Of a stretch of 64,000 nucleotides of DNA, positions 1-64,000 are shown in pieces. The stretch is from contig NZ_CM001441.1 in the NCBI RefSeq assembly GCF_000244895.1, positions 186,001 to 250,000 on the forward strand, given 5' to 3'. The translations under genes were made by a program, and so were the position numbers. The DNA comes from Desulfosporosinus youngiae DSM 17734. Lineage in GTDB: Bacteria > Bacillota > Desulfitobacteriia > Desulfitobacteriales > Desulfitobacteriaceae. Numbering within the stretch: position 1 is the first letter of the stretch; every line of letters starts with the position of its first letter. The notes under the pieces are model-generated. The model was not told the origin of the DNA. It did not search any database and saw only the letters and a program-made list of their open reading frames with translations.

Positions 1-825
1 ACCGCCGAAATGGTACTAAATCTGGGCATCTCCAATCCGCGAATTGGATTCACCAGGTATTTTATTAATTTAAAGGATTTTCAGTGCCTGCGCGATACCG
101 TACCCGGAATCTATTTCGGCGATATTGCGGAAGCATGCTACAGGTTGCGTTCAATTAAAAGTGAACAGGAAATTAACTACATTTCAAAAGCTGCTGAGTT
201 TGTTGCAGTAGGGATGAAAGCGGCCATGGAATCCCTTCGGCCAGGGATTAAAGAAACAGACATTCTTGCAGAGGCCGAGTATGCCATGCGCAAAGCGGGA
301 TCAGAGGGGGCAACATTCCGCATGCAGGTTTTGCGGCACGACCGTCAGCAATTGATGCATCCTTACGCCGGCAACTATGTGATCGAAAATAATCAGCCTG
401 TGGTAATTCATTTGGGTGCGTCTTACAAAGGGTATGTAGCTAAAATGTGTCGTACTGCATTTTTAGGAGAAGTTGCCCGGGAGATAAATGATATTTATAA
501 ATTGCTGATCGAGGCCCAAAACGTTGGGATAGAAGCATTGAAACCGGGGGCGGTTTCTAGTGAAATCTTTGAGAAAGTGTCTAAGGTTATTCACGACCAT
601 GGTTATGCAAAGAAGTTTATGGAAGTAATCGGCTATGGTGTAGGAATCAGGCAGTCGGAATTTTATCCCGTGATCGGTAAGGGAATAGGCCACGTAATTC
701 AGGAAAATATGGTGGTAGATTTGTTGCTTCCGACAATTTACGAACCGAAATTTGGCGGTCCTCGTATCACGGATACAGTGTTGGTAAGAGGTACAGGTAA
801 TGTCGTGCTGACTAATCTGCCTTAA
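1..825 (+). CDS. M24 peptidase-like (pita-bread fold) protein, 5' end missing
   Basis: The frame is open to the left edge (codons for T-A-E precede the first internal ATG at 10), so only the C-terminal part is present. The visible 271 residues look like the catalytic pita-bread domain of the M24 family (Xaa-Pro peptidase, creatinase, ectoine hydrolase). The segment HLGASYKGYVAKMCRT sits where true metallopeptidases have D-x-G-x-Y-x-G-Y-x-x-D-x-T-R-T, so both metal-binding aspartates are replaced (H and K). GKGIGHVIQEN matches the GHGIG/H region, and the final glutamates are only partly recognisable. I infer a non-metal hydrolase of the creatinase kind or a catalytically altered paralogue. The next gene is co-directional about 145 bp downstream. 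Confidence 0.75.
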   Translation, partial: TAEMVLNLGISNPRIGFTRYFINLKDFQCLRDTVPGIYFGDIAEACYRLRSIKSEQEINYISKAAEFVAVGMKAAMESLRPGIKETDILAEAEYAMRKAGSEGATFRMQVLRHDRQQLMHPYAGNYVIENNQPVVIHLGASYKGYVAKMCRTAFLGEVAREINDIYKLLIEAQNVGIEALKPGAVSSEIFEKVSKVIHDHGYAKKFMEVIGYGVGIRQSEFYPVIGKGIGHVIQENMVVDLLLPTIYEPKFGGPRITDTVLVRGTGNVVLTNLP

Positions 826-969
826 GAACCCGTTCAATTCAATTAGGGAGAGAAGGTTATAGCGGACATCAGAGATATCTGAGCTGGAGTAATAAGGATA
901 GGCCAGGAGATATCAATCAGGGATAGCGCTTGTAAAAAAACGGAGATTATATAGGAGGAGGTGATTGCA

Positions 970-1773
970 ATGGAGTTGAGAGAGTTTTTGTTTAAACCAC
1001 TTAAAGATAGGTCATATTCCTTCGCAATCAGAGCCCGGGAAAATGGAATACTGTCAGGAGTAGCCAGGATGAAAGAACTGGCGGTGGAACTGGGATTGGA
1101 AGTTATATCAGTCGCTCACGAAGGAACATTGCTAGTTCCCGGTACGGCGGTATTTGCCGCTAGAGGGGATGCTGAGATGGTTACTAAGGCAGAAGAAACT
1201 CTTATGGGGGTCATTGGAAAACCCTCCGGAGTAGCCACTGCCACCGCAGACATCGTCAGAAAGGCCAATCCGGTAAAAGTAGTTTGCGGTGCTTGGAAAA
1301 AGATAAGTCAATCTACTAAAGGAGAACTACGCCAGGCGGTTATAACAAGTGGGGCAGGACTGCGGATGTCCGAACAACCCTTTGTTTATTTAGACAAAAA
1401 CTATATCCGGATGTTTGGCGGAGTTGCCGAGGCTGTAGGCCGGGCAAAATTATTTGACCCAGACCGGTTGGTAGTCGCCCAATTACGAGGTGAGGCCCAA
1501 GATATTGTCGAAGAGGCCAGAACAGCGGTACAGGCCGGGGCAGGCATTTTGATGGTGGATACCGGTAGTCTGGAGGACTTTAAGGCTGTAAGGGCTGCCG
1601 CCGCAGCAGATGGCTGGCGAAAAAGTGTACAGTTAGCCTTTGCCGGAGGGGTATCTGCGGAAGAATTAAAGAACATCGCAGCACTTGGACCGGATATTAT
1701 CGATGTTGGTCGAGCCATTCTTGATGCTCCATTACTTGATTTTAGTCTTGATGTGGAAAGCGAAGATTGTTAA
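970..1773 (+). CDS. Quinolinate phosphoribosyltransferase-fold (NadC-like) protein
   Basis: This is a 267-residue protein with the overall NadC/ModD layout: an N-terminal alpha/beta domain, then a barrel with VEEARTAVQAGAGILMVD and FAGGVSAEELKNIAALGPDIIDVGRAI, typical of the C-terminal half of NadC. However, the quinolinate-binding TRKTTPGLR and GGGxxHR motifs are changed (ITSGAGLRMSEQ and MFGGVAEAVGRA), so ordinary NAD synthesis is doubtful. The start is ATG 970, because the purine-rich AGGAGGAGGTG (952-962) lies 7 bases upstream; a GTG at 961 would overlap that site. It sits between an altered M24 protein and a benzoate-type symporter, suggesting work on an aromatic or heteroaromatic carboxylate. 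That role is inference. Confidence 0.7.
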   Translation: MELREFLFKPLKDRSYSFAIRARENGILSGVARMKELAVELGLEVISVAHEGTLLVPGTAVFAARGDAEMVTKAEETLMGVIGKPSGVATATADIVRKANPVKVVCGAWKKISQSTKGELRQAVITSGAGLRMSEQPFVYLDKNYIRMFGGVAEAVGRAKLFDPDRLVVAQLRGEAQDIVEEARTAVQAGAGILMVDTGSLEDFKAVRAAAAADGWRKSVQLAFAGGVSAEELKNIAALGPDIIDVGRAILDAPLLDFSLDVESEDC

Positions 1774-1859
1774 TATCGGCTGGGCTATGGTGGCTGTGAG
1801 TAGGGAGCCGGAGCATAGAGAAGTAAGAGGTTTGAAGCGGATAAAGAGGAGGAAATTAT

Positions 1860-3119
1860 GTGATCATTGAAAAGGGATATGATTTACGGGAAAGTTTGGG
1901 AGTTTTATGGAAAAACAAAAATGCTGCTGCCATCGCCACAGGTTTAGTAGCTACCCTCTTTAGCACTATGGGACCAGGTCTGATTGTTATGAACGCTGCT
2001 AAGTCAGGCGGTTTGACGGACGCCCAAGCTATTTCCTGGCTCCTGGGAATCTACCTTATTGGTGGACTATCGACGATGTTTATGTCTTTGCGTTACCGTA
2101 TCCCGGTTGTTACAGCGTTTAGTATCCCAGGAGCAGTCATGCTCGCGAAGATACTCCCGAATTTTGCTTTTAGTGAGGCCATAGGTGCATATATTGTAGT
2201 GGCTGTGGTCACCTTAGTGCTTACCTTAACAGGGGTTATGAAGAAATTGGTGGAGCGCATTCCTGTACCGGTCATGTTGGGCATGGTTGGCGGTGTATTA
2301 TTAAGCTTTGCTACAAGTATGTTTACCGCAGCTATTAATATGCCTCAAATTTATGGTGTCATGATAGCCGCGTTTTTCCTATCAATGGCGTTTAAAGGTT
2401 TCTCTAAAAAGGTTCCCCCGATTGTTGTCGCGATTATTATCGGAATCGCTGCCCTGGGATTCTTTAATCTGATTACGCCCATTCCGCTATCCTTGGAAAT
2501 CGCCAAACCGGTTTTAGCATTGCCGACGTTTAGCTTGCGTGCAATTTTAGATATCAGTATTCCTCTCTTTTTCTTAGTCATTGGAGTTCAAAACATTCAA
2601 GCGGTTGGGGTTCTCATGGCCGCAGGATATAAAGTACCGATCAATGCCATGTATGTGGTACCCGCTATCGGCACCTTTATTAACTCTTTATTCGGAGCTC
2701 ATCCGGCTGTAACTGCGGGTCCGAGTACGGCTATTTGTGCTAGTCCTGCCGCGGGTGAAAAGAAAGAGTTCCGCTTTATCGCGGCTTTCTCAGAAGGGGT
2801 CTTTTGGGTAACCTTTGCATTGTTGGCCAAGATTATTGTAGACTCGGTGAAAATGGTTCCCAAAGAATTTACGGCTGTTTTAGCAGGGTTAGCTATGTTT
2901 GAAGTCTTTAGAAGTGCCTTTGAAGGAGCTTTTGCCGGCAAATTTAGAATGGGTGCTTTAGTCGCTTTCTTTATCGCGGTTACAAACCTCTCGATCTTGA
3001 ATATCGGAGCTCCTCTGTGGGCAATCTTTCTTGGTCTCCTGACCTCTTTCATAGTTGAAAGAGCGGACTTTAGAGCTGACAAGATTGAGAATTCTGAAGC
3101 TATTGAAGCAGCAAAATAA
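1860..3119 (+). CDS. benE: BenE-family benzoate/aromatic acid:H+ symporter
   Basis: This 419-residue, strongly hydrophobic protein has about 12 predicted membrane segments and belongs to the BenE family. Supporting segments are SMRYRIPVV-like and IPGAVML near residues 75-95, and AHPAVTAGPSTAICASPAAG near residue 280, a signature loop of BenE/YdcO proteins. Family members import benzoate with protons across the cytoplasmic membrane; the substrate here is unproven and could be a related aromatic carboxylate. Translation starts at GTG 1860: the ATG two bases earlier is immediately followed by TGA, and AGAGGAGGA lies 7 bases upstream. The neighbouring NadC-like gene is consistent with a pyridine carboxylate substrate. 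Confidence 0.85.
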   Translation: MIIEKGYDLRESLGVLWKNKNAAAIATGLVATLFSTMGPGLIVMNAAKSGGLTDAQAISWLLGIYLIGGLSTMFMSLRYRIPVVTAFSIPGAVMLAKILPNFAFSEAIGAYIVVAVVTLVLTLTGVMKKLVERIPVPVMLGMVGGVLLSFATSMFTAAINMPQIYGVMIAAFFLSMAFKGFSKKVPPIVVAIIIGIAALGFFNLITPIPLSLEIAKPVLALPTFSLRAILDISIPLFFLVIGVQNIQAVGVLMAAGYKVPINAMYVVPAIGTFINSLFGAHPAVTAGPSTAICASPAAGEKKEFRFIAAFSEGVFWVTFALLAKIIVDSVKMVPKEFTAVLAGLAMFEVFRSAFEGAFAGKFRMGALVAFFIAVTNLSILNIGAPLWAIFLGLLTSFIVERADFRADKIENSEAIEAAK

Positions 3120-3184
3120 ATAGGTATTACCTCAATTCCTCATTCTGGTATAGTTCTTAAAGGATCTAGAAGTAAAAATAAGCT

Positions 3185-3208
3185 AGCGGGCGGCGACTGT
3201 CGCCCGCT
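3185..3208 (+). terminator. Stem-loop after benE
   Basis: AGCGGGCG and CGCCCGCT form a perfect 8-bp GC-rich stem around an 8-base loop. No T-tract follows, so this may be a weak terminator or an mRNA-stabilising hairpin separating benE from the lar operon. Confidence 0.5.
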
Positions 3209-3326
3209 GCTCCCTAAATAAGAGCATAACGGGACTTACGACTTGTCAATTAAGCGAGTTGATCTGAGCCGATAAGATAGAGCAACTAAAATTCAAATAC
3301 ATTTGGAAGGTACAGGAGGGAATTTG

Positions 3327-4151
3327 ATGAAAGCAGTTGATAGGGAGAAACTGGATAAACTGCGTAAAAACTTAAGGGATATGGGAAGTGTCCTTATTGC
3401 TTTTTCAGGTGGAGTTGACAGTACTTTTCTGCTTAAAGTTGCGCTGGAAGTATTGGGCGACAAAGCCTTAGCGGTCACAGCGACTTCCTCAACCTATCCT
3501 GCTCAGGAGCAGGCGGAAGCTCAAAAACTGGCTCGCGAATTAGGGGCCAGACATAAACTAATCGTTTCGGAAGAATTGGAGATTGAAGGGTTTGCGGATA
3601 ATCCGCCAAACCGGTGCTATTACTGTAAGAATGAACTATTCTCCAAATTGCTGACAGTTGCCAAGGATGAGGGAATAAATTACGTGCTTGATGGTTCCAA
3701 TTTCGATGATTTAAATGACCACAGACCGGGAATGAAGGCAGCCAAAGAATTGGGCGTACGCAGTCCTCTGAAAGAAGCAGGTATCACTAAGGCGGAAATT
3801 CGTTTTTTTTCTAAGGAAATGGGCTTATCAACTTGGAATAAGCCTTCCTTTGCCTGCCTTAGTTCCCGTTTTCCGTATAATTCAAGAATAACGAAAGAAA
3901 AGTTGACCCAAGTAGATCGAGGAGAAATGCTGCTGCGTTCCTTGGGCTTTCAACAGTTTCGCTTACGTCACCATGGTGAAATTGCCCGGATCGAGATCCC
4001 CCGGGATCAATTCCTGCTTATGGTAGAAAAAGTAGACCAAGTTGTTGAGGAGCTAAAAGCTTGTGGCTTTAGTTATGTTACCATGGACCTTCAAGGTTAC
4101 CGGACGGGGAGTATGAATGAAACTTTAAATGAAGAGGACAAAAACGTATGA
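3327..4151 (+). CDS. larE: LarE, sulfur insertase for nickel-pincer nucleotide cofactor
   Basis: This is an N-type ATP pyrophosphatase; SGGVDS at residues 27-32 is the PP-loop. LarE adenylates and thiolates pyridinium-3,5-biscarboxylate mononucleotide during NPN cofactor synthesis in the cytoplasm. Cys177 in KPSFACLSSRFPY corresponds to the sulfur-donating cysteine. Cys97 and Cys100 (NRCYYCK) add two more, the three-cysteine pattern reported for LarE proteins that hold a [4Fe-4S] cluster and need not sacrifice their own cysteine. The start is ATG 3327 with AGGAGGG 7 bases upstream; an in-frame TTG at 3303 lies upstream of that site. The gene overlaps larB by 4 bp. Confidence 0.93.
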   Translation: MKAVDREKLDKLRKNLRDMGSVLIAFSGGVDSTFLLKVALEVLGDKALAVTATSSTYPAQEQAEAQKLARELGARHKLIVSEELEIEGFADNPPNRCYYCKNELFSKLLTVAKDEGINYVLDGSNFDDLNDHRPGMKAAKELGVRSPLKEAGITKAEIRFFSKEMGLSTWNKPSFACLSSRFPYNSRITKEKLTQVDRGEMLLRSLGFQQFRLRHHGEIARIEIPRDQFLLMVEKVDQVVEELKACGFSYVTMDLQGYRTGSMNETLNEEDKNV

Positions 4152-4909
4152 ATGAAAAAAGCCTGCGTGATTTGCTCATAGGAATCAAGCATCACGAAAT
4201 TAGTGTGGATGCCGGATTAGAAAAATTGAAGGATCTGCCCTTTGAAGATTTGGGCTTTGTTAAAATCGATCATCATCGCCAGCTCAGGCAAGGATTTCCT
4301 GAAGTTATTTATAGTGCAGGCAAAACAACTGAACAAATCGTTACCATCGCCGAAAAGCTGGCCGAAAGAGCAGATACGAACATTCTGGCCACTAGGGCTA
4401 ATCATGATGTTTATGAAGCTGTTGCTGCACGAATTCCTAACGCTGAGTATTATGATTTAGCTCGCTTAATTGTGATACGACGGGGTGAACAGGCAAAACG
4501 AGGACATATCTTAGTGCTCAGTGCCGGAACCTCAGATCTTCCTGTCGCAGAAGAAGCGGCTATTACCGCCGAAGTAATGGGCAACCGGGTGGAACGCCTT
4601 TATGACACAGGGGTAGCCGGTATTCATCGTTTATTAAGCCAAAAAGATAAGCTTTTGGCCGCACGGGTTTTAATCGTAGTTGCTGGAATGGAAGGAGCCC
4701 TTGCCAGTGTAGTCGGAGGGTTGGTGGACAAACCGGTGATTGCTGTGCCCACCAGTGTTGGTTATGGTGCCAGTTTCGGCGGCTTGGCCGCATTGCTGGC
4801 TATGCTGAACAGCTGTGCCAGTGGTGTCAGTGTGGTTAACATCGATAATGGTTTCGGTGCAGGTTATCAGGCCAGTTTAATTAATAAATTAGGGGAGGTC
4901 GATGTATGA
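4148..4909 (+). CDS. larB: LarB, NaAD carboxylase/hydrolase
   Basis: This is a 253-residue protein with a PurE-like C-terminal domain (GHILVLSAGTSDLPVAEEA, then MEGALASVVGGLVDKPVIAVPTS). LarB carboxylates the pyridinium ring of nicotinic acid adenine dinucleotide and hydrolyses the anhydride to give pyridinium-3,5-biscarboxylate mononucleotide, the first step of nickel-pincer cofactor synthesis. Asp41, Glu182 and Cys223 fall where active-site residues are described for the Lactiplantibacillus enzyme (alignment by eye). The ATG overlaps the larE stop, and the stop overlaps the larC start, so the three genes are translationally coupled. Confidence 0.93.
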   Translation: MNEKSLRDLLIGIKHHEISVDAGLEKLKDLPFEDLGFVKIDHHRQLRQGFPEVIYSAGKTTEQIVTIAEKLAERADTNILATRANHDVYEAVAARIPNAEYYDLARLIVIRRGEQAKRGHILVLSAGTSDLPVAEEAAITAEVMGNRVERLYDTGVAGIHRLLSQKDKLLAARVLIVVAGMEGALASVVGGLVDKPVIAVPTSVGYGASFGGLAALLAMLNSCASGVSVVNIDNGFGAGYQASLINKLGEVDV

Positions 4910-6144
4910 GAATCGCCTACTTTCATTGTTTTGCCGGGATAAGTGGAGATATGACCTTAGGTGCTTTAGTTGATGCTGGTTTAGATTGGGAGCAACTGCA
5001 AACAGATTTAGCCAAGCTTCCGTTGACTGGTTATCAATTGCAAAGGGAAAAAGTGATTAAAAAAGGTATCAGCGGGACCAAGGTACACGTTTTAACGGAG
5101 GAAGGCCATGTACACCGGCATCTGCGGGATGTTCGGGAAATCATTAATAGTAGTACGCTGCCGGAAGTTGTTAAAGAAAAAAGTATCCAGGTTTTTACTC
5201 GCTTGGCTGAAGCTGAGGCCAAAATACATCAAACCTCTGTTGACAAAATTCACTTTCATGAAGTCGGAGCCATGGATGCCATTATTGATATTGTTGGTTC
5301 AGTTATCGGTTTGTGGAGGCTGGGGATTGAGGAAGTATATGCTTCACCAGTGCATACCGGAACCGGTTTTTCGGAATGTGCCCACGGCATCATGCCAGTT
5401 CCTGCACCTGCGACCCTGGAACTATTGCAAGGAGTTCCTGTTTATTCGAAGGATATTGAAAAAGAATTAGTGACTCCAACCGGAGCGGCAATTATTACAA
5501 CCTATTGTCAGAATTTCGGCAATATGCCGCCGATGCGGGTTGATAACACCGGTTATGGGGCAGGTGGGCATGATTTAGTCATTCCAAACTTGCTGCGTGT
5601 AACCATTGGTGAAAAACTGGATCACGTTGGTTCCGACGGACATATTCGTTATGGCGGCAAGGGACATGTCCACCAAGGAGAAGCCCTGATGATGGAAGCC
5701 AATATCGATGACATGAACCCGGAGTTCTATGATTACCTGATTAACAAATTCCTTAAAGCTGGGGCGATGGATGTTTTTTTGAGAAAAATCCAAATGAAGA
5801 AAAATCGCCCGGCCATAGTCTTAAGTTTATTGATTCATACCCACCAATTGGAAACATTCTATCAGCAGATATTTTCTGAGACAACATCCATCGGAGTTAG
5901 AGTTTATCCTGTGATCAAGTATATGCTGCCTTATGAAATTAGGACTATACAAACCAAGCTAGGTCAAGCTAAGGTGAAAGTTGCCCGTTATCAGGATAGC
6001 CTGCGTAATGTGGCTCCAGAATATGAGGATTGCCGAAGACTAGCAGAAGAGCAGCAGATACCCCTTAAAGAAGTTTACGATATGATCAAATGTGAAGCTT
6101 ACCAACAATTAGAAGTCAATTCCTGTTTGGAGATCAAAAAATAA
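4906..6144 (+). CDS. larC: LarC, nickel-inserting cyclometallase
   Basis: This 412-residue LarC inserts nickel into the dithiolated precursor using CTP to complete the NPN cofactor. The N-terminus YFHCFAGISGDMTLGALVDAGLDW is diagnostic, followed by the His-rich segment HVHRHLRDV and HFHEVGAMDAIIDIVG. The C-terminal part (EALMMEANIDDMNPEFYDYLINKFLKAGAMDV) is the LarC2 half, where nickel and CTP are handled. In Lactiplantibacillus the gene is split by a programmed frameshift; here LarC1 and LarC2 are one continuous frame. No lactate racemase (larA) lies in the window, so the cofactor must serve an enzyme encoded elsewhere. Confidence 0.93.
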   Translation: MRIAYFHCFAGISGDMTLGALVDAGLDWEQLQTDLAKLPLTGYQLQREKVIKKGISGTKVHVLTEEGHVHRHLRDVREIINSSTLPEVVKEKSIQVFTRLAEAEAKIHQTSVDKIHFHEVGAMDAIIDIVGSVIGLWRLGIEEVYASPVHTGTGFSECAHGIMPVPAPATLELLQGVPVYSKDIEKELVTPTGAAIITTYCQNFGNMPPMRVDNTGYGAGGHDLVIPNLLRVTIGEKLDHVGSDGHIRYGGKGHVHQGEALMMEANIDDMNPEFYDYLINKFLKAGAMDVFLRKIQMKKNRPAIVLSLLIHTHQLETFYQQIFSETTSIGVRVYPVIKYMLPYEIRTIQTKLGQAKVKVARYQDSLRNVAPEYEDCRRLAEEQQIPLKEVYDMIKCEAYQQLEVNSCLEIKK

Positions 6145-6189
6145 AGTCCTCTGGACGGAATTTGGATTTGTTTGGAAGGGAATGGTGAA

Positions 6190-6729
6190 GTGGACAAATT
6201 AATTCGCGTATCAAGTAAGGACGATATTTTTCCAGAATATAGAGAAACCCCGGTTGGGCTTCTTTTGGAATACCATAATCTTCATCGTTCATTTGATTCA
6301 TATTCGAAAGCGCAATTATTAATAGGAATGTGTATGGATAATCGGAAATATCTTCGCATTCCAGATAATTTTGCCTATATAATCCGCAGCGGTGGGGGGA
6401 ATTTACGTTACAGTGAGTTTAAAGTATCGTATGCGATTGCTATTGGCGGCGTAAAGGCCATAGCTCTGCTAGGCCATAATAATTGTGGTATGGTAAATCT
6501 TTATTCCAAAAAGGAGAAATTTATTGAGGGGTTAGTTGAAAATGCAGGATGGAACAAAAAATATGCAGAGGAGCATTATATGAATTTTGCTCCAATGTAT
6601 GAAATTGGCAACGAAATAGATTTTGTTTTAAGTGAGGCTGCACGATTAAGATTAAGATATCCGAAAATATTAGTTGCACCACTATTTTACAATATACAAG
6701 ATAACAAATTTTATCTTATTAAAGAATGA
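6190..6729 (+). CDS. Beta-class carbonic anhydrase-like protein
   Basis: This is a small cytoplasmic beta-carbonic anhydrase family protein of about 179 residues. The zinc and dyad residues are visible: C48-M-D50-N-R52 and H96-N-N-C99 in GHNNCGM. These enzymes interconvert CO2 and bicarbonate. No ATG exists at the front. I chose GTG 6190 because GGAAGGG (6174-6180) lies 9 bases upstream; a TTG at 6172 would precede that site. It follows larC by 45 bp with no visible terminator between, so co-transcription is possible; LarB uses CO2/bicarbonate, which makes the proximity suggestive but not conclusive. Confidence 0.82.
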   Translation: MDKLIRVSSKDDIFPEYRETPVGLLLEYHNLHRSFDSYSKAQLLIGMCMDNRKYLRIPDNFAYIIRSGGGNLRYSEFKVSYAIAIGGVKAIALLGHNNCGMVNLYSKKEKFIEGLVENAGWNKKYAEEHYMNFAPMYEIGNEIDFVLSEAARLRLRYPKILVAPLFYNIQDNKFYLIKE

Positions 6730-6779
6730 TTTACTAAGGTCTCAATAGGCTATAACGGTAATTTTATGCATTCAAAGAA

Positions 6780-6812
6780 AAAACGCTTATCCGAAAGGAT
6801 GAGCGTTTTGTT
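6780..6812 (+). terminator. Rho-independent terminator
   Basis: A 13-bp stem with one G-U pair (AAAACGCTTATCC with GGATGAGCGTTTT) and a GAAA tetraloop ends in a T-tract. It closes the lar-carbonic anhydrase transcript. Confidence 0.85.
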
Positions 6813-7008
6813 ATATTATACCCTGATTTTATTGATAGCAGGTTGAATAGTTTTGAAATTACCGTTTAAAAAAAACGTAAATGTGTCAGTACACAGTATA
6901 GGCTCAAAAATAGATAGTAACAAGAATGAGTTAACTGAATAATAATAATATATAGAATATTGAGATAAATCCATATTCAAACAGAAAAAGATGTGCTAAA
7001 ATTGAAAA

Positions 7009-7026
7009 TGAATGAGTAAACATTCA
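7009..7026 (+). promoter_or_regulatory. FadR-type operator upstream of acyl-CoA synthetase
   Basis: TGAATGAGTAAACATTCA has TGAATG and CATTCA arms 6 bp apart and differs at one fixed position from the Bacillus FadR (YsiA, TetR family) consensus TGAATGA-N-TA-N-TCATTCA. A likely extended -10 element TGCTAAAAT (6994-7002) ends 6 bp upstream, so a bound repressor would cover the transcription start. The gene for the repressor is not in the window. Confidence 0.65.
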
Positions 7027-7048
7027 AGACTCGAAGGGGGATGGGAAT

Positions 7049-8764
7049 ATGGAAGCAGCTACCTTTGAAAAACCATGGTTTCGTTTTTATGAGCTCAATG
7101 TTCGGAGGCGGGTAGAAATTCCTGAAATAACCTTGGTTGAAATGTTAAAACAAACAACGTTAAAGTTTCCTGAGAACCCAGCATTGATTTTCGGGGGAAA
7201 AACAATTACGTATAGAGAAATGGACAGTCTTATTGAGCGAATGGCTAAAGTACTTAGGCAAAGAGGAGTAAAAAAAGGAGATCGAATTTCTATATTTATG
7301 CCTAATAGTGCTAACTGGGTCATCTCATTCTTTGCAATTCAAAGAGTAGGAGCAATCGTCGTACAGACGAATCCTCTCTATGTGGAAAGTGAATTAAAAG
7401 CTTTATTACAAGATTCCGGGGCTATAGGAATCGTTTCTATACCACCGCTTTTGCCCCGAATTTCCCCAATTCAAGCGGAGGTAGGACTTGAATTTATCGC
7501 CTTAGACTATTTAAGCAAAGTATCTGGATTAGCGGGGTTGGGATTAGCAGATAATCCTGTCTATATTGATCTGGAGGAAAAACTCTCTGATCCAAGTATA
7601 GATGAGTTGGAGACTCCTCCGTTTGTATGCCAATCTAATGATACAGCAGTTTTGCAGTACACGGGAGGGACGACCGGAACGGCTAAAGGGGTTATGTTAA
7701 CCCACTATAACCTTGTAGCCAACGCCTTACAAGCGTGGGAATGGATTGTGGGTCATGAGGGAAAAGAAAGAATATTAACGGTGTTACCTTTATTCCATAT
7801 CTACGCTTTAACAGCTTGTATGAACTTTTCAATACTATCCGGAGGAGCTATGATTATTCTGCCTAGGTTTGATATCGATGCCGTGCTTCAACACATCAAT
7901 GATTATGAACCGACGTTCTTTCCAGGTGCCCCGACCATGTATGTTGCAGTCATTAATCACCCCCGGATTAAGGAATATAAAGTCTCATCAATTCGGTGTT
8001 GTTTAAGTGGATCAGCCCCGCTTCCTAAAGAAGTTGCGATTCGTTTTGGGGAACTAACGGGCGGAAGGTTGGTCGAGGCCTACGGTTTATCGGAAGCTTC
8101 GCCGGCTACTCACCTGAATCCGATATTTAATTCCCGCGTTGGCTCAATCGGTGTTCCAGCACCGAATACAGATGCTAAAATTATGGACTTAGAGACGGGA
8201 CAAAAGGAACTCCCGGCGGGGGAGATCGGGGAACTGGTGGTTAAAGGGGATCAGGTTATGTCAGGATATTGGCAAAAACCTGAGGAGACAGCAGCTGTTT
8301 TACAAGATGGCTGGCTTTACACGGGAGATATAGCCTATAAAGATGAAGATGGTTTTTTCTATATTGTTGACCGGAAGAAGGATATGATTATCAGTGGTGG
8401 TTATAACGTTTATCCGCGCGATGTGGAAGAAGTGCTTTATACTCATCCGGCTGTGAGAGAGGCAGTATGTGCCGGAATTGCTAACCCGTATTGGGGAGAA
8501 ATGGTTAAGGCATATATCGTTACTAAAGAGGGATCTAACGTAACAGAAGAGGAGATTTTGAACTATTGCCAAGATAAGCTGGCGACGTTTAAAATTCCTA
8601 AGCAGATTGAATTTCGTGAGAGCTTGCCCAAGACGGCTGTAGGGAAAGTTTTGCGTCGTTACTTAGTTGATGAAGAGCGAGAAAGAATGTTGCTCCAAGA
8701 AAATGCTGGTGCGAAAGCCGAGGTAGCTGCTACAGAAGAGCTCACAGAAAGCATTAACGTATAG
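7049..8764 (+). CDS. Long-chain fatty acid--CoA ligase (AMP-forming)
   Basis: A 571-residue ANL-superfamily enzyme. The phosphate-binding loop YTGGTTGTAKGV is at about residues 208-219, followed by YGLSEASP, the adenylate-binding GWLYTGDIAYKDEDGF hinge region, and a C-terminal KTAVGKVLRR with the catalytic lysine. It activates fatty acids with ATP and CoA at the cytoplasmic side of the membrane for beta-oxidation or lipid synthesis. Substrate chain length cannot be read from the sequence, but the FadR-like operator at 7009-7026 supports a fatty acid. ATG 7049 is preceded by GAAGGGGG. It is monocistronic: strong hairpins follow. Confidence 0.88.
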   Translation: MEAATFEKPWFRFYELNVRRRVEIPEITLVEMLKQTTLKFPENPALIFGGKTITYREMDSLIERMAKVLRQRGVKKGDRISIFMPNSANWVISFFAIQRVGAIVVQTNPLYVESELKALLQDSGAIGIVSIPPLLPRISPIQAEVGLEFIALDYLSKVSGLAGLGLADNPVYIDLEEKLSDPSIDELETPPFVCQSNDTAVLQYTGGTTGTAKGVMLTHYNLVANALQAWEWIVGHEGKERILTVLPLFHIYALTACMNFSILSGGAMIILPRFDIDAVLQHINDYEPTFFPGAPTMYVAVINHPRIKEYKVSSIRCCLSGSAPLPKEVAIRFGELTGGRLVEAYGLSEASPATHLNPIFNSRVGSIGVPAPNTDAKIMDLETGQKELPAGEIGELVVKGDQVMSGYWQKPEETAAVLQDGWLYTGDIAYKDEDGFFYIVDRKKDMIISGGYNVYPRDVEEVLYTHPAVREAVCAGIANPYWGEMVKAYIVTKEGSNVTEEEILNYCQDKLATFKIPKQIEFRESLPKTAVGKVLRRYLVDEERERMLLQENAGAKAEVAATEELTESINV

Positions 8765-8791
8765 TAAACTTGTTCATCTAACGATAAATAG

Positions 8792-8830
8792 CATAGCAAA
8801 GGGAGCCGCAATGATGCTCTCTTTGCTATG
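8792..8830 (+). repeat. 15-bp inverted repeat after acyl-CoA synthetase gene
   Basis: CATAGCAAAGGGAGC pairs with GCTCTCTTTGCTATG (one G-U) around a 9-base loop, without a T-tract. It is followed directly by a second hairpin. Confidence 0.7.
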
Positions 8831-8840
8831 GTGTATGAAG

Positions 8841-8885
8841 GACAAAAAGGAGGTATCCTAATCTGGATGCCTCCTTTTTGTCTGC
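8841..8885. terminator. Bidirectional terminator hairpin
   Basis: An 18-bp stem (arms begin GACAAAAAGGAGG and end CCTCCTTTTTGTC, one G-U pair) with loop TAATCT. A/T tracts on both sides let it serve the acyl-CoA synthetase gene on the plus strand and the small minus-strand gene at 8957-9094. Confidence 0.75.
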
Positions 8886-8956
8886 TTTTAAGACTGCCGC
8901 TTTATATAGTGAAGGGCGTTTCTTTTAAATATACTAAATTTCGTAGTTCACCAATC

Positions 8957-9094
8957 TTACTTCTTGGATCTTAAGGCTTCTTCTTTGGATAATCCATGTC
9001 CGTCTCTTGAATCCATGCTGGGCTGATCTTCCGGACGGGATGGAATGGGCTTAGTATTAGGGTTGGCGTTTCTTTCAGGAAATTTCTTAATCAC
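8957..9094 (-). CDS. Small polar protein, 45 residues
   Basis: The minus-strand frame opens with GTG at 9094, preceded by AAGGAG, and encodes 45 residues beginning VIKKFPERNANPN and ending KEEALRSKK. It is rich in Lys, Pro, Asp and Ser and has no hydrophobic segment. I do not recognise a family; the composition would suit a small spore-associated or DNA-associated protein. Support comes from the ribosome site, the bidirectional terminator downstream (8841-8885) and the upstream palindrome at 9115-9130. A second small polar gene of the same flavour lies at 31440-31550. Confidence 0.55.
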   Translation of the reverse strand: MIKKFPERNANPNTKPIPSRPEDQPSMDSRDGHGLSKEEALRSKK

Positions 9095-9114
9095 TTTTAG
9101 GTCACTCCTTCCTA

Positions 9115-9130
9115 AGATAACCGGTTATCT
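9115..9130 (-). promoter_or_regulatory. 16-bp perfect palindrome upstream of small gene
   Basis: AGATAACCGGTTATCT is a perfect palindrome about 20 bp upstream of the minus-strand GTG start at 9094, where an operator would sit. The cognate regulator is unknown. Confidence 0.45.
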
Positions 9131-9284
9131 AATATCAACAAAACTAGTTTGCCCTTTTTACATGAGGATTACTATTTTGAATTAATAAAAGTAGCTTATG
9201 TAGAAATCTAAGGAAAGAAAACGATTGTGAATAGAAATAAGCGAGGGAGAGAAGAAGAGGGCAAAATAACAGCCTAAGAGAGTG

Positions 9285-9313
9285 TTGACACACAATATAT
9301 AGTGTGGTTAAAT
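9285..9313 (+). promoter_or_regulatory. Sigma-A promoter of nrdR-nrdJ
   Basis: TTGACA (9285-9290), a 17-bp spacer, and TTAAAT (9308-9313). The spacer contains the first NrdR box. Confidence 0.7.
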
Positions 9314-9337
9314 TCATAGGGGCACTATATGTTGGGG
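9290..9337 (+). promoter_or_regulatory. Tandem NrdR boxes
   Basis: Box 1, ACACAATATATAGTGT (9290-9305), fits the NrdR consensus ACACWATATWTWGTGT completely. Box 2, GCACTATATGTTGGGG (9322-9337), is degenerate and begins 32 bp later, three helical turns, as in other NrdR-controlled promoters. Both overlie the promoter or the 5' leader, so NrdR should repress itself and nrdJ. Confidence 0.85.
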
Positions 9338-9345
9338 GTGGAGTT

Positions 9346-9822
9346 GTGCACTGTCCATTCTGCGGAAACGAGGAAACAAAAGTTCATGATTCTCGTCAAG
9401 TTGAAGAAGGATCTGCGGTCCGTAGACGTAGGGAATGTGAACGCTGTTTGCGTCGTTTTACCACCTTTGAAAAGTTTGAGGATTCTCCCCTTGTTGTTGT
9501 AAAAAAAGAGGGGAGACGAGAAGGTTTTTCTCGCTCTAAGATGATGGCCGGTATGCTCAGGGCGTGTGAAAAACGATCGATTTCTATAGAAGAAATCGAA
9601 AACGCAGCCTTTGTGATTGAAAAGAGACTGCGTAACCGTCATGAGCGAGAGGTGTCCAGTTCAGAAGTTGGAGAAGCTGTGTTAGAGCAATTATTTAATA
9701 TGGATGAGGTTGCTTACATACGTTTTGCTTCGGTCTATCGTCAGTTCCAAGACATACAACGCTTTATGGAAGAGTTACATGAACTTATCGAGAAGCGGGG
9801 TACTATTAACAAAAGAGATTAG
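9346..9822 (+). CDS. nrdR: NrdR, ribonucleotide reductase transcriptional repressor
   Basis: This 158-residue ATP-cone repressor has the zinc ribbon CPFCGNEETKVHDSR...RRRRECERCLRRFTTFE at residues 3-50, then the ATP-cone (VVKKEGRREGFSRSKMMAGMLRACEKR). NrdR senses ATP/dATP and represses ribonucleotide reductase genes. The start is GTG 9346, giving the invariant N-terminus MHCPFC; a more upstream frame-start would lie inside the promoter. It is 11 bp before nrdJ and behind its own operator pair. Confidence 0.95.
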   Translation: MHCPFCGNEETKVHDSRQVEEGSAVRRRRECERCLRRFTTFEKFEDSPLVVVKKEGRREGFSRSKMMAGMLRACEKRSISIEEIENAAFVIEKRLRNRHEREVSSSEVGEAVLEQLFNMDEVAYIRFASVYRQFQDIQRFMEELHELIEKRGTINKRD

Positions 9823-9833
9823 TTTAAATAGTG

Positions 9834-12233
9834 ATGAAGGAAAGTTGGGGATACGAGTTGAGTTTCGTGGGACAAGCACCAAAAAACTGGCCGAAGGTTA
9901 ATTTAACGCCTAATGCACAAGTTGTATTGGCCAGAAGGTATTTAAAACAAGAAAATGGACAAGTAGTCGAAACTGCTGAGGATATGATTTATCGAGTAGC
10001 TAGTGTAGTCGCAAGGATTGAAGAGGATCTATATGGGAAGGGCAAAGAAGCAACAAAAGCTTTGGTCAAAGAATTTTATACCATGATGGCCAATCTCGAG
10101 TTTATGCCGAACTCGCCTACCCTGATGAATGCAGGGCGAGATCTTGGCCAATTGAGCGCTTGCTTTGTTCTGCCGGTTGAAGACAGCATGGAAGAGATTT
10201 TTGATGCAATAAAAAATGCGGCCATTATTCATAAATCGGGTGGAGGAACTGGTTTCAGCTTTTCTCGTTTACGCCCTAAAAACAGCATGGTTCGTTCAAC
10301 GGGTGGAGTAGCCTCCGGTCCGGTTTCTTTTATGAAAGTGTTTAATTCGGCGACGGAAGCAGTTAAACAAGGAGGTACTCGACGGGGAGCCAATATGGGA
10401 ATTCTCCGGGTGGATCATCCTGATATTATAGATTTCATTCAATGCAAAGAAGATAACAAAGAAATTACAAACTTTAATATCTCTGTTGGAATTACGAACA
10501 AATTTATGCAAGCTGTTCGAGAGGGGCGTCCTTATGATTTAATTGACCCCCATACTAACAGTACAGTCGGGCAATTATCTGCGCCGGAAATCTTTAATAA
10601 AATTGTAGATCATGCCTGGCAAAATGGAGAACCGGGGATTGTCTTTATTGATCGATTAAATGAAGGGAATCCTACCCCGTTGTTAGGGGAAATTGAAGCT
10701 ACAAATCCTTGTGGTGAGCAGCCTTTGCTTCCAAATGAAGCCTGTAATTTAGGCTCGATTAATCTAAAACTAATGGTGATCGAAAAAGACGGAAAAATGG
10801 TCATCAACTGGGAAAGACTGAGTCAAGTAACGAGACTATCTGTCCGTTTTCTGGACAACGTAATTGATGCGAATCAGTATCCTCTGCAAATTATTGAAAC
10901 AGTGGTAAAAGGGAATCGTAAAATTGGCCTAGGTGTCATGGGATTTGCAGATATGCTCATTTTGCTTCAGGCCTCGTACTCGACTGAAGACGCTGTCGAG
11001 TATGCAGAGAAAGTAATGAAATTCATTCAAACAGAAGCCCGCATTGAGTCCCAACGTTTAGCTGAAGAAAGGGGAACCTTTCCGAACTATGAAGGCTCTA
11101 TTTATGACGGAGTTATGAAACTGCGCAATGCCACTTTAACAACGATCGCTCCGACAGGAACTATTTCCATGATTTGTAGTGCTTCTAGTGGAGTAGAACC
11201 TCTCTTTGCGGTAGCTTATACTAAAACTGTGATGGATGGAACGGCCTTAGTCGAAGTTAATCCACTCTTTGAAGCCTTTGCTAAAGAATTTGGCTTTTAT
11301 TCTGAGGAACTCATGCGGAAAATCGCCGATAGAGGGACTGTCCTGGGCTTGCCTGAAGTCCCAAACTGGGTACAGGAAGTTTTTACTACAGCTCAAGAGA
11401 TTGCGCCCGAATGGCATATTCGTATTCAGGCCGCCTTTCAGAAGTATACGGATAATGCTGTTTCAAAGACCATTAATTTTGCTAACTCTGCCACACGTGA
11501 AGAAATAGCTGAGGCCTATCGATTGGCTGATGAACTGAATTGTAAAGGTTTAACCGTCTATCGCGATGGCAGTCGGGAAGAACAAGTGCTTTCCACAGGA
11601 ACTTCAGCGGGACAAAGTGAAACTGAAGAATCAAGCGAGTGGGTTATTCCAAAAACACCGTTTATTCCGGAAGTAAATACGGTTGTCCCTCGCCCGCGCC
11701 CAACGACGACTGTAGGGGTTACAGAGAAAATTAAAATTGGTTGTGGGAACCTCTATGTGAGTGTTAATGCAGACGAAAAAGGAATTTGTGAAGTCTTTAC
11801 GAATACTGGTCGTGCCGGGGGGTGTTCATCCCAATCTGAGGCAACCGCTCGTTTGATTTCTATTGCACTGCGTTCAGGCCTATCGGTCGATGCAATTACT
11901 GAGCAGGTTAAAGGAATACGCTGCCCGGCTTGTATACGACGCGAGGGGGTTAATGTCACATCTTGCCCGGATGCTATTGCTCGTGTCATTAGGAAATACA
12001 GTGAAGTTGGGATTAATTTTTCCGATGTCCAGATGAAAGCCAAGGAAACAGCGCTAGTACGTGAAGGTACCGGCCCAGATAAACCGGGGTCTGCCCCTTC
12101 AGGAAAGGTTACTGTGAAAAAGGCCCGAGCCAAAGTCGCTTCTGCGAATGCCTGCCCAGAGTGTGGTAAATCCATTAACCACGAAAGTGGCTGTGTCGTA
12201 TGCACACACTGTGGGTACTCAAAGTGTGGGTAA
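9834..12233 (+). CDS. nrdJ: Vitamin B12-dependent (class II) ribonucleotide reductase
   Basis: This 799-residue NrdJ reduces ribonucleotides to deoxyribonucleotides with adenosylcobalamin, independent of oxygen. Catalytic residues are visible: Asn291, Cys293 and Glu295 in NPCGEQ, with the redox pair Cys110 (SACF) and Cys304 (NEACNLGS). A TSCPD domain follows (VTSCPDAIARVI, near residue 705), then a C-terminal zinc-ribbon-like tail CPECGK...CTHCGYSKCG that probably relays electrons from thioredoxin. No strong Shine-Dalgarno precedes ATG 9834 (GTG 9831 is an alternative), so it may rely on coupling to nrdR 11 bp upstream. Confidence 0.95.
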   Translation: MKESWGYELSFVGQAPKNWPKVNLTPNAQVVLARRYLKQENGQVVETAEDMIYRVASVVARIEEDLYGKGKEATKALVKEFYTMMANLEFMPNSPTLMNAGRDLGQLSACFVLPVEDSMEEIFDAIKNAAIIHKSGGGTGFSFSRLRPKNSMVRSTGGVASGPVSFMKVFNSATEAVKQGGTRRGANMGILRVDHPDIIDFIQCKEDNKEITNFNISVGITNKFMQAVREGRPYDLIDPHTNSTVGQLSAPEIFNKIVDHAWQNGEPGIVFIDRLNEGNPTPLLGEIEATNPCGEQPLLPNEACNLGSINLKLMVIEKDGKMVINWERLSQVTRLSVRFLDNVIDANQYPLQIIETVVKGNRKIGLGVMGFADMLILLQASYSTEDAVEYAEKVMKFIQTEARIESQRLAEERGTFPNYEGSIYDGVMKLRNATLTTIAPTGTISMICSASSGVEPLFAVAYTKTVMDGTALVEVNPLFEAFAKEFGFYSEELMRKIADRGTVLGLPEVPNWVQEVFTTAQEIAPEWHIRIQAAFQKYTDNAVSKTINFANSATREEIAEAYRLADELNCKGLTVYRDGSREEQVLSTGTSAGQSETEESSEWVIPKTPFIPEVNTVVPRPRPTTTVGVTEKIKIGCGNLYVSVNADEKGICEVFTNTGRAGGCSSQSEATARLISIALRSGLSVDAITEQVKGIRCPACIRREGVNVTSCPDAIARVIRKYSEVGINFSDVQMKAKETALVREGTGPDKPGSAPSGKVTVKKARAKVASANACPECGKSINHESGCVVCTHCGYSKCG

Positions 12234-12283
12234 AGGGATAAATATTATAGTTCGATAATAGTATAAGGAATGCACGACTTACG

Positions 12284-12325
12284 AAAAACTTCGGACTATG
12301 TAAACCCATAGTCCGAAGTTTTTAA
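12284..12325. terminator. Terminator after nrdJ
   Basis: A perfect 17-bp stem, AAAAACTTCGGACTATG with its complement, around TAAACC, flanked by A and T runs. It can also stop the minus-strand ung transcript. Confidence 0.88.
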
Positions 12326-12421
12326 ATTCTAATTATGTAAATCATAGGATTAAGTCTTAAAAGTAGACTTCAACATCTATAGGAAAGCTTATCAAAGCCT
12401 GGATAGTCAGCGATTATTGAA

Positions 12422-13087
12422 TTATTCGATCTGCCAGTCAATGGGGACTCTATTATTAGAGATTAAAAAGTTATTTGCTCGGGAAAACGGTTTACTTCCG
12501 AAAAAACCTCTGCTGGCAGATAAGGGGCTTGGATGAGCAGATTCGATGATTAAATGATGGGGATTGGTAATAAGCCTCTTCTTAGAACGAGCATTATTAC
12601 CCCATAAAATAAAGACCACAGGATCACTTTTATCGTTAACTAACGAAATGATTCTATCTGTAAAGATCTCCCAACCCTTGTTTTGATGAGAATTGGGCTT
12701 TCCGGCTTCAACGGTAAGTGAAGTATTGAGGAGCAATACACCCTGTTCTGCCCATTTTCGAAGTGAGCCATGTTTAGGTATTTTACACCCTAGGTCGGAC
12801 TGGAGTTCTTTGAATATATTCTGAAGTGATTTGGGAAAGGGTACTCCAATATTAACAGAAAAACTAAGTCCCATTCCCTGGCCAACATTAGGATAGGGGT
12901 CTTGTCCCAAAATGACTGCTTTAGTATTTTCGTATGAGGTAAAGACCAAAGCGTTAAATACATCTTCCTTCTTAGGGAAGATCTGTTTATGTCGATATTC
13001 GTTTTTTACCCAAGCTAATAATTGAAGATAATAGTCCTTTTTTATTTCATCATCAAGTAGTCTTTTCCAATCCGCTTGTACTGCCAT
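12422..13087 (-). CDS. ung: Uracil-DNA glycosylase, family 1
   Basis: This 221-residue family-1 UDG excises uracil from DNA for base excision repair. Motif GQDPYP contains the water-activating Asp, LLLNTSLTVEAGKPNSH follows, and HPSPLSASRGFFGS is the DNA-intercalating loop. I prefer the ATG at 13087 (MAVQADWKRLLDDE), which gives the usual family N-terminus and has AAAAGGA 8 bases upstream; an in-frame ATG at 13129 with its own AAAGGA is also possible and would add 14 residues. It is convergent with nrdJ and divergent from sbcD. Confidence 0.93.
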   Translation of the reverse strand: MAVQADWKRLLDDEIKKDYYLQLLAWVKNEYRHKQIFPKKEDVFNALVFTSYENTKAVILGQDPYPNVGQGMGLSFSVNIGVPFPKSLQNIFKELQSDLGCKIPKHGSLRKWAEQGVLLLNTSLTVEAGKPNSHQNKGWEIFTDRIISLVNDKSDPVVFILWGNNARSKKRLITNPHHLIIESAHPSPLSASRGFFGSKPFSRANNFLISNNRVPIDWQIE

Positions 13088-13310
13088 GGCTTCTATTCCT
13101 TTTCTCGTTACTGATTGATTTGTAACCATTTTAATCCTTTGAATAAGGATAACATATAGTTCGATCCTAATCTATATGCTGCAGAAGCATGTATAGAAAA
13201 TTTCTCAGGGGTGTATAGCTTTGCCTGTTTCTAAAAAAGACCACAATTTTTTGGCTGGGAAATGCTCTATAATGAAACTATAGAGATAGTATGAAAGGAG
13301 CTAGTAACTA

Positions 13311-14600
13311 ATGAGGATTTTACACACCTCGGATTGGCACCTTGGACGTACGCTTGAGGGGCGCAGCCGGATTGAGGAACAAGTGAAGTTTATTAATGAA
13401 CTTTGCAGGATTGTGGAAGATGAAGCAGTGGATCTTGTTTTGATTGCGGGCGACGTTTTCGATACAGTTAATCCTCCTGCCATTGCAGAAGAACTTTTTT
13501 ATGATGCTTTAAATCGGTTGTCGGCCGGCGGAACCCGGGCCGTAGCGGCAATCGCCGGGAATCACGACAATCCGGAGAGACTTTGTGCGTCGAGCCCTCT
13601 TGCGGTGCGGAATGGAATAACATTATACGGCCTTCCCAGAGAGATATTGACGCCTAGTCCTACTTTCTTAGCCCAGTCGAATCAGAGAAGGGTTACAAGA
13701 GTCGCCGCTGGCCAAGGGTGGGCGGAGTTACATATTCCTAGCTGTCCTGATCCGGCCATTGTTGCTATGTTGCCGTACCCTTCTGAGTCCAGACTTAATG
13801 AAGTTCTAACTGAAAGCTTAGATGAAGAAATCCTTCGTGCAGAATACTCTAAACGAGTGCAGCAGCTATTCTCCTCCTTTGGGCAGCACTTTCGACCAGA
13901 TGCGGTCAATCTCGGTATGAGTCATCTCTTTGTCCGAGGCGGGCTGGAGTCTGAGTCAGAGCGTCCAATTCAATTGGGAAGTGCTCCCACTGTCGAAGCG
14001 GAGGCGATGCCCATTGGTGCACAATATGTTGCCCTTGGTCATTTACACCGTGCTCAGGCGGTCAAAGGGACAGCTGTACCAACTCGTTATTCTGGTTCTC
14101 CGTTAGCCTATAGTTTTTCAGAAACAGGGTATGCCAAATCCGTAATTCTTGTCGAGGCTTTTCCCGGTCAAGAGGTGACGACCCGGGAAATCTTCTTAAG
14201 CGCCGGTTATCCTCTTGTCAAATGGCAGGCTAAAGAGGGATTGGGTCAAGTACAGCAGTGGATCGATGAGGGCAGGGATTTTAATGCCTGGATTGATTTA
14301 GAGGTCTTTGTGACAAATGCACTTCAGCCTCAGGATATCCATAATCTGCGCCAGCGGAGGGAACGTCTTATTAATATCCGTCCCGTTTTTCCTGAAACCG
14401 AGAAGCTCGCTGCGGAAGCTCGCTCAAAACTGCCTATTGATGAGCTTTTTCGTAAATTTTACCAGGAGCGAATGGGCGGAGCAGAGCCGGAGCAGGAATT
14501 GGTCAGTTTATTCTTATCCTTGATTGATTCAGACAAAGCTACACTTTCGGAAGGCATTAAGACACAAAGAAGAGGGGATGAGGAGGCGGAAACAGCATGA
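13311..14600 (+). CDS. sbcD: SbcD, nuclease subunit of SbcCD exonuclease
   Basis: This 429-residue Mre11-type phosphoesterase has metal-binding motifs in order: DWHLG (residue 8), GDVFD (about 50), GNHDNPE (about 83), and GHLHRAQ (about 243). With SbcC it cleaves hairpins and processes double-strand ends. A -10 element TATAAT (13268-13273) lies 38 bp upstream of ATG 13311, and AAAGGAG precedes the start. It overlaps sbcC by 4 bp (ATGA). Confidence 0.95.
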   Translation: MRILHTSDWHLGRTLEGRSRIEEQVKFINELCRIVEDEAVDLVLIAGDVFDTVNPPAIAEELFYDALNRLSAGGTRAVAAIAGNHDNPERLCASSPLAVRNGITLYGLPREILTPSPTFLAQSNQRRVTRVAAGQGWAELHIPSCPDPAIVAMLPYPSESRLNEVLTESLDEEILRAEYSKRVQQLFSSFGQHFRPDAVNLGMSHLFVRGGLESESERPIQLGSAPTVEAEAMPIGAQYVALGHLHRAQAVKGTAVPTRYSGSPLAYSFSETGYAKSVILVEAFPGQEVTTREIFLSAGYPLVKWQAKEGLGQVQQWIDEGRDFNAWIDLEVFVTNALQPQDIHNLRQRRERLINIRPVFPETEKLAAEARSKLPIDELFRKFYQERMGGAEPEQELVSLFLSLIDSDKATLSEGIKTQRRGDEEAETA

Positions 14601-17600
14601 GGCCGATTTACTTAAGAATAGCTGGTTTGAACAGCTTTAGAGAAGCTCAGGAAATAGATTTTGCAAAATTATGTGAAACCGGCGTGTTTGGGATTTTTGG
14701 TTCAACTGGCAGCGGAAAATCGACAATCCTTGATGCCATCACCTTGGCCCTATACGGAACCGTCGAACGGGCGGCTAACAATACCCAGGGAATTCTTAAT
14801 CATGCGGAAGTTCAACTTAGTGTAGAATATACCTTCTCATTAGCTGAAGGGGATCAACGGACAACTTACCGTGCAGAAAGGGCTTATCGACGCTCTGGAG
14901 AGCGTACGGTTAAAGCTTCGACTTGTCGATTTGTTAAAATAGTTGATGAAGTTGAAACGGTCTTGGCCTCCAAGGCCGATGAGATGACTAAACAAATCGA
15001 AGCGGTGTTAGGTCTTAATGTTCAGGATTTTACGCGAGCCGTGGTTCTTCCTCAGGGTAAATTTGCAGAGTTTCTTACAATTAAACCTAAGGATAGACGG
15101 CTAATGTTAGAACGGCTATTTTCCCTTGAAGCCTATGGAAGGGAACTAACAGCTCGTCTTACAGAAATGATGGAGAATACCAGATTCAACCTAAACGGTG
15201 TAGAACAAAGGCAACAGGGTTTGGGAGATGCGTCGGCAGAGCGGGTTAAAGAAGCAGAGGCTAATTTAAAAAGTATTGCTGCAAAGTCTGAAGAGATTTC
15301 CAAAGAGTTATATAATTTAAACATCCAGTATGACGAAGCAAAGATGATCTGGAGTCTTCAAGAGCAGCTGCAGCACCTTAAGCACGAAGAGGCCGGGCTG
15401 ATGCTGCAAAATCCAAACATTACTAAACTTGAGGAACGCTTAGGCCTAGCTGGACGTGCAGAATCAATTCGGTCACTCCTGGAGGAAATAACAGTATCAG
15501 AACAGCGATTTAAAGAGGCCAGAGATCAGGCCGAAGACTCAGATAAGCAGCTTATTGCGGCCAAGCTCGATAAGGAAACTGCCGAAGGTAAATGGTTTGC
15601 CGCAAATCAAAAACGGCAAGAGACCGAACCTTTCTGTCTGCGCAGATTAGAACAACTTGAGCAAGCCAAAGAACTGGAAAGTGAGATTCAAGCACGGCAA
15701 GGACGCTTAAATGAAGCACGTCTCAAATACAGCGTGCTTGACCGAACTCGGAAGGAATTAGAGCAAACGATTAAAGTCGCTAGCGATAGAAAAGCAGAGA
15801 TTCAAAAACAGCAACAAGATGTAAAGAATCATATTAACCAAATTACAGTCGATCCTGCCCAAAGGAGGCGGGTTAATGAGTCTGCCCAAACCTTAGAAGG
15901 GTATGAGATGGTCGCTAAGCAAGTGGAGGGCTTGCAAAAGGACTTGGACAGAAATTTATCTGAAATTGAAGAGCGGCAATTAGAATTGCAGATGGCTCAA
16001 GGGGATGTTCATACTGCGCAGAGGATAGTAAGGCAACTGAAAGAGACCTTGATGGGGACGCACCAAGACCCACCCATTCAGGAGGAAATCTTAAGTCAAC
16101 AAGCTCAAGGATTGGAACGTGATCGGCATAAGATCGCTAATATTGAGCGTGCTGAGCAGGAAGAACTCGAAGAACAAGAGCGGTTGCACATAATCTTGGA
16201 GGGCTGCCGAAAATCAGAAGCTGATATAGAAATTAAGCAAAAGGCCATGGATAAGATTTCGAAAGCTGTTAGCGATTTAACATTATTTGTTGAGAGAAAA
16301 ACGGCTGAAGTGGAAGAGCTAAAGCGAGAAAACCTTGCTGGGTTACTGGTTGAAAACTTGGTAGAAGGTGAAACGTGCCCGGTTTGTGGTTCAATTCACC
16401 ATCCCAAACCTGCTCAGAGATTGGAAAATGAGAGGATGGACAAGGCGAGGATTGAACTTGAGCGGGCTTCAATAGAACTCCGGAATGGGGAAAGGGAAAG
16501 TGCGGAAGCTAAGACTGCTCTTGCCGTAGCTAAGGTTCAGATGTCGTCCCAAAAAGAGTTGATGCAAAAACAAACAGATCTTGTTGCGGCCAAAGGACGT
16601 GCTGTAGTTGCTTATCGTGAGGAATTGACTGAGGCAGACCGCAATAAGAATCTTCACACTCTAAAGGCCGAGCTTATTGAACAAGAAAATAAGTTAGCTA
16701 ACCAACGACGGGTCTTGAACTTGTGGAGAACGGATCAAGAAAAATGGAACCGGCAGTTGGAGGATGCCCAGCAAAAGCTAGCTGAAGCAGAAAAAATGCT
16801 GCATAAAACGGGTGCCCAAATTGCAACGTTAGAGGGAGTGGGAAAAGAGCTTCGCAATCGTCTAAACCAACTGCTGGATGATAAAAAACAGCGAAAAGAT
16901 GTTTTAGATAATTTGCGTGGTGAGATTGGGATAAACGATATCGTGATACTGCAAAAGCAATACGCAAACTGGGATGAGTTATTAAGCGCTTTAAATCAGA
17001 AATTGACTGGGTTTGAGAAAGAGCTGCGGAAAGAGGACGAGGCTCTGGAGGGATTCGCTCGGGAAAAGACCAACTGTGAACTGGAACTCCAAAATCTAAA
17101 AACTGTAGGTACAGAAGCGGCGCGTGATTTAGAAGAACTTCAGAAGAAATGGGATACGTTAACTGAAGGAAAGCCCGCTAATGAACGAATTGAGCAAGTT
17201 AAACACGACTTGTCCCTTGTAACAGGGACGGAAGAAGCATTTAAGCAGGCTTATGAGCAGGCTAAAGAGGTATGCAAACAGGCGGAACAAACTCAGGCAG
17301 TCAGCTATAAAACCCTGGAGTTAACTCAAGAAGGGTTTAAAATAGCTCAGAGAAAGCTGGACTTGGGTCTTCAGACAGCAAAATTTGCGACTGCGGCAGC
17401 GGCCCAAAGTGCCTTATGTGAAGGCTCGGAGCGGTTAAAAATGGAACAGACTATTTCAAGCTATCGACAAAACGTATTGGTCAATAAACAAAAACGGGAC
17501 GATGTGGAAGAGATACTTAACGGGCGATGTCTTCTTCCCGAGGAATGGCTGGCTTGGCCGGTTCGGCTCAAGAAACTTCAAGAGGCTCATACTGAAGTCA

Positions 17601-18211
17601 GCGAACAGCGGGGTGCCGGCCAACAAAGGCTGGAAAAACTCAAAGCCGCCCATGAAGAATGGATGCGCTTGGAATGTGAACGAAGCTCCCTTAACCACCA
17701 CCAAAATTTACTCAAAACCTTACAGACGGTTTTCAAAGGAAGTGCTTTTGTTGAATTCATTGCGCAAGAACAATTAACCAATGTATCTCTCCATGCATCT
17801 GAACGTTTGAAACAGTTAACCAACCAACGTTATGCTTTGGAAGTCGATGCTGAGGGTGGATTTATTATGCGTGACGATGCTAACGGTGGAGTACGCCGTC
17901 CTGTAAGCAGTCTATCAGGTGGAGAAACCTTCCTAACCGCGTTAGCCCTTGCCTTGGCATTATCTACCCAGATCCAGCTCCGTGGAGAATCGCCTTTGGA
18001 GTTTTTTTTCCTCGATGAAGGGTTTGGAACGCTGGATGCGAATCTTCTGGAGAATGTGATGAATACACTTGAGAAACTTCGCCTGCAAAACCTAACGATT
18101 GGTATTATCAGTCACGTGCCGGAACTAAAAAATCGCCTTTCTCGCAGATTGATCCTTACTCCCGCTCAGGATGGCGGGAGTGGGAGCAAGGTTAGACTGG
18201 AAATGGCTTAG
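14597..18211 (+). CDS. sbcC: SbcC, SMC-like ATPase subunit of SbcCD
   Basis: This 1204-residue Rad50-like ATPase has Walker A GSTGSGKST at residues 35-43, a long coiled-coil region interrupted near residue 593 by the zinc-hook CPVCG, and C-terminal ABC signature SSLSGGE plus Walker B FFFLDEGFGTLD. It tethers DNA ends and drives the SbcD nuclease. Length is somewhat above the E. coli protein, with the difference lying in the coiled coils. It is coupled to sbcD by a start/stop overlap. Confidence 0.95.
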   Translation: MRPIYLRIAGLNSFREAQEIDFAKLCETGVFGIFGSTGSGKSTILDAITLALYGTVERAANNTQGILNHAEVQLSVEYTFSLAEGDQRTTYRAERAYRRSGERTVKASTCRFVKIVDEVETVLASKADEMTKQIEAVLGLNVQDFTRAVVLPQGKFAEFLTIKPKDRRLMLERLFSLEAYGRELTARLTEMMENTRFNLNGVEQRQQGLGDASAERVKEAEANLKSIAAKSEEISKELYNLNIQYDEAKMIWSLQEQLQHLKHEEAGLMLQNPNITKLEERLGLAGRAESIRSLLEEITVSEQRFKEARDQAEDSDKQLIAAKLDKETAEGKWFAANQKRQETEPFCLRRLEQLEQAKELESEIQARQGRLNEARLKYSVLDRTRKELEQTIKVASDRKAEIQKQQQDVKNHINQITVDPAQRRRVNESAQTLEGYEMVAKQVEGLQKDLDRNLSEIEERQLELQMAQGDVHTAQRIVRQLKETLMGTHQDPPIQEEILSQQAQGLERDRHKIANIERAEQEELEEQERLHIILEGCRKSEADIEIKQKAMDKISKAVSDLTLFVERKTAEVEELKRENLAGLLVENLVEGETCPVCGSIHHPKPAQRLENERMDKARIELERASIELRNGERESAEAKTALAVAKVQMSSQKELMQKQTDLVAAKGRAVVAYREELTEADRNKNLHTLKAELIEQENKLANQRRVLNLWRTDQEKWNRQLEDAQQKLAEAEKMLHKTGAQIATLEGVGKELRNRLNQLLDDKKQRKDVLDNLRGEIGINDIVILQKQYANWDELLSALNQKLTGFEKELRKEDEALEGFAREKTNCELELQNLKTVGTEAARDLEELQKKWDTLTEGKPANERIEQVKHDLSLVTGTEEAFKQAYEQAKEVCKQAEQTQAVSYKTLELTQEGFKIAQRKLDLGLQTAKFATAAAAQSALCEGSERLKMEQTISSYRQNVLVNKQKRDDVEEILNGRCLLPEEWLAWPVRLKKLQEAHTEVSEQRGAGQQRLEKLKAAHEEWMRLECERSSLNHHQNLLKTLQTVFKGSAFVEFIAQEQLTNVSLHASERLKQLTNQRYALEVDAEGGFIMRDDANGGVRRPVSSLSGGETFLTALALALALSTQIQLRGESPLEFFFLDEGFGTLDANLLENVMNTLEKLRLQNLTIGIISHVPELKNRLSRRLILTPAQDGGSGSKVRLEMA

Positions 18212-18288
18212 AGAGCTAATATAACTAGTATTATCAAAGATCCTTTTATTCACATTAATTATTTTTTATCTAATTTGAAAATTTAGTA

Positions 18289-18343
18289 TTGACTAAAGTA
18301 TAAAAAAAGATCATACTACAGAAAAGATTAAAACATAGTTTTA
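18289..18343 (+). promoter_or_regulatory. Promoter and IclR-type box before the iclR gene
   Basis: TTGACT (18289-18294), 17 bp, CATACT (18312-18317). The perfect palindrome TAAAACATAGTTTTA (18329-18343) begins just after the expected start point. It follows the pattern TRAAAC-N3-GTTTYA seen at two other promoters of this island, suggesting autoregulation. Confidence 0.55.
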
Positions 18344-18379
18344 TATATTGAAACTTATTCCAGATTGGAGGATCTACCC

Positions 18380-19153
18380 GTGTCAGAAAAATATGTGCAA
18401 ACCCTCGAACGGTCGCTGGATGTTCTTGAAGTTCTGGCTCATGCTGAGGAACCGTTAGGGGTTACAGAAATTGGAAGTCGTGTTAGCCTGCACAAAAGTA
18501 CAGTTCACCGAATTTTACAAACTTTGTGTCATCGAGGCTATGTGGAGAGAAAGTCCGATAGTGAGCGCTATCAATTGGGTATCAAAATTATTGAACTGGG
18601 AATTCGCTTCTTTAACGATTTGGAAATACGGAAAGTTGCGGCTCCTGCTCTAAGTGACTTAGTAAAGGTACTTGATGAAGTCGTCCACCTGGTGCTTCCT
18701 GACGACGGAGAAATTGTCTACATCGACAGAGCAGAAAGTTCTCAAGTGGTTAGTATGCATTCTAAAGTAGGACGCAGAGCTCCAATGCATTGTACAGCAG
18801 TAGGAAAAGCAATACTGTCAACCTTACCGGAAGAGGAGGTTCGGCATATTCTTGAGCTTAAAGGTATGACAAGATATACTCCTAACACCATTACAGACCC
18901 GGAAATCTTATTGACGGGCTTGGAAGAAATTCGATTCAGCAAGATTTCTGTTGAAAGGGAAGAAAATGAGATAGGAATCATATGTTTAGGAACCCCTATT
19001 TTTGACTATTCTGGGCGGGCGATTGGAGCGATCAGTGTTTCCGGACCAGCAAGCAGGATTGATGAAAAGGGAATTGAGTGGATTGGGGAAGAGCTGAAAA
19101 AGTCAGGAGAATTGATCTCGGCTAAACTAGGGTTTGGCTTTTACCAAAAGTAA
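18380..19153 (+). CDS. IclR-family transcriptional regulator
   Basis: This 257-residue regulator has an N-terminal winged helix-turn-helix (TLERSLDVLEVLAHAEEPLGVTEIGSRVSLHKSTVHRILQTL, residues 6-48) and a C-terminal IclR effector domain (GRRAPMHCTAVGKAIL). IclR proteins bind small carboxylates such as glyoxylate or pyruvate. GTG 18380 is the likely start, with GGAGGA 7 bases upstream; TTG 18365 precedes that site. It heads, and probably controls, the glycolate/malyl-CoA island downstream; shared palindromes support this. Confidence 0.85.
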   Translation: MSEKYVQTLERSLDVLEVLAHAEEPLGVTEIGSRVSLHKSTVHRILQTLCHRGYVERKSDSERYQLGIKIIELGIRFFNDLEIRKVAAPALSDLVKVLDEVVHLVLPDDGEIVYIDRAESSQVVSMHSKVGRRAPMHCTAVGKAILSTLPEEEVRHILELKGMTRYTPNTITDPEILLTGLEEIRFSKISVEREENEIGIICLGTPIFDYSGRAIGAISVSGPASRIDEKGIEWIGEELKKSGELISAKLGFGFYQK

Positions 19154-19215
19154 TAAAAGGGAGATAGGGTTTTTGTAAAAATGTGAGTAAAAACTAAAAT
19201 TTTTGAAAAATTCTA

Positions 19216-19276
19216 TTGACGATTGAGGCATATAGAGCAATAATATAGTCATAAGTAATTTGAAACAATGTTTTGA
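19216..19276 (+). promoter_or_regulatory. Promoter and IclR-type box before glcF-like gene
   Basis: TTGACG (19216-19221), 17 bp, AATAAT (19239-19244). TGAAACAATGTTTTGA (19261-19276) lies about 10 bp past the expected start point and matches TGAAAC-N3-GTTT. A half-match TGAAAC recurs at 19281. Confidence 0.55.
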
Positions 19277-19369
19277 TAAATGAAACAAATTGACAGTTTG
19301 AGGGAAAGGAGCGACAAATCAAGGTGTCAGGTCTATATTTGAAAGCTGTAAATGAAGGGGGAAGGATCA

Positions 19370-20620
19370 GTGGGAGTTTTAGCAGACGTATATGAAATGC
19401 TAAACACGTGTAACAAGTGTGGTGGCTGCCATACAGCTTGTAAGACCTATAAATTGACCGGGGAAGAGACAATGGTTGCACGCGGCAGAATCCAGCTCAT
19501 CAAAGCTGTCGCCGATGGGAAATTAGAACCTAATCAAGAGTATGAAGATTCTATCATGAGTTGTTTGTTGTGTGGAGAATGTGCAGTCACTTGTCCAAAC
19601 GGTGTACATGGCAATGAACTTGTCATGGCAGCGCGGCGAGATCTGAAACTAAGAAAAGGAATCAAGCCATTTGCTAAGTCCTTTGCTTTAAAAACCTTGG
19701 CAAGTCCGAAAAGGTTGGGTATGGGATTCCGTCTTTTCGGAGGAATGGGCAAAAGTGTCCTCAATAAACTTGACGGACTGGATTATTTTCGCGGTATTGA
19801 TATTAAAAACTTCCCTACTGCCAAAAAGCCTTTTTTGGACCAGGTCCCGGAGAGGATTACGGTGCAGCAGCCGAAGCATAAAGTTGGGTTTTATGTGGGC
19901 TGTTTTCTCAATTACTCCTTAGACCAAACCGCTCATTCTGTGGTTAAGGTCTTAACGAAGAATGACTGTGAGGTTATTATTCCAAAAGATCAAGTGTGCT
20001 GCGGTCTTCCGCAATATTGCTATGGTGACTTCGAAACAGCGAAAGAAAACGCCCGCCAAACTATAAATACTTTTTTAGATAAGTATAAGGATGCCGAAGT
20101 TGTTCTCTCCGCATGCGCGTCCTGTGCCGCGATGCTTAAACATGATTATCTGAAGCTCTTTGCTGATGAGCCGTCCTATCTCCCCAAAGTTAAATTGTTC
20201 TGTGAAAAAGTGGTTGAGTTTTCCGAATATATGGACAAAATTGGTGTCGATCAGAGCAAACTTCACAATTCAAGTCCTCTAACAGTCACCTATCATGATC
20301 CTTGCCACATGGTTCGGGGTCTTAAGGTAACAAAGCAGCCCCGGCAATTGCTGCAAATGATTCCTCGGGTTGACTATAAGGAAATGTTTGAAGCTAACCG
20401 TTGTTGCGGGGCAGCCGGTTTAATACAAGCATTCTATCATGAGGTATCAACCGATATCACAGATCAGAAGACACAAAACATCAAGGATACCAATGCGGAT
20501 TTGGTGGCTACAAGTTGCCCGGCTTGCATGTTGAGACTTCAAGGCGGCATAAATAAAGCCGGCCAAAAACAAAAGGTTATGCATGTTGCTGATTTAATGG
20601 CTAAAGCTTACGAAGACTAA
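19370..20620 (+). CDS. glcF: Glycolate/lactate dehydrogenase iron-sulfur subunit (GlcF-like)
   Basis: This 416-residue protein has two N-terminal [4Fe-4S] ferredoxin motifs (C14-x2-C17-x2-C20-x3-C24 and C65-x2-C68-x2-C71-x3-C75) and two C-terminal CCG domains (VCCGLPQ and NRCCGAAG, each with a partner Cys segment), the GlcF/HdrD/LldE architecture. It would pass electrons from the flavin subunits to menaquinone or another acceptor at the membrane face. GTG 19370 is chosen because the AAGGGGGAAGGA ribosome site (19355-19366) overlaps the codons after an alternative ATG at 19352. The two FAD subunits follow. Confidence 0.87.
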   Translation: MGVLADVYEMLNTCNKCGGCHTACKTYKLTGEETMVARGRIQLIKAVADGKLEPNQEYEDSIMSCLLCGECAVTCPNGVHGNELVMAARRDLKLRKGIKPFAKSFALKTLASPKRLGMGFRLFGGMGKSVLNKLDGLDYFRGIDIKNFPTAKKPFLDQVPERITVQQPKHKVGFYVGCFLNYSLDQTAHSVVKVLTKNDCEVIIPKDQVCCGLPQYCYGDFETAKENARQTINTFLDKYKDAEVVLSACASCAAMLKHDYLKLFADEPSYLPKVKLFCEKVVEFSEYMDKIGVDQSKLHNSSPLTVTYHDPCHMVRGLKVTKQPRQLLQMIPRVDYKEMFEANRCCGAAGLIQAFYHEVSTDITDQKTQNIKDTNADLVATSCPACMLRLQGGINKAGQKQKVMHVADLMAKAYED

Positions 20621-20758
20621 TTGAACGTAAGAATTACATTAACTTTATATAAGGTCTGACCATTACAACTCATCATGGTCTGGCCGAAAATTGAAAATTT
20701 CCCTTTGCGGAACATGCTGACCGCAAGTTCTAGTAAATGAGTGGAAGGGCGGGTAGTC

Positions 20759-22063
20759 ATGAGTAACGTTAATATCAGTAAGTTAAAGGGGATTGTCGGT
20801 GATGCCAATGTCATCGACTCTCCTTCAGAAATGGCTAGATACCTAAAAGGAAAAGGTAAGCCTGCAGTTGTCGTCTTACCTGGGAAAACGTCTGAAGTTT
20901 CAAGTATCGTCAAATTGGCCAATGAACAGAATGTGAAATTAGCGGTAGGCGGGGCAGTCGTCGATACCCAGGGGATTACGGGTGGGATCGCGATGGTTAT
21001 GTCCCGGATGAACCAGATTTTAGAAATGGATCAGCTAAACCTTGTGGCGGTCGTCGAACCGGGACTTCTTCATAAAGAATTTCTTCTTAAAGTTTCGGAA
21101 GCCGGATTAAACTTTCCTCCGGAGCCCTATGAAGTCGAAACCAGTTCGGTTGGCGGCTGCTTTGCGATTGGAGATTCCGATTCTAAATCCTTTGAATATG
21201 GCCCTACTCGGACGTTCCTTTTAGGATTTGAAATGGTTCTCCCGACAGGGGAAATCCTGGATATCGGCAATAAATGTATTAAGAACGTTTCTGGTTTAGA
21301 TTTCATCCACTTCGCTGTCGGAAGCCAAGGAACATTTGGGATTTTCACCAAACTTCTGGTGAAGCTCTTACCTGCACCGGAGGCTAAAAAAGCAGTGATT
21401 GGAACTTTCCCATCTATGCATAAGGCGAATCAAACCTTCAATACTTTGATTAAGCGGAATGTGCAGCCGACCCGGATGAATCTCATCAATGCATCTCTGG
21501 CAAAAAATGCTAAACCCGGAACGGAAGGGCAACTTGTGATTATTGATTTGCAAGGATTTAAAGAGTCGGGTAAAAACATCGCTAATGAAGTTGCTGCAGT
21601 TCTTACCTTAGGCGGAGGTTCTGATGTAAAGATCATTGAGGACGAGGTTGAGTATGATCAAGTGATCAATGGCTGGCTTAAGGTCCGCGCCGACCTCAAT
21701 GCTAAACCGGAGCGAACCGTGGAGTTTACAGTTGGCCCGATGAAAATGCCTCAAGCTCTGGCACAGCTCGAAGCGTTTACAGGAGATCTGGGGGCTTATC
21801 CTGGCGTAATTGTCGAAGGACTTCTCGGATATGTTTGTTTGGCTCTGCCAGAGGAAACCGATAAACTTGATTTAGCCAGAAAAGTGAATAAACTGGCCAT
21901 GTCCCTGGGCGGGAACGTGAAGGGCCTCTTGGGTCATAAGCTCAAAGCTGAAGTTTACAATGATGCGGAAATGTGGAAGCAAACCACAGGTTTGCTCTGT
22001 GAACTGCGTCGACAATTTGATCCCAAAGGGATTCTCAACCCTGGGGTAAGTCTAGAGGCTTAA
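20759..22063 (+). CDS. glcE: FAD-binding glycolate dehydrogenase subunit (GlcE-like)
   Basis: This 434-residue PCMH-type FAD-binding oxidoreductase retains the FAD-binding pattern (GGAVVDTQGITGG, then VGGCFAIGDSDSKSFEYGPTRTFLLGFEMVLPTGE) and has a C-terminal FAD-oxidase domain ending FDPKGILNPG. It resembles its downstream neighbour and is probably the second, diverged FAD subunit of the same complex. ATG 20759 follows GGAAGGGCGGG. A 120-bp gap after glcF holds an imperfect hairpin (around 20653-20687) that might tune expression. Confidence 0.8.
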   Translation: MSNVNISKLKGIVGDANVIDSPSEMARYLKGKGKPAVVVLPGKTSEVSSIVKLANEQNVKLAVGGAVVDTQGITGGIAMVMSRMNQILEMDQLNLVAVVEPGLLHKEFLLKVSEAGLNFPPEPYEVETSSVGGCFAIGDSDSKSFEYGPTRTFLLGFEMVLPTGEILDIGNKCIKNVSGLDFIHFAVGSQGTFGIFTKLLVKLLPAPEAKKAVIGTFPSMHKANQTFNTLIKRNVQPTRMNLINASLAKNAKPGTEGQLVIIDLQGFKESGKNIANEVAAVLTLGGGSDVKIIEDEVEYDQVINGWLKVRADLNAKPERTVEFTVGPMKMPQALAQLEAFTGDLGAYPGVIVEGLLGYVCLALPEETDKLDLARKVNKLAMSLGGNVKGLLGHKLKAEVYNDAEMWKQTTGLLCELRRQFDPKGILNPGVSLEA

Positions 22064-22081
22064 GAAGAAGGAGGTCTGAAT

Positions 22082-23458
22082 ATGTTAAGCCAAGCGGTTG
22101 TTAAGCGGTTGAAGGGAATTGTTGGGGAGAAAAACGTGGTTACAGATAAAGTTGGCCTGTTGACCTATGGTTATGACGGCACGTTATTATCTGGTCAAGC
22201 GTTAGGAGTCGTTTCTCCTCAAACAACGGAACAAGTCGTAGAAATCGTCAAATTGATGAACGAGCAAAATATTAAACTTGTCCCCCGGGGTGCTGGTACG
22301 AATGAGAGCGGTGGAACCATTCCTACTCAAGACTCTGTAGTGATTAGCTTTACTAAAATGACTAAAATTCATGAGATAGACACTGAAAACTTTGTAGCAG
22401 TCGTTGAACCTGGAGTGATCAATTTTGACCTTCAAGTTGAACTTGAAAAGAAAAAATTCTATTTTCCTCCCGACCCCTCCTCCTTTAAGGCCTCAACAAT
22501 AGGAGGGAATGTTGGTGAATGCTCCGGTGGACCGAAATGCTTTAAATATGGGGTTACCCGAGATTATATCTTAGGTCTGGAAGTCGTTCTCCCGAATGGC
22601 AAAGTCATTCAAACGGGCGGGCGTAATTTCCAAAGTGAGCCGGGTTATGATTTGACTCGGATCATTGTTGGTGCGGAAGGAACTCTAGGATTGGTCACCA
22701 AAGTTTTCGTCCGTATCATACCGATGCCAAGAGCCAAGAAAACAATGCTGGCTATTTACGACAAAGTTGAAGATGCTTCTCAGACGGTTGCCGATATAGT
22801 TGCTGCCGGTATTATTCCGACGACTCTGGAATTGATGGATAATTTGCTTATCAATACGACTGAGGATTTTACTCATGCCGGGATTCCCCGTGACGCCGGA
22901 GCTGTTCTCATTATTGAGGTTGACGGATATCCGGAAGATATGGACGGGCAAGTTAAGACGATTGGTGACATAGCTAAAAAAATTGCCAAAGAATTTAAAG
23001 TTGCTCAAACCGCAGTTGAAGTGGATCAAATTTGGACGTCAAGGCGCAGTGCTTTCGGATCTGTTGCCCGCGTCAGACCATCCTATGGTGTTAATGACAT
23101 TACGGTTCCGAGGAGTAATTTCCCAAAAGCGATTGGAGGAGTTCTTAAGGTAGCCAAGGATTTTGGTGTGACGATCGGAGTTGTGGCCCATGCCGGTGAC
23201 GGAAATCTCCATCCGCTGATTCTTTTCGATCAACGGAATAAAGAGGAAACTGAAACCGTTCATGCTGCCGAGCAGGCGCTCTGTATGATGGCTCTTGATC
23301 TCAAGGGCACAATAAGTGGTGAGCACGGGATCGGACTCGTTAAGAAGGGGTATCTTCATTCCGAGTTTACACCCGTTGCTATGGAAGCCTTTAGAAAGAT
23401 TAAGAGAAGCTTTGATCCGAGCAATCGCTTTAACCCAGGGAAGGTCATCGACCTATAA
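22082..23458 (+). CDS. glcD: FAD-linked glycolate/D-lactate dehydrogenase subunit (GlcD-like)
   Basis: This 458-residue PCMH-type flavoprotein has PRGAGTNESGGTIP and PDPSSFKASTIGGNVGECSGGPKCFKYGVTRDYILGLEVVLPNG in the FAD domain, and HAGDGNLHP plus SGEHGIGLVKKGYL in the FAD-oxidase C domain, both strongly conserved in GlcD. It should oxidise a 2-hydroxy acid, and glycolate is the best guess from the malyl-CoA genes downstream; D-lactate cannot be excluded by sequence. A GGAGG site precedes ATG 22082, 18 bp after glcE. Confidence 0.88.
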   Translation: MLSQAVVKRLKGIVGEKNVVTDKVGLLTYGYDGTLLSGQALGVVSPQTTEQVVEIVKLMNEQNIKLVPRGAGTNESGGTIPTQDSVVISFTKMTKIHEIDTENFVAVVEPGVINFDLQVELEKKKFYFPPDPSSFKASTIGGNVGECSGGPKCFKYGVTRDYILGLEVVLPNGKVIQTGGRNFQSEPGYDLTRIIVGAEGTLGLVTKVFVRIIPMPRAKKTMLAIYDKVEDASQTVADIVAAGIIPTTLELMDNLLINTTEDFTHAGIPRDAGAVLIIEVDGYPEDMDGQVKTIGDIAKKIAKEFKVAQTAVEVDQIWTSRRSAFGSVARVRPSYGVNDITVPRSNFPKAIGGVLKVAKDFGVTIGVVAHAGDGNLHPLILFDQRNKEETETVHAAEQALCMMALDLKGTISGEHGIGLVKKGYLHSEFTPVAMEAFRKIKRSFDPSNRFNPGKVIDL

Positions 23459-23590
23459 AGTAAGAAGAAAGACTTCAATTTGCAGATAGTAATTTTAGAC
23501 CCAAAAAACCATGACGAAGCAGAACGAGTCTATACAGCAGAGAAATCTGTATGCGAGTTTGGGCTGGCTATCGATCTTTTGGTAGCGTGT

Positions 23591-23629
23591 GGATACAGCT
23601 CTAGTGCTTCTTACACTGGAGCTGTATCC
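23591..23629 (+). terminator. Hairpin after glcD; otherwise empty gap 23459-23816
   Basis: GGATACAGCTCTAGTG pairs with CACTGGAGCTGTATCC (one G-U) around a 7-base loop, with no T-run. A 52-codon open frame beginning with TTG at about 23480 runs through this hairpin but lacks a ribosome site, so I do not call it. The rest of the 358-bp gap shows nothing else. Confidence 0.55.
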
Positions 23630-23816
23630 TTACAGGCTTAATAAGAGTAGGTAGCTTCAAACAGCTATATTAAAAACGTGAATTTAATAGTTAAAGAAGC
23701 GGTAAACTAATATAAAGGAAGTCTTGGTGAGAAAGCTAAGAATCAACTTAAATTGTCGAAATTTTCAGTATACATAGATATTTACCCGTTGACTAACAAT
23801 AAGTGGAGGTGAACTT

Positions 23817-24164
23817 ATGGAAGACAGGGTCTTTAAACTTGATGATTTAGCACAGTTTGATGCAAACATACCCCAGAAAGTGATGGTTTATCAGACGGAT
23901 AAAACCTTAGGTGCTATGTGGTGTTTAGAACCAGGCCAAGAAGTATTCCTTCATCAACACCCTAATGCCGACGATGTATGGATTTGCCTGGAGGGCGAGT
24001 CCGGGCTTTATTTTGCAGGAGAAGATCAAGAAGTAGAAATAAACAAAGGGATGGCAATCCTTGCTAAGGCGGGTCAAACACATGGCATGCGCAATACAGG
24101 GAAAGATCGGTTTATTTTCATTGGGATTGCTGGTCCGGTCCCTGTGGAGACAGTCAAGCTTTAA
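23817..24164 (+). CDS. Small cupin-domain protein
   Basis: This 115-residue single-domain cupin has the HxH pair His46 and His48 (FLHQHPNADDVW) and a later His89 (AGQTHGMRN), which fit the metal-binding beta-barrel, with Asp where many cupins have Glu. The function is unknown; such proteins can be isomerases, dioxygenases or ligand sensors. GGAGGTGA precedes ATG 23817. Its position between the glycolate dehydrogenase and the ligase genes suggests a role with a small carboxylate of this pathway. Confidence 0.75.
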   Translation: MEDRVFKLDDLAQFDANIPQKVMVYQTDKTLGAMWCLEPGQEVFLHQHPNADDVWICLEGESGLYFAGEDQEVEINKGMAILAKAGQTHGMRNTGKDRFIFIGIAGPVPVETVKL

Positions 24165-24167
24165 AAA

Positions 24168-24270
24168 TGAAACTTAATTTCAAAATTACGAAAAATATTC
24201 AAATTATACTGTTGACTATTTAGCAAATAAGATGGATAATGGTCCTAAGGGAAAATGAAACTGGGTTTCA
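24168..24270 (+). promoter_or_regulatory. Promoter flanked by two IclR-type boxes before the ligase genes
   Basis: TTGACT (24212-24217), 17 bp, GATAAT (24235-24240) is a good sigma-A promoter. TGAAACTTAATTTCA (24168-24182) lies upstream, and the perfect palindrome TGAAACTGGGTTTCA (24256-24270) lies about 10 bp past the start point. The long leader to ATG 24517 shows no other clear element. Confidence 0.65.
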
Positions 24271-24516
24271 CGATATAAAACAAATAATCGTCTCCCGGAA
24301 ATTTTCCACTCCTCTTTGTAATTACTACTACTATGTGATAGGGAAGCAGCGTTTATAAGCCTCTCGAACTTGCAAGAATCTAAAGTGGAAGGGAGGGACG
24401 GTTCTCTTTTTACGATTTGGTACCGAAATTACTAGAGGGTTTATGTCTAGTACAATAACTGGTCTTCTCAGGGCGACCTAAAGTTGCAGAAAATTTCATT
24501 ATGGAAGTGATAATGT

Positions 24517-25794
24517 ATGGCAAAATTTCTAGAATTCCAAGGGAAAGAATGGCTTAGAAAATCAGGACTGCCGGTGCCACAAGGACGTGTAGCCTCTACT
24601 CCGGAAGAAGCCAAAAAGGTTGCAGAGGAGATTGGCAAGGCTGTTGCTGTAAAAGGACAGGTTCAAGCCGGGGGACGTGGTAAAGCGGGAATTGTGAAAT
24701 TAGTTAATACTCCTGATGAGGCGGCAGCTGCTGCTGAAGAAATTCTTGCTAAAACCATCGGTGGAAATCCTATTAAACAGGTTCTTATTGAGGAAAAACT
24801 GGATATCAAAAAAGAGTATTATTGTTCCTTCGTAATCAATGGTGCCAGAGAAGCCCGTTCTCCAATGCTCATGTTTAGTGCCGAGGGCGGAATGGAGATT
24901 GAAAGCGTTCCTGAGGAATTACTATTCAAAGTCAATATTGATCCGATCAATGGTCTGCAAATATATGATGCGCTTGATGTCTGTGCCCGAGCTGGAATTC
25001 CCGCTCAAGATTTGAATAAGTTTGCAAGTTTCTTGTCAAAGCTTTCACAGGCTTACAAGAAATTAGATTGCCAAACGCTGGAGATAAATCCATTTGTAAT
25101 GACGGGAAGCGGCAATTTAGTTTGCGCAGATTGCAAGATGGAAATTGACAATAGTTCGGTTGGACGTCATCCGGAGTTCGGTATCAAAATTGCCAGGGAC
25201 CTGCCCGGCGCTCCTACAGAGTTAGACCTGATTGGCTGGAGTATTGAAGAGACTGATGCTCGCGGCACAGGCTTCCTCATGAATATGGGCTATGATGAGG
25301 TAAGCCCTGGTTATATTGGCTATCATCCCATTGGCGGCGGCTCAGCAATGATGGGGCTGGACGCTTTGAATCAAGTGGGCCTTAAGCCGGCAAACTATGC
25401 AGACACCAGTGGTAACCCAGTCGGATCAAAGATTTATCGTGTAGCCAAGAGTGTTCTATCTCAGCCAAATATCGATGGATATCTGCTCGGCGGTTTCATG
25501 ATGGCCAATCAGGAACAGTGGCATCATGCTCACGCGATTGTTAAAGTACTCCAAGAAATTCTCCCAACTCAGAAACCGGGGCTGCCATGTGTTCTTCTGC
25601 TCTGTGGCAACAGGGAAGATGAATCACTGGAGATTCTCAGAACGGGTCTTGCGGATCTTATGACTCCTGATGGACCAGGCAAAAGAATCGAAATTTATGG
25701 TAAAGAGTATGTAACTGATACTAAATTCATTGGACAAAGACTCTTGGCTCTTAGTAAAGACTATCGAGCTGAGAAAGAATCTCAAGGAAAGTAG
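24517..25794 (+). CDS. Malate/succinate--CoA ligase beta subunit-like (ATP-grasp)
   Basis: This 425-residue SucC/MtkA-type ATP-grasp protein has KEWLRKSGLPVPQGRVASTPEEA and VKGQVQAGGRGKAGIVKLV at the N-terminus, LEINPFV in the ATP-grasp domain, and a C-terminal CoA-ligase Rossmann-like domain. It would use ADP and phosphate to split an acyl-CoA, or the reverse. The malyl-CoA lyase-like and malic enzyme genes point to malyl-CoA as substrate; succinyl-CoA is the alternative. Only a weak GGAAGTG precedes ATG 24517. Unusually, the alpha subunit does not follow directly: a Cys-rich gene intervenes. Confidence 0.82.
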   Translation: MAKFLEFQGKEWLRKSGLPVPQGRVASTPEEAKKVAEEIGKAVAVKGQVQAGGRGKAGIVKLVNTPDEAAAAAEEILAKTIGGNPIKQVLIEEKLDIKKEYYCSFVINGAREARSPMLMFSAEGGMEIESVPEELLFKVNIDPINGLQIYDALDVCARAGIPAQDLNKFASFLSKLSQAYKKLDCQTLEINPFVMTGSGNLVCADCKMEIDNSSVGRHPEFGIKIARDLPGAPTELDLIGWSIEETDARGTGFLMNMGYDEVSPGYIGYHPIGGGSAMMGLDALNQVGLKPANYADTSGNPVGSKIYRVAKSVLSQPNIDGYLLGGFMMANQEQWHHAHAIVKVLQEILPTQKPGLPCVLLLCGNREDESLEILRTGLADLMTPDGPGKRIEIYGKEYVTDTKFIGQRLLALSKDYRAEKESQGK

Positions 25795-25803
25795 GGGAAA
25801 CTT

Positions 25804-26091
25804 GTGCTGGAATTCGCAGAAAAAACTCTCACTGTCAAAATCGATACCAGCAAGTGTGATACATGTGAAACTAAGGCATGTGTCGACGCATGCAAAAAGT
25901 TTGCCAGAGGCTTGCTTGGGATTGATGACCAAGGCAGAGCTTCTGTCGCACACCGTGATGCGGAAGAGGTTTTGCGTCTCGGAACTGAATGTTTAGCATG
26001 TGAACTTGCTTGTAAGACCAAAGGCAACAATGCTATAACCATTGACATTCCTGTTAAAGGTTTGGATGAGTACCTTCTAAAGCGCCAATAG
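25804..26091 (+). CDS. Small ferredoxin-like Cys-rich protein between ligase subunits
   Basis: This 95-residue protein has two cysteine groups: C18-x2-C21-x4-C26-x3-C30 and C63-x2-C66-x3-C70. The first can hold a [4Fe-4S] cluster; the second is one cysteine short of a complete motif. It starts with GTG 25804, 9 bp after the beta-subunit stop, with TAGGGGAAA upstream. I know of no succinyl- or malate-CoA ligase with an iron-sulfur partner. It might be a third subunit, an electron carrier for the neighbouring dehydrogenase, or a redox sensor for the ligase; none of these is shown. Confidence 0.72.
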   Translation: MLEFAEKTLTVKIDTSKCDTCETKACVDACKKFARGLLGIDDQGRASVAHRDAEEVLRLGTECLACELACKTKGNNAITIDIPVKGLDEYLLKRQ

Positions 26092-26155
26092 TCAAGGGCA
26101 AAGTTAGTATTATCGTCTGGATAGAACGAAGCAAAATGTTAAATGAGGGATGAAA

Positions 26156-27052
26156 ATGGGCATTTTGATCAATAAGAGTACCAAGGTTATCGTCCAAGGG
26201 ATCACAGGTCGGGAAGGGTCCGTTCGGACAAAATACATGAAAGAATACGGTACGAGAGTAATCGGAGGAACCAGCCCGGGAAAAGCAGGAGAACTGGTTC
26301 ATGACATTCCTGTTTTTAACACCGTAAAGGAGATTGTCCGAGAACAAGGAGAAATCGATTTCAGTGTTATCTTTGTTCCGGGAAAAATCTTAAAAACAGC
26401 CGTTTACGAAGCAGTTGACGCGGGAGTTAAGAATATTATCCCTTGCGTTGAGGGCACTCCAATCCATGACATTATGGAAATGATAGCCTATGCAAAATCG
26501 AAAGGTTCAAGACTTCTGGGACCTGGGTCTATCGGAATAATTACGCCAGGTGAAGCTGTCGTAGGCTGGCTTGGGGGAAATAAAGAGTGGGCTAATAAAT
26601 TCTTCCAAAGAGGTAATATTGGAGTTTTCTCTCGAAGTGGTGGTCAGTCGGGAACCATTCCCTGGTTGCTCAGAGAAGGCGGATTTGGGGTAAGTACCGT
26701 AATTCATACAGGGACAGAGCCGGTCTTAGGAACCTCGATGGCGGATTTACTGCCCTTATTTGAAGCGGACCCAGAGACAAAGGGTGTGGCAGTTTATGCT
26801 GAGATCGGCGGTACACAAGAAGAGGAGTGTGCTGAAGTTATTGCATCTGGTAAATTTACAAAGCCTTTTGTAATTTATGTAGCTGGTGCGTGGGCGCCTG
26901 CAGGTATGAGATTCTCCCATGCTTCTAATATCGTAGAACGTGGTCGTGGATCCGCTAAAAGTAAAATGGAAGCGGTTACAAAGGCTGGAGGGTTTGTTGC
27001 TGAGACTCCAACCGATATTCCATTAATCTTAAAAGAAAAAATTAAAGAGTAA
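26156..27052 (+). CDS. Malate/succinate--CoA ligase alpha subunit-like
   Basis: This 298-residue SucD/MtkB-type subunit has the N-terminus GILINKSTKVIVQGITGREG (CoA-binding Rossmann fold), then SRSGGQSGTIPW and EIGGTQEEECAEVI. The phosphohistidine is His255 in FSHASNIVERGRGSAKSK, where SucD has GHAGAIISGGKG, so the catalytic loop is shifted away from ordinary SucD. Met at 26156 is preferred over 26150, since GAGGG lies 6 bases before it and E. coli SucD begins similarly (MSILIDK). With the beta subunit it should couple acyl-CoA cleavage to ATP formation. Confidence 0.85.
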   Translation: MGILINKSTKVIVQGITGREGSVRTKYMKEYGTRVIGGTSPGKAGELVHDIPVFNTVKEIVREQGEIDFSVIFVPGKILKTAVYEAVDAGVKNIIPCVEGTPIHDIMEMIAYAKSKGSRLLGPGSIGIITPGEAVVGWLGGNKEWANKFFQRGNIGVFSRSGGQSGTIPWLLREGGFGVSTVIHTGTEPVLGTSMADLLPLFEADPETKGVAVYAEIGGTQEEECAEVIASGKFTKPFVIYVAGAWAPAGMRFSHASNIVERGRGSAKSKMEAVTKAGGFVAETPTDIPLILKEKIKE

Positions 27053-27120
27053 GCTCACTAAGAATAGCTTTTCTAGGGTTACCTAGATTATATTTAAAAA
27101 TTATTAGGGGGTAAAATAGT

Positions 27121-28005
27121 ATGGCGATTATGAGATCTATTATGTATATTCCTGGAAACAATCCTAAAATGGTGGCAAAAGCTCCTGAGTTCCCGGCTGA
27201 CATTATTACACTTGACCTTGAGGATTCTGTTCCACCGGCTGAAAAAGAAGCTGCTCGTAAAATTGTTGCCGAAAACCTCAAATATGCTGCCCAAGGTGGA
27301 GCACAAGTATTTGTACGTATTAATAACTGGGAAACAGAATTAACCAACGATGATTTAGAAGCTATTGTTCATGAAGGACTGCATGGAGTAACCTTAGCTA
27401 AAACAGGTTGTGCTGCAGACGTACAACGTCTGGATTGGAAACTTGAAGAACTTGAGCGTCGTCGTGGCTTAGAAGTAGGGTCAGTTAAGATCTCTATGCT
27501 TCTTGAAACTGCAAAGGGAATCATTAATGCAGCAGAGTGCTGCTTAGCAAGCAAACGTAATGTTAACGCTATTTTCGGTGCGGTAGACTATTGCCGTGAT
27601 ATGCGCGTTAAACTAACCAATGAAGGGGTAGAGCAGCAATACGGTCGTGCTCACGTGGCAGTTGCATGCCGTGCAGCTAGAATCATCGCTATTGATGCTC
27701 CTTTCGTAGACTTCAAGAATATTGAAGCTTTTGAAAGAAACGTAGCGGAAGGACGTCAAATGGGTTATGAAGGGCGTATGATCATTCACCCAGGACAAGT
27801 TGAGCCTTCCAATCGTATGTATTCTCCTGATCCTGCCGATGTTGAGTGGGCTACTGGCGTTGTGAAAGTGTTTGAAGAAGAGGGTATTGCTAAGGGTAAG
27901 GCCTCCGTTTCTTATAACGGCAAGATGGTGGATACCCCTGTTTATGAAAATGCTAAAGATATCTTAGCAGCTCAAGCTGAGATTGATGCTAAAAACGCTA
28001 AGTAA
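27121..28005 (+). CDS. CitE/HpcH-type lyase, probable malyl-CoA lyase
   Basis: This 294-residue HpcH/HpaI-family TIM barrel has RSIMYIPGNNPKMV and LDLEDSVPP at the N-terminus. Catalytic candidates are Arg66, Glu129 and Asp156 (FGAVDYCRDM), matching the CitE/Mcl metal and CoA site. It is a stand-alone protein with no citrate lyase alpha or gamma genes nearby, so a malyl-CoA (or citramalyl-CoA) lyase joining acetyl-CoA with glyoxylate is the best reading. AGGGGGT precedes ATG 27121. Codon use (many CGT, GCT, GAA) looks like that of a highly expressed gene. Confidence 0.82.
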   Translation: MAIMRSIMYIPGNNPKMVAKAPEFPADIITLDLEDSVPPAEKEAARKIVAENLKYAAQGGAQVFVRINNWETELTNDDLEAIVHEGLHGVTLAKTGCAADVQRLDWKLEELERRRGLEVGSVKISMLLETAKGIINAAECCLASKRNVNAIFGAVDYCRDMRVKLTNEGVEQQYGRAHVAVACRAARIIAIDAPFVDFKNIEAFERNVAEGRQMGYEGRMIIHPGQVEPSNRMYSPDPADVEWATGVVKVFEEEGIAKGKASVSYNGKMVDTPVYENAKDILAAQAEIDAKNAK

Positions 28006-28025
28006 GACACTATTAACTGCACAAT

Positions 28026-28070
28026 AATTGTTTGGTTACCTCTATAAATGAGGTGACCAAACAATTTCTT
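28026..28070 (+). terminator. Terminator between lyase and malic enzyme genes
   Basis: A 17-bp stem (AATTGTTTGGTTACCTC with GAGGTGACCAAACAATT, one G-U) around TATAAAT, followed by a T-rich stretch. It may reduce rather than stop read-through into the malic enzyme gene. Confidence 0.75.
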
Positions 28071-28144
28071 GCTTGTTTATTAAAATAGGTGTAGGATTTT
28101 CTTAGGTAAAAATTAGAAAAAGGGTTAAAAGGAGGAAGATGAAC

Positions 28145-29401
28145 ATGAGCCGTATTAAGGATCTTCGCGAAGAGGCCTTGGCATTTCATGCAGTGAAACC
28201 AGGTAAACTCGAAGTTAGGGTAACGTGTCCGGCACAAGACAGAGACGATTTGACTCTCGCTTATTCCCCCGGAGTCGCGGAACCTGTTAAGGAGATCGGC
28301 AAAGACATCGAAAACCTCGATATTTATACCAACCATGCCAACTTTGTCAGCATTGTTTCTAACGGTACGGCTATTCTTGGACTTGGCGATCTCGGGGCGG
28401 CTGCCTCCATGCCGGTTATGGAAGGTAAAGCTCTTCTCTTCAAAACCTTTGGAGATGTAGATGCCTTCCCGATCTGTGTCAATACTAAGGATGTTGACAA
28501 AATCATTGAGATCGTCGAATTAACGGCTCCTACGTTTGGCGGAGTTAATTTAGAGGATATTAAAGCTCCTGAATGCTTCCAAATCGAGGAAGGCCTCAAA
28601 AATCGCGGAATATTTAAAGGACCTATTTTCCATGATGACCAGCATGGAACGGCGGTTGTCACCTTGGCCGGACTTTATAATGCGCTTAAGGTTGTCGGCA
28701 AGAAAATCGAAGATGTCAAAGTTGTCGCAAATGGCGCAGGGGCCGCTGGAATCGCAATTATTAAACTCTTGATGAGCGTTGGTTTGAAAAATGTCATTAT
28801 GTGTGACACAAAAGGAGCCATTTACGAAGGCCGGACAGTAGGTATGAATCCTTGGAAAGAACAAATTGCTGCGGCAACCAACCCGGATAAGTATAGCGGA
28901 GATCTTACCGGAGCACTTGTAGGTGCCGACGTGTTTATTGGCGTCTCAGCAGCAGATGTACTTAATGAAGATATGATTAAATCGATGGCCAAAGATCCTA
29001 TTTGCTTCTGTCAGGCCAACCCAATTCCTGAGATCTGGCCGATTGAACGAGCTATCGAAGCAGGTGCCGCAGTTATTTCGACTGGTCGGTCTGATGTAAT
29101 TAATCAAATCAACAATGTATTAGCCTTCCCTGGAATGTTCCGTGGCGCTATCGATGTTAGAGCAACTGACATCAATGATGCTATGAAGATCGCTGCAGCT
29201 AAAGCCATTGCGGATTGTGTCTCTGCGGAGGAACTTAATGCGAGTTTCATTATGCCTAGCACCTTGAATCCAGAGGTAGCCCCAGCAGTTGCAGCTGCAA
29301 CTGCAAGAGCAGCCATTGAAAGTGGAATTGCCAGAAATCCCATTGATCCTGCCAGTGTAGCAGAAAACCTTAAAAAGAGATTAGCAAACCAATATAAATA
29401 A
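28145..29401 (+). CDS. NAD(P)-dependent malic enzyme
   Basis: This 418-residue short-form malic enzyme oxidatively decarboxylates malate to pyruvate and CO2. Tyr40 (LAYSPGVAEPV) and Lys95 (MEGKALLFK) fit the catalytic pair, FHDDQHGTA (163-170) binds the metal, and NGAGAAG (196-202) is the dinucleotide-binding loop. ATG 28145 is preferred: GGAGGA lies 8 bases upstream, whereas ATG 28139 is too close. In this island it would convert malate released by the ligase to pyruvate, closing a glyoxylate-oxidising cycle through acetyl-CoA. Confidence 0.92.
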   Translation: MSRIKDLREEALAFHAVKPGKLEVRVTCPAQDRDDLTLAYSPGVAEPVKEIGKDIENLDIYTNHANFVSIVSNGTAILGLGDLGAAASMPVMEGKALLFKTFGDVDAFPICVNTKDVDKIIEIVELTAPTFGGVNLEDIKAPECFQIEEGLKNRGIFKGPIFHDDQHGTAVVTLAGLYNALKVVGKKIEDVKVVANGAGAAGIAIIKLLMSVGLKNVIMCDTKGAIYEGRTVGMNPWKEQIAAATNPDKYSGDLTGALVGADVFIGVSAADVLNEDMIKSMAKDPICFCQANPIPEIWPIERAIEAGAAVISTGRSDVINQINNVLAFPGMFRGAIDVRATDINDAMKIAAAKAIADCVSAEELNASFIMPSTLNPEVAPAVAAATARAAIESGIARNPIDPASVAENLKKRLANQYK

Positions 29402-29418
29402 TTAGTGCTTCTCTGACT

Positions 29419-29448
29419 AAAAAGGGCCATTAATATGGTCCTTTTTTT
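29419..29448 (+). terminator. Rho-independent terminator after malic enzyme gene
   Basis: AAAAAGGGCCAT pairs with ATGGTCCTTTTT around TAAT, followed by further T. It marks the end of the glyoxylate island. Confidence 0.88.
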
Positions 29449-29631
29449 GCGTTGTCTTAAAGACTATAACTTATACTATAAGCTATGCAGAGATTAGAAT
29501 TTGGGTATGATTGGTTTAAGGGCCGTAGGAAGAGTGGGGAGTTTATTGACCATTTTTATGGTAACTGATAGAATTTGCTTTGTTTAGTTATTTATGAGGA
29601 TGTTTAGAAATTGGATAAAGGGGTAACTAGT

Positions 29632-30552
29632 ATGCATACACCAAGTGGTAAAGCTAAGTTTAGTATGAATAAGGAAAAACGTAAATGTACTTATATTGAA
29701 GTAACCACACCCTCAGAGCTAATGAAGTTTTTAACGGAAGAATTTCCGGCTAAAAGCCGTAAAGATATTAAGTCGCTTTTAGCTCATCGTCAAATTTCAG
29801 TGGACAATGAAGTCATCACCCAATTTAATCATCCCCTCATAAAAGGGCAGCAAGTTGTGGTCAATTGGGCTAAAGTATTAATAGAAGAGCAGCCTCAAGG
29901 TCTAAATATTGTATTAGAAGATGACTATATTATAATCATTGAAAAACAGGCCGGACTGCTCTCCATTGCAACGGACACAGAAAGAGAGCAAACAGCTTAT
30001 AGTATCTTAAGTGAGCATGTTAAGAAAAGGGATCCAAAGAACAAGATCTTTATCTTACATCGTCTTGATCGAGAGACGTCTGGGGTGATGATGTTTGCGA
30101 AAAGTGAGAAAATCCAGCAAATCATGCAAACGTCTTGGAAGGAAGCTGTTTTAGAGAGAACTTATGTGGTTGTTGTGGAGGGTACAGTGGGCAAGGAGCA
30201 AGGAACGATCACTTCTTGGCTGAAGGAGAACAAAGCGTTTATTATGTACTCCAGCCGCACTCCTAATGATGGTCAAAAAGCAATAACACATTATAAAGTC
30301 CTTAAGAAGAATAAACACTATTCTTTATTAGAAGTAAAATTAGAAACTGGAAGAAAAAATCAAATTCGTGTCCATATGAAAGATATAGGGCATAGTGTAA
30401 TTGGGGACAAGAAGTATGGGGCGACAAAGCACCCTATTGCGCGACTAGGACTTCATGCTCGAGTTTTAGCGTTTAAGCATCCGATCACTGGAGAAGAGGT
30501 TCGTTATGAGACAGATATTCCGCAGGAATTCTTAAATCTGTTCAAACAATAG
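29632..30552 (+). CDS. RluA-family 23S/tRNA pseudouridine synthase
   Basis: This 306-residue protein has an S4-like N-terminal domain (KSRKDIKSLLAHRQISVDNEVI) and the RluA catalytic motif HRLDRETSGV with its nucleophilic Asp, followed by GRKNQIRVHMKDIGHSVIGDKKYG. It isomerises uridine to pseudouridine in rRNA or tRNA; the exact site cannot be read from sequence. ATG 29632 follows AAAGGGG by about 8 bases; an in-frame TTG at 29611 lies before that site. Confidence 0.88.
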   Translation: MHTPSGKAKFSMNKEKRKCTYIEVTTPSELMKFLTEEFPAKSRKDIKSLLAHRQISVDNEVITQFNHPLIKGQQVVVNWAKVLIEEQPQGLNIVLEDDYIIIIEKQAGLLSIATDTEREQTAYSILSEHVKKRDPKNKIFILHRLDRETSGVMMFAKSEKIQQIMQTSWKEAVLERTYVVVVEGTVGKEQGTITSWLKENKAFIMYSSRTPNDGQKAITHYKVLKKNKHYSLLEVKLETGRKNQIRVHMKDIGHSVIGDKKYGATKHPIARLGLHARVLAFKHPITGEEVRYETDIPQEFLNLFKQ

Positions 30553-30564
30553 TGAAGGGATGGA

Positions 30565-31386
30565 TTGTCGTTGGTGAATCAAAAGATGGGTCAGTATCCG
30601 CTGGGGATATTTTCGTGGTTTGGTTATATGCTTCCTTTTAAAGACAGAATTCGTCTGATCAAAGAAGCCGGGTTTACAGCTACTTCTATATGGTGGGAAG
30701 ACGAAGAAATGCCATGGCCGATAAAAAAAGAGAGCATGCCTCAGTTAGTTAGGGATATGGGGTTAATTGTTGAGAATATTCATGTTCCCTTTAATAACTC
30801 GGGTGAGTTGTGGTCAGAGCAAGAATTGGAACGATCCCGAATGATTGAGAGCCATCTTCATTGGCTTGATGCCTGCGCAAAGCATAAAATACCCATCATG
30901 GTCATGCACTTGACAGAGGACGGCAATCATCCAGTTCCTAATACATATGGCGTAGAAAGTATGTTGCAACTCGTAAAAGCTGCCGAGAAGCTTGGAGTAA
31001 CAATCGCCATAGAAAACACTCAAAGGAGTGACAATGTTCCCTATATACTTGATAAAATTCAATCGGAATATTTAGGGTTTTGTTATGATAGTTCCCATTA
31101 TTTTTTAACGGATAAGCAGGATTTCCATCTGTTAGATAACTATGGGGGACGATTAGTTGCGACGCATTTGTCGGATAATGATGGGATAAAAGATCGGCAT
31201 TGGCTTCCTGGACAGGGTATTATTAATTGGAATGAAGTAACTAAACACTTTCCCACAAAGTTTAGCGGTTATTTGACCCTTGAAGCTTATCCAACGAACG
31301 AAGAGCGTGAAGATTCGCCAGAGAATTTTCTTATGAAGGCGCATCAAAGGGTTACTAAGATTCGGGACTTATTAATTAAAGCTTAG
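30565..31386 (+). CDS. Sugar phosphate isomerase/epimerase-like TIM-barrel protein
   Basis: This 273-residue protein is of the xylose isomerase-like / AP endonuclease 2 family. Metal-ligand candidates come in the expected order: Glu in IAIENTQ, Asp and His in GFCYDSSHYF, His in ATHLSDNDG, DRHWLPGQGIINW, and Glu in LTLEAYP. The substrate is unknown. There is no ATG at the front: TTG 30565 (AAGGGA upstream), TTG 30571 and GTG 30574 are all possible, with ATG 30586 a shorter choice. It lies 12 bp after the pseudouridine synthase gene and is probably co-transcribed. Confidence 0.78.
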   Translation: MSLVNQKMGQYPLGIFSWFGYMLPFKDRIRLIKEAGFTATSIWWEDEEMPWPIKKESMPQLVRDMGLIVENIHVPFNNSGELWSEQELERSRMIESHLHWLDACAKHKIPIMVMHLTEDGNHPVPNTYGVESMLQLVKAAEKLGVTIAIENTQRSDNVPYILDKIQSEYLGFCYDSSHYFLTDKQDFHLLDNYGGRLVATHLSDNDGIKDRHWLPGQGIINWNEVTKHFPTKFSGYLTLEAYPTNEEREDSPENFLMKAHQRVTKIRDLLIKA

Positions 31387-31431
31387 GGTTTATTCATATA
31401 GGCTATGCAACTAAGACTCTCCAAAAGAAAA

Positions 31432-31455
31432 AACCGGGTTTACACCCGGTCTTTT
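31432..31455. terminator. Bidirectional terminator overlapping the small minus-strand gene's stop
   Basis: ACCGGGT and ACCCGGT form a 7-bp stem around TTAC, with A-tract and T-tract sides. The minus-strand stop codon (31440-31442) lies in the loop, so the hairpin ends both the isomerase transcript and the 31440-31550 transcript. Confidence 0.75.
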
Positions 31456-31550
31456 GATACATTTTTGCCAATTTTATCAGAATCATGGGGGAAGGGAATC
31501 TTCTCTGTGTTATCTGGTTTACGCGATTTATTGTTAGTTTTCTTAGCCAT
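31440..31550 (-). CDS. Small basic/polar protein, 36 residues
   Basis: ATG at 31550 has AAAGGGGG about 10 bases upstream, giving a 36-residue product starting MAKKTNNKSRKPDNTEK and ending VSKDRV. It is hydrophilic and Lys/Asn/Asp-rich, with no membrane segment. I do not recognise it; small acid-soluble or spore-associated peptides are a possible comparison. The good ribosome site and a terminator exactly at the stop codon argue that it is real. Confidence 0.6.
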   Translation of the reverse strand: MAKKTNNKSRKPDNTEKIPFPHDSDKIGKNVSKDRV

Positions 31551-31655
31551 TTCGTTTTTACCCCCTTTAGAGTTTCACAACTATAATCCCCTGATTTACT
31601 GATAACATGCATCGCGCAAACTAGATGATAAAGTGAGAAATGGAGTTGTTTCGGA

Positions 31656-31979
31656 ATGTCAAGGTTAGAGCGTGAAAAATCAACGGTACAGATGATGATC
31701 GAGTTATACTGTAAAGCTCATCACCGCCCTGAAAGACAATTATGTTCAGACTGCCAGGAATTATTAGAGTATGCTATGACTCGTCTCTCTCATTGCAAAT
31801 TTCAAGAAAGTAAACCAACCTGTGCTAAATGTACGGTGCATTGCTATAAACCGCAAATGCGTAAACGAATCCAAGAGATAATGCGTTATTCGGGTCCCAA
31901 GATGATATATACTCATCCAATTGCGGCAATAAGACACTTATTTGATGGAATGAAGAAGGAAAAGGAGGATAATAGCTAA
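31656..31979 (+). CDS. YgbA-family (nitric oxide-associated) Cys-rich protein
   Basis: This 107-residue protein matches the YgbA_NO pattern: REKSTVQMMIELYCKAHH, then LCSDCQELLEYAMTRLSHC, KPTCAKCTVHCYKPQMR and MRYSGPKMIYTHP. Seven conserved-looking cysteines and two histidines suggest metal or iron-sulfur binding. The E. coli homologue is induced by nitric oxide through NsrR; the biochemical role is not settled. Here it stands alone, its stop overlapping by 4 bp the stop of the convergent Nudix gene. Confidence 0.82.
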   Translation: MSRLEREKSTVQMMIELYCKAHHRPERQLCSDCQELLEYAMTRLSHCKFQESKPTCAKCTVHCYKPQMRKRIQEIMRYSGPKMIYTHPIAAIRHLFDGMKKEKEDNS

Positions 31980-32575
31980 ATAGACCAGTTGGATGAGATT
32001 TGATAGAGAGTTGATAACCTGCCTATAAGATCCGCGTCCTTATTTAAGATGAGGCCCTGAGAAATAGAGCGACATGCCTGGATGGCACTCAGAGTCAACG
32101 AGGAGATCTTAAGGGTTCGACATTCTTCAAAGGTAAAGAACCCCAAATTACTGACTTCTTCTGGTTGAGCGTGAAGAGTTCCCTCAAGCAAGCTCATTTG
32201 AAAAATAATATAGGTGTCATGTTTTTCGGTTGAACAATTTGAAGGGCGATCTCGTAGGGCAATAATTGAAAGAGGTTTTGCCTTGATACCGGTCTCTTCT
32301 TGCATTTCGCGTACAATTGCATCCCCGATGGATTCTCCTTGATTCACATATCCTCCAGGGATCGTCCATATTCCTTTGCCAGGGTTGTGGGCACGTTGAA
32401 CCAAAAGGACTTTGCCTTCGTTCCAAAGGATCCCTCCGACCCCGAGGGAGAAACTCCCCCAATCGATATAGGAACAGTTAGGACATGAGCTGCGAAGATG
32501 GTTGTCAATAGTCGACGTTTCCAGAGGTTCGGCACATACTGGGCAGAAACCATAAGGGACTGTGTAGTTTGACAT
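31976..32575 (-). CDS. Nudix hydrolase with N-terminal zinc ribbon
   Basis: This 199-residue protein has an N-terminal C-x2-C...C-x2-C ribbon (FCPVCAEP, SCPNCSY) followed by a Nudix box G-x5-E-x7-REMQEETGI (VNQGESIGDAIVREMQEETGI). The order resembles NudC-like or ADP-ribose/NADH pyrophosphatases, although the SQPWPFPQS motif of NudC is absent. It probably hydrolyses a nucleoside diphosphate derivative. ATG 32575 has AAAGGA 7 bases upstream; the ATG at 32581 is too close to it. Confidence 0.87.
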   Translation of the reverse strand: MSNYTVPYGFCPVCAEPLETSTIDNHLRSSCPNCSYIDWGSFSLGVGGILWNEGKVLLVQRAHNPGKGIWTIPGGYVNQGESIGDAIVREMQEETGIKAKPLSIIALRDRPSNCSTEKHDTYIIFQMSLLEGTLHAQPEEVSNLGFFTFEECRTLKISSLTLSAIQACRSISQGLILNKDADLIGRLSTLYQISSNWSI

Positions 32576-32633
32576 AGTCATTTCCTTTCTAACAGTTAAT
32601 CTGGTGAAGATTTTTTTAGCCGGGAGTTAAGGT

Positions 32634-33854
32634 TTAACATTCGATTTTGAGTTCTTTGGTCTCCTTTTCAAGAAGAAAGTTTTGAACAGCTTTACCGTAG
32701 ATGAAGAAGATTATCGCTGACATGCCTAAAAAGGAAATTGCGAGCAGCCATACACTAGAGCCCCCGCCAAAGTCATACATTATTCCACCGAAAAAGGGGC
32801 CAATCATACGTCCTCCAGATGTAGCACCTCCGACAAACCCTTGATAAGCACCCTCTTTTCCCGGCGGGGAAATCTGAGCTGCGGCAGCAGGAACAGCGGG
32901 TAGAATAAGCATTTCTCCCAGCGTAATAATGAGCATCGCTAAAACATAGGTCCAATATGGAAACTTTCCTAACAGGATTATAAATCCAATAGTTAAGAGA
33001 AGTCCACCGAGGTAAAATTGACGTTTGAAGGAGCGGGCCCAAGTTTCAATTACTGAAGTTAAAAGAGGCTGTAACGTCACGATAAAAATACCATTGAGCG
33101 TCCAAAGCACGCTGTAAGAAACGAGAGAAAAACCGTACTGGGTCATTACAACAGGCAGAATCGTTACGAGCTGAACATAAGCGCCCCAGACAAGGAATAT
33201 CCCCCCTGCTAAGGTTAGAAGCACTTTAAAGCTCTTGTCTTTAGTGATCTGCTGAGGTTGCTGTTTCGGTGATAACAAATGAGTGGGCGCGCTGCGTTCA
33301 GAAATACCGATGAGCACTAAGATCAGATAGATTAGGAAAGCGATTGCATTGAGAGAGAATACGAAACGAAACGAAGCCTGAGCAATAAATCCTCCGATGG
33401 CGGTACCGACCGCTACCCCCGCATTATTGGAGACATATAGAAGATTAAAGCCCCGGCGCCCACCTTCCGGCCAAACTGCATTTAACAGTGTATAAAGTGG
33501 AACGAAGATAAATGCTTGGGCTAAGCCAAAGAGTATAAGCGCAGGGGCGTAAACTCCCCAGATCGGTAGAATACCCATAGCTCCGAGGAAAAGAACTGCG
33601 CCAACAAGCCCGACAATCATTACTTTTCTGGGTCCATAGCGATCGGCTAAAAAACCACTCAAGATTTGACCAAGTAAAGAAACTGCGGATTGAAGGGCAA
33701 GAAGGGTGCCGGCTTCTGTCAAGGTGCGGTTTAAAACTGTATGCATAAAAAGGCTATTCAAAGGCCACATCAGAGAATTGCCAGTGGACTGTATAAATCC
33801 GCCAATAATTAGAATTAATACGGGCCGGGGAATATTTAAAGGTTTGAATTTCAA
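32634..33854 (-). CDS. Major facilitator superfamily transporter
   Basis: This hydrophobic protein of about 406 residues has 12 probable membrane helices and the MFS loop motif GFLADRYGPRKV between helices 2 and 3, typical of drug/proton antiporters. Substrate unknown. I favour TTG 33854, which lies 9 bases after AAGGTGG and directly before the first helix (FKPLNIPRPVLILIIGG). An ATG at 33938 would add 28 polar residues but has no ribosome site. It is upstream of the Nudix gene on the same strand, possibly one transcript. Confidence 0.82.
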   Translation of the reverse strand: MKFKPLNIPRPVLILIIGGFIQSTGNSLMWPLNSLFMHTVLNRTLTEAGTLLALQSAVSLLGQILSGFLADRYGPRKVMIVGLVGAVLFLGAMGILPIWGVYAPALILFGLAQAFIFVPLYTLLNAVWPEGGRRGFNLLYVSNNAGVAVGTAIGGFIAQASFRFVFSLNAIAFLIYLILVLIGISERSAPTHLLSPKQQPQQITKDKSFKVLLTLAGGIFLVWGAYVQLVTILPVVMTQYGFSLVSYSVLWTLNGIFIVTLQPLLTSVIETWARSFKRQFYLGGLLLTIGFIILLGKFPYWTYVLAMLIITLGEMLILPAVPAAAAQISPPGKEGAYQGFVGGATSGGRMIGPFFGGIMYDFGGGSSVWLLAISFLGMSAIIFFIYGKAVQNFLLEKETKELKIEC

Positions 33855-34019
33855 AATAAAGACCACCTTAAGTTTATTAAAACTAGCAGAAGGTCGCTGG
33901 CGTCTGTCAGTTTTTTTATGACTATGATAATTTGGCATTCGAATCGAATGAAAGCAAAACCTCTAAATAGGCATAAATAGCAGCCTATATGAGAAACTAT
34001 TTGAAAAGGAGTGTGAAGC

Positions 34020-34607
34020 ATGAAGTTTTCTGAAACCGAATCATTCAAAAATCTAAGTGATGCCTTTGCAGGCGAGTCTCAAGCGCGCAATCGTTATGCT
34101 TTTTTCGCTGGTGTGGCTAAGAAAGAAGGGTATCAACATATTCAAGCTGTTTTTGAGGAAACGGCTGACAATGAGAAGGAACATGCCAAGGTGTTCTATA
34201 AGTTGCTTGTTGCCCATACCCGGGAAGAAACTAACATTATACATGTGGATGCCGATTATCCGTTAGTTTATCAAGATACTTTGACGAATTTAAGAGCTGC
34301 GGCTGCCGGTGAAAGAGAAGAATGGGCAGAAATATATTCAAAGTTTGCCAGTGTTGCTGAAAAGGAAGGATTTGCAGATATTAAAAGAGCCTTTCAAACA
34401 ATTGCTGAAATCGAGAAGCACCATATGACTCGTTTCGATCATTATGCTGATGAAATTCAAAGAGGAACCATTTTCAGAAAGGACACGTCAACTGTATGGA
34501 AATGCACAAACTGTGGCTATATCCACGAAGGCCCGGAAGCACCTGATGAATGTCCGGCCTGTGCACATCCTCAGGGATACTTTGAGGAACTGCCTGAGAA
34601 CTATTAA
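34020..34607 (+). CDS. rbr: Rubrerythrin
   Basis: This 195-residue protein has a four-helix diiron domain with E-x-x-R/H motifs (AGESQARNRY; EETADNEKEHAKVF; EREEWAEIY; EIEKHHMTRF) and a C-terminal rubredoxin-like domain CTNCGYIHEG...CPACAHPQGYF. It reduces hydrogen peroxide in the cytoplasm of anaerobes. AAAAGGAG precedes ATG 34020. Flanked by its own terminator. Confidence 0.96.
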   Translation: MKFSETESFKNLSDAFAGESQARNRYAFFAGVAKKEGYQHIQAVFEETADNEKEHAKVFYKLLVAHTREETNIIHVDADYPLVYQDTLTNLRAAAAGEREEWAEIYSKFASVAEKEGFADIKRAFQTIAEIEKHHMTRFDHYADEIQRGTIFRKDTSTVWKCTNCGYIHEGPEAPDECPACAHPQGYFEELPENY

Positions 34608-34623
34608 TCTATCCACATTTAAG

Positions 34624-34653
34624 ACACCCACTCCTTCCAAGTGGGTGTTTTAT
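34624..34653 (+). terminator. Terminator after rubrerythrin gene
   Basis: ACACCCACT pairs with AGTGGGTGT around a 7-base loop, followed by TTTTA. Confidence 0.85.
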
Positions 34654-34757
34654 AGTTTACTTCACTAGGTGGATAATTTAACTTGCAATTTCAAGGGATT
34701 ATGAACATAATAGTAGCTATAAGATTCAGAATATTACACAAAATCGGAGGAGAGGGA

Positions 34758-35945
34758 ATGAAAGTACCTGTAAAGGAATTAGAAAAACGAGTTGCCGATT
34801 TCCAGGTCAGTATGAAAACGAGGGAAATTGAAGGAGCACTATTGGTTCAACGAGCGGATACCCTCTATTATACAGGAACTGCCCAAAATGTTCATCTCTA
34901 CGTTCCGGTTACAGGTAAGCCAATCGTTCTGGCCTATCGGGATTTTGCCAGAGCTCAGAAAGAAAGTTCGTGGGAAGTCTTACCCCTTAAAGGCATATCG
35001 AAAATCCCAAATAATATCCAGGAAGCTGGACTCCCCTTACCGGGAATACTTGGCTTAGAACTAGATGTTCTTTCAGTCAATCAATTTGAGCGCTATCGTA
35101 AAACATTTCCCAACGTTACTTTGGTTGATGTTTCTGCTGAGATCCGTCGACAGCGTGCCGCAAAGTCCGATTGGGAGTTAGCCCGACTCGAGGAAAGTGC
35201 GCAGATCTTACCTGCGGTATTAGAGTTTGCCAAGGAAATTCTTCACCCTGGAATGACTGAAGTTCAGCTTGAAGGGTTGCTTGAAAGTAAAGCTAGGGCG
35301 CTTGGTCACGGTGGTCATGTCCGAATGCGTGGTTTTAATTCGGAGTTTCATGTTGGTGCCGTCACTTCAGGAGCTCGGGCAGCAGCATCTGGCTGTTTCG
35401 ATGGACCGGTTACAGGACAAGGCATCTCCATTTCCCATCCGAATGGTGCCTCTATGGTGCCGATTCAAAGAGGAGAACCAATCGTTGTAGATATGGTCAC
35501 AGTGGTCCATGGCTATCAGATTGATCAAACTCGGATCTTGAGTCTGGGCTCTTTATCTGAAGAGCTGATTAAGGCCTATGAGGCAGCCAGGCGCGTCGAA
35601 GAGAAAATTCGTAGTGCCTTAATCCCAGGGAGAGTTGCAGGAGAAGTCTATGAAGAGATCCTGGCCTGGGTTCGTGAAAATACTCCTTATGAACATAATT
35701 TTATGGGCTATGGTACAAGTAGGGTGAGCTTTGTAGGGCATGGGGTGGGACTAGAGCTTGATGAGCTTCCGACTATCAGTAAGGGATCTAAAGAAGTGCT
35801 GAGAGCTGGAATGGTAGTGGCAATCGAACCTAAGTTCGTATTTCCAGGTATTGGAGCGGTAGGGATTGAAGATACGGTTGTCATTGAAGCTGAAAGGGGC
35901 GCCAGGTATCTTTCGTTCACTCCAAGAGAATTAATAGTTATATAA
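34758..35945 (+). CDS. M24 family Xaa-Pro peptidase (metal ligands intact)
   Basis: This 395-residue protein has a creatinase-like N-terminal domain and a pita-bread catalytic domain. Ligands visible: the two Asp in VDMVTVVHGYQIDQTR, His in FVGHGVGLELDELP, Glu in AIEPKFVFPG, and Glu in GIEDTVV. It should remove N-terminal residues before proline or act on short peptides in the cytoplasm. ATG 34758 has GGAGGAGAGGG directly upstream. It contrasts with the altered M24 gene at the left edge of the window. Confidence 0.9.
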   Translation: MKVPVKELEKRVADFQVSMKTREIEGALLVQRADTLYYTGTAQNVHLYVPVTGKPIVLAYRDFARAQKESSWEVLPLKGISKIPNNIQEAGLPLPGILGLELDVLSVNQFERYRKTFPNVTLVDVSAEIRRQRAAKSDWELARLEESAQILPAVLEFAKEILHPGMTEVQLEGLLESKARALGHGGHVRMRGFNSEFHVGAVTSGARAAASGCFDGPVTGQGISISHPNGASMVPIQRGEPIVVDMVTVVHGYQIDQTRILSLGSLSEELIKAYEAARRVEEKIRSALIPGRVAGEVYEEILAWVRENTPYEHNFMGYGTSRVSFVGHGVGLELDELPTISKGSKEVLRAGMVVAIEPKFVFPGIGAVGIEDTVVIEAERGARYLSFTPRELIVI

Positions 35946-36056
35946 GCGAACTTGGTCGTCCAGGATAAATGATTGACTGTTCAATTAAGTTACGCACATT
36001 CATAAACCATAATGATGGAAGATATCGGTCTATATTGTAGAAATTTCAGGATAACG

Positions 36057-36084
36057 TCCCTGCACATGCTGCAGGGATTTTTTT
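36057..36084 (+). terminator. Terminator after M24 peptidase gene
   Basis: TCCCTGCA pairs with TGCAGGGA around CATGC, followed by a T7 tract. Confidence 0.88.
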
Positions 36085-36173
36085 CGTAGGCAGCGAATTC
36101 TCAGAATGGGTTAAAGTTTTAGATTTGGAAACCTTATCTTAATCGGATCGATCGAATACGGGTGGAGGAGACC

Positions 36174-36482
36174 ATGAAAGAGAAATACGTTTGGCTCAGT
36201 CCCAAAGAACTTCAACTTATGCTTAAAGGCTCACTACAATGGATTGATATATTGCCCCGAGTTACCTCGTCCAGGGCTGGAATGCGCAAACTTAATGAAT
36301 CATTAAACAAATCACCATATGAGCCAACCATTCCCAAGCCTGAACAAGTACAACTGGATTCATCAAAGGAAAAAAGAATTCATTCGAAAAGAATTGAGGG
36401 TCAGCCTGTAATTTGGCTGCTGGGCAGTGTTGGCTTTTTAACCCTATCCTCTTGGTTGTACTTTGTCTTATTTTCAAAGTAA
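36174..36482 (+). CDS. Hypothetical tail-anchored membrane protein
   Basis: This 102-residue protein starts MKEKYVWLSPKELQ, with a soluble, charged N-terminal 80 residues and one C-terminal membrane helix (WLLGSVGFLTLSSWLYFVLF), ending SK. It is a candidate tail-anchored protein facing the cytoplasm. I do not recognise the family. GGAGGAG (36164-36170) sets ATG 36174; a GTG at 36162 precedes that site. It is bracketed by terminators and so has its own transcript. Confidence 0.65.
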   Translation: MKEKYVWLSPKELQLMLKGSLQWIDILPRVTSSRAGMRKLNESLNKSPYEPTIPKPEQVQLDSSKEKRIHSKRIEGQPVIWLLGSVGFLTLSSWLYFVLFSK

Positions 36483-36505
36483 TTGTCAAAAAATAATTTG
36501 ATTTT

Positions 36506-36555
36506 TTGGGAAGGAGCAAGCTTTTCAGGCATGCCCTTCCCAATTGATTTTTTTT
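36506..36555 (+). terminator. Terminator before ctsR
   Basis: TTGGGAAGG pairs with CCTTCCCAA across a 20-base loop region, followed after TTGA by a T8 tract. Confidence 0.75.
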
Positions 36556-36593
36556 ATAAAAATCTTTGCAAAATCACTCAATTTTGGGTATCA

Positions 36594-36619
36594 TATAATT
36601 AAGGTCAGGAAAGGTCAAT
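36594..36619 (+). promoter_or_regulatory. -10 element and CtsR operator
   Basis: TATAAT (36594-36599) is followed by GGTCAGG-AAA-GGTCAAT (36603-36619), the tandem heptad with 3-bp spacing recognised by CtsR. The -35 is weak (TTGCAA at 36566 is too far away). It explains heat-shock control of the ctsR-mcsA-mcsB-clpC operon. Confidence 0.8.
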
Positions 36620-36662
36620 AATTTGTATTCTAGAAATATTACGTGACAAGGAGACATAAGCA

Positions 36663-37133
36663 ATGGGAAACCTAGCGGATCGCATTGAAGAATACTTGAA
36701 ACAGATTCTAGAAAATACGTCAGAAGGATATATTGTGTTGCAACGTAGTGAACTTGCGGGTGAGTTTGCATGTGTTCCGTCCCAGATTAACTATGTTTTA
36801 GATACTCGTTTTACAGTTGAACGAGGGTATCTAGTCGAAAGCCGCCGGGGGGGCGGAGGATATCTGCGAATTATTCGCTTAGGGCTGGGAATTGAAGGGC
36901 AGTATCAACAGGTTATGCGTCAATTGATTGGAGAGCGGCTTTCCCGTGACCGATCGAATGCTTTGGTAGAACGGCTCTTAGATGAAGAATTAGTAACCCC
37001 TAGGGAAGCAGCACTGATTAAGAGCGTGCTTTCTGGAAACAATTTAAGTGGGGAATTCAGAGATTGGGACTCTTTGAGAGCTCGTCTCATGAAGGATATA
37101 TTAACAACGTTAAGCCGGGATGATTTGGTGTAA
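36663..37133 (+). CDS. ctsR: CtsR, class III heat-shock repressor
   Basis: This 156-residue repressor of clp genes has an N-terminal winged HTH (ADRIEEYLKQILENTSEGYIVLQRSELAGEFACVPSQINYVLDTRF) and the glycine-rich thermosensing wing SRRGGGGYLRI, with a C-terminal dimer/degradation domain. McsB, encoded two genes on, phosphorylates its arginines to inactivate it. It starts at ATG 36663 after AAGGAGA. Confidence 0.96.
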   Translation: MGNLADRIEEYLKQILENTSEGYIVLQRSELAGEFACVPSQINYVLDTRFTVERGYLVESRRGGGGYLRIIRLGLGIEGQYQQVMRQLIGERLSRDRSNALVERLLDEELVTPREAALIKSVLSGNNLSGEFRDWDSLRARLMKDILTTLSRDDLV

Positions 37134-37147
37134 AGGAGGAGTTAAGA

Positions 37148-37663
37148 ATGCTTTGTCAACATTGTCAACAGAAAGAAGCAATTATGCAGTTGTTTATAAC
37201 GGAAAACGGACAGACACGGGAGGTCTATCTTTGCGAGACTTGCGCTAAAAAAAGCCAACAAGTAAGTTTTGTTTTTCATCCTGCGATTGTACCGGAATTT
37301 TTGCAAGCACTTTTTGGTTTTAATGCTGCTGCAAAAGAGCAACCGATGGAGATGAAGTGTCCTAAGTGTGGAATTAGCTTTTCTAGAATCACCCAAGCCG
37401 GAAAGTTGGGGTGCAGTACTTGTTATGAAACCTTTGAAACTCAGCTTGAACCCTTGCTCCGACGTGTTCATGGCGGAGGGCAGCATGTAGGCAAGATTCC
37501 CGTCAGGCGAGGAGCTGAGATCAGAAATCGTGTGGAACAACGACAACTTAAAGAAAAGCTTAAGACCTTGATTGAGCAGGAAGCCTTTGAGGAGGCCGCT
37601 ATCGTCAGGGATCAGATTCGCAAAATTGAGCAATCGACGGGAGGGGAAAAATGTGATTCGTAA
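37148..37663 (+). CDS. mcsA: McsA, activator of arginine kinase McsB
   Basis: This 171-residue zinc-binding protein has C-x2-C pairs CQHC, CETC, CPKC, and CSTC, and a C-terminal UVR motif (LKTLIEQEAFEEAAIVRDQIRKIE). McsA activates the McsB kinase in the heat-shock response. AAGGAGGAG precedes ATG 37148. Its last 11 bases overlap the start of mcsB. Confidence 0.95.
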   Translation: MLCQHCQQKEAIMQLFITENGQTREVYLCETCAKKSQQVSFVFHPAIVPEFLQALFGFNAAAKEQPMEMKCPKCGISFSRITQAGKLGCSTCYETFETQLEPLLRRVHGGGQHVGKIPVRRGAEIRNRVEQRQLKEKLKTLIEQEAFEEAAIVRDQIRKIEQSTGGEKCDS

Positions 37664-38714
37664 GGAGCTACTTTTACAACAAAGTGCTTGGATGAGCGAA
37701 ACCGATTCTCCGGTCGTTATCAGCAGTCGTGTGAGATTAGCACGTAACCTTGAGGATTATCCGTTTCCCCAGGGTTTGAACCAAGAAAGTGCCGATCAGG
37801 TTGAAAAAAATATTTCCCAGGTTTTGGGTGATATAGATGGGAATAATGAGAAACTACACTATATGCCCTTAACCGAGCTGAGTAATGTCGAAAAGCAAGT
37901 GCTTATTGAAAAGCATTTAATTAGCCCTAGTTTAGGCAGCACAACAGGTTCATGTGGTGTAGCTCTGAACTCTGATCATCGTTATGCTTTAATGGTTAAT
38001 GAAGAAGACCATTTAAGGCTTCAAGTTCTTTTACCGGGTAATCAGCTATTAGAAACCCATCGCTTGGCTACAGCCTTAGATGATCGTTTGGAAGAGAAAC
38101 TGGATTTTGCCTATAGAGAAAGTCAAGGGTACCTCACAGCTTGCCCTACAAATGTAGGGACGGGACTTCGAGCTTCAGTTATGGTCCACTTGCCGGGCTT
38201 GGCTATTACAAAGCAAGTTCAACAGGTTTTAGGCGCGGCTGCTCGGTTAGGTCTAGCGGTCCGAGGGTTATATGGGGAAGGTTCTCAGGCTTTCGGCCAC
38301 ATTTATCAAATCTCCAACCAGATTACCCTTGGAAAAAGTGAAGAAGATATTCTGACACATTTAGATGCGGTCACCAGACAGATCGTAGAGCATGAGCTTC
38401 AAGCGCGAGAACACCTCCGCCAGCAAATGCCTATACTTCTAGAGGATAAGGTCTGGCGGGCACGAGGTGCTCTGCAAAATGCACGCTTACTCTCTTCAGA
38501 AGATGCCATGCATCTTTTGTCCCATGATAGGTTAGGATCCGATATGGGAATATTGCCCAAGACTAAAGATTGCTTTGCCACGTTAATCGTCGACACCCGC
38601 CCGGGATGCCTGCAATACATCCTCGATCGGGAACTTGATCCCAGCAAACGGGACGAGGAACGGGCTCGAATGATACGAGAAAGAATGATTAATCTGCGCG
38701 CTTACTTTGATTGA
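37653..38714 (+). CDS. mcsB: McsB, protein-arginine kinase
   Basis: This 353-residue guanidino-kinase-fold protein phosphorylates arginines, marking proteins for ClpC-ClpP. Signature segments are ISSRVRLARNLEDYPFP, GTGLRASVMVHLPGL, RGLYGEGSQAFGHIYQISNQITLG and DRLGSDMGILP. GTG 37653 is chosen: GGAGGGG lies 6 bases upstream, whereas the ATG two bases before is out of frame and followed by TGA. An internal ATG at 37692 is unlikely. Confidence 0.95.
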   Translation: MIRKELLLQQSAWMSETDSPVVISSRVRLARNLEDYPFPQGLNQESADQVEKNISQVLGDIDGNNEKLHYMPLTELSNVEKQVLIEKHLISPSLGSTTGSCGVALNSDHRYALMVNEEDHLRLQVLLPGNQLLETHRLATALDDRLEEKLDFAYRESQGYLTACPTNVGTGLRASVMVHLPGLAITKQVQQVLGAAARLGLAVRGLYGEGSQAFGHIYQISNQITLGKSEEDILTHLDAVTRQIVEHELQAREHLRQQMPILLEDKVWRARGALQNARLLSSEDAMHLLSHDRLGSDMGILPKTKDCFATLIVDTRPGCLQYILDRELDPSKRDEERARMIRERMINLRAYFD

Positions 38715-38779
38715 TCATTAAAATGCCTGGATTTCTCTGCTCTTAAATATAAGTCTACGAATAGGAAGGATGAAAGAAT

Positions 38780-41221
38780 ATGAAAGGACGTTATACTGAA
38801 CGTGCCCAAAAGGTATTAGCGATAGCTCATAGTGAAGCCAAACGAATGGGACATCAAGTAGTAGGGACAGAACATGTTTTGCTTGGCCTGATTCAAGAAG
38901 GAGAAGGCATTGCTGCCCAAGCCTTAATAGCCATGAATTTAGACCTTGCTAAAATACACAGTCAGGTTGAACAAATTGCCGGAGTAGGTCAGCCTTTTAA
39001 AGGAGATGTTGGGTTTACACCCCGGGTTAAAAAGGTTTTAGAATTGGCGAATGAGGAAGCTCATCGACAAGAGGTTAATTATATTGGAACCGAGCATTTG
39101 CTTTTAGGCCTCATTATGGAAGGGGAGGGCATCGCAGCCCGTATTTTAGCGAACCTCAACGTAAGTCCTGAAAGGGTATGGAAACAAGTTATCAAATTAT
39201 TAGGTGGAGAATTAGATGACTCAGCAATACCAACGCCTAGCTCTATTCCCGCTTCTAAGAACGCTGGCCCGGTGAATACACCTGCGCTCAATGAATTTGG
39301 CCGGGATCTTACGTTACAAGCACGCGAAGGACGCCTGGACCCCGTGATTGGAAGGGAAAAGGAAATAGAACGGGTCATTCAGGTCTTAAGCCGACGAACC
39401 AAAAATAATCCGGCCCTTATTGGAGAACCCGGGGTTGGCAAAACAGCCATTGCCGAGGGATTGGCCCAAGGTATTGTTAACAATAGAGTGCCGGAAATTT
39501 TAGTCAACAAACGGGTTATCACCTTAGATCTTTCGGCAATGGTAGCTGGAAGCAAATACCGTGGAGAATTTGAAGAGCGCCTGAAAAAGGTTATGGAAGA
39601 GATCCGTGCGGACGGGAATATCATACTCTTTATTGACGAACTCCATACCTTGATCGGAGCGGGAGCTGCAGAAGGCGCAATTGACGCTGCAAATATCTTA
39701 AAGCCTGCCTTAGCCAGAGGTGAACTGCAATGCATCGGGGCTACAACATTAGAAGAATACCGCAAATACATCGAGAAGGATACAGCCTTAGAACGTCGTT
39801 TCCAACCGATTACGGTTGGTGAGCCAACCGTAGAGGAAGCAATAGGAATCCTAAGCGGTCTAAGAGATCGTTACGAAGCCCATCATCGGGTGAAGATAAC
39901 GGATGAGGCGATTGAGGCCGCCGCGCGTCTATCTGATCGTTATATTTCTGACCGATTCCTGCCGGATAAAGCGATTGATTTAATGGACGAGGCAGCATCA
40001 CGTGTTCGACTCACTAGTTATACTGCTCCTCCGGATCTAAAATTACTCGAAGAAGAAGCGGAACGCTTAAAAAAAGAAAAAGAAGCAGCCGTTTCTAGTC
40101 AAGAATTTGAGAAAGCTGCCCAAATCCGGGATCAGGAACAGAAAGTTCGCAGTGAACTGGCTGAACAACGAGATGTGTGGCAAAATAAGCGCTATAAAGA
40201 AAATGTCATGGTTACTGGAGATGACATCGCCCAAATAGTGGCGAGCTGGACAGGAATTCCTGTTAAAAAACTTGCGGAAGAAGAAAGTGAGCGGCTGCTG
40301 CATCTTGAGGATCTTCTTCATCAACGGCTTATTGGGCAAGAGGATGCTGTGACCGCAGTGGCTCGGGCAGTACGCCGTGCCCGGGCAGGCCTGAAAGACC
40401 CGAAACGGCCAATCGGTTCCTTTATTTTCCTTGGGCCCACAGGGGTTGGCAAGACTGAACTTGGGCTGGCTTTGGCTGAAGGGATGTTCGGGGATGAAAA
40501 AGCCTTAATTCGCATTGATATGTCAGAGTATATGGAAAAACATGCGGTTTCCAGACTTGTGGGAGCACCTCCGGGATATATCGGACATGACGAAGGCGGT
40601 CAGCTCACAGAGGCGGTAAGACGAAAACCTTATAGTGTCGTTTTGTTGGATGAGATAGAAAAGGCACATCCTGAGGCCTTCAATATATTGCTCCAAGTCC
40701 TTGAAGATGGGCGTCTGACAGACACTAAAGGAAGAACTGTTGACTTCCGAAATACGGTCATAATTATGACATCCAATGTTGGATCCTCTTTCCTTAAAAA
40801 AGAAGCCATGGGCTTTGCTGCCAAAAAGGATGAAAAGACTGATTATAAAAATATGCGGGGACATGTTATGGAAGAATTAAAACGCTCCTTCCGTCCGGAG
40901 TTTTTAAATCGGATTGACGAACTGGTTGTCTTCCATTCCCTCCAAGCAGAACACTTGATGAAGATCTCAGAGATATTGGTTCGCCAAGTTAATAAGCGTC
41001 TGATTGAAAATGGGTTGGAGCTTCAGGTTGAGAAAAGTGCCATCGAATTGATTGCCAAGGAGGGGAATGATCCGATTTTTGGGGCTCGTCCTCTTCGTCG
41101 GGCCATTCAACGGCTGATCGAGGATGCTCTGTCTGAGAAAATACTCGAAGGAGAATTCAAAAACGGAGATCGGGTTCGTGTGGAAGCTGAAGAGGGGAAA
41201 ATGAAGTTTTCCAAGATTTAA
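38780..41221 (+). CDS. clpC: ClpC, AAA+ unfoldase
   Basis: This 813-residue ATPase has two N-terminal Clp repeats (residues 1-140), AAA-1 with GEPGVGKTA, a UVR motif inside the middle coiled coil ([16 protein letters not shown]), and AAA-2 with GPTGVGKTE. It unfolds substrates, including arginine-phosphorylated proteins, for ClpP. GAAAGGATGAAAG precedes ATG 38780. It is the fourth gene of the CtsR operon. Confidence 0.97.
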
Positions 41222-41256
41222 GCTAGTGTGGTAATGAAACAAGAATAATTGAGGAA

Positions 41257-41288
41257 AGCAGGGGCAATTTGCGAATTGCCCCTGCTTC
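41257..41288 (+). repeat. 14-bp perfect inverted repeat between clpC and radA
   Basis: AAGCAGGGGCAATT and its complement surround TGCG. No T-tract follows. It could be a processing site or partial terminator reducing radA expression relative to clpC. Confidence 0.65.
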
Positions 41289-41366
41289 ATTAAAAATGAA
41301 TATGCTATTTTTTAATAGGAGTGTTATTGTTAGGGTTTTGAATTCTTTATGGAAATGGGGTGTTGC

Positions 41367-42773
41367 ATGAAGACCAAGGTAATTTATAGGTGTTCTAATT
41401 GCGGATCAGAAAGTCCTAAATGGTTGGGGAAGTGCCCAAAATGTGAGGAATGGAATACCTTCGAAGAGTCAGAGAGTCAACCCAGAATATCGGCTTCCCC
41501 GAGTAAGAGAAAGACTTATCCGAAGAAGCTATCTGACGTTTTAGCTGGCAATAGTGATCGTATTGTGACAAGCATCCGTGAATTTAATAGGGTTCTTGGA
41601 GGAGGTATCGTTAAAGATTCCATTATTATTTTGACAGCTAGGCCTGGTGCAGGAAAATCAACCTTGCTTTTACAGGTTGCGGATGATGTTGCCAAGAAGG
41701 GCTACAAGGTTTTATACGCTTCAGCTGAAGAGAGCGATAGTCAGATTAAAAATCGGTCCGATCGTATCCTGAATGGAAGCAAGAGCAACATATGGATTTA
41801 TTCGGATACAAGTATGAATCATGTGCTGGCCTCTATGGAAGAGCTAGACCCTGATTTGATTATTATTGACAGCATTCAGACCTTTACCCTCGAAGAACAT
41901 AATTCTCGTCCCGGCTCACCTATTCAGACCATGGAATGTGCCAACGAACTTTTAAAGGTTGCCAAAAATAGCAGCCGTCCCAGAGCGGTGATCATGGTCG
42001 GACAAATGACGAAAGAAGACGAAATAGCAGGACTTCGTGCCCTTGAGCATTTGGTTGATGCCGTATTAATCCTTAATGGAGAAAATGGAGAGGAATTAAG
42101 GGCAGCTTGGTGCTCCAAGAACCGGTTTGGCAGCACAGGGGAAATAGGCTTCTTCTCAATGACCGAACGGGGAATGCTATCCATTGATAATCCGTCTGAG
42201 TTCTTTATGACCCAAAGAGCAGAGGGGCAATCGGTTTCGGGCAGCGCCTTAACAGTGATCAAAGAAGGAACACGACCTATTATTGTTGAAGTTGAAAGTC
42301 TTGTCTCAAAGTCGTTTACTCCCTATCCATCCCGAATTGCGGAATGTTTGAGAAAAGATCAGTTAAATACTCTGATAGCTATTCTTGAGCAAAGAGGTAA
42401 AATTAGCCTCTACGATAAAGATGTCGTTATAAAAACGACGGGCGGATTGCAACTCAAAGAACAATCGGTAAGCTTAGCTATCATCATGTGCATTGTTTCA
42501 TCGGTAAAGGACAAAGCGATCCCTAATGATATCGTTTTTGTTGCGGATGTAGGGCTAACAGGAGAACTGAAAAAGGTACCTGCTATTGAAGCTCGAATAC
42601 GTGAAATCGACAGGATGGGGTTTAAGCGCGTTTATGTTGCCAAGCATACCGTCAAGGATACCTCTAGATTTAAGAATGTCGAAATTATTGAGCTCAATAC
42701 CTTGTACGATGTTATTTTGGCTTTGAATATGAAGGTTATAAGCAAGACGGAAACAGTGATGACACAGTTCTAA
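41367..42773 (+). CDS. radA: RadA-type DNA repair ATPase, divergent
   Basis: This 468-residue protein has the RadA order: N-terminal zinc finger (CSNCGSESPKWLGKCPKC), RecA-like core, the KNRFG motif (CSKNRFGSTGEIG) and a C-terminal Lon-like domain (GGLQLKEQSVSLAI...VADVGLTGELKKVPAIEARIRE). Its Walker A reads ARPGAGKST, not the usual GDPGIGKST, and many core positions differ, so it may be a paralogue. RadA promotes branch migration during recombination. ATG 41367 (MKTKVIYRCSNCG) fits the family N-terminus; ATGs at 41349 and 41355 are also in frame. disA, which often follows radA, is absent. Confidence 0.85.
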   Translation: MKTKVIYRCSNCGSESPKWLGKCPKCEEWNTFEESESQPRISASPSKRKTYPKKLSDVLAGNSDRIVTSIREFNRVLGGGIVKDSIIILTARPGAGKSTLLLQVADDVAKKGYKVLYASAEESDSQIKNRSDRILNGSKSNIWIYSDTSMNHVLASMEELDPDLIIIDSIQTFTLEEHNSRPGSPIQTMECANELLKVAKNSSRPRAVIMVGQMTKEDEIAGLRALEHLVDAVLILNGENGEELRAAWCSKNRFGSTGEIGFFSMTERGMLSIDNPSEFFMTQRAEGQSVSGSALTVIKEGTRPIIVEVESLVSKSFTPYPSRIAECLRKDQLNTLIAILEQRGKISLYDKDVVIKTTGGLQLKEQSVSLAIIMCIVSSVKDKAIPNDIVFVADVGLTGELKKVPAIEARIREIDRMGFKRVYVAKHTVKDTSRFKNVEIIELNTLYDVILALNMKVISKTETVMTQF

Positions 42774-42807
42774 AGATAGTAGATACATCTTAACTTCAAG
42801 ACAACTA

Positions 42808-42832
42808 AGCCAGATCGTCATAACGTCTGGCT
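42808..42832 (+). terminator. Stem-loop after radA
   Basis: AGCCAGA pairs with TCTGGCT around a loop that itself contains CG/CG; a short T-containing tail follows. Weak terminator candidate. Confidence 0.5.
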
Positions 42833-43003
42833 CATTTGATTCGTCCGTATGGATATAGTTCCCAGACCTATCATTTGATTTATATTCTTGTAAAATAGAA
42901 TATGGATATATATAATTAGTAAGTAATATAAAATCATTATTAAACAATTATACAGATTGTCAGTCAACGTCTTATAGAGTCTATTCTTGAAGGAGGGTTC
43001 TCA

Positions 43004-43495
43004 TTGAATTACCAATTATTAAAAACTTCTTCACAGGAGACCAGGAATGACTATCTAAGGCATGAACTCGGAGAAGAAAAGTGTGAGATATTAGACAAGT
43101 ACCAATTGACAAGCAACACCCGTCTTTACTGGGAACGGCACCATGAGCACCAGCCTGTACAAGAATACTTCAGCCATAAATTTGCCAAGAGATCATCTCC
43201 TTTAGGCATGATCTTTTACATCTATAAACTTTGCTACGCTAAAGTTAAGTATTTTGATCAAAACTGGCAGGATTTCGCACCATGCATCTACAATTGGAAA
43301 AGCGGATTGTTTGAGGAAACAAAACTGTCAAATATGGAATTTATAAAACACTCAAGATCCGGTATTCTTATTGATTTGAGAAATTTGGCTAAAATTAATC
43401 GATATGAAGATTTTTTAGCGCTTTGCTGCTACCTGGAGAACATTAGGGAAACCGGCGGAAGCAGGTCGTTACTTTTTCAAAATATGGCTCTATGA
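43004..43495 (+). CDS. Hypothetical protein, 163 residues
   Basis: A TTG start at 43004 is set by GGAGGG 6 bases upstream. The protein has a charged N-terminal third (SSQETRNDYLRHELGEEKCEILDKYQL), an aromatic middle (PLGMIFYIYKLCYAKVKYFDQNWQDFAP) and a C-terminal helical part with two adjacent cysteines (LCCYLEN). I recognise no family and no signal peptide. It is AT-rich, and lies between radA and the convergent cysteine desulfurase-like gene. Confidence 0.55.
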   Translation: MNYQLLKTSSQETRNDYLRHELGEEKCEILDKYQLTSNTRLYWERHHEHQPVQEYFSHKFAKRSSPLGMIFYIYKLCYAKVKYFDQNWQDFAPCIYNWKSGLFEETKLSNMEFIKHSRSGILIDLRNLAKINRYEDFLALCCYLENIRETGGSRSLLFQNMAL

Positions 43496-43541
43496 AATCA
43501 TTATAAGTAAGTGTGTCCATGAAAATTTGGTATTTATTCCA

Positions 43542-44645
43542 TTATCGGTTAGCCAAAGTACGAACGGCGTCGATAGCGAATTGAGTCTCTTCCCGTGTGT
43601 TGAAATGCGAGAAAGAAAACCGGACGGAGCCTGACAGGCTGAGCCCATTATGGATCAATGGTGCACAATGGGCTCCCGCGCGCACCGCGATGCCATACTT
43701 CTCAAAAAGCTGAAACGCTACTTGAGCGGAATCATATCCCTCGATATTAAGAGAGACTATGGGTGCACGGAGAGGCGCAGCTAAATCGCCGTATAGTGTG
43801 ACTCCCGGAGTATCTTCAAGCGAATGTGCAAACAGGCGTGCCAATGTATCTGCCTGGTTATGAATGGTCGATAGTCCGGCGGATTGTAAATATTGTACGC
43901 CGGCTAACAGTCCCGCGATCCCGTGTGCATTTTGTGTACCGGCTTCTAGTGCATCGGGTAATTCCTGGGGATGTTTGTAGTCGAAGGAATGATGGCCGCT
44001 TCCTCCAACATATAAGGATTGAGGCATGTAATTGGTCCCTAAACAGAGCCCGCCGGTGCCTTGGGGCCCGAAGAGTGATTTGTGGCCTGTAAAGCAAAGT
44101 GCTGATATATTTTTCATATCGATAGGCAAAAGTCCGGCGCTTTGTGAGGCGTCTACAATGAAGTGCACACCACGTGCTGTACATAATTCACCGATGGACT
44201 GGATGTCGAATACGTTGCCTGTGACATTGGAAGCATGTGTATGTACCACTGCCTCAGTATCTGGCCGGATGGCAGAGGAAATTGCATCTATCGAAATACA
44301 TCCTAAGCTGTCACAAGGAACAATGGTATAATTTTCATGCCTGTAAATGGGTCTCAGTACCGAGTTGTGCTCCGCGGCGGTTGTGACAATATGTCCCTTG
44401 ATTCCGGAAATGGCAATGTTTAAGGCGACAGTGGCATTGGGTGTGAATACAACGCGCATAGGGTCACTAAGCCCAAAGAGCGAGGCTAATGCTATCCGTG
44501 CTTCCATCAACATACGGAGGGCGTCAAGAGCTGGTGTGTGTGCTCCGCGTGAAGCGTTGCCAAACGTATCCATGGCCCGCAAAACGGCTTTCTTGACGCA
44601 ATCGGGTTTTGTCAGGGTTGTAGCGGCGTTGTCCAGATAAATCAT
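43542..44645 (-). CDS. Cysteine desulfurase / selenocysteine lyase-like PLP enzyme
   Basis: This 367-residue class V aminotransferase fold enzyme begins MIYLDNAATTLTKPDCV, has the PLP lysine in CFTGHKSLFGPQGTGG, and the catalytic Cys in AVRAGAHCAPLIH. This shape matches the desulfurase that accompanies orphan SelD in selenium-dependent molybdenum hydroxylase loci. It would release sulfur or selenium as a persulfide/perselenide for the divergent selD gene. Codon use is GC-richer than flanking genes (many GCG, CCG, CGC). Confidence 0.85.
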   Translation of the reverse strand: MIYLDNAATTLTKPDCVKKAVLRAMDTFGNASRGAHTPALDALRMLMEARIALASLFGLSDPMRVVFTPNATVALNIAISGIKGHIVTTAAEHNSVLRPIYRHENYTIVPCDSLGCISIDAISSAIRPDTEAVVHTHASNVTGNVFDIQSIGELCTARGVHFIVDASQSAGLLPIDMKNISALCFTGHKSLFGPQGTGGLCLGTNYMPQSLYVGGSGHHSFDYKHPQELPDALEAGTQNAHGIAGLLAGVQYLQSAGLSTIHNQADTLARLFAHSLEDTPGVTLYGDLAAPLRAPIVSLNIEGYDSAQVAFQLFEKYGIAVRAGAHCAPLIHNGLSLSGSVRFSFSHFNTREETQFAIDAVRTLANR

Positions 44646-44720
44646 TTTTTCTCCAATCTGTACATAGTGGTAATTTTATATTAGTATAATGCAAATATCT
44701 GTGTTAAGGAAGTGATTCCC

Positions 44721-45743
44721 ATGATGAGTTTATTGTCAAACTGTACGTCGGGCGGCTGCGGAGCCAAAATTGGACCGGGCGAGTTATCCAAGGTATTATC
44801 CCGGATGCCCGTTTTTGGTGACCCTAAGTTGCTGGTTGGCTTTGATGCATCGGATGATGCTGCCGTTTATCAGATAGATCCGGACACTGCCATTGTTTCT
44901 ACTGTGGATTTTTTTTCGCCGATGGTGAATGATGCCCGCTCGTTTGGTCGCATCGCAGCGGCTAATGCATTAAGCGATGTATACGCCATGGGTGGTACGC
45001 CACTTTTTGCCCTGAATCTTGTTTGTTATCCTGAGAGCATGGAATTAGACGCCTTGGGCGAAATATTAGCAGGCGGAGCGGAAAAGATCCAAGAGGCGGG
45101 GGCAGTACTTTGCGGCGGCCATTCCATCTATGACAAAGAGCCAAAATACGGACTGGCGGTCACCGGGCGTCTGGACCCGAATCGAATCTGGCGCAATAAT
45201 ACACCGCTACCGGGGGATCAGCTGATTCTCACAAAGCCGCTTGGCATTGGCATTGTCATGGCGGCGATGCGCGGGGAAATAGCGGATGAACAGGCGGTGC
45301 ACATGGCGCTTTCTTCCATGCAGCGGCTTAACAAATACGCGGCGGAGAGAATGCACGGCTTTCCGATCAGTGCCTGTACAGATATCACTGGTTTCGGACT
45401 GTTAGCCCATGCAAAGGAGATGGCAGGGGAAGCTGCGTCATTGGTATTATATCGTTCGGAGTTGCCGTATATCCCTCAGGCATATACGTATGCCGGAGAT
45501 TATTTAGTAACTGCGGCTGCACAGCGCAACCGAAATCACATGCAGGGCTTCGTGGAGTTTGGCGATACGCCGTTTGCCTTGCAGGAACTGATGCTGGATC
45601 CGCAGACCTCAGGAGGGTTGTTTCTAAGTGTTCCGAAATCCTGTGCGCAAGAGCTGTTAAGTGCCATTCAGGAAGTGGAATCCCAGGCTAGAATAGTAGG
45701 AGAAGTGCTCCTGCCGCAAAATTTACCGATACTATTACGATAA
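44721..45743 (+). CDS. selD: Selenide, water dikinase
   Basis: This 340-residue SelD makes selenophosphate from selenide and ATP. The N-terminal SGGCGAKIGPGEL contains the catalytic Cys-Gly-x-Lys (cysteine, not selenocysteine); DASDDAAVYQID and STVDFFSPMVNDARSFGRIAAANALSDVYAMGG bind metal and nucleotide. ATG 44721 follows AAGGAAGTG (ATG 44724 also possible). A -10 TATAAT (44685-44690) lies in the divergent gap. No selA, selB or selC is in the window, so the product may feed selenouridine, selenocysteine or a labile-selenium cofactor made elsewhere. Confidence 0.95.
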   Translation: MMSLLSNCTSGGCGAKIGPGELSKVLSRMPVFGDPKLLVGFDASDDAAVYQIDPDTAIVSTVDFFSPMVNDARSFGRIAAANALSDVYAMGGTPLFALNLVCYPESMELDALGEILAGGAEKIQEAGAVLCGGHSIYDKEPKYGLAVTGRLDPNRIWRNNTPLPGDQLILTKPLGIGIVMAAMRGEIADEQAVHMALSSMQRLNKYAAERMHGFPISACTDITGFGLLAHAKEMAGEAASLVLYRSELPYIPQAYTYAGDYLVTAAAQRNRNHMQGFVEFGDTPFALQELMLDPQTSGGLFLSVPKSCAQELLSAIQEVESQARIVGEVLLPQNLPILLR

Positions 45744-45757
45744 GGAGGAACATAAAT

Positions 45758-46351
45758 ATGACACAAATTGATGCCACAGGGCAGGTCTGCCCCATACCCG
45801 TCATAAAAGCCAAAAAAGCGTTGGAAGAGATGGGAGAAGCGGGTGGCGTAGTTGCTGTTTTAGTAGACAATGACATTGCGCGTCAAAATCTTCAAAAGAT
45901 GGCGACCGGACTGGGTTATCAGAGCGAATATGTGCAAAAAGAAAACGGCATCGTTGAGGTGACCATCGTTGCAGGCGAAGGCTGTGTTGTTGACAACTGC
46001 GCGACAAGTGAAGATTCGGGACTCGTTGTCGCCATCGGTAGGGATACCATGGGTGAAGGTAGTCAAGAGCTGGGCCAAATACTGATCAAAGGTTTCATCT
46101 ATGCCCTGAGGGAGCTCGCGCCGCCCCCCTCGCATATCTTGTTTTTCAATTCGGGGGCATATCTTACCAGTAGTGATTCTAACAGCTTGGAAGACCTGCG
46201 CGCTCTGGAAGCGGCGGGAACCGTTATCATGACTTGTGGCACCTGTACCAATTATTATGAAATTACGGAGAAGCTGGGAGTTGGTGAGGTCGCCAATATG
46301 TACGGTATTGTTACAGTTATGGCGGGTGCCAAGCGGCTTATCAATATTTAG
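45758..46351 (+). CDS. yedF: YedF-type selenium metabolism protein (TusA + DsrE-like domains)
   Basis: This 197-residue protein has an N-terminal TusA/SirA domain with the CPxP motif (DATGQVCPIPVIKAKKAL) and a C-terminal DsrE-like domain (VVAIGRDTMGEGSQELGQILIKGFIYALRE; MTCGTCTNYYEI). It is a predicted carrier of sulfur or selenium. It lies 14 bp after selD, with GGAGGA before ATG 45758. Confidence 0.92.
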   Translation: MTQIDATGQVCPIPVIKAKKALEEMGEAGGVVAVLVDNDIARQNLQKMATGLGYQSEYVQKENGIVEVTIVAGEGCVVDNCATSEDSGLVVAIGRDTMGEGSQELGQILIKGFIYALRELAPPPSHILFFNSGAYLTSSDSNSLEDLRALEAAGTVIMTCGTCTNYYEITEKLGVGEVANMYGIVTVMAGAKRLINI

Positions 46352-46360
46352 GAGGTTTTT

Positions 46361-46612
46361 GTGTCTTACGTTCTTACGTTTGCCAACACACATGCGGCTA
46401 TTCTTGCCGAAAAAGCGCTGTTGCAGGCAGGATATCCGGCAGGGGTGATGCCATTGCCTTCCGGCATCAAAGCCGGATGTGGTATCGCGCTTCGGGTAGT
46501 CGATTATATTGCGTCAAATACACTTTTGAAGGAGAACAACATAGTTGTGTCTGCTGTTTATCAAGTTTCGAAAAATTTGCATGATAGTGTGTACAACGAG
46601 GTCGCACTATGA
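46361..46612 (+). CDS. DUF3343 (putative Se/S carrier) protein
   Basis: This 83-residue protein with the segment GVMPLPSGIKAGCGIALRV has a single conserved-looking Cys in a small alpha/beta fold. DUF3343 proteins often sit beside yedF and selD and are proposed carriers of reduced selenium or sulfur. GTG 46361 has GGAGGT upstream, 9 bp after yedF. Confidence 0.82.
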   Translation: MSYVLTFANTHAAILAEKALLQAGYPAGVMPLPSGIKAGCGIALRVVDYIASNTLLKENNIVVSAVYQVSKNLHDSVYNEVAL

Positions 46613-46681
46613 AGAGTCAGCAAAAATACTTCATTAACAATCCCAAAAATATATCTTAAATTTAAAAGGAGTGAAGATTTA

Positions 46682-47023
46682 ATGGTAAAGATTACCGAAC
46701 TCGCAGCCCAAAAAGTGAAAGAAGTGTTAAAAGCTCAGAATAAGGAAAATGCACTTCTTCGTCTCTATCTTGTAGGAATGGGTTGCGGCGGTCCGAATTT
46801 CGGCATGACTCTAGATGAATCAAAAACAGAGGACGATGTTCTTGATCAAGAACACGGTGTTTCAATTGTTGTTGAAACAAAACTATCGATGTATTTAGAA
46901 GGAGCCGTGATTGATTATATTGAGTCAGATAACGGCGGCGGTTTTGAAATACGTATGGCCAAGATGCCTAGTAGTGGTGGATGTGACAGTGGTTGCTGCG
47001 GAGGTTGCGGTGGAAGTTGCTAA
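46682..47023 (+). CDS. HesB/IscA-like protein with Cys-rich tail
   Basis: This 113-residue A-type iron-sulfur carrier fold has VGMGCGGPNFGMTLDES in the place where some clostridial homologues (HesB-like selenoproteins) carry selenocysteine; here it is cysteine. The C-terminus CDSGCCGGCGGSC adds six cysteines. Likely iron-sulfur or selenium handling, in line with the upstream selD-yedF genes. AAAAGGAG precedes ATG 46682. Codon use is back to the local AT-rich style, so it may not be part of the same transferred block. Confidence 0.82.
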   Translation: MVKITELAAQKVKEVLKAQNKENALLRLYLVGMGCGGPNFGMTLDESKTEDDVLDQEHGVSIVVETKLSMYLEGAVIDYIESDNGGGFEIRMAKMPSSGGCDSGCCGGCGGSC

Positions 47024-47059
47024 TCGAAAGCTGAAAGTTAATCTCACCATATAAAATAC

Positions 47060-47098
47060 TGAGTCGGTATTATATAGTGAACATGCAATACCGACTCA
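47060..47098. terminator. 12-bp hairpin after HesB-like gene
   Basis: TGAGTCGGTATT and its perfect complement surround a 15-base AT-rich loop; no T-run. It is the first of two tandem hairpins in a 328-bp gene-free gap (47024-47351). Confidence 0.6.
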
Positions 47099-47133
47099 TG
47101 GAAATAGTATTTCTAACAGGCTTTTAGAAATCG

Positions 47134-47196
47134 TTATCATTATAAGAGACAACTACCACTCAATCTTGCAGTGGTAGTTGTCTCTTATAATGATAA
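47134..47196. repeat. 27-bp perfect inverted repeat with 9-base loop
   Basis: Arms at 47134-47160 and 47170-47196 are exact complements (outer ends TTATCATTATAAGAGAC and GTCTCTTATAATGATAA; inner ends CTACCACT and AGTGGTAG). It is far longer than needed for a terminator. The outer part recalls Fur-type ATAATGATAA sequences. The remainder of the gap shows no gene. Confidence 0.8.
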
Positions 47197-47351
47197 TTTG
47201 TCAAGGCAAAGGTTCTTGAGGTATTTATTGAAGGAAATAAGTGCTATGCACAATCCATTGTCATCATCAGATAAGAGTTATATGAATTAAGTAAGCATAG
47301 CAAACAATGCAACTTAATGATAAACTATAACTATAGAAGGAGAGTGTAGAG

Positions 47352-47528
47352 ATGAGTGAAGGAAGTAAAATGTGGCAGTGCCAAATGCAAAGTTGTGGAT
47401 ATATTTATAATTCAGAAAAAGGGTGTAAGAAAAGTAAAATACCTAAAGATGTTCCTTTTGAAGAGTTGCCGGATGATTGGAGATGTCCGTTATGTGGTGC
47501 CGGTAAGAAGATGTTCAAACCGGTTTAA
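47352..47528 (+). CDS. Rubredoxin with CX4C first knuckle
   Basis: This 58-residue rubredoxin is too short for many gene callers. It begins [19 protein letters not shown], then [23 protein letters not shown]. The second knuckle is the standard CPLCG, but the first is C-x4-C-G-Y in place of C-x2-C-G-Y, like the second rubredoxin described from Desulfovibrio desulfuricans. It is a one-electron carrier, plausibly for oxygen or peroxide detoxification with rubrerythrin. GAAGGAGAG precedes ATG 47352 and a terminator follows. Confidence 0.9.
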
Positions 47529-47547
47529 GAGAGAAAACGTTATAACC

Positions 47548-47577
47548 AAAGCAGTCGGCAGAAGCCGGCTGCTTTTT
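47548..47577 (+). terminator. Terminator after rubredoxin gene
   Basis: AAAGCAGTCGGC pairs with GCCGGCTGCTTT (one G-U) around AGAA, followed by T. Confidence 0.88.
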
Positions 47578-47611
47578 CAATGAAGGTCGATAGCTTCTAA
47601 GATTAGAAGAT

Positions 47612-47682
47612 TTAAGAAGTTCTTAAGAATTTGGTTGAGATTATCGTAAGATTTGACTGATATCATTACCTTAAAGTAAACA
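47612..47682 (+). promoter_or_regulatory. Direct repeats and promoter before two-component genes
   Basis: TTAAGAA occurs at 47612 and 47623, an 11-bp direct repeat typical of OmpR/PhoB-family sites, and a related GTAAGATT lies near 47646. TTGACT (47653-47658) with TAAACA (47677-47682) 18 bp on is a candidate promoter. Autoregulation by the response regulator is inferred. Confidence 0.45.
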
Positions 47683-47732
47683 ATAGAGGGTGTGATATGA
47701 TTGTATAAATCGAGATGGGGGAGTGATACATC

Positions 47733-48419
47733 ATGAATATATTGGTTTGTGATGATGATAAAGAAATATTAGACGCTATTAGAATCTATTTGGAAAACGA
47801 AGGCTATAAGGTATTTAAAGCTGCCAATGGAATAGAGGCTCTTAAAATTGTTGAAGAAACTTTAATTCACCTGGTTATTATGGATATTATGATGCCTCAA
47901 ATGGATGGCATAAGAGCAACTATGAAGATTAGAGAGGATAAAAATATACCGGTTATTATGCTTTCGGCAAAATCTGAGGACACAGACAAAATCATGGGCT
48001 TAAATATGGGAGCGGACGATTATATAACAAAACCTTTTAATCCGTTGGAATTAATTGCAAGAGTAAAGTCCCAGTTAAGAAGGTATACATCACTAGGAAG
48101 CCTGGAAACCAAATGTAATGTCTATAAAACAGGCGGACTTATTATTGATGATGAGTGTAAAATTGTAACGGTTGACGGCGATGAAGTAAAACTTACGCCT
48201 GTACAATATAAAATCCTCAAGCTTTTGATTGCCAATGCGGGGAGAGTCTATTCCATTGATGAAATATATGAAAAAGTATGGCAGGAAACAGCGTTTAGTG
48301 CAGAAAATACAGTCGCAGTTCATATCAGAAAGATTAGAGAAAAAATTGAAATAAATCCTAAAGAACCAAAATATTTGAAGGTGGTGTGGGGGATTGGATA
48401 CAAAGTGGAGAGATTATAG
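47733..48419 (+). CDS. OmpR/PhoB-family response regulator
   Basis: This 228-residue, VanR-like regulator has a receiver domain with acidic pocket Asp8/Asp9, phospho-acceptor Asp51 (VIMDIMMP), Thr/Ser (MLSAKS) and Lys (ITKPF), and a C-terminal winged helix (LTPVQYKILKLLIANAGRVYSIDEIYEKVW...VAVHIRKIREKIE...VVWGIGYKV). It overlaps the sensor kinase by 26 bp. A GGGGGAG site precedes ATG 47733. The stimulus is unknown. Confidence 0.92.
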   Translation: MNILVCDDDKEILDAIRIYLENEGYKVFKAANGIEALKIVEETLIHLVIMDIMMPQMDGIRATMKIREDKNIPVIMLSAKSEDTDKIMGLNMGADDYITKPFNPLELIARVKSQLRRYTSLGSLETKCNVYKTGGLIIDDECKIVTVDGDEVKLTPVQYKILKLLIANAGRVYSIDEIYEKVWQETAFSAENTVAVHIRKIREKIEINPKEPKYLKVVWGIGYKVERL

Positions 48420-50472
48420 CCATTCCATGATAGCCAAGATTATCGGATTCATGATTACCATAGTTTGTTTTACTGGTGCCCTAACAATAATTGCGGATGT
48501 AGTAGTTTTTAAGCATGCCGATTTTGATATTGCTTTTGAAGAGAGCTATTATCTTGGGTCAGATTTTATGAGAGACAGTAGTGATATCTTTACCAGCTTA
48601 AGAGATATAACAGGTAAATATAAAAGTGAGGATCACATTATCCAGGGTGGTACTCTGACGGAAGCAGATAATAAATGGAGAGAGGAAAACCTGTTTTGGG
48701 ATTTTGCCAACAAATCAAAAAGTTATAATCCTAATTTAACGATGGAAGAAAATTATCCGATTTTCGAAGAAGTCTATGCTGCAGAACTAGCAAAGTTGAG
48801 AGATAAATTAATCACAGAAGAACTTCAAAACTATTATTCTGTGTTAAGAAGATTAGACAAATATCCTGGTCTTATTTACTATGCTAAAGATGGTGAAACC
48901 GAATTTACGAATAGCCCTGAGAAAACAAAGGATTATTTCAAATCCTTACCCTCCTATATGGTATTTGATGGATCGGAGCTAAACGTTTTTCCCGAGGAAA
49001 TTCAACAAAACCATCGTTATCATTGGCTTACCGCGGACACTAATCAATTAGGTTACCAAGACGTGATGTATATTGCCTTTAGCAAAGAATTTTTAAATCC
49101 TAGAATTGAAGAATGGAACGAAAATAAGGTAACCGTTACGAAGAGTTTATATCAAATAGCAGGTTTTTCAGCAGGATTGGCTTTAGCGTTTATTTATTTA
49201 CTCCTGGTCATCGGCAGAAGGACCAAGGAGACCCCTGCAAGCCCATTAAACGTTATCGATAGAATTTATAATGATTTTAAGATTGTAATCTGCTTTTTTT
49301 TGATAGTCCTATGGATTGCAGTCATAGCTTATATGCAGCAGTTTAAGGCCAATGGACTTATAGTTCTAATGACGCTGTTAATCGCTGCGATTGGATTAAT
49401 AGTTGTTCTTTCGTTAGTAAAACATCTCAAAAATAAATCATTCGTAAAGCATACTTTGACTTATACCTTGTTTTATAAATTCTTTAAATTTTTTAAGGAT
49501 ATCTATGACAGCGGAAGTGTTGGAGTAAGGGTTGTCTTAATCGTAATAGGCTATCCGATTGCAGTGGCGTTAACATTCTTTATGTTCCCGATAACCTTAG
49601 GAGGCGCAGCGTGGATAGCTTTGAAGAAGGTAAGGGAGTTTGATGCCATAAAAGAAGGGGTAAAGAAGGTAAAAGGAGGAGATTTCCACCATACCATCAA
49701 TGTATCAGGAAAAGGGGAATTCAGCAGACTGGCTTCCGACTTAAATAGTATTACGGATGGTTTAAATAAAGCTGTCGAAAATGAGATCAAAAGTGAGCGG
49801 TTGAAAGCTGAATTGATCACCAATGTATCTCACGACATCAGAACACCCTTAACTTCGATTATCACCTATGTTGATTTACTGAAAAATGAAACGAATCAGG
49901 TAAAGGTAAAAGAATACTTAGAAATAATCGACCAGAAGTCTCAGCGCTTAAAAATACTAACGGACGATTTGTTTGAAGCAGCTAAAGCTTCTAGCGGCAA
50001 TATTCCGGTAAACTATGAAACGATAGATATTATATCGTTAATAACTCAGGGGTTGGGCGAACTTGATGACAAAATACAAGAACGTAAGTTAGAATTCAAG
50101 ATCAGCCATTCGAACGATAAAGTCTATATTAAAGCCGACGGAAGACTACTATGGAGAGCTATTGAGAATTTGTTATCAAATATATTCAAATATGCCCTTG
50201 AAGGGTCAAGAGTATATATTGACATCTTAGAGTCAGACAGTGGGCTGACGTTGGTCTTTAAAAACATCTCTGCCTATGAATTGAATATTTCTTCAGATGA
50301 GTTAATGGAGCGTTTCAAAAGGGGCGATGAATCCAGAAGCAGTCAAGGCAGTGGCTTGGGATTATCCATTGCTAAAAGTTTGATAGAAATTCAAAAAGGA
50401 ACGTTTAATATTGAAATTGATGGAGATTTATTCAAGGCTATAATACACTTGATTAAAGTAGAGGCGAATTAG
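48394..50472 (+). CDS. Sensor histidine kinase with five predicted membrane helices
   Basis: This 692-residue kinase is much longer than VanS. One helix (about 15-38) is followed by a 215-residue extracytoplasmic region, then helices near 255-273, 296-315, 320-341 and 378-400, a HAMP-like linker, the H-box NVSHDIRTP with His480, and the N and G boxes (RAIENLLSNIFKYA; GSGLGLSIAKSLI). TTG 48394 has AAGGTGG upstream, inside the regulator gene; ATG 48427 is a shorter option. It phosphorylates the upstream regulator. Envelope stress or antibiotic sensing is plausible but not shown. Confidence 0.88.
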   Translation: MDTKWRDYSHSMIAKIIGFMITIVCFTGALTIIADVVVFKHADFDIAFEESYYLGSDFMRDSSDIFTSLRDITGKYKSEDHIIQGGTLTEADNKWREENLFWDFANKSKSYNPNLTMEENYPIFEEVYAAELAKLRDKLITEELQNYYSVLRRLDKYPGLIYYAKDGETEFTNSPEKTKDYFKSLPSYMVFDGSELNVFPEEIQQNHRYHWLTADTNQLGYQDVMYIAFSKEFLNPRIEEWNENKVTVTKSLYQIAGFSAGLALAFIYLLLVIGRRTKETPASPLNVIDRIYNDFKIVICFFLIVLWIAVIAYMQQFKANGLIVLMTLLIAAIGLIVVLSLVKHLKNKSFVKHTLTYTLFYKFFKFFKDIYDSGSVGVRVVLIVIGYPIAVALTFFMFPITLGGAAWIALKKVREFDAIKEGVKKVKGGDFHHTINVSGKGEFSRLASDLNSITDGLNKAVENEIKSERLKAELITNVSHDIRTPLTSIITYVDLLKNETNQVKVKEYLEIIDQKSQRLKILTDDLFEAAKASSGNIPVNYETIDIISLITQGLGELDDKIQERKLEFKISHSNDKVYIKADGRLLWRAIENLLSNIFKYALEGSRVYIDILESDSGLTLVFKNISAYELNISSDELMERFKRGDESRSSQGSGLGLSIAKSLIEIQKGTFNIEIDGDLFKAIIHLIKVEAN

Positions 50473-50485
50473 AGATACCGTCAAA

Positions 50486-50523
50486 TAGTCGCTAAGGAAC
50501 CTGTCCAAGTTCCTTGGCGACTA
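50486..50523. repeat. 15-bp inverted repeat in gap after sensor kinase
   Basis: TAGTCGCTAAGGAAC pairs with GTTCCTTGGCGACTA (one G-U) around 8 bases; no T-tract. The gap 50473-50801 also holds an imperfect CAGGTCCCCC / GGGGGCCTG pair (50567-50620). No gene is seen there. Confidence 0.65.
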
Positions 50524-50739
50524 CTGTGTTATCGTCAGAAAACGATCTGCTTGCGCGGGCGAGCTTCAGGTCCCCCTCTATAATCAACTTTTTAAGTAAC
50601 GCCGAGAATTCGGGGGCCTGCTATAATCTTTAAACCAAATATCAACCAAGTATCATCCTGTAGATCGTCTGGGTAGATGACAAAAGGCTATTTTCTCCAT
50701 AATAGAGTAAGGACGATCATGGTCTTTTTAAAAAATATA

Positions 50740-50764
50740 AAAGCTCCTGCAATGCAGGAGCTAA
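50740..50764 (-). terminator. Terminator of the minus-strand gene at 50802
   Basis: AGCTCCTGC and GCAGGAGCT around a 3-base loop; read on the minus strand it is followed by TTTTATATTTTTT. Confidence 0.82.
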
Positions 50765-50801
50765 ATTACTAAAACTGAAATTACGTAAATCTGGCTAAGG
50801 T

Positions 50802-51194
50802 CTAGGTCAAGTTGAAAATCGTCAGCGTCTGGAGTTTTGTGAGTTCTTGGTGGAGGACATCGCTTAAGGAGATGTCCAAGGCGTTGGACAGAGCGGCTAT
50901 ATAAAAGAGTTGCTTGCCCAACTCCGCCTCTATGATGTCACGGCAGTTATCGCAAACATATCCTTCAAGTTGGCTGTCCAAGAGTTCTTTCAAATCAGCG
51001 ACGCTTGAATCAGGGGGAATAGGTTTCTTGTGCGCATTCACCGCGTGGCAACCACAACTAGTCACAGATTTGACGACGGCTCGGTTAACACGCGCTGAAG
51101 TTTCTTGCCCTTTGGACAAGATATCCAAAATGCTTTGATGTCGGATTAACAGAGATTTTACCGTGTCTTGGAATTGGTCAGTGAGTTGCTCCAT
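50802..51194 (-). CDS. Conserved-looking helical protein with Cys pairs, MazG-like C-terminus
   Basis: This 130-residue protein contains KSVTSCGCHAVNAHK and VCDNCRDIIEAELGKQLFYIAALSNALDISLSDVLHQEL. The last segment resembles the helical signature of MazG-like nucleotide pyrophosphohydrolases (ExxLGDxLFYLxALxNxLxIDL), but the full set of acidic metal ligands is not seen. Two Cys pairs (CGC, CDNC) could bind zinc. Function unknown. ATG 51194 is favoured, with GAGGAT 8 bases upstream; a GTG at 51209 overlaps the AAAGGAG. It is divergent from carD. Confidence 0.7.
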   Translation of the reverse strand: MEQLTDQFQDTVKSLLIRHQSILDILSKGQETSARVNRAVVKSVTSCGCHAVNAHKKPIPPDSSVADLKELLDSQLEGYVCDNCRDIIEAELGKQLFYIAALSNALDISLSDVLHQELTKLQTLTIFNLT

Positions 51195-51288
51195 GTGTGC
51201 TATCCTCACTCCTTTCTGCCATCTCTATTATACCGAGGAGGTTAGGCAGTTGTCAATTTTCAACAGTTTTAAGGTTGAAAAAGTCAAA

Positions 51289-51318
51289 TTGACAGGCTAA
51301 AGACATGTATGATATAAT
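51289..51318 (+). promoter_or_regulatory. Upstream carD promoter P1
   Basis: Consensus TTGACA (51289-51294) and TATAAT (51313-51318), 18-bp spacer. Confidence 0.8.
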
Positions 51319-51327
51319 TTTAAAATT

Positions 51328-51356
51328 TTGACCCGGGCTGTGTTCCTTGCTATAAT
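51328..51356 (+). promoter_or_regulatory. Downstream carD promoter P2
   Basis: TTGACC (51328-51333), 17 bp, TATAAT (51351-51356), giving a very short leader (about 16 bases) before ATG 51379. Two near-consensus promoters in tandem imply strong expression. Confidence 0.75.
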
Positions 51357-51378
51357 ATATAGATAAGGGGGTGGCCGA

Positions 51379-51861
51379 ATGTTTAAGGTTGGTGACAAAG
51401 TTGTCTATCCAATGCACGGTGCAGGAATTATTGAGTCAATCGAAGAACGCGAAGTTCTTGGAGAAAAGAGCCAATATTATGTCATGCATTTACCAGTTGG
51501 GAATATGAAATTATTTATTCCCTTGAACAACGTTGAAAACCTTGGCTTGAGACAAGTGATTTCTCCCACCATGGTTAAAGATGTTTTAGAGGTGCTGAAA
51601 ACTAAAGATACGGCAGCTACCTTAGCTTGGAATCGGCGTTATCGCGCGAACTTAGAGAAAATCAAAAGCGGTAATATTTTCGAAGTTGCAAATGTCGTTC
51701 GGAGCCTTGCTCAAAGGGACAATGAAAAAGGCCTTTCTACGGGTGAGAAGAAGATGTACGAAAATGCCTGCCAGATTTTGATTAGTGAACTTGTTTTGAC
51801 TGAGGGATCTGAAGAAGAAGCAGTCAGGCAATGGCTTTCATCCGCTTTGAAGTTAGCTTAG
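51379..51861 (+). CDS. carD: CarD/CdnL-family transcription regulator
   Basis: This 160-residue protein has an N-terminal RNA polymerase-interacting domain shared with TRCF (FKVGDKVVYPMHGAGIIESIEEREVLGEKSQYYVMHLPVGNMKLFIPLNNVENLGLR) and a C-terminal helical DNA-binding domain. CarD stabilises open promoter complexes. It lies in the usual position upstream of yacL-ispD in Bacillota, with AAGGGGGTGG before ATG 51379. Confidence 0.94.
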   Translation: MFKVGDKVVYPMHGAGIIESIEEREVLGEKSQYYVMHLPVGNMKLFIPLNNVENLGLRQVISPTMVKDVLEVLKTKDTAATLAWNRRYRANLEKIKSGNIFEVANVVRSLAQRDNEKGLSTGEKKMYENACQILISELVLTEGSEEEAVRQWLSSALKLA

Positions 51862-51897
51862 AATTCTTTGTGTTTGATTACATCGTCTTATATTGAG

Positions 51898-52040
51898 GTC
51901 ATGGCTGACAAAATCCCATCTCATTTAGCGCTGAAAACAACCCGAACTGGAAGGTTCGAGTCTGGGAAACCAATGAATACAAGGATATTTTGTAATGAAA
52001 ATTGCCATGACTCAAACAGACGGTTGAGGTTTGAAACCTC
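51898..52040 (+). other. Possible structured RNA in the carD-yacL gap
   Basis: The 330-bp gap has no convincing gene. It contains a closing stem GTCATGGC (51898-51905) / GCCATGAC (52004-52011), an internal hairpin CGAAC/GTTCG (51943-51958) and a palindrome GAGGTTTGAAACCTC (52026-52040). This could be a carD 3' UTR or a leader element; it matches no riboswitch consensus I can recall. Confidence 0.3.
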
Positions 52041-52118
52041 CGCAAGTATTAGCAGGACAATATATTGCTGAGGGTTATAATAATAAAAAAACCTCAAAAA
52101 GGATTAAATTACCTTTGG

Positions 52119-52147
52119 TTGAAAAATAATGAAATCCACAGTATAAT
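52119..52147 (+). promoter_or_regulatory. Promoter of the yacL-ispD-ispF-gltX genes
   Basis: TTGAAA (52119-52124), 17 bp, TATAAT (52142-52147), 45 bp before the yacL ATG. Confidence 0.75.
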
Positions 52148-52191
52148 TGGAAAGACTTTTAGTCAAAATAGGTTAAAAAGGAGGTGAAACG

Positions 52192-53370
52192 ATGATTCGC
52201 AATTTAATACGCGGGATCATCACCCTATTAATGGGGGCTGTTGGATTTTATCTTAATTATATCCTTATAAGTCTTGACTTTTTGAAAACCCTTGGATGGA
52301 ATGGGTCACCTATCTGGACATACGCTATAATGAGTATTTTATTTGGCATTATAGGATTTTTAGTTGCTCCGTTTAGTATTCGCTCTTTTATTGCTTTAAT
52401 GCGTTGGATGGATTCGCGATTAACCAGAGTTCCCACAAACGATCTTATGGGTGGGGCCATCGGAGGAATCATTGGACTTATTATTGCAAGTTTATTCAGT
52501 AATTCGTTTGTTAGTGTTAATTTCTTCGGCCCGCTTTTAGCAGTCATGATAAGTCTCTTTTTAGGTTATTTGGGACTGACAATTGGAATGAAACGTAAAG
52601 AGGATGTCCTGGGCTTTCTTAACTTCTTTCCCAAATTTCGCGATCGTGGAGACAAAGCAGATAAGACGGATAAAAACAAAGAGGCTAAGGAGGGCAAAGC
52701 CAATCGTCCTCGCGATTCAGTGAGTTATAAAATTCTCGATACGAGTGTGATTATCGATGGCCGGATTGCAGATATCGTTAAGACCGGATTTTTAGAAGGA
52801 ACACTGCTTATACCTAGTTTTGTTCTGGAGGAGTTGCGACACATTGCGGATTCTTCGGACTTGCTTAAACGAAATCGCGGGCGCAGAGGGCTTGATATCT
52901 TGAATCAAATTTCTAAGGAAACAGTCATTCAAGTTCATATTCATGAACAAGATTTTGAGGATATTAATGAAGTTGACAGTAAATTGGTGCGGTTAGGACA
53001 AATTTTGGGGGCACCCTTATTGACGAATGATTATAATCTCAACAAAGTCGCTGAACTTCAAGGAGTAAAGGTTTTAAATATCAACGAATTAGCTAATGCT
53101 CTGAAGCCCATTGTTTTGCCTGGAGAAGAAATGTTGGTTCAGGTTATGAAAGAGGGAAAAGAGCCGGGGCAAGGTGTTGCTTATCTCGATGATGGAACCA
53201 TGATTGTTGTAGATATGGGACGAAGGTACATGGGACAAAATATTGTTGTTTTAGTGACAAGTGTTCTTCAAACGGCAGCCGGGCGTATGATTTTTGCCAA
53301 GCCGAAATCTTCCCTGGAAAAAAAGCCGATGGGCCTTCATCCGACGGATGAGGTGAATGCGATTGGCTAA
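52192..53370 (+). CDS. yacL: YacL-type PIN/TRAM-domain membrane protein
   Basis: This 392-residue protein has four N-terminal membrane helices (residues about 8-135), a Lys/Asp-rich linker, a PIN nuclease domain with acidic residues (KILDTSVIIDGRIADI, LEELRHIAD, DSKLVRLGQILGAPLLTNDYNLNKVA) and a C-terminal TRAM domain. It is a presumed membrane-anchored ribonuclease of unknown target. AAAGGAGGTG precedes ATG 52192. It overlaps ispD by 14 bp. Confidence 0.92.
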   Translation: MIRNLIRGIITLLMGAVGFYLNYILISLDFLKTLGWNGSPIWTYAIMSILFGIIGFLVAPFSIRSFIALMRWMDSRLTRVPTNDLMGGAIGGIIGLIIASLFSNSFVSVNFFGPLLAVMISLFLGYLGLTIGMKRKEDVLGFLNFFPKFRDRGDKADKTDKNKEAKEGKANRPRDSVSYKILDTSVIIDGRIADIVKTGFLEGTLLIPSFVLEELRHIADSSDLLKRNRGRRGLDILNQISKETVIQVHIHEQDFEDINEVDSKLVRLGQILGAPLLTNDYNLNKVAELQGVKVLNINELANALKPIVLPGEEMLVQVMKEGKEPGQGVAYLDDGTMIVVDMGRRYMGQNIVVLVTSVLQTAAGRMIFAKPKSSLEKKPMGLHPTDEVNAIG

Positions 53371-54055
53371 TATCGGGATCGTTATTCCGGCAGCAGGTCA
53401 AGGCAAGCGGATGAGGGCCGGATGTAACAAGCAATTCTTAGTATTGATGGGGCAACCAATTTTGGCTCATACGATAAGAGTGTTTGAAGAATCGAACTTT
53501 GTTTCTGAAATAGTTATTGTAGGGGCGGAAGGTGATATCTCTGTCATAAAAGAACTGGTTTATCATCAGGGCTTTCAGAAAGTTGCAGCAGTCTGCAAAG
53601 GTGGCGTGCTGCGTCAAGATTCCGTTCGTGCTGGGGTTCGAGCTCTAAGTCCCGCTATCCAACGGATAGTGGTGCATGATGGGGCGAGGCCCCTTTTGAC
53701 GTTGCAAGCATTTAATCAATTTCTTGAAGAAACCCAAGAGTATCCTGCTGCAATTATGGGAGTGTCTATAAAGGATACTGTAAAGAGAGTCAACCTGGCT
53801 GGAAACGTGCTTGAGACTCTACCTCGTGAAGATTTGCGGTCTGTCCAAACCCCCCAGGTTTTTGACCGTGGGATACTAGAGGTAGCACATTATCAAGCAG
53901 TTTCTGCAGGATACTATGGCACAGATGATGCCTCTTTGTTAGAATGGATGGGGTATCCTGTGCAAATGGTAGAGGGAATGCAGGAGAATATCAAGGTGAC
54001 CACACCGGAAGATTTGTGGTTAGCTGAACGGATACTGGCGATGCGTGAGTCTTGA
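53357..54055 (+). CDS. ispD: 2-C-methyl-D-erythritol 4-phosphate cytidylyltransferase
   Basis: This 232-residue enzyme transfers CMP to methylerythritol phosphate in the non-mevalonate isoprenoid pathway. It shows the CTP-binding glycine-rich loop IPAAGQGKRMRAGCNKQF, VVHDGARPL, the substrate-binding SIKDTVKR, and LRSVQTPQVF. GAGGTGA lies just before ATG 53357, inside yacL. ispF follows with overlap or close spacing. Confidence 0.95.
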   Translation: MRLANIGIVIPAAGQGKRMRAGCNKQFLVLMGQPILAHTIRVFEESNFVSEIVIVGAEGDISVIKELVYHQGFQKVAAVCKGGVLRQDSVRAGVRALSPAIQRIVVHDGARPLLTLQAFNQFLEETQEYPAAIMGVSIKDTVKRVNLAGNVLETLPREDLRSVQTPQVFDRGILEVAHYQAVSAGYYGTDDASLLEWMGYPVQMVEGMQENIKVTTPEDLWLAERILAMRES

Positions 54056-54074
54056 AGTCCGGCAGACAGGGGGG

Positions 54075-54563
54075 TTGAAAATTAAAGTAGGAATTGGTTA
54101 TGATGTACATGCGCTGGTGGCGGAACGGTCGTTGATTCTTGGAGGAGTAAAAATTCCGCATGAACGTGGTTTACTAGGGCATTCGGATGCGGATGTGCTA
54201 GTTCATGCGATTATGGACGCGCTTTTAGGTGCTTTGGCTTTAGGGGATATCGGAGGGCATTTTCCGGATCATGATCCAAGATATCGCGGTATTTCAAGTC
54301 TTTCTTTATTGAAGCATATCATGGGACTCATCGAATCAAAAGGGTATCGCGTAGGGAATTTGGATAGCGTTATTATGGCAGAACGTCCAAAGCTTGCTCC
54401 ATTTATTGCAAAAATGCGTTCAAATCTTTCGCAGGCTATGAATGTGAAAGAGTCATGTGTATCAGTAAAAGCGACAACAACAGAGCGGCTGGGGTTTGTG
54501 GGAAGAGAAGAAGGCATTGGTGCTCAGGCGATTGTTAGCTTAAAAAGGTTGGAGGATGAATGA
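54075..54563 (+). CDS. ispF: 2-C-methyl-D-erythritol 2,4-cyclodiphosphate synthase
   Basis: This 162-residue (from TTG 54075) enzyme has the metal-binding D-x-H in GIGYDVHAL, HSDADVLVHAIMDALLGALALGDIGGHFPD, and SVKATTTERLGFVGREEGI. It forms the cyclodiphosphate after ispD and ispE. The start is uncertain: TTG 54075 gives family length but the AGGGGGG run is almost adjacent; GTG 54045 would overlap ispD by 11 bp and add 10 residues; ATT 54081 has better spacing. Confidence 0.93.
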   Translation: MKIKVGIGYDVHALVAERSLILGGVKIPHERGLLGHSDADVLVHAIMDALLGALALGDIGGHFPDHDPRYRGISSLSLLKHIMGLIESKGYRVGNLDSVIMAERPKLAPFIAKMRSNLSQAMNVKESCVSVKATTTERLGFVGREEGIGAQAIVSLKRLEDE

Positions 54564-56026
54564 TGGAAATTCGTGTTCGATTTGCACCCAGTCCTACAGG
54601 TCCGCTTCACATCGGAGGGGCAAGATCGGCTTTGTTTAATTATTTATGGGCCCGCAAAAATAAGGGGACGTTTATTGTCCGGAGCGAAGACACTGACTTA
54701 GAACGTTCCAGCAGAGAATCCGAACATAATATTTTGGAAGCCCTTCGGTGGCTGAATATTCAATGGAATGAGGGCATCGAGGTTGGTGGGGAGAATGGGC
54801 CTTATCGACAGACAGATCGCTTAGGGCTTTACGAGGAGTATACCGAGAAGCTAATTACCGGCGGACATGCTTACTATTGTTACTGTTCGGAGGAAGAACT
54901 AGAACAAGAAAGAGAGGCTCTGCTTGCCAAAGGGGAAACACCGCGGTATTTAGGGAAGTGCCGTCACTTGACTCGAGAACAACGGTTAGCTTACGAACGT
55001 GAAGGTCGAAGGCCCGTAGTGCGTTTCCGTGTACCGGAAGGACAGGCAATCCATATTTCCGATCGAGTTCGTGGAGATGTTGTGTTCGAAAGTGATGGGA
55101 TTGGGGATTACGTTATAGTGAAATCGGATGGGATTCCCACCTATAATTTTGCGGTTGTCATCGATGATATTTCCATGTCAATTACTCATGTGATCCGGGG
55201 GGAAGAACATTTATCGAACACTCCCCGTCAAGTTCTGATCTATCAAGCTCTGGGGGCTCCGGTGCCTGAATTTGCGCATATTTCTCTTATTCTTAATACA
55301 GAAGGAGGAAAGATGAGTAAACGGGATGGGGATACTGCAGTCATCGACTATCAGAAGAAAGGGTATCTCCCGGAAGCCATTGTTAACTTTATTGCTCTTC
55401 TTGGCTGGTCGCCATCAGGTGAAGAAGAGTTTTATACTTTAGATGAATTGGCAGATGCCTTTTCTTTAGACCGGGTTTCCAAAAGTCCTGCGGTATTTGA
55501 TCGACATAAATTGGATTATATTAACACACATTACATTAAGAAATCTTCTGCAGAACGGTTAGTAGAACTGGCGTTACCTCATCTGGAGGAATTGAGCATT
55601 CGTCAAGCTGGGGAGCGGTCGGACGAGCAACAACAATGGCTAATTAGCTTTATCAAGGCCATCTCAGAGAAAATATCTTATATGGCTGAGGTGAAGGACT
55701 ACGTCCATTATTTTCATGGTAATGTTCCGCTTGAGCCGGAAGGAGAAGCCCTGGAGGTGCTGAAGGGAGAACAGGTGCCAGGGGTTTTGGCATTATTTAA
55801 GGAGAAAGTACAGGGCGCAGAGATTCTTTCTGGTGAAACTGTGAAAGCCCTTTTAAAACAAATGACGAAGGAACTAAAGCTCGGAGGCAAATTTGTATAC
55901 ATGCCGGTTCGAGTGGCCTTGACTGGGCAGATGCATGGACCGGAGCTTTATGATATTATCCCGCTGTTGGGGCTTGAGAATGTTTTAGGGCGGATTGCGG
56001 TTACGGAAGCCCGTTATTTACGTTAG
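54563..56026 (+). CDS. gltX: Glutamyl-tRNA synthetase
   Basis: This 487-residue class I synthetase charges tRNA-Glu (and possibly tRNA-Gln for later amidation). HIGH is PSPTGPLHIGGARSALF and KMSKS is GGKMSKRDGDTA. A Cys-x-Cys...Cys zinc-like site occurs at YYCYCSEEE...GKCRH. The second ATG (54563) is preferred over 54560, being 6 bases after GGAGGA; either way it overlaps the ispF stop. Confidence 0.96.
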   Translation: MEIRVRFAPSPTGPLHIGGARSALFNYLWARKNKGTFIVRSEDTDLERSSRESEHNILEALRWLNIQWNEGIEVGGENGPYRQTDRLGLYEEYTEKLITGGHAYYCYCSEEELEQEREALLAKGETPRYLGKCRHLTREQRLAYEREGRRPVVRFRVPEGQAIHISDRVRGDVVFESDGIGDYVIVKSDGIPTYNFAVVIDDISMSITHVIRGEEHLSNTPRQVLIYQALGAPVPEFAHISLILNTEGGKMSKRDGDTAVIDYQKKGYLPEAIVNFIALLGWSPSGEEEFYTLDELADAFSLDRVSKSPAVFDRHKLDYINTHYIKKSSAERLVELALPHLEELSIRQAGERSDEQQQWLISFIKAISEKISYMAEVKDYVHYFHGNVPLEPEGEALEVLKGEQVPGVLALFKEKVQGAEILSGETVKALLKQMTKELKLGGKFVYMPVRVALTGQMHGPELYDIIPLLGLENVLGRIAVTEARYLR

Positions 56027-56050
56027 TCTAAAATGATGCGAACGAGCTGA

Positions 56051-56079
56051 TTGACAGGGATTCATGGCTACCCTATAAT
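56051..56079 (+). promoter_or_regulatory. Consensus promoter of the cysE-cysS T-box transcript
   Basis: Perfect TTGACA (56051-56056), 17 bp, perfect TATAAT (56074-56079). Confidence 0.9.
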
Positions 56080-56085
56080 AAAGAA

Positions 56086-56353
56086 ATACTATTGTTTTCC
56101 CATACGAAAAAACGTAATATAATCTAAGGCGATGATGAGAAAGAGTACAAAGAGGGTTTGCGACCAGCGAAAATGGGATAGTGGAAGCCATTTGCAAGGA
56201 GTTTTTGGAAGTGCGTCTCGGAGTTGATTGGAAGAATTCAGAAGTATTCCAATCCGTATTGACTGCGTTAAAGTTTTAAGCTGGAACGGTATAGCCGTTC
56301 AAACAGAGTGGGACCGCGGAACTTTTCGTCTCTGGACGATAGTTCCGCTTTTT
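56086..56353 (+). promoter_or_regulatory. T-box leader, cysteine specifier
   Basis: The leader between gltX and cysE carries a Stem I entry GATGATGAGAAAGAGTAC, the specifier region GGAAGTGCGTCTC with TGC (Cys codon) at 56212-56214, and the T-box core AGTGGGACCGCGG (56307-56319). It ends in a terminator GCGGAACTTTTCGTC / GACGATAGTTCCGC plus T5 (56316-56353). Uncharged tRNA-Cys should favour antitermination and expression of cysE and cysS. Confidence 0.9.
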
Positions 56354-56418
56354 GTTGCTTAAAGTTTGTTTAATAATATAACTATAAAACGTCTGAAGTG
56401 AGAAAGGGTGAAGCTAAG

Positions 56419-57165
56419 ATGTTCGGACAGATGAAGCGTGATATCCAAGTTATTTTCGAACGAGATCCTGCAGCAAAAAGTATCTGGGAGGTCATATTCT
56501 GTTATCCGGGATTTCATGCAGTGATTTTTCATCGTATGGCTCATTGGTTGTACCTTCATGATCTAGTCCTCTTACCGCGCATGATCTCTCAGCTCTCACG
56601 CTTTCTGACGGGGATTGAAATTCATCCGGGTGCGAAGATTGGGCAAGGTCTTTTCATTGACCATGGTACAGGTGTAGTCATTGGTGAGACTACGGAGGTC
56701 GGAGACAATGTTACCCTATACCAAGGGGTTACCTTAGGCGGAACAGGCAAAGAAAAGGGCAAGAGGCATCCGACCATTGGGAACAATGTGGTTATTGGGG
56801 CAGGGGCAAGAGTATTAGGTTCATTTAAAGTTGGGGATAATGTAAAAATAGGGGCAGGGTCAGTTGTTAATAAGCCTGTCCCTAGTGACACGACGGTGGT
56901 AGGCGTGCCAGGGCGGATTGTGCTTCATCATGGTGTGCCGATTAAAGATCCTGATTTGAGACACGATGACCTTCCGGATCCGGTGAACGAAATGTTAAAA
57001 TGTCTAATGCAGCGTGTGGAATATTTGGAAGAACGATTAAAGGAAGAGGAGAGTCGATACAATGTCTTTGAAATTATTCAACACCATGACACGTCAAAAA
57101 GAAGAGTTTCACCCAAGAGAGAACGGGAAAGTTGCGATGTACGTATGCGGTCCGACGACTTATAA
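56419..57165 (+). CDS. cysE: Serine O-acetyltransferase
   Basis: This 248-residue left-handed beta-helix acetyltransferase has [57 protein letters not shown] with the catalytic His/Asp, followed by hexapeptide repeats. It makes O-acetylserine for cysteine synthesis. ATG 56419 is chosen after AAAGGGTG; GTG 56398 is upstream of that. The last 35 residues are read from the start of cysS in another frame (104-bp overlap), giving an unusual basic tail ([13 protein letters not shown]). Confidence 0.94.
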
Positions 57166-58495
57166 TTACTTTCACGCAGGAAATGCTCGAATGTTTGTTG
57201 TTTTTGATATGATTCGGCGTTATTTTATCTATAAAGGACTTGATGTCCGATACGTTCAAAATTTTACGGATGTCGATGACAAAATCATTCAACGAGGGCA
57301 TGTTGAAGGGATGGACCCTTTGGCTTTAGGTCAAAAATACATCGAGGAATATTTTAAAGACGCCAAAGCCTTAAACTTATTACCAGCGACGATTCATCCG
57401 AAGGCTACGGAGCATATTCCTGAAATGATTGAGATTATTCAAGGTCTTATCGACTCGGGATTAGGGTATGAGGTAGAGGGGGATGTTTACTTTGCGGTGG
57501 ACAGGTTTCCTGATTACGGGAAATTATCCGGCAGAACCCTTGAAGATATGAAGGCCGGAGCAAGGGTGGAAGTGGATGAGCGCAAACGACATCCTATGGA
57601 CTTTGCGCTCTGGAAAAAAGCTAAGCCCGGAGAACCAGCTTGGCAGAGTCCCTGGGGTGAGGGGCGTCCGGGCTGGCATATTGAGTGTACGGCTATGTCG
57701 CTGAAATATTTGGGAGCGGGATTTGATATTCATGGTGGAGGAGAAGACCTCGCGTTCCCTCACCATGAAAATGAGATAGCTCAAACAGAAGGATACCTGA
57801 AAGGGCGGACGTTTGCTCATTATTGGATGCACAATGCGTTTCTAACCATTAATCAAGAAAAGATGTCTAAATCCTTGGGGAACTTTTTTACAATTCGTGA
57901 ATTGCTGGTAAATAGCCCAGGTGAAGTTATTCGTTTTTATTTGCTTGGAACTCATTATCGCAGTCCTTTGGATTTTAATGATCAGAATTTGATTATGGCC
58001 CAAAAGGGATTAGAAAGGCTGCAGACAAGTGTCCGTTTGGCTCAGGAGGCATTAGAAAGAAGCGAGTCCTCTCAAAACGGGCAAAGGGGCACGGAGTTAT
58101 TTAAGGCGTCTAAAGAAGCACGTGAAGCCTTTGAAAGGGCTATGGATGACGATTTTAATTCGGCATTAGCTTATGCCGCACTTTTCGAACTAGCTAAAAC
58201 CATGAATGGTTATGTTCAAGAGAATCCGCTGTCTTCTGAAGGGTTGGCCGAAGCCCAAAGGACTTTAGTAGAGCTTGGAGATGTTTTAGGCTTTGACCTG
58301 CTTCATCCGGCTCAAGTTCACGTTGAAAATGACGAAATACTGAATCAGGTTATGGAAGTTGTCTTGCAGATTCGTTCCAAATCACGTCAGAAAAAAGATT
58401 GGGAAATGGCAGACTTTATCCGAGATATGCTTAAAGAGAAAGGGATTATTATCGAGGATACTCCGCAAGGCGCAAGGTGGCAAATAAAAAAGTAA
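57062..58495 (+). CDS. cysS: Cysteinyl-tRNA synthetase
   Basis: This 477-residue class I synthetase has the HIGH-like FHAGNARMF preceded by zinc ligand Cys in [20 protein letters not shown] and [14 protein letters not shown] (zinc Cys/His), and KMSKSLGNF. It charges tRNA-Cys. GAGGAGAG precedes ATG 57062 within cysE. Control by the cysteine T-box upstream fits its product. Confidence 0.97.
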
Positions 58496-58505
58496 AGGTG
58501 ACCAT

Positions 58506-58907
58506 ATGCGAAATTGGCAGGAAATGAATGCCTTAACCCTGGCGTATTTGGGCGATGCTGTGTATGAGCTGTGGGTTCGTACGCATCTGCTTGAACTGGG
58601 ACATGAGAAGGTTAAAGAACTCCATAAACAAGCGGTTAGCTATGTTCGGGCCAGTACCCAAGCCCAGGTTTTACATGCGCTTTTACCAGAGCTTGATGAG
58701 ACTGAGCAACAGATTGTCATGCGCGGGCGGAATACTAAGGGGGGGCATCCAAAAAATATTGATGTTGTGACATACCGACATGCGACAGGGTTTGAGAGTC
58801 TAGTGGGTTATTGGCAATTAAGTGGACAAACGGATCGCATGAAGTGGGCGTTCGATAAAGTGGATGAAATGCTATTACATGAAGGATCGAATCGCCTAAG
58901 TGACTAA
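58506..58907 (+). CDS. mrnC: Mini-ribonuclease III
   Basis: This 133-residue RNase III catalytic domain lacks a double-stranded RNA-binding domain. LAYLGDAVYELWVR holds the catalytic Asp, and RGRNTKGGHPKN and YRHATGFESLVGYW are typical of Mini-III, which matures 23S rRNA. It lies 10 bp after cysS, the usual order in Bacillota. AAAGGTGA precedes ATG 58506. Confidence 0.94.
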   Translation: MRNWQEMNALTLAYLGDAVYELWVRTHLLELGHEKVKELHKQAVSYVRASTQAQVLHALLPELDETEQQIVMRGRNTKGGHPKNIDVVTYRHATGFESLVGYWQLSGQTDRMKWAFDKVDEMLLHEGSNRLSD

Positions 58908-58952
58908 ATAATAGGGGCTAAGAGGGGAAAATTGGAAAAGGGAGTTTTTGTA

Positions 58953-59630
58953 ATGAGAGTGGAACTTATTCAGCACACGCCGGATCCGGAAAAGGTAGTG
59001 GCTGCAGCTGCGCGTCTATGCTATTCACCGGACTCAGTGCCGGATTTGTGCGAGCGATTAGATGATAAGAAGGTTGCAAGCTTCGTTCAAAAACTTCGGG
59101 AGATGGGCCATCTTTCCCCCTTTGAACATGTGAGTTTTCAGTTTTCGATCGATGGTGTTTCAAGGGCTTTGTCCCATCAACTTGTCCGTCACCGAATTGC
59201 AAGCTATTCTCAGCGTTCTCAGCGCTATGTCAAAGAGGAAGGGTTCGAGTTTGTCATCCCGCCAAGTATTATGCGGAACCAGGAGACATTAGAGAGGTTT
59301 GAAACGATTATGGCTCGCTTGCAGGATGCCTATAAGGAACTTTTAGATTGTGTGCCGGCAGAGGATGCTCGTTATGTCTTGCCAAATGCCTGTACAACCT
59401 CTTTGATGGCGACGTTTAATGCTCGGTCATTATTAAATTTCTTTGAACATCGTACCTGCTTTAGAGCACAGTGGGAGATTAGATATTTAGCTGAGAAAAT
59501 GTTGGAATTAGTACGGGACGTAGCTCCTAATCTATTCATTGGCGCGGGTCCAACCTGTATAACTCAGGGAGTCTGCCGTCAAGGTGGCTATAGTTGCGGA
59601 AGATTGAAAACCCTCGGAGGAAAGAAGTGA
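58953..59630 (+). CDS. thyX: FAD-dependent thymidylate synthase
   Basis: This 225-residue ThyX contains the signature RHRxxSxxxxSxR (residues within RHRIASYSQRSQRY) and the FAD/dUMP-binding HLSPFEHVSF and NFFEHRTCFRAQWEIR. It methylates dUMP using methylenetetrahydrofolate and reduced flavin. ATG 58953 follows AAAAGGGAG by 8 bases; TTG 58932 is less likely. The stop overlaps the rlmB start. Confidence 0.96.
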   Translation: MRVELIQHTPDPEKVVAAAARLCYSPDSVPDLCERLDDKKVASFVQKLREMGHLSPFEHVSFQFSIDGVSRALSHQLVRHRIASYSQRSQRYVKEEGFEFVIPPSIMRNQETLERFETIMARLQDAYKELLDCVPAEDARYVLPNACTTSLMATFNARSLLNFFEHRTCFRAQWEIRYLAEKMLELVRDVAPNLFIGAGPTCITQGVCRQGGYSCGRLKTLGGKK

Positions 59631-60379
59631 ACTACTTGAACGATGAAATGGTCTATGGAAAAAATCCGGTTTTGGAGCTTCTGAAAAGCGGAAAGCCGGT
59701 TAATAAAGTTCTTCTTATCTCGGAAGGACAAGGGGTTCGAAATCAAGAGATCATTTTGCTATTGCATGCACGAAACATACCCTACCAATTTGTGGATCGT
59801 CAAACTCTTGACCGCTTAACTAATCGCGAGCGACACCAGGGAATGCTTGCTTATGTTGCAGCGAGGGAATATGCTAGTATAGAGGATATTCTTGCCTTAG
59901 CTGAGGAGCGGCAGGAGGCCCTCTTTATTTTGATGCTGGATGAGATTGAAGACCCCCATAACTTAGGTGCCTTATTGAGGACTGTAGACGCTGTTGGAGC
60001 CCATGGGGTCATTATCCCTAAAAGGCGAAGTGTAGCGCTGACAGGGACAGTAGTCAAAACGTCAGCGGGGGCTGCTGAGCATGTGCTGGTTGCGCGAGTA
60101 AGTAATTTGGTTCAAACTTTAAAGGAGCTGAAGAATAAAGGGTGTTGGGTATCTGGGGCGGAAGCAGGAGGAAAAAATGCTTTTGAAGCAGATCTCACTG
60201 GCTCACGGGTCATCGTAATTGGCAGTGAAGGAAAAGGAATCAGTCGTTTACTCAGAGAGAATTGTGACGAGATTGTAAGTTTGCCAATGAAGGGGAAGGT
60301 AACGTCCTTAAACGCAAGTGTAGCAGGATCGGTCATGCTTTATGAAGTTCTCAGACAGAGAACGATGCATGACATGTGA
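59627..60379 (+). CDS. rlmB: 23S rRNA (guanosine-2'-O-)-methyltransferase RlmB/TrmH family
   Basis: This 250-residue SPOUT methyltransferase has an N-terminal substrate-binding domain (VYGKNPVLELLKSG) and a C-terminal knot with LDEIEDPHNLGALLRTVDAVG, VIGSEGKGISRLL and VSLPMKGKVTSLNASVAGSVMLYE. It methylates a ribose in 23S rRNA. GTG 59627 lies 6 bases after GGAGG and overlaps the thyX stop. Confidence 0.93.
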   Translation: MNYLNDEMVYGKNPVLELLKSGKPVNKVLLISEGQGVRNQEIILLLHARNIPYQFVDRQTLDRLTNRERHQGMLAYVAAREYASIEDILALAEERQEALFILMLDEIEDPHNLGALLRTVDAVGAHGVIIPKRRSVALTGTVVKTSAGAAEHVLVARVSNLVQTLKELKNKGCWVSGAEAGGKNAFEADLTGSRVIVIGSEGKGISRLLRENCDEIVSLPMKGKVTSLNASVAGSVMLYEVLRQRTMHDM

Positions 60380-60573
60380 TGAGCGATTGATAGGCAGTAG
60401 ATCATGCGATAATACGAAAGTGCACTGTCTTGATAACGTTAGCATTCAAACAACTCATCTTGGACTTGTCTAAAAACTCTGTTTTTGGACAGCTCTAGGA
60501 CTCGAACTTCGCATATAGAGCATAGAACATCGCAATTGCCTCGCGTAAGCGACAGAACAACCAAAACTTCGCC

Positions 60574-60603
60574 TTGACGCTTTTCTTTAGGGTCGAGTAT
60601 AAT
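60574..60603 (+). promoter_or_regulatory. sigH promoter
   Basis: TTGACG (60574-60579), 18 bp, TATAAT (60598-60603). The gap 60380-60675 otherwise shows no convincing gene on either strand. Confidence 0.75.
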
Positions 60604-60675
60604 GAGGATGTTCTCGTGGACGAGGGCTAGCCGAGATTGCGTCTTCTTCGTGACGACATTGTAGGGGGGATCAAC

Positions 60676-61326
60676 TTGACTCTTCAAGCCCAACCAGAAC
60701 TACCAGAGTGCGAAATCATCGACGTTATCGTGGATGAAGAGGTGGTTGAGCTTGCCAAGGAAGGCGACGCTGCAGCACTGGAGTATTTAATCAACAAATA
60801 TAAAAACTTTGTTAGAGCTAAAGCACGTTCATACTTTCTTATTGGCGCTGATCGTGAAGATATTATCCAGGAGGGCATGATTGGACTCTATAAGGCAATT
60901 CGAGATTTTCGTGGAGACAAACTCTCTTCCTTTAGAGCATTTGCTGAATTGTGTATTACACGTCAGATTATCACAGCGATTAAAACTGCCACTAGACAGA
61001 AACACATTCCGCTAAACTCATATGTTTCTTTGAATAAGCCTATTTATGATGAAGACTCTGATAGAACACTTCTTGATGTAATATCAGGAACCCGAATAAC
61101 GGATCCAGAGGAACTAATCATTTGCCGGGAAGAATTTGACGATATCGAAGAAAAAATGGGTGAAATTCTTAGTTCCTTAGAATGGAAAGTGCTAATGTCC
61201 TATCTAGAAGGGAAGTCTTACCAGGAAATTGCCATAGACTTGAGAAGACATGTGAAATCTATCGATAACGCGTTGCAACGAGTTAAAAGAAAACTTGAAC
61301 GATATCTCGAACGACGGGATGGATAA
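60676..61326 (+). CDS. sigH: RNA polymerase sigma-H factor
   Basis: This 216-residue sigma-70-family factor has region 2 (ALEYLINKYKNFVRAKARSYFLIGADREDIIQEGMIGLYKAIRDF) and region 4 (LSSLEWKVLMSYLEGKSYQEIAIDLRRHVKSIDNALQRVKRKL). In Bacillota SigH drives entry into sporulation and transition-state genes. TTG 60676 is the start, about 6 bases after AGGGGGGA; the frame extends upstream to 60637 but only across that site. Position before tRNAs and rpmG-secE-nusG matches Bacillus. Confidence 0.95.
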   Translation: MTLQAQPELPECEIIDVIVDEEVVELAKEGDAAALEYLINKYKNFVRAKARSYFLIGADREDIIQEGMIGLYKAIRDFRGDKLSSFRAFAELCITRQIITAIKTATRQKHIPLNSYVSLNKPIYDEDSDRTLLDVISGTRITDPEELIICREEFDDIEEKMGEILSSLEWKVLMSYLEGKSYQEIAIDLRRHVKSIDNALQRVKRKLERYLERRDG

Positions 61327-61355
61327 TTTTACATAGAATTCTTTTATGAAAAGGC

Positions 61356-61384
61356 TTGCATTTTAAAAAAAGAAGTGGTAAACT
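61356..61384 (+). promoter_or_regulatory. Promoter of the tRNA genes
   Basis: TTGCAT (61356-61361), 17 bp, TAAACT (61379-61384), 42 bp before tRNA-Thr. Confidence 0.6.
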
Positions 61385-61426
61385 ACGTAAGTGCCTCAGG
61401 GAAATGAGTATAGCACACGAGAATAA

Positions 61427-61502
61427 GCCGACGTAGCTCAATTGGCAGAGCAGCTGATTTGTAATCAGCAGGTTGCGGGTTCGAGTCCCATCGTCGGCTC
61501 CA
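61427..61502 (+). tRNA. tRNA-Thr (anticodon TGT)
   Basis: 76 bases with 7-bp acceptor stem GCCGACG/CGTCGGC, D-arm GCTC...GAGC, anticodon stem GCTGA/TCAGC with loop TTTGTAA, T-arm GCGGGTTCGAGTCCCATC region and an encoded CCA. Confidence 0.96.
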
Positions 61503-61622
61503 TTTTACTAACGATCGCAGAATTAGTTCTAAAACTAAATGTTTGGGCGTTGCATGGTATACCTCGAATTAGCAGGTGGATAAGTGCTTGGCCGATCATT
61601 AGGACAACTGAACAAATGACAT

Positions 61623-61697
<75 letters not shown>

Positions 61698-61707
61698 AGT
61701 AAGATTA

Positions 61708-61728
61708 GACAGCTCTGCTGTCTTTTTT
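61708..61728 (+). terminator. Terminator after tRNA genes
   Basis: GACAGC pairs with GCTGTC around TCT, followed by T6. Confidence 0.88.
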
Positions 61729-61800
61729 ATTAAACTGATGAATAATATTGATTTCGGATGGGATCTCTTCTTGCCCTGCGTGAGCTGCAGCGCGTAGTGC

Positions 61801-61833
61801 AACTTGGCTGTCGCTTTCAGCGTCAGCCAAGTT
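61801..61833. repeat. Inverted repeat upstream of rpmG promoter
   Basis: AACTTGGCTG / CAGCCAAGTT enclosing CGCT/AGCG, a near-continuous 15-bp stem with one T-T mismatch and a 3-base loop, followed by TTTCT. It may be a second terminator insulating the ribosomal cluster. Confidence 0.6.
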
Positions 61834-61852
61834 TTCTATCAAGAGGTTTTTC

Positions 61853-61881
61853 TTGACAGTGAAATTATCTTGTGATAAAGT
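61853..61881 (+). promoter_or_regulatory. rpmG promoter
   Basis: TTGACA (61853-61858), 17 bp, TAAAGT (61876-61881) with an extended TGA before it. Confidence 0.7.
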
Positions 61882-61936
61882 ATTTTGAGTAATGGAAAAA
61901 TACGGCGTCCTACCGTTGGCCGGGAGGTGTTCATGA

Positions 61937-62086
61937 ATGCGTGTTGGCATTATTTTAGCGTGTACGGAGTGTAAGCACCGTAACTACGCAACGATGAAGA
62001 ATAAAAAAAATAACCCAGATCGCTTGGAAACTCAAAAGTTTTGCAAGTTCTGCAAGAGCCACACTCTGCATAAGGAAACAAAGTAA
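61937..62086 (+). CDS. rpmG: 50S ribosomal protein L33
   Basis: This 49-residue zinc-type L33 begins [24 protein letters not shown] and has a second pair CKFC; all four zinc cysteines are present. It is in the usual place before secE. GGGAGGTG (61922-61929) sets ATG 61937; an out-of-frame ATG lies at 61933. Directly after the stop comes an uninterrupted T run of about 14 bases. Confidence 0.95.
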
Positions 62087-62174
62087 TTTTTTTTTTTTTT
62101 GTAAAGGTTTAGACGTACGCCAGGGGGCGTTGTCACAGAGTCGATAAAGTGGATGTCTGTAAGGATGTGAAGTG

Positions 62175-62396
62175 ATGGGCGAGTTGAAAAAACCGGCCAA
62201 TACTCAGCGGCAGAAAGAAAAGGCGATGGAGTATTTTCGCGGGGTTTTGGGCGAACTCAAAAAAGTCCATTGGCCAACCCGGAGACAGTTGCTGGCCTAC
62301 ACAGGAGTTGTGTTCGTTGCAGTGGCGATTGTATCCATTCTGATGTGGATCGTTGATAGCGGTTTAAGCATGGCCTTGACCAAGCTACTGCCCTAA
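62175..62396 (+). CDS. secE: Protein translocase subunit SecE
   Basis: This 73-residue SecE has an amphipathic N-terminal helix (YFRGVLGELKKVHWPTRRQLLAYTGVV) and one C-terminal membrane helix, the short single-span form. It is part of the SecYEG channel. ATG 62175 follows AAGGAT by 8 bases; GTG 62172 is also in frame. nusG follows. Confidence 0.95.
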   Translation: MGELKKPANTQRQKEKAMEYFRGVLGELKKVHWPTRRQLLAYTGVVFVAVAIVSILMWIVDSGLSMALTKLLP

Positions 62397-62438
62397 CATA
62401 TGACTTTCAATGGCAGTGTCTGAGGAGGTCCCTGAGAA

Positions 62439-62966
62439 ATGGCAAAAGATTGGTTTGTAATTCATACCTATTCTGGCTATGAGAACAAAGTAAAGATGAA
62501 CCTCGAAAAACGTGTCGAATCCATGAATATGGAAGAGAAGATTTTTCGGGTGCTTGTTCCCATGGAAGACGAAATTGAGTTCAAAAACGGAAAACAAAAA
62601 ATTACCAAGCGCAAGGTCTATCCAGGTTATGTGCTCGTTGAAATGGAAATGACGGATAATTCATGGTATGTTGTGCGCAATACACCTGGAGTAACTGGGT
62701 TTGTTGGCACTGGTACTAAGCCCATTCCGTTACTCGACGACGAAGTTGTCACGATCCTGAAACAAATGGGATTGGACGAAATACAAACTCGAATTGATTT
62801 TGAGATAAATCAAAGCGTACAAGTAATTGCCGGTCCTTTCAAGGATTTCGTTGGAGTTGTCCGGGAAATACTAGCCGATAAAGGCAAGTTACGGGTCGAG
62901 GTATCCATGTTTGGAAGAGAGACTCCCGTTGAACTTGAGTTCGCACAGGTTCAAAAACTAGATTGA
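62439..62966 (+). CDS. nusG: Transcription termination/antitermination factor NusG
   Basis: This 175-residue protein has an NGN domain (WFVIHTYSGYENKVKMNLEKRVES...YPGYVLVEMEMTDNSWYVVRNTPGVTGFVG) and a C-terminal KOW motif (VIAGPFKDFVGVVREI). It links RNA polymerase with ribosome or Rho. GAGGAGGT precedes ATG 62439. Confidence 0.97.
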   Translation: MAKDWFVIHTYSGYENKVKMNLEKRVESMNMEEKIFRVLVPMEDEIEFKNGKQKITKRKVYPGYVLVEMEMTDNSWYVVRNTPGVTGFVGTGTKPIPLLDDEVVTILKQMGLDEIQTRIDFEINQSVQVIAGPFKDFVGVVREILADKGKLRVEVSMFGRETPVELEFAQVQKLD

Positions 62967-63001
62967 TAAAAGGTTTATCTTAATAAGGAGGTGTAATGAC
63001 A

Positions 63002-63430
63002 ATGGCAAAGAAAGTAATTGGCTTGGTAAAATTAGCGATCAATGCAGGGAAGGCAACACCGGCACCTCCGGTTGGTCCGGCTCTGGGTCAGCACGGGGTT
63101 AATATTATGGGTTTTTGCAAAGAGTACAATGAGCGTACAAAGGATCAAGCAGGGCTGATCATTCCGGTTGAGATCACTGTTTATGAAGATCGTTCATTTA
63201 CCTTTATCACCAAAACTCCACCGGCAGCAGTGCTGCTCAAGAAAGCTGCCAATATTAATTCGGGATCATCTGAACCGAATCGTAAGAAGGTTGCGGCTGT
63301 TCCTAAATCAAAGATTCGCGAAATCGCAGATACCAAGATGAAGGACCTAAATGCAGCGAGCATCGAAGCAGCAATGCGTATGATCGAAGGAACTGCGCGG
63401 AGTATGGGAATCGACGTCGTCGAGGGTTAA
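63002..63430 (+). CDS. rplK: 50S ribosomal protein L11
   Basis: This 142-residue L11 begins [43 protein letters not shown], with the C-terminal rRNA-binding domain ending [20 protein letters not shown] 63002 is preferred over 62996, since GGAGGTG lies 8 bases before it. It is co-transcribed with rplA. Confidence 0.97.
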
Positions 63431-63443
63431 GAAACAAAATTTT

Positions 63444-63470
63444 GTGGGAGGGCTAAGCCCGTATTACCAC
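63444..63470 (+). promoter_or_regulatory. Putative L1-binding mRNA site before rplA
   Basis: GTGG (63444) pairs with CCAC (63470) outside an inner GGGC-TAA-GCCC hairpin, leaving asymmetric internal loops (GA; GTATTA). The position just before the rplA ribosome site suggests autoregulation by L1. The comparison with known L1 sites is from memory. Confidence 0.4.
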
Positions 63471-63485
63471 AAGGAGGTTAAAGGA

Positions 63486-64000
63486 ATGGCTAAAGTAGGT
63501 AAGAAGTATCAAGAGGCTGTAAAATCATTTGATCGTATTGCACTCTATGAACCGACAGAAGCTTTGACTATTGTAAAAAACAATGCTAAAGCTAAGTTTG
63601 ATGAAACTGTGGAAGTTGCTTTTAAATTAGGCATTGACACCCGTCATGCGGACCAACAAATCCGTGGTGCTATTGTGCTCCCGAATGGGACGGGCAAAAC
63701 CCGGTCTGTATTGGTTTTTGCTAAAGGGGAGAAAGCTAAAGAAGCAGAGTTAGCGGGAGCAGACTTTGTTGGAGCAGAAGACATGATCGCCAAGATCGAG
63801 CAAGGCTGGTTTGGTTTTGAAGTGGTTGTTGCTACACCAGACATGATGGGTATGGTTGGTAAACTGGGTAGGGTTCTTGGGCCTAAAGGACTTATGCCTA
63901 ACCCGAAAACTGGGACAGTTACTCTTGATGTAACTCGTGCGATCAAAGAGATCAAGGCTGGTAAGATTGAATACCGTGCGGATAAGGCTGGCATTATACA
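63486..64000 (+). CDS. rplA: 50S ribosomal protein L1, 3' end outside window
   Basis: The first 171 codons of L1 are present: [18 protein letters not shown], then [32 protein letters not shown] and [15 protein letters not shown], which are canonical. Translation starts at ATG 63486 after AAGGAGG. The gene runs off the right edge. Confidence 0.97.

Follow-up and report, generated by a model that had tools for sequence, protein, structure and literature searches.

A small ferredoxin-like gene lies between the subunit genes of a presumed malate-CoA ligase in anaerobic bacteria

Results

The window, by which we mean the whole 64,000-nucleotide stretch of DNA analyzed here, belongs to a genome that consists of a single contig of 5,660,978 bp. 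The genes of interest follow one another on the plus strand, beginning with a regulator (18365 to 19153), presumably of the IclR type, which is located upstream of the operon. It is followed by a GlcF-like iron-sulfur subunit with CCG and Fer4 domains (19352 to 20620) and a GlcD/GlcE-like FAD subunit (20741 to 22063), both judged by Pfam and NCBIfam searches. The next gene (22082 to 23458) encodes a GlcD-like glycolate oxidase/dehydrogenase subunit, whose Pfam FAD domains scored above the cut-off and which reached 491.8 bits with TIGR00387, under the cut-off of 567.9 for that model. A small cupin gene (23817 to 24164) occupies the same place in the Desulfosporosinus loci that have glc genes. 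Downstream of the cupin gene are the SucC-like beta subunit of a CoA ligase, a ferredoxin-like small protein (referred to here as Fd), the SucD-like alpha subunit, an HpcH/HpaI (CitE-type) lyase, and a malic enzyme. The lyase (27121 to 28005; Pfam HpcH_HpaI, 159.1 bits with a cut-off of 25) is presumed to be a malyl-CoA lyase, and the malic enzyme (28139 to 29401) was recognized by Pfam malic (100.6 versus 23.1 bits) and Malic_M (80.9 versus 23.5 bits). The operon around the small gene is of the glycolate/malyl-CoA type.

The SucC-like gene, identified by its ATP-grasp domain in Pfam and by phmmer, extends from 24517 to 25794, encodes 425 residues, and ends with a TAG stop codon. After a gap of 9 bp, the open reading frame of Fd begins with GTG and runs from 25804 to 26091, encoding 95 residues with seven cysteines. 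The SucD-like gene with its phospho-histidine position was called from 26150 to 27052, with CoA_binding and Ligase_CoA above their Pfam cut-offs, and the gap between Fd and SucD is 58 bp from this first ATG or 64 bp from the ATG at 26156. The latter start (MGIL...) is seen in homologues such as that of L049 and is probably the one common to SucD homologues. The sequence-only reading had described a 95-residue protein with C-x2-C-x4-C-x3-C and C-x2-C-x3-C groups, 9 bp after the beta subunit and 64 bp before the alpha subunit, and this description holds.

The window ligase showed ATP-grasp_2 (179.2 bits in SucC, cut-off 29.5), CoA_binding, Succ_CoA_lig, and Ligase_CoA domains above the Pfam cut-offs, which places it among the NDP-forming acyl-CoA ligases of the succinyl-CoA synthetase superfamily. 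SucC matched the succinyl-CoA synthetase beta subunit of T. aquaticus in phmmer (1e-63), and the SucC part of a joint model with Fd matched solved succinyl-CoA synthetase beta chains in Foldseek (best E value, 4.5e-37). Using positions that we take from the E. coli enzyme for the E/N metal site of SucC and the phospho-histidine of SucD, we found histidine at H257 (counted from 26150) in 68/68 aligned SucD sequences, and the metal-site residues E189 and N191 in 65/65 and D205 in 57/65 aligned SucC sequences. The curated succinate-CoA ligase models were not reached (241 versus a cut-off of 370 bits and 268.1 versus 336 bits), nor was the malate-CoA ligase beta model PRK14046 (169.8 bits, cut-off 604), and the assignment of the substrate therefore rests on gene context. 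The ligase is most likely a malate-CoA ligase, because the lyase and malic enzyme genes adjoin it and because the genome matched in size to Syntrophobotulus glycolicus (G367) has the locus, with the order SucC-Fd-SucD-lyase-malic enzyme at L053 as in the window. According to one study, a route of glyoxylate via malyl-CoA has been proposed for S. glycolicus on physiological and enzymatic evidence (PMC8092247), and another lists this organism among the glycolate degraders with the malyl-CoA pathway (PMC6313629). As the substrate, malate in a malyl-CoA route fits better than a generic acyl acid.

Fd is a real gene, because its dN/dS values are low and its cysteine columns are invariant. The dN/dS values against relatives were 0.039 to 0.103 in six of seven pairs; in the seventh (L047), dS was saturated and no value was computable. 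These values (0.04 to 0.10) were higher than those of SucC and SucD (0.01 to 0.03), so that Fd changes faster. All seven cysteines, at positions 18, 21, 26, and 30 (C-x2-C-x4-C-x3-C) and 63, 66, and 70 (C-x2-C-x3-C), were invariant in 45/45 aligned homologues, and in the main clade of 43 members, 7/7 cysteine columns were invariant versus 21/87 other columns. A chance or miscalled open reading frame at 25804 to 26091 was ruled out by the same dN/dS values and cysteines. Among 24 aligned rows, an eighth cysteine was present only in the distant L061 and L062, three residues ahead of the match to C63 (G60 in the window), which gives C-x2-C-x2-C-x3-C; the main clade is without it. Since a bacterial 2[4Fe-4S] ferredoxin is defined by two four-cysteine motifs with eight ligands, the window protein with its seven cysteines does not fit this pattern.

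Searches of curated families assigned no name to the small protein. Its best Fer4-type match in Pfam was 20.7 bits, below the cut-off of 27, and 0/5 members scanned (the window protein and four others) reached any Pfam cut-off. In NCBIfam, none of 45 members was matched except for three stray weak hits; the FixX model PRK15449 matched 0/45 members at an E value of ≤1e-3 and did not match the window protein at an E value of ≤1. Three members searched against PHROGs showed no named family over the cut-off, and a profile search of the PDB with Fd gave a best E value of only 0.15. AlphaFold predicted a ferredoxin-like fold for Fd alone, with two of five models being good (best pLDDT, 90.6; pTM, 0.76). 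In Foldseek, the model gave a best E value of 0.035, with ferredoxins or ferredoxin domains listed among unrelated rows, and in VIA-align, ferredoxin domains made up most of the nearest solved chains (Z up to 7.6), again among unrelated rows. On these models, Fd likely adopts a ferredoxin fold. If the usual two-cluster topology is assumed, a complete [4Fe-4S] site would be made up of C18, C21, C26, and C70, and a three-cysteine site of C30, C63, and C66. The latter would suit a predicted [3Fe-4S] cluster or a labile [4Fe-4S] cluster.

Next, the position of the gene was examined across its relatives. Distinct homologues were defined by a 180-nt core (tblastn, E ≤ 1e-4), and over all fetched stretches, 54/55 of them lay in the arrangement SucC-Fd-SucD on the same strand. 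The sole exception, L063, is FixX-like, with NCBIfam FixX as its best match (8.5e-24), yet at 83.6 bits, below the cut-off of 166. The sequence-only reading had asked whether homologues always occur between sucC-like and sucD-like genes, and this distribution supports a dedicated link with the ligase; occurrence of Fd mainly in unrelated contexts is ruled out within the searched set, with 1/55 outside the trio. Among 398 genomes of the phylum, a search with the single Fd sequence matched 21 genomes at an E value of ≤1e-3, and an Fd profile, built partly from the genomes that it matched, found 19 at an E value of ≤1e-6; the single-sequence search returned the same 19 and two weak matches. Scanning GTDB contigs yielded 22 Fd loci, some perhaps from the same genomes as in the 398-genome set, and 11 of these loci showed 91 to 96% Fd identity (10 named Desulfosporosinus and 1 named no further than Bacillota). 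The genomes thus sample one phylum, and other phyla were covered by the contig scan, which is sensitive to close relatives only. A search of plasmids with the L062 protein as the query gave no match.

Three weak matches were treated as chance or generic and are not among the 55 homologues. Those in G280 (7e-4) and G134 (9e-4) lay in frames of 504 and 466 residues, and neither SucC nor SucD was found at an E value of ≤1e-5 on the stretches of these genomes (L020, L021, and L064, the last from G280). The match in G433 (2.5e-4; L150) lay in a frame of 578 residues, with no SucC or SucD at an E value of ≤1e-4.

The small gene also co-occurred with this kind of SucC. Among 82 genomes of the class, the Fd profile (E ≤ 1e-3) matched 47 and SucC (E ≤ 1e-70) matched 46, and 46 were common to both; the 47th Fd-profile match was the long frame in G433, which has no such SucC. 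In the 398 genomes of the phylum, SucC matched 53 at an E value of ≤1e-50. The best 19 of these matches (17 at 71 to 100% identity, followed by 40% and 39%) were the 19 Fd genomes, and the remaining 34 showed 33 to 43% identity. Loci were fetched from 11 of these 34 Fd-less genomes, and in 10/11 the distance between the SucC stop codon and the SucD start was −10 to +44 nt, which bears out the expectation that sucC and sucD genes normally adjoin. At the eleventh, L091, SucC continues without a stop codon beyond SucD, which is in another frame; SucD starts about 110 nt beyond the last aligned SucC residue, therefore leaving no room for an Fd gene. None of these 11 loci showed an Fd match at an E value of ≤1e-3.

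The trio was kept while its neighbors changed. A lyase homologue was present on the fetched stretch for 46/54 trios. At L049, L143, L139, and L140, at least 6 kb was fetched with no match to a CitE-type lyase or malic enzyme; at L141, the lyase was absent from about 1.5 kb past SucD, and at L138, the downstream sequence was too short to judge its presence. The trio of L062 (36% identity for Fd and 39% for SucC) lies amid genes of the fumarase, citryl-CoA lyase, and methylaspartate ammonia-lyase types, and that of L061 (37% and 37%) occurs with aconitase-type, PrpF/tautomerase-like, and HMG-CoA lyase genes. L062 would be a citramalate-type route and L061 another hydroxyacid route, each with a CoA ligase feeding a C-C lyase. 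The small gene tracks the ligase, not the pathway. The contexts of L061 and L062 also suggest variants of hydroxyacid and glutamate degradation that employ a CoA ligase.

Several loci differed from the window in individual neighbors. At L028, L034, L035, L036, L039, L041, and L045, the adjoining malic enzyme was 60 to 65% identical to that of the window versus 86 to 95% for SucC and the lyase, and by these identities it seems to have been swapped for another malic enzyme. The GlcF, GlcE, and GlcD genes of L027 (975 to 5068) were 71 to 73% identical to those of the window and the rest of the locus 90 to 95%; judged by this divergence, the glycolate oxidase genes are of separate origin. Beside the trio of L053, the region from 1281 to 4892 encodes, by eye, a protein with a twin-arginine-like N terminus, one with multiple cysteines, and one that is likely located in the membrane; together they could form the membrane system that transfers electrons in glycolate oxidation.

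The 3' end of sucC was variable. The SucC stop codon was TAG in 41/58 rows, in one of which (L016) it is an internal TAG. The SucC gene of L059 (8222 to 9481; G013) contains an internal TAG at codon 80 in a genome with no PylS over the cut-off, and it may be a broken gene, a case of unusual decoding, or a sequence error. Inserts of about 100 to 140 bp, alike and strongly base-pairing, were found at this end in L026 (7877 to 7984), L027 (7366 to 7505), and L033 (7839 to 7984), where they leave SucC slightly shorter and the ribosome-binding region of Fd intact; long spacers of other kinds are present in L144 and L149. Promoter and terminator scans returned about as many sites as in shuffled sequences.

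Discussion

We regard it as reasonably likely that Fd is a dedicated partner of a malate-type CoA ligase, probably a third subunit that binds SucCD. SucC, Fd, and SucD would then work together as a single NDP-forming CoA ligase, to which the small ferredoxin-like protein belongs as a partner. In the proposed route, the GlcDEF-like enzyme would oxidize glycolate to glyoxylate, the CitE-type lyase would join glyoxylate and acetyl-CoA to malyl-CoA, the ligase would release malate from malyl-CoA and form ATP, and the malic enzyme, followed by pyruvate oxidation, would regain acetyl-CoA. We infer the substrate and direction of the ligase and the physical binding of Fd. The role of the partner would most likely be to stabilize the ligase or to regulate it by redox state, not to carry electrons in bulk. 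The regulatory step itself, redox control of the ligase by Fd, is a guess that we hold to be possible but rather doubtful.

An electron carrier of the pathway, which would accept electrons released by pyruvate oxidation or elsewhere in the route and owe its position only to co-expression, is an unlikely alternative on balance. The ferredoxin-like cysteines, the predicted ferredoxin-type fold (pLDDT, 90.6; Z up to 7.6), and the malic enzyme in the same operon are consistent with such a carrier, and a loosely bound carrier would also fit because Fd evolves faster than SucC and SucD. However, the trio is kept without an adjoining lyase or malic enzyme (L049, L143, and L139 to L141) and where the pathway differs (L061 and L062), and the main clade is without one of the eight cluster ligands. 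Fd could also be a structural or assembly factor, with an Fe-S cluster or Zn, for the folding or oligomerization of this SucCD clade and have no redox role. The strict linkage to the ligase genes, the invariant cysteines, and the Fd starts that overlap the sucC end in several lineages (−4, −7, −11, −17, and −47 nt) are in line with this role, to which we likewise assign a low probability, whereas solved succinyl-CoA synthetases consist of alpha and beta chains, with no such partner among the matches.

It is highly improbable that read-through of the SucC TAG yields SucC and Fd as a single chain, even though the gap is 9 bp in 29/58 rows, the Fd frame of the window continues that of SucC beyond the TAG, and a PylS homologue in the window genome scores over the curated cut-off. 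Against this, Fd was out of frame in 23/58 rows, SucC stopped at TAA or TGA in 17/58, and PylS was over the cut-off in only 2/15 tested genomes (the window genome and G386). As a general mode, stop-codon read-through is ruled out by the frames, the TAA and TGA stops, and the scarcity of PylS. In a joint model of SucC read through the TAG into Fd (524 residues), the Fd part showed a pLDDT of 33 to 50 with a pTM of 0.59, and thus no docking of Fd on SucC is supported. This model, the faster change of Fd, the sampling of genomes from one phylum, and the occurrence of the eight-cysteine form at just two distant loci count against the reading of Fd as a ligase subunit.

The reading of Fd as a dedicated ligase partner can be extended to a redox-gated, ATP-forming malate-CoA ligase of three subunits (beta-gamma-alpha) in which the open site of Fd is the switch, although we think this unlikely to be correct in full. 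In the gamma subunit, one [4Fe-4S] site would be complete, and the other would have been left with three cysteines after loss of its fourth ligand. This open site might sense the redox state of the cell, take up a ligand, or obtain its missing cysteine from SucC or SucD, and it would act as a switch of substrate-level phosphorylation in anaerobes that ferment glyoxylate or grow syntrophically. In the seven-cysteine clade, C185, C206, C358, and C363 of SucC and C227 of SucD (window numbering) were invariant, and C99 of SucD was present in 54/55 sequences, with one gap. These conserved cysteines were missing from the aligned distant or Fd-less relatives, except that one distant locus has a cysteine at SucC 185. 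Gaps aside, 4/8 cysteine columns of SucC and 2/2 of SucD were invariant; because 37% and 53% of all columns of SucC and SucD, respectively, are invariant, the signal for an inter-subunit cysteine ligand is weak.

The ATP-forming ligase step decides whether syntrophic glycolate oxidation pays. That a ferredoxin-like third gene persists although the lyase and the presumed substrate vary argues for an undescribed subunit or regulator, which we propose to act where glyoxylate fermentation forms ATP. The presence of a small gene between the ligase halves in many anaerobic bacteria suggests an undescribed third part of an energy-conserving enzyme. The sequence-only reading had considered a third iron-sulfur subunit or a redox gate on the ligase, which the present results support in part. 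It had held that such a component would be new, which agrees with the material searched: no curated family was reached over its cut-off, and among the matches listed from the open-licence PMC literature, no title or beginning of an abstract describes such a gene.

Succinyl-CoA-synthetase-type ligases are two-gene enzymes. The window ligase shares with the SucCD succinyl-CoA synthetase both subunits, the ATP-grasp domain, the phospho-histidine position, and the beta-alpha gene order but differs in the extra ferredoxin-like gene between the subunits. With the malate thiokinase MtkAB of methylotrophs, it shares the presumed reaction and the adjoining malyl-CoA-type lyase, whereas the ligase of the anaerobes would run toward ATP; to our knowledge, the methylotroph MtkAB operon contains no ferredoxin gene. 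The first motif of Fd, C-x2-C-x4-C-x3-C, is that of FixX/ETF-QO-type ferredoxins, and in hhalign, the small-protein family (A2) matched the FixX-like L063 with a probability of 97.2% and 38% identity over 60 columns. Unlike in those ferredoxins, the second motif of the main Fd clade is without its first cysteine, and no ETF domain was found by Pfam among the nine window-locus genes scanned. The word "ferredoxin" is absent from the main text of two papers on the malyl-CoA route of S. glycolicus (PMC8092247 and PMC3156405), whereas the genome matched to this organism has the same gene order, SucC-Fd-SucD-lyase-malic enzyme, as the window. Altogether, the fixed combination of a known kind of ligase with a known ferredoxin-like fold appears to be an undescribed variant of these systems.
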